From positions 1 through 22,811 of the IMG/VR virus record IMGVR_UViG_3300035701_007033: a stretch of 22,811 nucleotides of DNA; one strand, written 5' to 3'. How positions within the stretch are numbered: position 1 is the first letter of the stretch; the number at the start of each line of letters is the position of its first letter. The DNA is from a virus. Below, piece by piece: positions 1-22,811 of the stretch. The notes below the pieces were generated by a model. It had not been told where the DNA came from, did not search any database, and worked only from the letters and a program-made list of their open reading frames with translations. The translations under genes and the position numbers were made by a program.

Positions 1-237
1 GACCACCTCTCCTTGCGGTTCGTTACTATACTGCACCGGCCCCAACGGGCTATATGATGGTGGAACACGTAGAACATGAGGGTCACGTAGCGGCATGTTG
101 TAGACAGTTCTATCCTGCGGCGGTGAAGACTCAGCAACATCGGGCCTAGACTTGGGTCGGAATAAAGCCCAAGCCAAAATTGTTGCCGCAAGTACTGCTA
201 TCAAGAGACAAGGTAGGAGCCATTCTCCCCAATCCAT
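1..237 (-). CDS. Membrane-anchored protein, partial (3' end beyond window)
   Basis: The frame starts with ATG at 237, preceded by AAAGG six bases upstream, and stays open for 79 codons to the window edge, so the C-terminus is missing. Residues 6-22 are strongly hydrophobic (WLLPCLLIAVLAATILAW), followed by a basic FRPKSR stretch. This predicts one signal-anchor helix with the rest extending into the cytoplasm or periplasm. The following visible part is rich in Pro, Ser and Val and looks disordered. It follows the preceding gene after a 29-base gap on the same strand. No family is recognised; a short spanin-like or pilus-accessory role is possible but unsupported. The gene call rests on frame, RBS and a sensible membrane segment. 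Confidence 0.6.
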   Translation of the reverse strand, partial: MDWGEWLLPCLLIAVLAATILAWALFRPKSRPDVAESSPPQDRTVYNMPLRDPHVLRVPPSYSPLGPVQYSNEPQGEVV

Positions 238-266
238 CGGATGCCTTTGTCTGAACGCGGTTATCC

Positions 267-1031
267 TCATAGCCCTACGATTCCACCCTTAAACCCCAGC
301 GTTTCCAACTTCTCCGCGTTGCCTGCTTCCAGACCAAGACGACCCCCTATCCCCGACCAGCACTCTCCCTGTGCTAGGTATTGTCGGAACCGAGCACTTG
401 TCGGGTCATGCTGCTGGATCAACTGTACTTGCGCCCCCTCAAAGTGCTTCACATCCGGCTGCATGTAGCAACCTGGACACAAGGTGAAGCCAACAAAGAC
501 CACCTGAACCCCATTATAGCGATTGATAGTCTTCTGAAGCATGTAGTCCAGAGGACCGTATACATCGTGCAGCAGGTCCCAATCGATAGTACCATAGAAA
601 GGCCGTGCTCCGGCATCGACAATTAGCGGGGCCGTCTGCTCGACAAAAGCAGCCATCCGCCGCACGTTCCACTTATCCACCCAGCCTACATGCTTATAGC
701 TCAACTCCGGGCCATGGTTACCAGTAATGATTCCCATCACACGCGGTGCCACCTCACGCAAGAAGGCTAAGTGTGCTTCGTAGTCGGGCAGCGGTTCTGG
801 TGGGAAGGGACCGGGTTCCTCCACCCCACCGACGAATAGCGGAACGCTGACTACATCATTGGGTTCGAGCGTAGCCAGAAACTTGTCGCGATCCCCTACT
901 CTTTCAAGATACTCGCCTGGGCGAGGAGAGTGGGCCTCCAGTCCTCCTCGAATGGGCACTACCATATGTCCCCTAAATCCCTCGGGCAATTCCGCACCTT
1001 CTGCTCCCAATCGGTATAGGTCCAGACTCAT
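267..1031 (-). CDS. Uncharacterised protein, possible TIM-barrel fold
   Basis: A 254-residue protein whose ATG overlaps the stop of the upstream gene in an ATGA junction, so it is translationally coupled to it. There is no signal peptide or membrane segment. The alternation of short hydrophobic strands (VVSVPLFVGG, VMGIITGNHG, QVVFVGFTLCPGCYM) with helical stretches, and the closing LGFKGGIVGL, fit a beta/alpha barrel such as a glycosidase-like enzyme. No catalytic motif can be assigned. It contains CPGC near residue 190, but no second Cys pair that would make a clear zinc site. It sits next to another barrel-like protein and downstream of a GH123-like protein, which makes a glycan-related role plausible but unproven. 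Confidence 0.7.
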   Translation of the reverse strand: MSLDLYRLGAEGAELPEGFRGHMVVPIRGGLEAHSPRPGEYLERVGDRDKFLATLEPNDVVSVPLFVGGVEEPGPFPPEPLPDYEAHLAFLREVAPRVMGIITGNHGPELSYKHVGWVDKWNVRRMAAFVEQTAPLIVDAGARPFYGTIDWDLLHDVYGPLDYMLQKTINRYNGVQVVFVGFTLCPGCYMQPDVKHFEGAQVQLIQQHDPTSARFRQYLAQGECWSGIGGRLGLEAGNAEKLETLGFKGGIVGL

Positions 1032-1777
1032 AATTCAGGACCTTCCTGCGACTCAAGTAGCTCTGAAAGTGCCCGATTTATTGCACTGACATGTTCAGGG
1101 TTCCGCTTTATGCCTGGAAACTCTTCGATATCGCTCCACCCATAATAGCCAAAACCCCTGGCTCCCGCTGCGTAGCCTGCCAAGATCTGTGCCATAATTC
1201 CATCAAAGCCGATCGGCAGAAACTCCCATTCGTAAAGCCTATGGGCCGTCACCTGTACCCACATCCACCATTGCCTCTGGTGTTGAACAGCAATCGAACC
1301 TACCAACCGAAGATTGTACCAGTAGTCATGCCGCCAGTTCAGCAGTGTTTGCTGGAGGGCAGACGGTTCCGGATCATAACTGTCCCGCCAAACCGGATAG
1401 TGGCAGAGCATCGGCGTCAGCATCGGAGCCAGCTCCATGAAGGTATGCAGATAGACTTCATACGTTGGTGCCTCTAGGTAGTCTAGCAACCGCGTATAGA
1501 CCGCCGAGACGAGTGCCGGAAAGACCATCCCGGGATAGAGTGCAGCCAAATGCCGCGCCTCCGCGTTGGCTTGCTCCAGCTTCGAAATAGGAATATCATC
1601 TCCCAAGGTGAACCCGATGACGCCGGGCCTCCAGCCCACATGGGGCTGCACTATGAAACTAAGTCCGGTGTCCCCCCGGAAAGCAGGATTACCGTTGAAG
1701 ATGACATTGCAGCCGGTAGAGGCCACTCGGTCGTAGTCCATGGGATCGTCTACATGACTCATGATCTTTGGTATCAT
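1028..1777 (-). CDS. Putative TIM-barrel glycosidase-like protein
   Basis: A 249-residue protein starting in an ATGA overlap with the upstream acetyltransferase gene. Strand-like segments alternate with helices, and near the C-terminus ILAGYAAGARGFGYYGWSD resembles the last barrel strands of retaining glycoside hydrolase-like proteins, where a Gly-rich strand ends in an aromatic-Trp motif before a final helix. Several Trp and Tyr residues (RHDYWYNLRL, QRQWWMWV) are consistent with sugar stacking. There is no signal peptide, so it would act in the cytoplasm or be carried by another route. Family membership cannot be fixed by eye. It could equally be a catalytically dead barrel. Context is the same coupled operon as the GH123-like gene. 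Confidence 0.7.
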   Translation of the reverse strand: MIPKIMSHVDDPMDYDRVASTGCNVIFNGNPAFRGDTGLSFIVQPHVGWRPGVIGFTLGDDIPISKLEQANAEARHLAALYPGMVFPALVSAVYTRLLDYLEAPTYEVYLHTFMELAPMLTPMLCHYPVWRDSYDPEPSALQQTLLNWRHDYWYNLRLVGSIAVQHQRQWWMWVQVTAHRLYEWEFLPIGFDGIMAQILAGYAAGARGFGYYGWSDIEEFPGIKRNPEHVSAINRALSELLESQEGPEL

Positions 1778-2349
1778 AAAGACCTCGCCCTCAAGAGCAT
1801 TTCCGGTCTGGTCGCTGGATTCTGACTCAATATGTCATATATCTTAGCCCAACGCTCCTGCATACCTTCAGTATGCATAAAGGGGACAAACCCTAACCGC
1901 AAGTAGGTCACAATAGCTGGCAATCGCCAATCCCTGGTTATCAAATAGATGTGACGATAGCCAGCTCTGAGTAAGTGAGCCACCACTGCACTGGCTACTG
2001 CTTGTCCCAAACCATGATGGCTATGCGCTGGGTCAGCAACGAGCATTCCCAATTCTCCTCCTTGAGGATGCAGCTCCTCTTCCCTATCAACAGCGCAGGC
2101 AGCGGCCACAATCTGCTGAGTAGGACGGTAGACCACCAGAAAGAAACCACCAGGCAGGGCCTGAGATAACAATGCAACTAGGTCATCGCGAGTCAACTCC
2201 TCGAAACCTGCATCAGCTTTAGCCACGAGTGCAAGCCAGCCCGGTTCATCCTCCGGCGTAAACTGCCGCAAAAAGTAACCAGGCTCAAGATTGACAGCAG
2301 GAGGGCTGTCGAGTAGATGTTCCGGCCAGATCATATGTAGCTGAGGCAT
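1774..2349 (-). CDS. GNAT-family N-acetyltransferase
   Basis: A 191-residue protein with the layout of the Gcn5-related acetyltransferase fold. A central strand and acetyl-CoA loop (GELGMLVADPAHSHHGLGQAV, about residues 98-118) is followed by a helix, then a strand with YLITRDWRLPAIVTYLRLGF, the usual motif B ending in the LGF turn. The pyrophosphate-binding loop reads HHGLG in place of the common R/Q-x-x-G-x-G/A, a mild deviation. GNAT enzymes move an acetyl group from acetyl-CoA to an amine on a small molecule or protein; the substrate cannot be told. It starts seven bases after the stop of the GH123-like gene and overlaps the next gene by an ATGA junction. Confidence 0.85.
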   Translation of the reverse strand: MPQLHMIWPEHLLDSPPAVNLEPGYFLRQFTPEDEPGWLALVAKADAGFEELTRDDLVALLSQALPGGFFLVVYRPTQQIVAAACAVDREEELHPQGGELGMLVADPAHSHHGLGQAVASAVVAHLLRAGYRHIYLITRDWRLPAIVTYLRLGFVPFMHTEGMQERWAKIYDILSQNPATRPEMLLRARSL

Positions 2350-2356
2350 AGTTTGC

Positions 2357-3940
2357 TCACTTCAGCAAGGCTACAATCAACCTAGCGCACTCGTCTCGCA
2401 TCGCATTCAGGTCAACCACAGTCTCTTCATCCCGTACCCGAATCAAGAACTCGTTGTCCGGGTCTAACTGCTTGAGCAGCGTCAGGTAGCGGTAGTCGTT
2501 CACCCCTGCTGCGAACCCCTCCCACTGGAGGGTATCCACTACCCCGTCAATCGTCGGATAGGCGAACATGTGGCTGCGGAAGTGGTCGCCCTCCGGGCAG
2601 CCGAAGTCGTCCCAGGGGTGCTTGCTGCCCACCCAAACGTGCATATAGGCATACTCCATACTGCCTGCTATCCATGGTCTATTGAAGAGCATAAGCCCCT
2701 GCTGCCTTCGGTAGCCTTCAGGGTCCTCGCACGCCCCACCGGGCCGCCCATAGACATAGGTTTCTATCCCTGCTGCCCTTAGTTCCATAGTCGCTTCGCA
2801 TCCGGGCCAAGTCCCACCACGCGAAACTATGTCCTGGAGTACTTCCTTGCAAGCAAGGACGGTCTTCTCTGGCATTCCTGATACTGCTCCATATATCTTC
2901 AGGCCGCCCCTCCGTGCCGCCACCCAAAGAGGATATTGCTTTCCTATCCCATCTTCCCTAGCCTCGTCCTTGCAAAATGAATACACCTGCTCCACACCGT
3001 ATCCTTCACACTCAGCAACAACCCGACGTGCATAGGCTTCAGTATCAGCCTCCAACTGGGGCAGCATACTGGGAACAAAATCGTCCCTTAACATCTGCGG
3101 CCCCACACAGCATCCAGTTAGAAATCGGCGATTATTACACCCTGCCTCCTGACGAAGCGCCAGAACATCGTCTAGCTGGCTCTCGCCTACCGCCGTCCCC
3201 GGGTTCCTTATCCCATGAACCACCATGTCCCTCAGGTCGGCTAGCATCTGTGCCGGCGTGCGCCACTCGGGATCAATTCCCGGTTCCCCTCCGTTCAACC
3301 TAGCACGGTAAAAGATACTGTAGTCCACAGATGGGTCAGGTAAGTCGAAAGGATAGACAGTCAACTGCACAGACAGGATTATCGGCATCTGACCACCCGC
3401 AGAGATCCTTAGGTGGAACGGATACTCACCCGATTTCTGGGTAACAGGGATTGCTACAGTCAGCATCACGCCTTGCTCGAATCCCGGCATGAACATCCCA
3501 TCGTCACAGTCCAGCGGCTGCAACTTCTTGGCGTCCCGAGGAATGTCTGGATATGTGTTTACTACTTCCTTGGGATTGGAATCCACTAAGTTGCCATCGT
3601 GCAGCAGTAACTCGGGGACATATTGGGGACGGTCGGCTTCCATTGCTGTGCGGCCAGCCTGCCACCACCACTTAATCCAGCGCAAGTCACAGGTCTCCGG
3701 CCAATCCGATTCAACCATGAGTTTCCGTACCGACGGGTCGCCGCATATGTAGAATGCACCATTTACCCGTTCGCCCTGACAACCACGGAGGTAGAGTGTG
3801 GGGACAGGTTCACTGCCTATCCGGTGTGGCATGAACTCGTGGCGAACATTGCTAATTGCCGGCACTAGGTTTACTTGCATAGCTACCACCGACTTAGGCC
3901 AGAGAAGACTTCCTGCTATGAGCAGCAACTTCCACTTCAT
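2357..3940 (-). CDS. Secreted GH123/DUF4091-like glycoside hydrolase
   Basis: A 527-residue protein with an N-terminal signal peptide: a basic MKWK, a hydrophobic core, and a likely cleavage after VVA at residue 20. A beta-rich N-terminal part to about residue 200 precedes a barrel domain. SFCKDEARED places an Asp-Glu pair at residues 325-326, where GH123-type enzymes carry their catalytic acid pair. The C-terminal segment TLQWEGFAAGVNDYRYLTLL matches the closing motif of DUF4091/GH123 proteins, which act on N-acetylgalactosamine-containing glycans. That assignment is from memory of the family. The ATG overlaps the upstream stop by four bases (ATGA). Export of a glycosidase from a phage-linked operon is unusual. 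Substrate unknown. Confidence 0.8.
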   Translation of the reverse strand: MKWKLLLIAGSLLWPKSVVAMQVNLVPAISNVRHEFMPHRIGSEPVPTLYLRGCQGERVNGAFYICGDPSVRKLMVESDWPETCDLRWIKWWWQAGRTAMEADRPQYVPELLLHDGNLVDSNPKEVVNTYPDIPRDAKKLQPLDCDDGMFMPGFEQGVMLTVAIPVTQKSGEYPFHLRISAGGQMPIILSVQLTVYPFDLPDPSVDYSIFYRARLNGGEPGIDPEWRTPAQMLADLRDMVVHGIRNPGTAVGESQLDDVLALRQEAGCNNRRFLTGCCVGPQMLRDDFVPSMLPQLEADTEAYARRVVAECEGYGVEQVYSFCKDEAREDGIGKQYPLWVAARRGGLKIYGAVSGMPEKTVLACKEVLQDIVSRGGTWPGCEATMELRAAGIETYVYGRPGGACEDPEGYRRQQGLMLFNRPWIAGSMEYAYMHVWVGSKHPWDDFGCPEGDHFRSHMFAYPTIDGVVDTLQWEGFAAGVNDYRYLTLLKQLDPDNEFLIRVRDEETVVDLNAMRDECARLIVALLK

Positions 3941-4848
3941 TCCCGACCCCTAATCTGATCGCACACATCCTGAGCCAGCGGAGACTCGGCATCCGCAAGG
4001 TGAAATGCAATGGTGCCGGGTCGCGTAGGTTTTTGGAGTATATCGTTTGGGATGTTTATGCAGTCTCGACTCTCTTGGTCTCGACGGAAATCCAACTCAC
4101 GCAAGGTACCTATGATCTCCTCTCCAGTCACCCCCGCCTGCTTCAGCTCAAGAATACTGGGGGCAAACTCGGCGGAAGGGCTTCCTACTGTGACAGACTC
4201 CTTGAAAAAAGTCCATCCTCGCCGCACAACTGGAATGTACCACTGCTCCGGTGCCGCCCAACCCAACTGGCAACACAGAAAGTCGTACAACAAAGCCTCG
4301 CCCACCAAATCCCACCCCCTTACAAAGCCAGTGACACCAAAGAAGCGGTGCTCCACTACGCAGGATAGCACACTCCAAGGCACGTACTGGAGTGTCTCAG
4401 TACCGAATCTACCTATCCGTCGCCACAGGACACCCAAGTTACTTCCTGGTTCGGTAATTTGCGGCTCCTTGATGTTCAGGTAGGCTGCACATTCTACCAT
4501 TAGGTCACGTGTTTCCGAAGATCTACCTATGAAGTCAGGCGGGCATCCCAACCAAACCAATGCTTCGACAAATCGTTCTTCGTATTCATTCAGTGTCAAT
4601 GACCCAGGAGCCTTATCCAGCCGCTGGATGCGGAATAGATCTTCGTCAAGGACTAGCACAAACTTTCCGCCCTGTCTTGCCGCCAACCGCCAATTATGCC
4701 ACGCAGTCCAGGCGTGGCCCAAGTGAAGGTCCTTGTGGGGCGTGGGCCGGAAGCACGTAGTAAAGGTACTGCCTATACTGATGTGAGACATCATTGCCCT
4801 GGTAAACTGAGCATGTCCGGGCCTATCTATGCCTGGAGTGCAGTCCAC
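3937..4848 (-). CDS. Class I glutamyl-tRNA synthetase-like (GluQ-type) protein
   Basis: About 303 residues covering only the catalytic half of a GluRS/GlnRS-type class I synthetase. FRPTPHKDLHLGHAW (from about residue 33) holds the signature HIGH-type motif. VRGWDLVGEALLYDFLCCQLG (about 176-196) matches the conserved region where GluRS reads RGxDL before the active-site helix. The second ATP motif, normally KLSKR, is degenerate (FFKES). No anticodon-binding domain follows, so length and layout match glutamyl-Q tRNA(Asp) synthetase, which glutamylates queuosine; the GluQ zinc site is not evident. Start: the ATG at 4857 has GGAG directly abutting it, whereas the GTG at 4848 has GGAG seven bases away and was preferred. 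Reaction and substrate are unproven. Confidence 0.75.
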   Translation of the reverse strand: MDCTPGIDRPGHAQFTRAMMSHISIGSTFTTCFRPTPHKDLHLGHAWTAWHNWRLAARQGGKFVLVLDEDLFRIQRLDKAPGSLTLNEYEERFVEALVWLGCPPDFIGRSSETRDLMVECAAYLNIKEPQITEPGSNLGVLWRRIGRFGTETLQYVPWSVLSCVVEHRFFGVTGFVRGWDLVGEALLYDFLCCQLGWAAPEQWYIPVVRRGWTFFKESVTVGSPSAEFAPSILELKQAGVTGEEIIGTLRELDFRRDQESRDCINIPNDILQKPTRPGTIAFHLADAESPLAQDVCDQIRGRE

Positions 4849-4866
4849 ACCAAACATCTCCTATAA

Positions 4867-4895
4867 GGGTGGTATGCCGGTCAGCAATACCACCC
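4867..4895 (-). other. Nine-base-pair hairpin upstream of the synthetase-like gene
   Basis: GGGTGGTAT and ATACCACCC form a perfect 9-bp inverted repeat with an 11-base loop in the gap between the prepilin stop and the synthetase-like start. No T-run follows on the transcribed strand, so it is not a standard intrinsic terminator. It may be an attenuator, a processing site or an mRNA-stabilising structure. Confidence 0.6.
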
Positions 4896-4909
4896 CAATC
4901 ACCAGCTAT

Positions 4910-5686
4910 CTATTGCATCCAGTTGTACCACGACGGCAGTATGTCTGGGTCGAGTCGTTCCCAGATAGGAGGGACTCCGTAACCAGTTCCACCGTCCACG
5001 CTACAGACTGAGGCTTTCAGATACTCCACATGGCCGTCGCCAAACAGGACGTTAGCAGAACCCCGCAGATAGTCGGGTACTGCTCCATTATCATCAGGCA
5101 CGTGGTAGCCTCTGATGCAGAATGGGGGTGCTACGTCAGAGCGGTAAGCGGGTTGTATCCCGTTGACCGCATCTGAGCCGCTCTCTCCTCTGCCTCCCCG
5201 TGCCGTGGTATTGCTGCTCCAGGTAATGAGCGAGGTAGTTGCATCGCCCAGCACGAACAACCGGTCCGGGCGCGGCAATCTGCCCGTATCTACACCGCCT
5301 GCCCAGAAGTTCATGCCATAGTCACCCATATGGTCGCTGTGAGTGTTTTTGTTGCCACCTATCACAAACGAAGGGACCATCTTGCAATGATTTACCTTCT
5401 CCGTCACAGCGTAGGGCCGGACGGCATTGAACCAGCAGTTCCTCCACATTGCGTCCACCGGATTGTACGACGGCGGAAAACATCCGTCGTAGTCAGCCGA
5501 ATATAACGCGAAGGCCACTCCCAGGTTGTAAACATTCGACGTACAGGCGGCCTTCCAACCCGCTGCCTTTGCTTTGGAGAACACCGGGAACAGAATCGCC
5601 GCCAGGATAGCGATTATCGCTATCACCACCAGCAACTCAATCAGGGTGAAACCTTTACGACCAGTTGTCAAGGTACGATACTTCAT
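4910..5686 (-). CDS. Prepilin-like protein with N-terminal methylation motif and C-terminal DGH signature
   Basis: A 258-residue type II/IV pseudopilin-like protein. The short basic leader ends at Gly12; GFTLIELLVVIAII follows with the conserved Glu at position 5 of the mature chain, then a long hydrophobic helix. A prepilin peptidase (PilD type) would cleave after Gly12 and methylate Phe13. The C-terminal ANVLFGDGHVEYL is the DGH signature of the large pseudopilin group common in Planctomycetota and Armatimonadota (DUF1559-like). The start has GGAG upstream. Unlike the neighbouring enzyme genes it has gaps with hairpins on both sides rather than overlaps. No other pilus gene is present, so it would need the host's assembly machinery. 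Its role in a phage setting is unknown. Confidence 0.9.
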   Translation of the reverse strand: MKYRTLTTGRKGFTLIELLVVIAIIAILAAILFPVFSKAKAAGWKAACTSNVYNLGVAFALYSADYDGCFPPSYNPVDAMWRNCWFNAVRPYAVTEKVNHCKMVPSFVIGGNKNTHSDHMGDYGMNFWAGGVDTGRLPRPDRLFVLGDATTSLITWSSNTTARGGRGESGSDAVNGIQPAYRSDVAPPFCIRGYHVPDDNGAVPDYLRGSANVLFGDGHVEYLKASVCSVDGGTGYGVPPIWERLDPDILPSWYNWMQ

Positions 5687-5705
5687 CTTCCATCTCTCCT
5701 TTTGC

Positions 5706-5744
5706 GGTGGGGATTTCCCACCACGGTAGCCGGGACTTCCGGCT
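5706..5744 (-). other. Two adjacent hairpins upstream of the prepilin-like gene
   Basis: Within the 58-base gap, GGTGGG (5706-5711) pairs with CCCACC (5717-5722), and AGCCGG (5728-5733) pairs with CCGGCT (5739-5744), each with a five-base loop. Neither is followed by a T-run on the minus strand. They lie just after the stop of the upstream gene and before the prepilin RBS. Confidence 0.55.
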
Positions 5745-6797
5745 TTAGTTTTGCTCTAGCCGCACTAGGTGCGGACGAGTAGCCAGTAACGAATACGGCT
5801 CTAGAATCTCACGGGCACGGTTCTCATTCTCGGGCTTGAGCAGCTGGTCGGCTTCTGCCCAATACCCAGTGAGTCGCTGCTCGTAGGCGGTGCAGAGGCC
5901 CCAAAGCAAGTGTTCTCGCCAGGCGAAGCCGCTAGTACCCCCACCAGCTACGCAAGGCGCTGCTCCCAAGTTGGGATGAACTATGTTTGCCACAGCTCGT
6001 AGGTGCTCCGGTCGTTGGGACTCGTAGACCCAGGGAACTGTCCAACCTACCGGCACTCCGGTCTGCTGGGTGAACTTATGTCCCCACCGGCACCAGGCAA
6101 AGTGCAAGGAGGTACCGTAGCCAATAGCTAGGTCTCGATAGCCATTGCCGCACCAAGGACCTACCTGCATCCAGACCTCCGGGGCCTGGAGCGCCGCCAA
6201 CCGTACTACTTCCTCGGTACGTCTGAGCATACCCTGTTGAATAAAGTAGAAGGTCTTACCCTGCACATCCTCCTCGGGGTGCGCCGCCGGCAGTTCTCCG
6301 GGGTAGAGCGAATCATAAGCTCGCAAGGCATGTTCGTCAAAGACCCAGTACTCTTGAGAACGATGGTCCCCATGGGGTTGCTGGTGCCAGGAAATGGGCA
6401 TGACCGAGGCATCGCCGACACCGATGGTGGTAACAAAGCCCGCCAAGCTACCTTCAGTTAAATCGGCGGCCCTAGCAAACTGGTCCCGTATCAGGTCCAA
6501 TGCCTCAGGGTTCCAGAAGGACGGCCAGTTGTTCGGTGGCACTACTGGATCCTTGCTCTCAAAGCTCGACAGACCCTCGTGATTGCGAAAAGCCAGGTGG
6601 GGATAGTCCTCTTTCAGCCGAGGATGCCACGCCTCCGGCACCAAAGCATAGAGTTGGATATGGTGGTGTCGGGCGTAGGCGGCCAGGTCTGGCAACTCCG
6701 GGCAGCTGGGAACGACTAGATGCGTGAAGCCTAGGTCTGTTGCCCGAGCCAGATCATCTACCCCCACCTGGTTAGGGATATGTAGCCAAAGATCCAT
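5745..6797 (-). CDS. Putative TIM-barrel (glycosidase-like) protein
   Basis: A 350-residue protein starting in a TAATG overlap with the papain-like gene. The opening MDLWLHIPNQVGVDDLARA followed by LGFTHLVVPS reads as the first strands and helices of a beta/alpha barrel of the kind found in GH-like proteins. FWNPEALDLIRDQFARAADL is a typical strand-helix transition in such barrels. Many Trp and His residues lie at strand ends (SWHQQPHGDH, WMQVGPWCGNGY, FAWCRWGH). No signal peptide or membrane helix. A catalytic acid pair cannot be named with confidence. Its position beside a glycosyltransferase, a peptidase and other barrel proteins suggests a glycan-active or carbohydrate-binding role; this is inference from context and fold. 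Confidence 0.75.
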   Translation of the reverse strand: MDLWLHIPNQVGVDDLARATDLGFTHLVVPSCPELPDLAAYARHHHIQLYALVPEAWHPRLKEDYPHLAFRNHEGLSSFESKDPVVPPNNWPSFWNPEALDLIRDQFARAADLTEGSLAGFVTTIGVGDASVMPISWHQQPHGDHRSQEYWVFDEHALRAYDSLYPGELPAAHPEEDVQGKTFYFIQQGMLRRTEEVVRLAALQAPEVWMQVGPWCGNGYRDLAIGYGTSLHFAWCRWGHKFTQQTGVPVGWTVPWVYESQRPEHLRAVANIVHPNLGAAPCVAGGGTSGFAWREHLLWGLCTAYEQRLTGYWAEADQLLKPENENRAREILEPYSLLATRPHLVRLEQN

Positions 6798-7615
6798 TAT
6801 GTCGCCAACTCCACGAACTCCATCTCCCCCAGCGCCCAGCAGTCATCGGCCAGACCTTGGAGGATGTATTCATAGGGCAACCAACCATACCCACCTTCGC
6901 CCCAACCGGTCCCCCAACTGTTCCGAATCAGTAAGGCTCCTTTCGCATCATCATAACCTACCGCCGCCACTGCATGCCCGCCGACTACCTCCTCGCCAGG
7001 CAGGGGCGGGGGAATAACCCCGGTCTTGTTTACCGCCTCGGTCATCAGCGACTGAAAGCAGGTAAAGCCGAAGGCGAAGGGCAGACCCTTAGCCAGGGAT
7101 AGTTTCAACTCCTCCAGCGTCTGCAGGTGATAATAGACCATGGCTCGATAGTTCCCCGCGAAGGCGTAGCAGAAGGCCGTCGGCTCCTCGTCGAACTGGT
7201 CCGCCGCATAGGGCCAGAAGCTCTCGGGGCAGAGACCGAAAAGTCGCATAGCCTGGATAGTGTTGCGGAGAAAGGCCCCGGTGTCGCCAGTCCAACCCAA
7301 CAAAGAACGGGTGACCTTATAGAGGAAGCGTCGGCTGGCGTCAATGTGCTGACTGTGCAGGGTTCGCTGGAGGTGCTCAGCGATTCCTACCACCGCGTGC
7401 GCGGTGCAGGAACCCAACTGCCCCTGGTCCTCTATTGGAGAGTCACTGGCCCGTAGGTCTACGCTAGGCGGCAACGCCTCTACCCCTTCCTTGATGCCCT
7501 TAGAGTTGCCAGTCATGTAGCGGAAGGCGCAGCGCACCCGAGGACTGCTCACCGTGTAGTCTCGATGGTCTGGCGGGTCAGGTAGCCAACCGAATCTAGC
7601 TATGCGGTAAGGCAT
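6797..7615 (-). CDS. C1A papain-like cysteine peptidase
   Basis: A 272-residue protein with all elements of the papain active site. DQGQLGSC (63-70) supplies the oxyanion-hole Gln64 and the catalytic Cys70; GGHAV holds His214; and RNSWGTGWGEGGYGW holds Asn232 in the canonical NSWG motif. The N-terminal GWLPDPPDHRDYT is the typical lead-in of the bacterial and phage branch. There is no signal peptide and no long inhibitory propeptide, so it is either cytoplasmic or delivered by the virion. It starts inside the 3' end of the glycosyltransferase gene with GGAGG five bases before the ATG (16-base overlap). Function could be host protein cleavage, capsid or tail maturation, or cell-wall-linked proteolysis; the sequence does not decide. 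Confidence 0.93.
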   Translation of the reverse strand: MPYRIARFGWLPDPPDHRDYTVSSPRVRCAFRYMTGNSKGIKEGVEALPPSVDLRASDSPIEDQGQLGSCTAHAVVGIAEHLQRTLHSQHIDASRRFLYKVTRSLLGWTGDTGAFLRNTIQAMRLFGLCPESFWPYAADQFDEEPTAFCYAFAGNYRAMVYYHLQTLEELKLSLAKGLPFAFGFTCFQSLMTEAVNKTGVIPPPLPGEEVVGGHAVAAVGYDDAKGALLIRNSWGTGWGEGGYGWLPYEYILQGLADDCWALGEMEFVELAT

Positions 7616-8691
7616 TCTGCCTCCTCGGTTGCCCTTAGTTGGGGAGGAAATGGCAGCATCTCTTGCACCTTACCTACTACCGATTGGGGCGTCAAAGCTC
7701 GCATACACTTCTCACAGTTCCCAGTATGCTGGAGACAGGGAGGACAAGAAACCACATCATTACCCCGCAACACCTCTACGGTATCATAGTAGCAGGTAAG
7801 CACCGTAGGATTGCTAGGGCCAAAGAGTGCTAGTGTAGGCCGACGCAGGACTGCCGATAGGTGGAGTATTCCAGTATCGGGAGTCACCGTTGCCTCTGCC
7901 CGTGCCAGAATGCCGGCTAGATAATGAACCGAACCCGAGGTCTGCCCCCGCAGGTCCAGGATTGTAGGTTCTTCAGTAGATTGCTCCCGTCCCAGGGGAA
8001 CCCCCACCCAAACCGAGCGAACACCCTGCCTATCTAGGAGCCGCGCCGCCTCCTCAATATAATCAGCAGGCCACCCCCGCAGTGAGTTCGCCCAGGAACG
8101 GCCGCCGAAGGCTACAAAGGGTTCCGACCCCAGCGGGGCCAGGAGTTCCGCTGCCCTCTCCTCCCCATAGGGCTGGAGGCTAAATTCCATGGTCTTGTCT
8201 TCCGGCGGACGCCCTAGGACTACCATGCCAAAGCGGTCAACCCGAGGGACATCCCGAGTGGCAGGGTTGTCGTAAGCATCCACGGCAAAGATGAGGTCGA
8301 AGGTGAAGTCTGCTATCCAATCTGGGAAGGTGGGATGCGATTGCTCGGGAAAGGTATGGATGCTATCCACTAGACCTGTACCAGCATAGACATCGGCAAA
8401 CTTAGGGTAGGTGTACAAGATCACCTCCAGGCCTCGCTGCTTCAATTCTCGCAAGGTGGGACTTAGCATTATGAAGTCCCCCAGGCCGGCATCACGAACA
8501 ATGGCTACTCGGTCCCCCGCCACCGCTTCCTCCCAAGTAGGCCGCCGCCAACCATTACCAGTGGCGTTCATCTTCATCACATGTGGGTATTGCTCCACAG
8601 TAAATTCGTGCCAGCCAGGCTGGTAATAGCGACGCTCAGTATCACCGGGCAAGACCACTACCGAATTGGGATACTTACAATACAGTCGCAT
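7600..8691 (-). CDS. Glycosyltransferase family 9 (heptosyltransferase-like) with N-terminal extension
   Basis: A protein of about 363 residues. From about residue 62, VAIVRDAGLGDFIMLSP is the GT9 N-terminal Rossmann motif. VTPDTGILHLSAVLRRP and ALFGPSNP form the nucleotide-sugar binding site of the second Rossmann domain, followed by a CPPC...CEKC cluster often seen in GT9. These enzymes transfer a heptose or related sugar from an ADP-activated donor. The first 60 residues (MRLYCKYPNSVVVLPGDTE...) are not part of GT9 and look like a small separate beta domain. The ATG at 8691 was chosen because GGGAAGG lies just upstream; an in-frame GTG at 8706 overlaps that site. It is the first gene after the major capsid protein. 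Confidence 0.9.
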   Translation of the reverse strand: MRLYCKYPNSVVVLPGDTERRYYQPGWHEFTVEQYPHVMKMNATGNGWRRPTWEEAVAGDRVAIVRDAGLGDFIMLSPTLRELKQRGLEVILYTYPKFADVYAGTGLVDSIHTFPEQSHPTFPDWIADFTFDLIFAVDAYDNPATRDVPRVDRFGMVVLGRPPEDKTMEFSLQPYGEERAAELLAPLGSEPFVAFGGRSWANSLRGWPADYIEEAARLLDRQGVRSVWVGVPLGREQSTEEPTILDLRGQTSGSVHYLAGILARAEATVTPDTGILHLSAVLRRPTLALFGPSNPTVLTCYYDTVEVLRGNDVVSCPPCLQHTGNCEKCMRALTPQSVVGKVQEMLPFPPQLRATEEAECLTA

Positions 8692-8715
8692 TGTGCCTTC
8701 CCTCACCTCAAGTTA

Positions 8716-8748
8716 GGAGCCAGGGACCGGTGTAAGGCCCCCGGCTCC
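8716..8748 (-). other. Hairpin between capsid and glycosyltransferase genes
   Basis: GGAGCC (8716-8721) and GGCTCC (8743-8748) form a perfect stem, with further G/C pairing possible inside. No T-run follows on the minus strand. It may slow transcription or protect the upstream capsid mRNA from 3' exonucleases. Confidence 0.5.
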
Positions 8749-8758
8749 GGGAGGCGAG

Positions 8759-8784
8759 ACCGTCTGACAGCATTGCTAGACGGT
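8759..8784 (-). other. Hairpin spanning the major capsid stop codon
   Basis: ACCGTCT (8759-8765) and AGACGGT (8778-8784) are a perfect 7-bp inverted repeat with a 12-base loop. The TAG stop of the capsid gene (8776-8778) lies in the loop and stem edge. With the hairpin at 8716-8748 it makes a paired structure at the end of the highly expressed head module. Confidence 0.5.
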
Positions 8785-9819
8785 TACGTTGATGATCTTG
8801 AACTGGAAGTTCGGACATGACACCATAAGTACCGTGTCTTCGTAAACGACGGTCTGCCAGGAGGTCGCGATTAGCCCCAGGTCTACAGAGTTAATGGCTT
8901 CCAGGTCTACCATCTGAATGATGTTACCGTTATTCACAGTATCTAGCGTCCGGTCATCCAGAATGAAGATCGTGGCACCATAGCTGTAGTTCGGGCAGTA
9001 GCGACTCCGAATCAGGTCTAGCTCACCCCAGCCGAAGTCGTAGGACTTAATGCTGAGGCCGCTGCCGATGGCAGCCAAGGCGGACCGATCCCCCCACACT
9101 CGCATCATGTTCTGCAAGATGACGTTCGTCAGCGAGGTGTGAATCTGGTAGGGATACACCGCCATCCGAGCTAGGCCGCCATTGACCGAGATTCGCTGGC
9201 AGGCCAGAGTGATATATTCCTGGAGCAAATAAATGCTTCCAGCAGTCACCTCCGGGTAAGCTGCTGGCGTTGCATAGTTGAGGGTATTGGTAACAATGAC
9301 ATCCAACCCATCAAACTGCAGCGGCGCAGTAGTCGCGTTCCCGTTGAGGATACACCACTCTTCAATCAACGCCGTGTTCAACATCTTAGTCTGCATCTGG
9401 TTGGCGCGAATGTCGGTGTAGGTCTTGCCCGCTGCCTGGTCGTGCCAAGTCACCGAAATCAGGTCGCCTAGTATCTTGTACGGGGCGGAGAGTCGGTTCA
9501 AGTTTGGCAGAATCAGGGTAGGCAGACCACCGGCGGCGAAGAAGGTCTGCGCCGGGCCGGCACCCAGGAAGCTACCCTGAGCATAGGTGGTCGGCGTCAG
9601 TTGGTACCAATCGTGGGCACCCCCTTGTCCCTTGATACGCTTCAGGCGGTTGCGGACCGGTGTGTCCACCGGAGCCATGATCGCCATCTGTGCCTGTAGG
9701 TCCTCGCGCCGTAGTTGCAAACCAGTAACGGCTGTAGTGGTGATTTGCTTGGATAGATCATCCATCTTTCCGAGAAGCATGTGAATCTCGGAAGTGGACA
9801 TAGGTGCTTGCGTGTTCAC
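8776..9819 (-). CDS. Major capsid protein, HK97-fold type
   Basis: A 347-residue protein in the position expected of the major capsid protein, directly after maturation protease and scaffold-like genes. The body contains an E-loop/P-domain style pattern (IEEWCILNGNATTAPLQFDGLDVIV), with the NG...FDGL segment common in HK97-fold capsids, and a beta-rich C-terminus. Start: GTG at 9819 has AGGAGG ten bases upstream, better placed than for the ATG at 9801. Residues 22-42 (L-S-K-Q-I...R-R-E-D-L-Q) are closely similar to residues 6-26 of the scaffold-like protein. There is no large N-terminal scaffolding domain, which fits a separate scaffold gene. Identity as capsid rests on gene order and fold pattern more than a unique motif. 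Confidence 0.85.
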   Translation of the reverse strand: MNTQAPMSTSEIHMLLGKMDDLSKQITTTAVTGLQLRREDLQAQMAIMAPVDTPVRNRLKRIKGQGGAHDWYQLTPTTYAQGSFLGAGPAQTFFAAGGLPTLILPNLNRLSAPYKILGDLISVTWHDQAAGKTYTDIRANQMQTKMLNTALIEEWCILNGNATTAPLQFDGLDVIVTNTLNYATPAAYPEVTAGSIYLLQEYITLACQRISVNGGLARMAVYPYQIHTSLTNVILQNMMRVWGDRSALAAIGSGLSIKSYDFGWGELDLIRSRYCPNYSYGATIFILDDRTLDTVNNGNIIQMVDLEAINSVDLGLIATSWQTVVYEDTVLMVSCPNFQFKIINVTV

Positions 9820-9863
9820 GTGTTTCTAACCTCCTTTCCTTTCTAGGATGCGACGGGCTAAGC

Positions 9864-10664
9864 CTACGGGCGGAATTCCGACTGTAGGAACCGCTCGCGG
9901 AGCTGGTTCTTGACACCATCCACAATGTCGCCGGTGTCTACCCAACCCTGAACGGTCATCATAGCCTCGTCGTGTGTAGCCCCTTCCTTGCCCACGATGC
10001 TCTTGTACAGTGCCTGCTTCTCGGGTGTTATCTGTTCTGCGGTGTCAGCTGCGAGTCTCTTCTCCAGACCAGGTTGTACTAGCTGCGGGCGCGGTCGGGG
10101 TGAATTGGCAAACTTTTCGATGGACTCAGTAACCTGGGAAAGCTTCTCCACAACGCTGTGAAGATCCTCCATGGTGACCTGCGCTGGCCCAACCTTGGCT
10201 AGGTCATCTGGCTCATCAGTACCACTGTATTGCTTCTCCAGGAGGTCCAAGCCACTCAGTAAGGCCTTGGCTACTTCTCCAGCGTCCTCGGTGCCCTCCA
10301 CCTCGAAGACCGGAAACTTGGTCCCCTGTTTCACTACCACCTGGGCATCCTCACCATCGAACTCAATACTCTCTAGGTCATCCAGCTTGATTAGGGCAAA
10401 CTCAGTTGCCATCTTGCCTACCTCCTTCTTTTTGCTCCGGCCATAGGAAGGGCGGTGCTCTTCCTCCTCCTCGTCTTCGCCCTCCTCTTCCAAGTCCTCT
10501 TCCTCTTGTTCCGGCAGGCTTACCTTCCAGCGCCGCTTCTTCGGCTTCGGCGGCTTCAACCTGCGGGACTCATCCTGGGCAGGAGTGGTTAGGTCCTCCC
10601 GCCGGGTCTGTAGTCCAGTAACTAGTGTGGATGCAACTTGCTTGTCAAGGTTTTCATCGGCCAT
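9864..10664 (-). CDS. Putative scaffold protein with acidic region
   Basis: A 266-residue protein between the protease and major capsid genes, the usual place of the capsid scaffold. It starts at ATG 10664 with AGGAGG eight bases upstream; the longer frame to 10733 has no RBS and overlaps the protease. Order of parts: a capsid-like peptide (6-26), a basic stretch KPKKRRWK, a highly acidic run (about 51-70), then a second half beginning MATEFALIKLDD at residue 85, rich in helices and ending LRERFLQSEFRP. Scaffold proteins fill and guide the procapsid and are removed by the protease. No enzymatic motif is visible. A second product may start at residue 85 (see the internal RBS). Confidence 0.75.
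   Translation of the reverse strand: MADENLDKQVASTLVTGLQTRREDLTTPAQDESRRLKPPKPKKRRWKVSLPEQEEEDLEEEGEDEEEEEHRPSYGRSKKKEVGKMATEFALIKLDDLESIEFDGEDAQVVVKQGTKFPVFEVEGTEDAGEVAKALLSGLDLLEKQYSGTDEPDDLAKVGPAQVTMEDLHSVVEKLSQVTESIEKFANSPRPRPQLVQPGLEKRLAADTAEQITPEKQALYKSIVGKEGATHDEAMMTVQGWVDTGDIVDGVKNQLRERFLQSEFRP
10412..10430 (-). promoter_or_regulatory. Internal RBS and start within the scaffold gene
   Basis: AAGAAGGAGG (10421-10430) is eight bases before an in-frame ATG (10412-10410, MATEFALIKL). It would give a shorter product of 182 residues (9864-10412) lacking the capsid-like peptide and the acidic run. This is a stronger signal than many true starts here. Confidence 0.6.
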
Positions 10665-10686
10665 GTTGCGAACCTCCTTGGATGTC

Positions 10687-12105
10687 CTAATTCCCAACTG
10701 TAATCCACCTAAGCGGTTTCTCTGGGCCACCAACCTTATAGATCTTCACCCCGTTGCCTTTCTCCAGCAACGTAAGCTTCGCCGGATTGTAACGACGGAC
10801 TACCACAGACCTAGTCAAGTCGTCCCGGATCGAATCCCTCTCACCGATACTCCCTCGCTTTGGATGCGCCGGACCTACTGCCCCTTTGCACCGTGCGGTG
10901 CCTAAGTGACCCTCGCTGTAGCTGTAGGTGCCGTCCGGATTCTTCTCTATCCCCTTCGGCTTGTTGGCTTCCAACTTACTGAGGCACTCCTCTTTGCTCG
11001 GCCAGCCTTCCCCCAATTCCGCTCCCCCGTGCCCTCCCATCAGTACCTTATAGGCTGCCATCCAACCTTCGGGGGAGACGCTACCGTGGACCTTGTAAGG
11101 GAGCTTCCGGCCCTCAGACTTGCTAGCCTCGCCTGCCTTGTACTTATCAGAGAGGGCTAGAAAGTCGCCGTCGTCGAGGTCGGTTTGGGTAGTACCCTCA
11201 GGGAGCCAACCCTTCAATAGATCTTCCGGCCCCATCGCACCTGTCAAGGGACCCACTCCCAGAAGCTCAGCCTCCATGGCAGCACTCGCATCTGGCTGGA
11301 CTCCAAACTTTCCCGGGGACTGCAGCCGCTCCCGTACGACCTGAGGCGGATTGTTCGACCCCACCGTAGAAGGTTCCAGGTTTGGATGGGGGTTTTGTAC
11401 CACCATTAATACCTCAGAGCAGTCCGGGCAGGACCGAATCGGATGTTTGTCGGCAGGAATGAGTTCCGGTGGAGAACGGTAACCGCATGCTGGACATAGA
11501 TAGACCGATTGGACTGAGGCTGTGCGGTCAGCTGGGAGCATATCTAAGGGACCTTTCTGCACTTCCTCCACTACCTCCGTCTGTGTCAAGCTACCGTCTT
11601 CCGCCATCTTTACTAGGGTAATCACACAGTCGGGGTTGGCCGGGTTGTCCACTAAGGAGAGTTCGTTAAGCTGATACTTCAGGACTCGACGTACCGATTT
11701 CTCTGTCCCATCAGCTAGCTTTCTCACTTCCTTCACCGTCTCCAGCGCCTTGCCCCCAATACTAGCCCCACGGAGGGTGCCGTCCAGAATCTTCTGCCAA
11801 GTATCCTCAGCCCCGGTGGAGATATAAGCCCCTACCCTAACTAGCTTTGCCTCATTGTCGAACTCCTGGTAGACACGTTTGCCTACTGCCTTGGGCTGGT
11901 GCATCTCGCGGATGTTCCCTGCCCAAGTGGCAAAGGCCTCCACACTCCCCCCATAGTCCATGGCATCGCCCTGCTTATCGTCCTTCTCACTGGTACCCAC
12001 CATATCCACGGTGCGCTTTACCGGGTCTATCTTGGTAATAGACAGTGGCAGCACAAAGTCCTGTCCCTCTCCAAACCAAATCGGCAAACCAGTAACTTCT
12101 GCCAT
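10687..12105 (-). CDS. Capsid maturation protease (prohead protease/XkdF-like) with C-terminal tag
   Basis: A 472-residue protein. ATG 12105 has AGGAGG nine bases upstream and lies downstream of the predicted promoter, ruling out the longer frame to 12162. The N-terminal 160 residues resemble HK97-type prohead serine proteases: REMHQPKAVGK carries His69, DGTLRGASIGGKA carries Ser115, and ELSLVDNPANPDC is the characteristic closing motif. A zinc ribbon follows (Cys204, 207, 226, 229), then a linker and a 300-onward region of unknown fold. The last residues, EKPLRWITVGN, are a copy of the module found in eight neighbouring proteins, ending right at the stop. The protease normally cleaves scaffold and capsid precursors during maturation; catalytic residues are inferred from position. 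Confidence 0.85.
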   Translation of the reverse strand: MAEVTGLPIWFGEGQDFVLPLSITKIDPVKRTVDMVGTSEKDDKQGDAMDYGGSVEAFATWAGNIREMHQPKAVGKRVYQEFDNEAKLVRVGAYISTGAEDTWQKILDGTLRGASIGGKALETVKEVRKLADGTEKSVRRVLKYQLNELSLVDNPANPDCVITLVKMAEDGSLTQTEVVEEVQKGPLDMLPADRTASVQSVYLCPACGYRSPPELIPADKHPIRSCPDCSEVLMVVQNPHPNLEPSTVGSNNPPQVVRERLQSPGKFGVQPDASAAMEAELLGVGPLTGAMGPEDLLKGWLPEGTTQTDLDDGDFLALSDKYKAGEASKSEGRKLPYKVHGSVSPEGWMAAYKVLMGGHGGAELGEGWPSKEECLSKLEANKPKGIEKNPDGTYSYSEGHLGTARCKGAVGPAHPKRGSIGERDSIRDDLTRSVVVRRYNPAKLTLLEKGNGVKIYKVGGPEKPLRWITVGN

Positions 12106-12138
12106 TACGACAAACCTCCTCACATGGTCTAAGCAGTC

Positions 12139-12167
12139 ATTGTATGGTGGTTTCCTACTCAAGTCAA
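12139..12167 (-). promoter_or_regulatory. Sigma-70-type promoter for the protease-scaffold-capsid unit
   Basis: On the minus strand TTGACT (12167-12162) and TACAAT (12144-12139) are separated by exactly 17 bases; each matches the -35 and -10 consensus at five of six positions. Initiation near 12132 would leave a 27-base leader with AGGAGG before the ATG at 12105. It lies in the longest gap of the head region. Confidence 0.75.
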
Positions 12168-12180
12168 GTTATCCTTGAGA

Positions 12181-12759
12181 CTATTGAGTCTTTACCATTT
12201 CGGTGAGTCGAGACACCTGCTCTGGGGTAAGCTTACGGAGGTGGCTCCCTTTCCCTCCTCCAAAGAACCCCTCCTGTCTCGCCAAGTCGGTAAGCCTAGA
12301 GCTTTCCACTCCTAGCGAGGCCGCCAGCTGGAATACCTGTACCCCCTCTCCAGGTTCGATTGTCGGTGAGGCCGAAGTAGACAGTGCCTTCTTACCAGTA
12401 GTAACTAGTGTCGGCTCTTCGAGGACTGGTCCCCGCATAGGAGGCGGTAGCTGGACAGGCACTGCCGACTCTGGGGCTATCGAACTCGGGGACGCCTGCC
12501 GGAGTCGTATCTCCTCTAAGGTCTGGTGCTCCTGCGCCTGCTGAGTTGAAGTATAAACCGGGATAGGTTGAAGGGGTCCTTGTTCCTGCAGCTCCTTGAG
12601 CCTCTCAGGATGGGCCGGGACCTCCACTCTCCACTTACCGGTTTCTGCATCCCGCCGAAGTGCTGCCATACACCACCCGCAGTTCGAAGCGTCGACTCCT
12701 CGTAGAGTCACTTCCCGTTGGCACGACGGACAGACTATCATCTGCGGTGTCGCTATCAT
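12181..12759 (-). CDS. Zinc-ribbon protein with IF2N-like C-terminal domain
   Basis: A 192-residue protein starting in an ATGA overlap. Near the N-terminus CPSC (10-13) and CGWC (27-30) make a compact zinc ribbon. A long Pro/Gln/Ser-rich linker follows. The final 50 residues (VQVFQLAASLGVESSRLTDL and on to KLTPEQVSRL) match the pattern of the small N-terminal domain of translation factor IF2, a helical domain that mediates RNA or protein contacts. The likeness is to the motif 'v-x-v-x-x-L-A-x-x-L-G-V', and was judged by eye. It does not carry the shared tag. It lies just upstream of the promoter for the capsid unit. A DNA- or RNA-binding adaptor is likely; a specific function is unknown. Confidence 0.7.
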   Translation of the reverse strand: MIATPQMIVCPSCQREVTLRGVDASNCGWCMAALRRDAETGKWRVEVPAHPERLKELQEQGPLQPIPVYTSTQQAQEHQTLEEIRLRQASPSSIAPESAVPVQLPPPMRGPVLEEPTLVTTGKKALSTSASPTIEPGEGVQVFQLAASLGVESSRLTDLARQEGFFGGGKGSHLRKLTPEQVSRLTEMVKTQ

Positions 12760-12956
12760 CTTCCCTTTCTCCTCTTCTTTTTGAGCCAGGGTAAATCGGG
12801 GACCAACAAGGTCACCGAACTACCCCGTATGGCTCGGTCTAGGATATCCCTACGGGCATCAAGCGTAACCCCCTCGGCTTCTACTTCATAGACCTCAGGG
12901 TTGTCGGGTTTGGGTCGAGGTTCGGCTTTGAGTTCGCGGTTGAAGAATTTGCGCAT
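12756..12956 (-). CDS. Small basic-tailed protein of unknown function
   Basis: A 66-residue protein. ATG 12956 overlaps the upstream TAA in a TAATG junction; an earlier in-frame ATG lies inside the previous gene. The start of the chain is charged, the middle (TLDARRDILDRAIRGSSVTL) is probably helical, and the end is very basic (WLKKKRRKGR), suggesting contact with nucleic acid. No family recognised. It sits between the nucleotidyltransferase-like and IF2N-like genes in a coupled run. Confidence 0.6.
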   Translation of the reverse strand: MRKFFNRELKAEPRPKPDNPEVYEVEAEGVTLDARRDILDRAIRGSSVTLLVPDLPWLKKKRRKGR

Positions 12957-13408
12957 TACCATCCCTTAGATGAAGTCTGTGCTCGTCTAATTGGTGTCAT
13001 ACGAACCATCTGAGGAGTACTCTGCATTGAAACCAATCGACGTTTTCCATCAGACAAAACCAAATCAATCTTATAACCTAATACATCGCGACCCAACATG
13101 GATTTACCCTCGTATGGCTTCACGTCAGCCACTCTGAGTTCCAAATCGAAATCATTGGGACGTTGACCATGTCGGCGTTTAGTTTCCCACGAACCCAATA
13201 TACGGAATTGGGATTTCTCATCCACCACAACCCCAAGTTCATCTCGCGCCCACTGTAACGTAGTACTCACCATTACTCGTGTCAAATCATCAAATGTATT
13301 CAAATCCATTACCGATAACCAACCAGGAGTCCTTTTAGGACTTTCCTCCAATACTCGGATAGGTACTCGCTTACCTTCAATGGTAACCCATCGAATTGAC
13401 TTCCTCAT
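12956..13408 (-). CDS. Tagged protein with possible nucleotidyltransferase fold
   Basis: A 150-residue protein opening directly with a copy of the shared module (RKSIRWVTIEGKRVPI, residues 2-17). The C-terminal part has the layout of a minimal nucleotidyltransferase: FRILGSWETKRR (Gly72-Ser73), NDFDLEL (Asp86, Asp88) and YKIDLVL (Asp115), i.e. GS, then D-x-D, then a third Asp on a later strand. Such enzymes transfer a nucleotide to protein, RNA or small molecules. The catalytic assignment is inference. By hand count GC is about 44% over 13021-13380, well below the 58% just upstream (13441-13500), suggesting recent acquisition. The RBS is weak. It may be a toxin or modification enzyme carried by the tag. 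Confidence 0.7.
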   Translation of the reverse strand: MRKSIRWVTIEGKRVPIRVLEESPKRTPGWLSVMDLNTFDDLTRVMVSTTLQWARDELGVVVDEKSQFRILGSWETKRRHGQRPNDFDLELRVADVKPYEGKSMLGRDVLGYKIDLVLSDGKRRLVSMQSTPQMVRMTPIRRAQTSSKGW

Positions 13409-13432
13409 GGGATCAACTGCACGTCCTTATTC

Positions 13433-13654
13433 TCAATACTCCTTCTTCTGCTCCTGCCACTGCCCCATCGACACGCTTAGAATCCGGTTGCCGTCGAACT
13501 CGACGGTGAGCTGGGAGCGGCCCTGAGCTGTCTGCGCTAGGCGGTGTAGACCCAAGAGCAGGTCAGCCCATCCCAGCTTCTCGTCCTGACAAGCGCAGTC
13601 GGCAAGTTGCGCCACTGCTGTCTTCACTTCGTTGCGTAATGGTTCGGGGATCAT
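13433..13654 (-). CDS. Small protein of unknown function
   Basis: A 73-residue protein starting at ATG 13654 with GGAG ten bases upstream. The first half is amphipathic helix-like (NEVKTAVAQLADCAC, KLGWADLLLGLHRLA), the last part two strands (LTVEFDGNRILSVSM) and a Gln-rich end. It lacks the shared module. No family recognised. It follows a decayed copy of the repeat, in a 92-base gap, and precedes the low-GC tagged gene. Confidence 0.6.
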   Translation of the reverse strand: MIPEPLRNEVKTAVAQLADCACQDEKLGWADLLLGLHRLAQTAQGRSQLTVEFDGNRILSVSMGQWQEQKKEY

Positions 13655-13667
13655 TAGACCATCTCCT

Positions 13668-13730
13668 TTAGGTCTTTGCTATTCGCCGTCCGGCAACAAC
13701 TATGAACTTCTCCACCCACTGCCCTGGGGT
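13668..13730 (-). pseudogene. Relic of a tagged gene (third, decayed repeat copy)
   Basis: After an in-frame TGA (13733-13731) a 20-codon open stretch reads T-P-G-Q-W-V-E-K-F-I-V-V-A-G-R-R-I-A-K-T then TAA. The first part matches GQWVQKFMAV of the ChaB-domain gene, and VAGRRIAKT resembles VAGKRVPIT of its module, as if the middle were deleted. The ATG found in the second copy is ATA here. No RBS or start codon is present. Bases 13695-13724 match 14338-14367 at 26 of 30 positions. Confidence 0.55.
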
Positions 13731-13746
13731 TCAGGGATCATTCTGG

Positions 13747-14031
13747 TCACTCCTTACTAGGGGAATCAACGGGTTTAATCTCATGTACCTGTGCTGCCTT
13801 CGCCCTTCGTAATTCCTCCTTCAAGGCATCTCGCTCATTCCTCGTAGCATAGTACAGGTCCATCAAGTAGTTGATCTCTTTCTGCTTCTCGGTACGAGCG
13901 GCTGGCCTTTCCACCCATGCGGCCTCAGGAGGCTCGATAGGAATTCGGCGCCCTCCTACGGTAATCCATTTCACAGGTTTCTTTCCACCCTGAGAACTCA
14001 TCTTCACCAATCCTCCTTCACTAACAACCAT
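13747..14031 (-). CDS. Tagged coiled-coil protein
   Basis: A 94-residue protein. Its first 40 residues duplicate residues 68-99 of the upstream ChaB protein at both protein and DNA level, including GGLVK-SSQGGKKPVKWITV and the module ending RRIPI (residues 18-32). The C-terminal half is a charged helix likely to form a coiled coil (KQKEINYLMDLYYATRNERD and ALKEELRRAKAAQ). The start ATG 14031 corresponds to the internal Met68 of the ChaB gene; GGAAAG lies upstream. It looks like a product of tandem duplication that placed the module in front of a new domain. Function unknown; the coiled coil suggests oligomerisation. Confidence 0.7.
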   Translation of the reverse strand: MVVSEGGLVKMSSQGGKKPVKWITVGGRRIPIEPPEAAWVERPAARTEKQKEINYLMDLYYATRNERDALKEELRRAKAAQVHEIKPVDSPSKE

Positions 14032-14367
14032 AGACTTTCCTACCCACTGCCCGGGTTATATCAGACCCTCCCTTCGTGGCGAGACCAGACGTTCGCGCTG
14101 CTCCAATTCCTCCATCAACCTTGATATGGTCTGTATTGCCTGCTTCTGCGTGGTCGGATTCCTAAGTAGAGGTATCTGATCATAGATAGCATCCTCTACC
14201 TGCTTGATAGATATGGCATTCTCTCCCTCTTGACCTCCCTGGGGAATGGTTATCGGCACCCTTTTTCCCGCAACAGTAATCCACTTCACAGGTTTCTTTC
14301 CACCCTGAGAACTCACCTTCACCAATCCTCCTTTGCTAACAGCCATAAACTTCTGCACCCACTGCCC
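13961..14367 (-). repeat. Tandem direct duplication of 92 bases
   Basis: Bases 14276-14367 (inside the ChaB-domain gene) and 13961-14052 (start of the coiled-coil gene) are direct repeats of 92 bases, identical at 82 positions by hand alignment. They encode the stretch from GQWV through KKPVKWIT, with the shared module at one end. A shorter third copy lies at 13695-13724. The duplication explains how one module copy arose. Confidence 0.85.
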
Positions 14368-14547
14368 AGTCTTCACGTCCTTCCGATACTTCCCCTTCAC
14401 CGCTGCCCAAGCCACCTTCGCTGCCCGCTCCTCCTCACCATATTGCTCCAGCGCGGAGTTGAAGACCGAGCGGTAGATCTCCTGGGCGTGCCGAGGTAGA
14501 AGACCGCGTAGATTCTCCGGCAGATCTGTTATAGAAGCATAGGGCAT
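14056..14547 (-). CDS. ChaB-domain protein with internal tag
   Basis: A 163-residue protein. Residues 1-62 match the ChaB family closely: MPYASITDLPENLRGLLPRH, then AQEIYRSVFNSALEQYGEEE, then AAKVAWAAVKGKY. ChaB is a small helical domain found in bacteria, phages and baculoviruses, with no settled biochemical role. After GQWVQKF comes a glycine-rich spacer and a copy of the module (KPVKWITVAGKRVPI, residues 85-99), then a helical tail ending VSPRREGLI. ATG 14547 has AGGAGG in the last codons of the upstream minor head gene. Here the module is in the middle, between two helical regions, unlike its N-terminal position in neighbours. The family call is strong; the function is unknown. Confidence 0.88.
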   Translation of the reverse strand: MPYASITDLPENLRGLLPRHAQEIYRSVFNSALEQYGEEERAAKVAWAAVKGKYRKDVKTGQWVQKFMAVSKGGLVKVSSQGGKKPVKWITVAGKRVPITIPQGGQEGENAISIKQVEDAIYDQIPLLRNPTTQKQAIQTISRLMEELEQRERLVSPRREGLI

Positions 14548-14554
14548 AGTTCAT

Positions 14555-15436
14555 TCAACCTCCTTTCACAATGTCCAACCGGCACCGACAGTTGCTCAAA
14601 CATTGCGTATCCCCCCGCCCGGGTACTGTAGGTAAGGTCGCTCGGGTATAAGGACTCCTCGCCGCAATCTCCACACAGTCCTGGCAGTGCTCCGCCGGGG
14701 GATAGACCCGCCAGTAGATCGAATCCTTAGCCCCTACATTTCCCAGGAGGCCCCAGTAGAAAAGTGGCCGAAGGGCTTGAGTATAGAGGTTAGCCCGCCA
14801 ATTAGCATAGGTCCCAAAAGCTTCTCCGGTTTCCTTTCGGCGCTGGAGTTCGGCGAGGAACCCGTCGAGGAAGTCCAGCTCCTCGTCGATTTCATCGTAG
14901 ATGGTCGCACCCTCGCGGGGTGTAAGCTTGACCGCCCGAGTTAGGTCGGTAGCCGGCAAGGGCTGTGTGGGAACCAACCGAGCCTGCGCCTCAGCTGCAA
15001 GCCTCCCTAGTCGGTAAACTGTCGGGTAAACTGCCCGAACTAGACTCCGAGCCTGCCGTTGGAGCTGCGGGAAGTCAATAGTCCCCGTTTCATAGCTACT
15101 AACGAGTCCTCGGAGCCGGGTACCGAAGTCAGCCTGGACTTCGAGCATTAGGGCCTCGGGAACGAGCCCTACCTGCCAGGAATAGACCAACTCGCTGACT
15201 GCCCGCCGCATCCGCTGCCGACCGATAGTCCCCTTGGGACCTCGACCTGGCCGACGGAGAATCTCCTCCAAGCCACGAAGGAGTTCCACCTCCATCTGTA
15301 GCCGGAAGGTCTGGCGAGCCTTGTCCGGGAGGAAGGTCGGGGCGTATTCGTCGGCGGTTAGGGCAGCGTCGCGGCGGAGCTTGGCGCGGACACGGTCCAA
15401 CTCGGCGGCGGAGATTTTACGAAGGAGGCGGTTCAC
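14555..15436 (-). CDS. Minor head protein, SPP1 gp7/MuF type
   Basis: A 293-residue protein with a long helical body and a C-terminal metal-binding motif: EHCQDC (His250, Cys251, Cys254), then TLPTVPGRGDTQCLSNCRCRL (Cys279, 283, 285). This spacing and the ending C-x-x-x-C-R-C-x-L are the hallmark of phage head-morphogenesis proteins that bind the portal and act in DNA ejection or head assembly. The GTG at 15436 was chosen because GGAGGG lies just upstream; the ATG at 15484 lies further inside the metallopeptidase gene with no RBS. It overlaps that gene by 20 bases. It has no copy of the shared module although its neighbours do. Confidence 0.9.
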   Translation of the reverse strand: MNRLLRKISAAELDRVRAKLRRDAALTADEYAPTFLPDKARQTFRLQMEVELLRGLEEILRRPGRGPKGTIGRQRMRRAVSELVYSWQVGLVPEALMLEVQADFGTRLRGLVSSYETGTIDFPQLQRQARSLVRAVYPTVYRLGRLAAEAQARLVPTQPLPATDLTRAVKLTPREGATIYDEIDEELDFLDGFLAELQRRKETGEAFGTYANWRANLYTQALRPLFYWGLLGNVGAKDSIYWRVYPPAEHCQDCVEIAARSPYTRATLPTVPGRGDTQCLSNCRCRLDIVKGG

Positions 15437-16250
15437 CTTCCCTCCTTCGGGGCTTCTGTAGAGTCTCTTCCCAGTGAGGTCCATAGAGGATTCGGCGGAT
15501 GAGTTTAGCGGGCATCTCCGGTAGAGATATACTAGGTTGGAGCCATTCTGGCCCCGACAACTCCCTCACCTTGTCTGAGAATCCCCGCTTGGACATATCC
15601 TCGTAGAACTCGTCCGCCAGCCGCACCGCTTGTTCCTCGTCTCCTCCAGAGTCCTTCAATAGCACCTCGACCAATGCCATTAGTTCATTACTATATGCTC
15701 CGCCATGAAGACCAGCCGTAATTCCCGCAACCGACAACCACTCCGGGTGGGTGTCTGCCAAGAATCGCCGAGTAAGAAACTCCGTGAAAGCCTCTACTTC
15801 AGATTTCTTGTACCGCTCCCTTATCTCCCTCCCGGCGTCAGATGCATGGATTAGCTCATGGGTCACCGCATAGAAACTAGCAGCAGTGGCTTGCCTGGGG
15901 GTCCAATCTAGCCACCCACGCGGGCCCGTGACTAGAATTTCATTCCGATCTGCGAAATACATACCCCTTCTTGGTACGCTCTCTACAAGTATCCCCAGGT
16001 CCAAAGCCTTTTCGTGGAAGCTCTTCCGGTCGTCCAAGTACCAAACTCCAGGAACGAATCTCATGCCGAAGGTTCTACTTACGGTCTCATAGAGACTTTG
16101 CACTGTCTCAACCAAATCTGGCCTATCTGACCGGACTGGCATGTCGCTATTCAGTACCGAAGCCCCTCTTTTGCGTCCCTTAGGCGCAGTAACCGGTACC
16201 CGCTTACCCCTGACCGTCACCCACCGAATTGGCTTCTCCCCTTGAGCCAC
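15417..16250 (-). CDS. Tagged zincin-like metallopeptidase
   Basis: A 277-residue protein starting at GTG 16250 in a TAGTG overlap. Residues 6-20 are a copy of the module (KPIRWVTVRGKRVPV). The central part holds YAVTHELIHASDAG with the HExxH zinc-binding motif (His131, Glu132, His135); KSEVEAFTEFLTRRFL follows, where Glu151 or Glu153 could be the third zinc ligand. This is the layout of a zincin metallopeptidase. Phage zincins of this sort are known in head regions and are thought to act in or on the host after ejection; that is general knowledge rather than proof here. Substrate unknown. The C-terminal residues are Pro- and Arg-rich (KPRRREGEPPPS). Confidence 0.88.
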   Translation of the reverse strand: MAQGEKPIRWVTVRGKRVPVTAPKGRKRGASVLNSDMPVRSDRPDLVETVQSLYETVSRTFGMRFVPGVWYLDDRKSFHEKALDLGILVESVPRRGMYFADRNEILVTGPRGWLDWTPRQATAASFYAVTHELIHASDAGREIRERYKKSEVEAFTEFLTRRFLADTHPEWLSVAGITAGLHGGAYSNELMALVEVLLKDSGGDEEQAVRLADEFYEDMSKRGFSDKVRELSGPEWLQPSISLPEMPAKLIRRILYGPHWEETLQKPRRREGEPPPS

Positions 16251-16453
16251 TAGACCACATCTCCTCCCACCAGACCCCTATGGAAGGACTGCACGTCCTT
16301 CGGTAGGCCGTCTACCAAAGTCTCGTACCGCCGCTCCAGCTCCCGCTTCCGCCCCTCATCCTCGGTGCTACAGTACTCAACCCGCAACCGAGCTAGCTGT
16401 GCCAGAATGGGATGGAGCGACTTATTGCCTTTTCGAATTGTTACCATTCGCAT
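16250..16453 (-). CDS. Small helical protein, possibly with a degenerate tag
   Basis: A 67-residue protein starting at ATG 16453 in a TGATG overlap (an in-frame GTG lies one codon earlier). The body is a charged helix (ILAQLARLRVEYCS, RKRELERRYETLVDGL) ending near VQSFHRGLVGGDVV. The opening MRMVTIRKGNKSLHPI can be aligned with the shared module (R-W-V-T-V-x-G-K-R-V-P-I) if Trp is replaced by Met and a few residues are inserted. It lies between two tagged genes. No family recognised. Confidence 0.65.
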   Translation of the reverse strand: MRMVTIRKGNKSLHPILAQLARLRVEYCSTEDEGRKRELERRYETLVDGLPKDVQSFHRGLVGGDVV

Positions 16454-17223
16454 CACTCACCACGTACCTCTCTATCGTACTTGCGGTCCCGTATTAGATC
16501 CCCCATTGGAACTACTTGTGTACTACCCACAACCCCCGACCCACCAGTTTCCGTGATGCCAGTTTCCGCTATGGATCTGATGCGGGCTAGCTTGTTAGGA
16601 ACATCCACTTCGATTACCCGGTATCCCCGGTTGATCTGACCTCGCACTGCCTTCCACCCCACCCCAGCACCCACGGGAAATTTCTTGGGGTCGGCATTGA
16701 TGCAGGCCTGTAACTGCACCATGCGATACTCCTGGTTCGGAAGCAAGTGGCGCTTCTTCTGATAGGACGCAAACTCAGCCCTCCAGCGCCCTGGCATAGC
16801 ATCAGGTTCGGCTACAACTGGTTTAGCACGTCCTGCTTGAGGATCCAAAGTGACTTCATAAGTGCCGGGTTCGTCCATATTCAAATATTCCTTATCTAAC
16901 CATTCGATTGCCTGAGCCAAGGTTTGGTCTGTACGCACCTGGGTACGAATGCGCGAAGACCAGTCCTTACCCTTCTCATCTTTGCCCCTAAGTGTGTAGT
17001 TCCAAGCACCTGACGCAGAGGTATCTGGGGTAAGATAGATATCGGCTTCAGCACCGGTGTCCTTGCGCTGCAGCCTGCCTATACGAGCTGACTTGCGACC
17101 GGCCAAAAAGTCGCCTACCGTAGCGGAGGTCTGGACACGGGCCTGAGGCGCAGTGATGGGAACCCGCTTCCCTCCCTTCCCTCCAACCGTTACCCACCGA
17201 ATTGGCCGGTCCTGCTTATTCAC
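16453..17223 (-). CDS. Tagged protein of unknown function
   Basis: A 256-residue protein starting with GTG 17223, which overlaps the end of the zinc-ribbon gene by eight bases. Residues 6-23 are the module, here with a three-residue Gly-Gly-Lys insertion (RWVTVGGKGGKRVPI). The remainder has a mixed strand-helix pattern: IGRLQRKDTGAEADIYLT, an antiparallel-looking AWNYTLRGKD stretch, a helix LAQAIEWLDKEYL, and a beta-rich C-terminus (YRVIEVDVPNKLARIRSI). No enzymatic motif could be recognised. The context, portal on one side and metallopeptidase on the other, marks it as a head-module accessory protein. Confidence 0.75.
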   Translation of the reverse strand: MNKQDRPIRWVTVGGKGGKRVPITAPQARVQTSATVGDFLAGRKSARIGRLQRKDTGAEADIYLTPDTSASGAWNYTLRGKDEKGKDWSSRIRTQVRTDQTLAQAIEWLDKEYLNMDEPGTYEVTLDPQAGRAKPVVAEPDAMPGRWRAEFASYQKKRHLLPNQEYRMVQLQACINADPKKFPVGAGVGWKAVRGQINRGYRVIEVDVPNKLARIRSIAETGITETGGSGVVGSTQVVPMGDLIRDRKYDREVRGE

Positions 17224-17416
17224 TCACTCTCTCCAGTGCCTTCTTAGCACATCGCTGACAGATAGTGTAGCCCTCAGGCAGGTTAAAACCCATCGTCCAA
17301 GCCCCGCCTATAGTCCTCTTCCCACACTGATAACAGGGTTTGCCCCCAGGTGGAGACACAGGTACTCGCTTACCCTTGACCGTAACCCATCGAATTGGTT
17401 TACCTTGTTCACTCAT
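17216..17416 (-). CDS. Tagged zinc-ribbon protein
   Basis: A 66-residue protein. ATG 17416 overlaps the portal stop (portal ends AATGAGTGA), so the longer frame starting at 17446 inside the portal gene was rejected. It consists of almost nothing but the module (KPIRWVTVKGKRVPV, 6-20) and a zinc ribbon: CYQC (Cys28, Cys31) and CQRC (Cys53, Cys56). This minimal build shows that the module is a self-contained unit joined to small folded domains. The ribbon could bind nucleic acid or protein. Confidence 0.8.
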   Translation of the reverse strand: MSEQGKPIRWVTVKGKRVPVSPPGGKPCYQCGKRTIGGAWTMGFNLPEGYTICQRCAKKALERVSE

Positions 17417-19376
17417 TACCCAACTCCTCATCCAACGTCTCCGCAATCTTCCGCCGCAACTCTGCTGCCCAGTCCAGTACTGCCCGGAGGAAGTCGTCTT
17501 GCTCCGGTTCGCTGCCCGCGGCTTTGCGGAGGTTGTAGGCTAGAATGTCCACCTTCCGCTGCGCTGCCTCGACATTCCCCACGTCGAGTTCGCGTTGAAT
17601 CTCAGCCTGCCGGCGCCGCCAGTAGGTTTGGGCCTTGGCTAAGTTGCCACCGGTACCTTCCAGGGATTTCTCAGCTGACTTTGGAGTGGTCCCCCCTCCA
17701 GCAACCCCACCCGGTTTTTGTTGCTCGGCGAAGGGGTTACCGATCTCCGCGTAGATAGGTTTCGCCTCTTCTTCACCCAGGCCGACAAAAGTGTCGAAGG
17801 CAGTAGTAGGGGTCTCGCCACCCTCGTTCCCCATGCCACCTTCCTCTGGTCCCTGCGACTGCTCCCGCTTGTACTGGGCAAAGCGGTCTACTGGAACAAA
17901 TCCCATGCCAGAGGAGACAGTTGCAACATCTCCCCCTTCGATAGGGGGTAGCCCCCGTTTGGCGCGGCGGTCGTCGATAGTGATGACTCCTCGCGTCATG
18001 TCCCCCCAGTCGATGTTGGCATCTTGCTGGGGATCTACGGCTCCTTCCATCCCCTTCCAAGCAAACTTGATGTCTCGGTAGAATTCCTTCTTCACCAACT
18101 CGGCATTGAAGTAGGCAGCAACTAGAGAAGCCACCGACCGGATGCCCCGAGACTGGGTAAGCTCCGCCTGCTTCTCGGCGGTCGTCCGATGGAAGTCTAG
18201 AACTACCCCAATATCCTGGGGTGAGAGGCCAAAGACCATACAGATGATGGCAATGCAGCGCCGGTCCCACTCCTTCCACTGGACATCAGCAGGGAGGATG
18301 GTCTTGAGTTGCTTCACGTCGAACTCGCCTATCGGGAGGTTGACGAACATCGTCTGAAAGTGCTCGCCCATAGAGCGGGAGCGCCACTGAGCCTGGACCT
18401 GCTGGCGCTGGGCTTCGGAGACGTTTCCTAGATTGAGGATAGTCGGCGGGGTGTCGTACTTCCGCATTAGGTCGATATTGAACCGGTCGCCCTCTAGTTG
18501 GGAACCGACGATGTACCGGATGACTTCCACTGGCGACATCCCATAACCGTCCTTCTGGGGATTCGCCATAATGTAGATGAGGTCATTGTTAGTGAACTTA
18601 CCATCGGGAACCGGCCTCCCCTCTAGCCACCATTCGTAAGCTGGGTCGGGTGGCTGGGGAGTAGAGCGGTCCGGGTTGATCCAACGCCGAACCTCCTCTC
18701 CAGGAAGATCGTAAAGTTCTACCACTTTCTCCGAACCGCGTGCTCGACCCTTGACGACAGCCCCAGCGTCATACACCAGCACATCTGTGATTACCCGCTT
18801 CATTAGAGCCCGCCAGGAGAGTTCGGAGTCGTTATTGGGCTGCTCCAGGAGCTTTCTTACCTCGGCGCAATGCCCGGCAGTGGATTGGTCCACTAGGCGG
18901 CTATAGATATCGAAGAGGGTAATGGCCTGCTTCCGGGCACGTTCGCGGCCCAGGTCGTCTTGCGGGTTGCCCAGCTTCGCTAAGTCTTTGCGGATGCGGT
19001 CTTGCCAGGCAGGAGGAATCTGGTGGCTTTCGAACTCCGCAACGATGCCGAAGGGGTTTAGTGAGACTAGGGTGAACTCCCGCCAGCGAGTCAATTCCGT
19101 CTTGATGAAGTCGGTGTCGGGAACCACCGACCAGTCCGCAATGGCTACGAACTCCCGGACGGTACGGATAACCGACCACAGGACCGGTGCAGCATTCCCC
19201 AGCCGGTTCAGCAAGTCAGAACCAATAGGGGTGCCCCGGTAGGGAGGACGGCTAGGAGTCGCACCTTGTAAGACGGAGGACAAGGAGACACCCGGGCGAG
19301 GTTCCGCCTTGGGTCGAACCGAGGTGGTCGCGAAGGCCGCTTTTTGGAGTTGTTGCCAGAGTCTAATCCTTACCAC
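17409..19376 (-). CDS. Phage portal protein
   Basis: A 655-residue protein from GTG 19376, overlapping the upstream tagged gene by 14 bases. The longer frame to 19577 has no RBS and lies inside that gene. The N-terminal half has VIRTVREFVAIADWSVVPD and the middle NDLIYIMANPQKDGYGMSPVEV, where the G-x-S-P turn is typical of HK97/SPP1-type portals. LNLGNVSEAQRQQVQAQW and the wing/stem-like ASLVAAYFNAELVKKEF follow. It ends in a helical tail (YWRRRQAEIQRELDVG, AELRRKIAETLDEE). Portals form the dodecameric ring at one capsid vertex through which DNA is packaged and released. Its position between terminase and protease fits. The start codon is the least certain part, since no strong RBS is seen. 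Confidence 0.9.
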   Translation of the reverse strand: MVRIRLWQQLQKAAFATTSVRPKAEPRPGVSLSSVLQGATPSRPPYRGTPIGSDLLNRLGNAAPVLWSVIRTVREFVAIADWSVVPDTDFIKTELTRWREFTLVSLNPFGIVAEFESHQIPPAWQDRIRKDLAKLGNPQDDLGRERARKQAITLFDIYSRLVDQSTAGHCAEVRKLLEQPNNDSELSWRALMKRVITDVLVYDAGAVVKGRARGSEKVVELYDLPGEEVRRWINPDRSTPQPPDPAYEWWLEGRPVPDGKFTNNDLIYIMANPQKDGYGMSPVEVIRYIVGSQLEGDRFNIDLMRKYDTPPTILNLGNVSEAQRQQVQAQWRSRSMGEHFQTMFVNLPIGEFDVKQLKTILPADVQWKEWDRRCIAIICMVFGLSPQDIGVVLDFHRTTAEKQAELTQSRGIRSVASLVAAYFNAELVKKEFYRDIKFAWKGMEGAVDPQQDANIDWGDMTRGVITIDDRRAKRGLPPIEGGDVATVSSGMGFVPVDRFAQYKREQSQGPEEGGMGNEGGETPTTAFDTFVGLGEEEAKPIYAEIGNPFAEQQKPGGVAGGGTTPKSAEKSLEGTGGNLAKAQTYWRRRQAEIQRELDVGNVEAAQRKVDILAYNLRKAAGSEPEQDDFLRAVLDWAAELRRKIAETLDEELGNE

Positions 19377-20043
19377 CCCTGCGGGGCATGATGGGAATCC
19401 GTCGGCTCTCGACCGTGACCCAACGTGAGGGTTTCTGTTGCTTCGACAACTTGGTGAATTCGCGAGTAGGCTTAGGTCCTTGGCCTTCGTAATACTCAAT
19501 CCACCTTCGTAGCAATTGCAACTGCACTGACGACGGTGATTCCAGAACCTCTGAAACCAATACCTTGTCAGACTCACTGTGGCGATAATCTACGCTATAC
19601 TCCCGAGCCCACTTAGCACTTTCGTCAATCGCAGACCACTGCTCCGGGGTGGGCAGACCCCGAAACTCCGCAGCAACCTGACCACGCCCGCCACTCGCAA
19701 ATCGCACGGCACCCGTATGGCTCTGGAAATCGAGCACCGCCTGCAATGCGAGATCCAAGAATTCTTCTTCACCCTCGACGAACTCCGGGTCGTAGAGGAT
19801 TGCTATTTTTGCGTGCTGCCCGCTCCAATCCCCTTGATCTCCGAAGTCTAGCATGCGACCGTCCGGGAGTATAAACCCGCACTTGCGGGGATCATCAGTA
19901 ACGCCAAATTCTTTTACGGCACGGTCAATCAGGGCCTGGTCGTGGGTTGGGACCCTACGGTCCTTCGGTGCCACAATGGGGACCCGCCTACCCTTCACTG
20001 TGACCCAGCGGAGGGGCTTGTCCTGCTTCTCCAGACTAGTCAC
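19363..20043 (-). CDS. Double-tagged protein with LPDGRMLDFG domain
   Basis: A 226-residue protein with the shared module at both ends: KPLRWVTVKGRRVPI (residues 9-23) and KPSRWVTVESRRIPI (204-218), the latter nearly at the C-terminus. The middle holds CGFILPDGRMLDFGDQGDWS followed by HAKIAILYD. I recall a similar GFILPDGRMLDF segment in other phage proteins, without a named function. GTG 20043 was chosen: it overlaps the stop of the membrane-protein gene (TAGTG) and has GGAGG nine bases upstream. The longer frame to 20166 reads through that gene in another frame. It directly precedes the portal. Confidence 0.8.
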   Translation of the reverse strand: MTSLEKQDKPLRWVTVKGRRVPIVAPKDRRVPTHDQALIDRAVKEFGVTDDPRKCGFILPDGRMLDFGDQGDWSGQHAKIAILYDPEFVEGEEEFLDLALQAVLDFQSHTGAVRFASGGRGQVAAEFRGLPTPEQWSAIDESAKWAREYSVDYRHSESDKVLVSEVLESPSSVQLQLLRRWIEYYEGQGPKPTREFTKLSKQQKPSRWVTVESRRIPIMPRRGGKD

Positions 20044-20222
20044 TATCTTGCTCCTCCTACTAGAATCGTCAACCCCGCCGCTAGCATGACCACCGCCAGC
20101 ACCACCTCCACCACACCATATTCCCCGTAGCGAAAAAGCCGCCAGAGGTTCTTGGTGAAGAGCCACAGGCCGCCCAGGGTTAGGGCTAGACCGGTGAAAA
20201 GTGCCAGATAACCTTCAGCCAT
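20043..20222 (-). CDS. Small two-helix membrane protein
   Basis: A 59-residue protein, short enough to escape ordinary ORF cut-offs. ATG 20222 overlaps the upstream stop (TAATG) and its TAG overlaps the next GTG (TAGTG). Residues 4-22 (GYLALFTGLALTLGGLWLF) and 40-58 (GVVEVVLAVVMLAAGLTIL) are membrane helices joined by a short polar, basic turn (TKNLWRLFRYGEY). This is holin-like in size and layout, but it lies between head genes rather than in a lysis cassette, so another role such as membrane docking of assembly is as likely. The gene call rests on coupled start and stop and a clear two-helix pattern. Confidence 0.8.
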   Translation of the reverse strand: MAEGYLALFTGLALTLGGLWLFTKNLWRLFRYGEYGVVEVVLAVVMLAAGLTILVGGAR

Positions 20223-20599
20223 TAGAGTTCCTCCACTATCGCGTCATGCAACTCTGCCACCTTCGACTCACCTAGAATCTGCTTCAGGCGATTGAAGAAA
20301 GCGTGGGCCAACTGGCCGCGTTGCTCCGGCGTGGCCTTGGCACCCAGACGCGTACCGGCAGTTAACCAAGCACTGACGATTTCGCTTACTAGTTGAGAGT
20401 GCGGAGTGCTGGGATGCACCTTCGGGTAAGTGGCAAAAGCGTGCTCCACAGCTTCGTCTACCGTAGAACTACCCACCATGGCAGCAGATGCGACTTGCGG
20501 TGGCCCCACGTAACGCCGGGAACGACCGGTGGGGGCTGTAATAGGCACTCGCTTGCCTTGGACCGTAATCCAACGCGTGGGCTGGTTTTGCTTGCGTAT
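20222..20599 (-). CDS. Tagged protein with apparent AUA start
   Basis: A 125-residue protein. Its module copy (PTRWITVQGKRVPI, residues 7-20) is complete only if translation begins at ATA 20599, which sits in a TAATA junction with the terminase stop and seven bases after AGGAG. The next usable start, GTG 20548, lies within the module and would destroy it. From ATA the chain begins M-R-K-Q-N-Q-P, closely matching the starts of other tagged proteins (M-N-K-Q-D-R-P). The rest is helical (LVSEIVSAWLTAG, LAHAFFNRLKQILG, HDAIVEEL). No family recognised. A sequencing error in place of ATG is possible. Confidence 0.7.
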   Translation of the reverse strand: MRKQNQPTRWITVQGKRVPITAPTGRSRRYVGPPQVASAAMVGSSTVDEAVEHAFATYPKVHPSTPHSQLVSEIVSAWLTAGTRLGAKATPEQRGQLAHAFFNRLKQILGESKVAELHDAIVEEL

Positions 20600-22410
20600 T
20601 AGCGTTCTCCTCTAGCTGTGCGAATCTTCTGACGTAACCAATCCACCTGCTCTACCGGCGTCAAATCCGGTGCTAGCACTCCAGGTACCGGTACCACCCG
20701 ATACCCTCCCGGCGCCTCCTCCTTGGCCTCAAGGGAAGGTGCTTCGACCAGGTCCACTCCATCCACCACCATGGAAAACCCGCTAACAGACCTTCCTATC
20801 AGTGCAGCGAAGACAGCTCCGGCCACTCCATCAGCCACATCTTTACTCCCCCGGGGCGGGTGGTCGACTTTCTTACCCTGGATGAGTTCTAGCTGACACA
20901 GTTCTTGGATCAAAGGCGAGAAGTCAGGGAGGGAAACCCGGTTGGTATGAAGTAATTCCTTGAAGGTATCATAGGCCTCAAGATCCCGATCCACTGAGAA
21001 CACCTCCGCCTGGAAACCGGCCCGCCGAAGTTGCTGAAGTGAATCCGCTGACTGCCAGCCGTCATAAGTTACCTGGCGGATAGAGAACCCCGCTTGCCTT
21101 AGGTCTAGGACCAACTGCCGGATGGCCTCAAAATCCACCTCTCCACCGTATTGCTCTGCTGTCAACCGCCAAGCATAATCCACTACCACTGAACCACCTA
21201 ACTCGCAATGAGCCATCCCCACCCCGGCGGCATCCCGCTTGAGACCCAAGTCGACATGGAGGTAATAGGCGGCGGTAGGCACCGGCACCAACCAACTCGG
21301 CAATGAGTCTATATCGGCTATGGTGTGCTCTACCGAGCGGCCTAGGTCTACCGCTGCCAACACCACAGATGCTGATAGATATCCTCCGATGGCCTCACTA
21401 GGGACCGCACCCAGGTCGCGGGCAGCCCTATCAGGGTCCCGGAGGAACTGCTCTTGGTATTCTATAGGAACTTCCCCACAGAGGGGATGGGAAAAGGTAA
21501 CTCCAGAAAGCCTCGCCGCTGGAGCCCCTTCCCAGCTAGGCAGTCGAGAAGCGTAGACAGTAGAATTGACTTCCGCTTCCCGCATCTTTCGAGCAATGAA
21601 GTCACCGACATACCGAGGCGAAGAGATCAAGAGGAACAATGAATGACGCTGCCAGTTCAGGTTCCCTCGGGAGAGCATCCTCTCAGAGAGGGTATAGTAC
21701 AGCTCCTCGGCGGCATCGTACTGGCCTTGTCGAGTCCGACCAGCCTGGCGGAGAGAACGCTCTACTACCTCTAGCCAAGAGGCCTCATCAACCACTGCTC
21801 CGAGGACGTTGTAACCTAGCGCTGAAGTCTCTCGGGAGTTCCCCGGAAAGGCTACCACATTCTGCTCCGTCCAGCGGAGTTCGGATTGTAGCTTCCTGTC
21901 CCGCTGGAACCCCGGTCCTTGGAAGCAAGGAGCATGATCGATTCTGCGAGCCAACTCCGAGAAGACTACCCTCTCCGCTTGAGTGGCATTGACGGAGAAG
22001 TTGGTGAAGACAATCTGGGAACCGGGAGCCAAGCCATAGTAAGCCTGGGGGTCTCTAAGACAGAGGGTTCGATAGATCATGTAGGCTAGAGCCACGGAAC
22101 AGAGGAAAGACTTCCCAGCCCCGATACCCCAATAAAGAGCGGCCTCATGGTAGGAACCACCCGGGGCAAAAAGCTCGTAGAGAGTGCGCTTAACCGCTGA
22201 GCAAGCCTGTCGGTCTAGATCGAAATAGGAAGGGCTTTCAATCGCTTGCTGAATCGTCGGAGGCACTAGCCGGTAATGTTTTCTGGCCGCCTCTAACCCC
22301 TTCTGCCGAGTAGGAGTCAGGTTCTCCTTCAAAGCTTCCAGCTCCGAGGGCATCAAGTCCAGTAAGGAGGTCGTCAATGGTTCCTCTAAAGAGACATCGG
22401 AGGTCGGCAC
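20599..22410 (-). CDS. terL: Large terminase subunit (ATPase and nuclease)
   Basis: A 603-residue packaging motor protein. The N-terminal ATPase has a Walker A loop YWGIGAGKSF (GAGKS at about 97-101) and a Walker B strand LGAVVDEASW (about 204-212). The C-terminal RNase H-like nuclease shows YYLHVDLGLKRDAAG (Asp387), VTYDGWQ (Asp450) and PRGSKDVADG (Asp524, Asp527), the usual acidic metal ligands. It translocates phage DNA into the procapsid through the portal and cuts at headful or cos sites. GTG 22410 was preferred over GTG 22422, which overlaps the excellent AAGGAGGTGA site; from 22410 the spacing is normal. Its 5' end overlaps the small subunit gene by 173 bases. It ends in TAATA with the next gene. 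Confidence 0.95.
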   Translation of the reverse strand: MPTSDVSLEEPLTTSLLDLMPSELEALKENLTPTRQKGLEAARKHYRLVPPTIQQAIESPSYFDLDRQACSAVKRTLYELFAPGGSYHEAALYWGIGAGKSFLCSVALAYMIYRTLCLRDPQAYYGLAPGSQIVFTNFSVNATQAERVVFSELARRIDHAPCFQGPGFQRDRKLQSELRWTEQNVVAFPGNSRETSALGYNVLGAVVDEASWLEVVERSLRQAGRTRQGQYDAAEELYYTLSERMLSRGNLNWQRHSLFLLISSPRYVGDFIARKMREAEVNSTVYASRLPSWEGAPAARLSGVTFSHPLCGEVPIEYQEQFLRDPDRAARDLGAVPSEAIGGYLSASVVLAAVDLGRSVEHTIADIDSLPSWLVPVPTAAYYLHVDLGLKRDAAGVGMAHCELGGSVVVDYAWRLTAEQYGGEVDFEAIRQLVLDLRQAGFSIRQVTYDGWQSADSLQQLRRAGFQAEVFSVDRDLEAYDTFKELLHTNRVSLPDFSPLIQELCQLELIQGKKVDHPPRGSKDVADGVAGAVFAALIGRSVSGFSMVVDGVDLVEAPSLEAKEEAPGGYRVVPVPGVLAPDLTPVEQVDWLRQKIRTARGER

Positions 22411-22811
22411 GGATCGGTTCACCTCCTTTTCCAGTCAGCTCGGTTCGGGAGTCGGTGAGGGGGGAACCTAGGAGGGAACAAGCTAGTCGAATGCCCTTGT
22501 CTAAAGTCAGCATGGCAGCTTGCCGGTCAGCGATAGTACCTACCTTAGCTTGGCCGGCAACCAACTCGTCATGCAATTTCTCCATCTCTTCCTCAACGAG
22601 CTTGGCCCACTTAGCTCGTAGCTGAAGAGTCCTGTCCGCATGGAGTTCGATTTGCCTTTCGGCGAGCTTTAGGTCATATGCGTCAATCCGGTTCCTCCAA
22701 TGGAACTGCGAGGACCAGAATTGGAGAGTTCCTACGGAGGTAGTAGGAATCTGAGCCTTAGGGTCCTTTGCCTGGCGCTCCAGGTAGGAAGCACAAAGGT
22801 CTCGCAGGGAC
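22238..22811 (-). CDS. Small terminase subunit, partial (5' end beyond window)
   Basis: The frame is open from the window edge to the TGA/TAA at 22238, about 190 visible codons, so the N-terminus is missing. The visible part includes LQFWSSQFHWRNRIDAYDLK, the F-x-W-x-x-R-x-x-A-Y-D signature of small terminase proteins of Gram-positive-type phages. A long charged helix follows (LQLRAKWAKLVEEEMEKLHD), suited to oligomerisation. Small subunits recognise the packaging site and feed DNA to the large subunit. The last 58 codons overlap the large subunit gene in another frame; the end of this region (PDSYSAEGVRGGQK...) looks low-complexity. The identification rests on the signature and on direct linkage to the large subunit. 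Confidence 0.8.
   Translation of the reverse strand, partial: SLRDLCASYLERQAKDPKAQIPTTSVGTLQFWSSQFHWRNRIDAYDLKLAERQIELHADRTLQLRAKWAKLVEEEMEKLHDELVAGQAKVGTIADRQAAMLTLDKGIRLACSLLGSPLTDSRTELTGKGGEPIRADLRCLFRGTIDDLLTGLDALGAGSFEGEPDSYSAEGVRGGQKTLPASASDDSASD

Follow-up and report, generated by a model that had tools for sequence, protein, structure and literature searches.

A candidate AUA start codon of a terminase-adjacent gene in a phage head operon

We describe a phage gene, here denoted tag1, that directly follows the gene for the large terminase subunit (TerL) and that probably, at a chance of somewhat under 60% in our estimate, starts at a natural AUA codon; judging from the sequence, this codon would have replaced a translationally coupled AUG and would be used, probably weakly. 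The gene belongs to IMGVR_UViG_3300035701_007033, a virus record of 22,811 bases drawn from a contig collection (hereinafter the window, that is, the entire stretch of DNA that was analyzed). The relevant features are the following.

20599..22422, minus strand: TerL, terminase large subunit, the upstream gene (phrog_2, E 1e-12; N-terminus uncertain)
20222..20599, minus strand: tag1, a tagged gene of 125 codons counted from ATA 20599, with an N-terminal module, a linker and a helical body
20597..20599, minus strand: proposed tag1 start ATA, with one base in common with the TerL stop (TAATA)
20607..20610, minus strand: Shine-Dalgarno (SD) core GGAG inside AGAGGAGAA, 7 nt 5' of the ATA
20531..20584, minus strand: shared module QPTRWITVQGKRVPITAP of tag1
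20546..20548, minus strand: rival start GTG, which would remove the module W and the first predicted strand
20043..20222, minus strand: gene after tag1, for a small protein of membrane type as judged by eye; ATG in a TAATG overlap with the tag1 stop

Genomic context of tag1

Comparison with Pfam and PHROGs identified a phage head operon on the minus strand of the window that encompasses genes for the terminase (phrog_2), the portal (PF04860), the head protease (PF04586, phrog_9427) and the capsid; the SU10-type major capsid protein (PF17236) was recognized barely over the cut-off. The tagged genes fall between the terminase and the protease. The frame of TerL from GTG 22422, which is immediately preceded by GGAG, overlaps the preceding gene (22238-22434, minus strand) by 185 nt, and the start of TerL is uncertain. 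The capsid gene is followed by genes for a glycosyltransferase 9 (7600-8691), a papain-type protease (6797-7615) and a pilin-type N-methylation protein (4910-5686) that shows a weak match to DUF1559, below the cut-off, all on the minus strand. DUF1559 proteins are plentiful in Planctomycetes and Armatimonadota, and a host from one of these groups is possible. The product of 3937-4857 (minus strand) resembles Glu/Gln tRNA synthetases in their catalytic domain (PF00749, E 1.8e-9); no tRNA genes were found in the window.

The start codon of tag1

The frame of tag1 (20614-20222, minus strand) reads stop-RRTLIRKQNQPTRWITVQGKRVPITAP..., so that the closing TAG at 20614 is followed by the codons AGG AGA ACG CTA ATA CGC AAG CAA AAC CAG CCC ACG CGT TGG. 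The first ATG, GTG or TTG in this frame is GTG 20548, which is located inside the module, and standard-start ORF finding accordingly yields only a 108-aa product. With the full start set of translation table 11, in which AUA is included, a 125-aa ORF opens at ATA 20599, and this is the only start permitted by the table that leaves the module whole. The preliminary description of this DNA, which had placed the ATA in a TAATA overlap seven bases from the SD core and had noted that the module is intact only from this codon and is cut by GTG 20548, thus holds on all these counts. The other triplets between TAG 20614 and the ATA are AGG, AGA, ACG and CTA, with ACG located 1 nt and CTA 4 nt from GGAG. 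As an ordinary sense codon, ATA accounts for 52 of the 5821 codons in the window.

The predicted SD duplex has an energy of -8.9 kcal/mol at the ATA (matched by 8.3% of 3000 random positions) and -3.0 kcal/mol at GTG 20548 (matched by 67%), under the assumption of a generic 16S tail that may differ from that of the host. Two features expected of an AUA-initiated bacterial gene are thus present in tag1, namely conserved N-terminal sequence 5' of every in-frame AUG, GUG or UUG and, under the same assumption, an SD at the usual spacing from the AUA.

Translation from GTG 20548, which would leave the upstream half of the module untranslated, is very unlikely, even though this is the first standard start codon in frame. 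In addition to the weak SD, a start at this position would cut the predicted hairpin, leave conserved codons untranslated and put 50 nt between the TerL stop and tag1, compared to the one-base overlap in the closest relative (see below). The conservation at issue was assessed by comparing tag1 with nine other module copies, seven from the window and two from the relative; the g8 copy, which contains an insertion, the incomplete copy in the protease of the window and the remaining, more divergent copies of the relative were excluded. For the 12 module codons before GTG 20548, the pooled pS is 0.74 and the pooled pN is 0.22 (single-pair pN 0.11-0.38), and for the six codons from the GTG onward, the respective values are 0.78 and 0.24; these values reflect the mixed history of all copies and are not evidence of current translation of the tag1 copy. 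Given that pS exceeds pN on both sides of the GTG, the piece before it is conserved as protein in the same manner as the part after it. The codon usage score of the 16 codons from the ATA to the GTG, a piece too short for this score to be informative, is 0.002 per codon, compared to -0.24 and -0.14 in the other frames and 0.157 in the body of the gene.

In the single-sequence AlphaFold2 model of tag1, the module region forms two strands (residues 10-13 and 16-19) with low to moderate confidence (block pLDDT 54-64), the first of which would be deleted by a start at GTG 20548. The remainder is predicted as four helices within residues 47-124, with block pLDDT of 87-94 from residue 51.

Because the module frame is -1 relative to TerL and is open after TAG 20614, a TerL-tag1 fusion produced by -1 frameshifting near the end of TerL has to be considered as well. 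Such a fusion is extremely improbable: an X XXY YYZ heptamer is absent from 20640-20590, and the relative has a plain TAATG in its place.

The shared module

The module conforms to the pattern [RK]W[VI]T[VI]xGKRVPI. A regular expression for its core detects 10 sites in the window, all on the minus strand, and the 125-aa tag1 query matches eight other places in the window (E 3e-8 to 3e-3), which indicates that the resemblance is not due to chance. We count nine full copies on eight head-operon proteins (two on g5; this and similar gene names are our own labels), together with an incomplete copy at the C-terminus of the protease; the module W is encoded at approximately 20572, 20007, 19422, 17389, 17196, 16223, 14283, 13968 and 13390 on the minus strand, and the partial copy at 10710. 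The module is located at or near the N-terminus in tag1, g5, g7, g8, g10, g13 and g15, and after a ChaB domain in g12; the second copy in g5 and the partial copy in the protease are C-terminal. As a guess from this distribution, the module might be a common docking or capsid-targeting tag.

When the ATA is taken as codon 1, the module W of tag1 falls at position 10, as it does in g7 (start ATG), g8 (GTG) and g10 (GTG). With the chosen starts, it is residue 7 in g15, 13 in g5 and 22 in g13. The N-terminal sequences of g8 (VNKQDRPIRW) and tag1 (IRKQNQPTRW) can be aligned without gaps.

The module regions of g13 and g12 are contained in a 95-nt repeat with 88% identity (13958-14052 and 14273-14367) that looks like a recent duplication. 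Between g13 and g14 (13654-13733, minus strand), there is a short apparent module-linker remnant, TPGQWVEKFIVVAGRRIAKT, of 20 codons between stops, apparently duplicated module DNA that has since decayed; a stretch near 13740 is also similar to the start of g14.

One-base overlaps and the closest relative

Provided that the ATA is the start, the stop of TerL and the start of tag1 share one base. Among the 28 gene junctions of the window (with the chosen starts), six others show such an overlap, namely TAATG at 20222, 12956 and 6797, TAGTG at 20043 and 16250, and TGATG at 16453. The preliminary description, which gave TAATG for all other junctions of this type, is therefore inaccurate on this point; the last base is nevertheless G in all six, and A is found only at the TerL/tag1 junction. 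The usual forms of the one-base overlap, as given in PMC10666635, are TAATG, TGATG and TAGTG.

A module-alignment scan of IMG/VR identified IMGVR_UViG_3300035698_027708 (10,896 bases) as the closest relative found. Its TerL and portal are, respectively, 52-54% and 46-51% identical to those of the window, and it carries its own set of tagged genes, including the following one.

Relative, L018, 1056-1703: tagged gene directly after the terminase; ATG 1056 in TAATG

The junction sequence is AGAGGAGAAGTATATAATGG in the relative and AGAGGAGAACGCTAATACG in the window; both contain AGAGGAGAA and a one-base overlap, with 9 nt in the relative and 7 nt in the window between GGAG and the start. Because the relative has ATG in TAATG at the equivalent junction, the ATA of the window occupies the position of an ATG. 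The AUA itself was not seen in a relative: ATG is present in the only relative found to share this junction. The bodies of the tagged genes in the window and the relative showed no tblastn match to each other; hence the junction and the module are common to the two, and orthology of the entire genes is not claimed. In the relative, two modules are also found on a single 816-aa protein (L012, 2056-4506) that matches g11 and, weakly, g10, and that appears to be a fusion.

Taken together, the module register, the SD, the one-base overlap, the conservation before the GTG and the equivalent start in the relative provide good support for initiation at the ATA position. This part of the earlier reading stands, and its interpretation of the codon as an AUA start is plausible, with partial support. 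The preliminary description had also taken an ATG at this position in related phages as evidence against an AUA start, and the single close relative found indeed has ATG, a result that does not separate a used AUA from an erroneous base or a lost start.

Terminase scans of IMG/VR returned 2, 13 and 30 loci; in the stretches scanned, the relative alone contained modules. Among the 30 terminase-related loci, 29 have a readable stop, and nine of these, including the relative, show TAATG at that stop. The other eight, in which no module was detected in the stretches scanned, cannot be considered independent because one pair is identical across 300 nt and most of the rest resemble at least one other member of the group at 64-89%. 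The remaining 20 loci show other arrangements. At three of these 20 (L056, L057 and L060), the stop followed by TAA spells TAATA; an ATG lies a few bases further on, and these were not counted as AUA starts.

Further searches added little to this picture. The portal scans returned only the relative in IMG/VR and nothing in genome_contigs; the module scans of IMG/VR returned the relative and, with one isolated module each, the two contigs L013 and L014; and a degenerate DNA pattern for the module had no matches in genome_contigs. A search of IMG/VR for the TerL/tag1 junction that left the third start base ambiguous, and from which very near records may be omitted, had no matches and thus gave no second record of the locus. 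TerL itself has matches in 374 phage records; identity is below 60% in all of them and about 27-29% in the best 15 of the 374. For tag1, there was no significant match in Pfam or PHROGs, no match among phage records and no match of the fold at E <= 0.001 in BFVD or PDB; its lone IMG/VR match falls inside a clamp-loader-like gene and was dismissed as chance.

Origin and use of the AUA

Tag1 would be the downstream member of a terminase/tag pair in which stop and start overlap by one base. In the ancestor, the start would have been AUG within UAAUG, with the third base now A as sequenced; this direction of change is suggested by a single relative. Ribosomes that end TerL synthesis at UAA, or that bind AGAGGAG directly, would initiate at the AUA with the initiator tRNA, giving a product with the complete module and the helical body, at an output below that from AUG. 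Because lowered output is what is reported for AUA starts (PMC13009471, PMC12864459), the amount of tag1 product is expected to be reduced rather than nil.

That the ATA in the contig is a sequencing or assembly error and the phage has ATG is rather unlikely but the most serious of the alternatives. The relative has ATG, G is the final base of each of the six other one-base overlaps in the window, a lone substitution would not be visible elsewhere, and the record itself comes from a collection of contigs. Conversely, no further indication of poor sequence came up, TerL and the portal of the window align to the relative without stops, and consensus errors are assumed to be rare enough that one in a start codon would be unlikely.

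It is unlikely that the ATA is natural and the start is effectively lost, with tag1 turning silent or module-less. Module DNA does seem to have decayed elsewhere (the apparent remnant TPGQWVEKFIVVAGRRIAKT at 13733-13654), and the change from ATG to ATA can be considered a knock-down given that, in Escherichia coli rpoS, it reduced the protein level up to 5-fold (PMC12864459). However, the frame, the SD and the downstream TAATG junction of tag1 are all intact, and its body scores as coding and is predicted with high confidence by AlphaFold2.

The portal gene of the relative bears on one further possibility. Its frame (L032) is open from 2691 and contains no ATG, GTG or TTG until 3204, whereas homology to the portal of the window begins at 2769. 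The SD of ATG 3204 is also fair (-8.3 kcal/mol), yet a start there would forgo 145 codons of portal homology; GGAAGGAG is located 6 nt 5' of CTG 2709, with a duplex energy of -9.4 kcal/mol. Tailed phages cannot do without a portal protein. Since, in addition, the homology precedes ATG 3204, CUG 2709 is the likely start of this portal. Thus, the phage lineage or its host might tolerate near-cognate starts, with AUA in tag1 and CUG in the relative's portal setting the dose of head-operon products, a scenario that we also consider unlikely. Nevertheless, the presence of a candidate near-cognate start in each of two contigs of one lineage mildly favors such tolerance over error.

Comparison with known AUA starts

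The rarity of AUA starts in bacteria, also stated in the preliminary description, is borne out, with documented exceptions: infC, ccpN and citZ of Staphylococcus aureus start at AUA (PMC13009471). According to the same source, reporters with the non-canonical starts AUA and AUU gave about 10% of the AUG output in poor medium, and the ccpN AUA gave up to 30% in rich medium. As in tag1, the AUA in these genes stands behind an SD, and the ccpN and citZ reporters were below AUG; these starts are backed by ribosome profiling and reporters, and the AUA of ccpN is conserved (PMC13009471), in contrast to tag1, which is known from the sequence of one contig and has AUG in its relative. The replacement of ATG by ATA at the start of the rpoS gene in laboratory-grown E. 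coli O104:H4, with its up to 5-fold decrease in protein, resembles the proposed history of tag1 in being a single start change after which the protein is still made, in a smaller amount, but it affected a cellular gene and arose in culture (PMC12864459). An ATA efficiency of up to 1% (Hecht et al. 2017) is quoted in the same source.

Termination-reinitiation pairs share one base between stop and start, as do TerL and tag1, although TAATA is not among the forms TAATG, TGATG and TAGTG given in PMC10666635. Among phage-related genes, the wmk homologue of the Wolbachia strain wInn, which belongs to a prophage region, is annotated with an ATA start; here, the authors suspect misannotation and prefer an upstream GTG (PMC6967388), whereas the open frame of tag1 contains no upstream standard start. 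The lambda cI gene has been started at codons beyond the known rare set, in which AUA is listed (PMC6397469). A literature search, limited in reach, found no confirmed AUA-started phage gene. The candidate AUA start of tag1 is uncommon, yet of a kind already known.

If the base is not real, the ATA would be no more than a sequence detail confined to a single contig. If the base is real, tag1 would be a phage gene with a natural AUA start, placed in a termination-reinitiation overlap where the stringency of start codon selection could be measured directly, and it would also illustrate how gene calling that admits only ATG, GTG and TTG truncates N-terminal modules.
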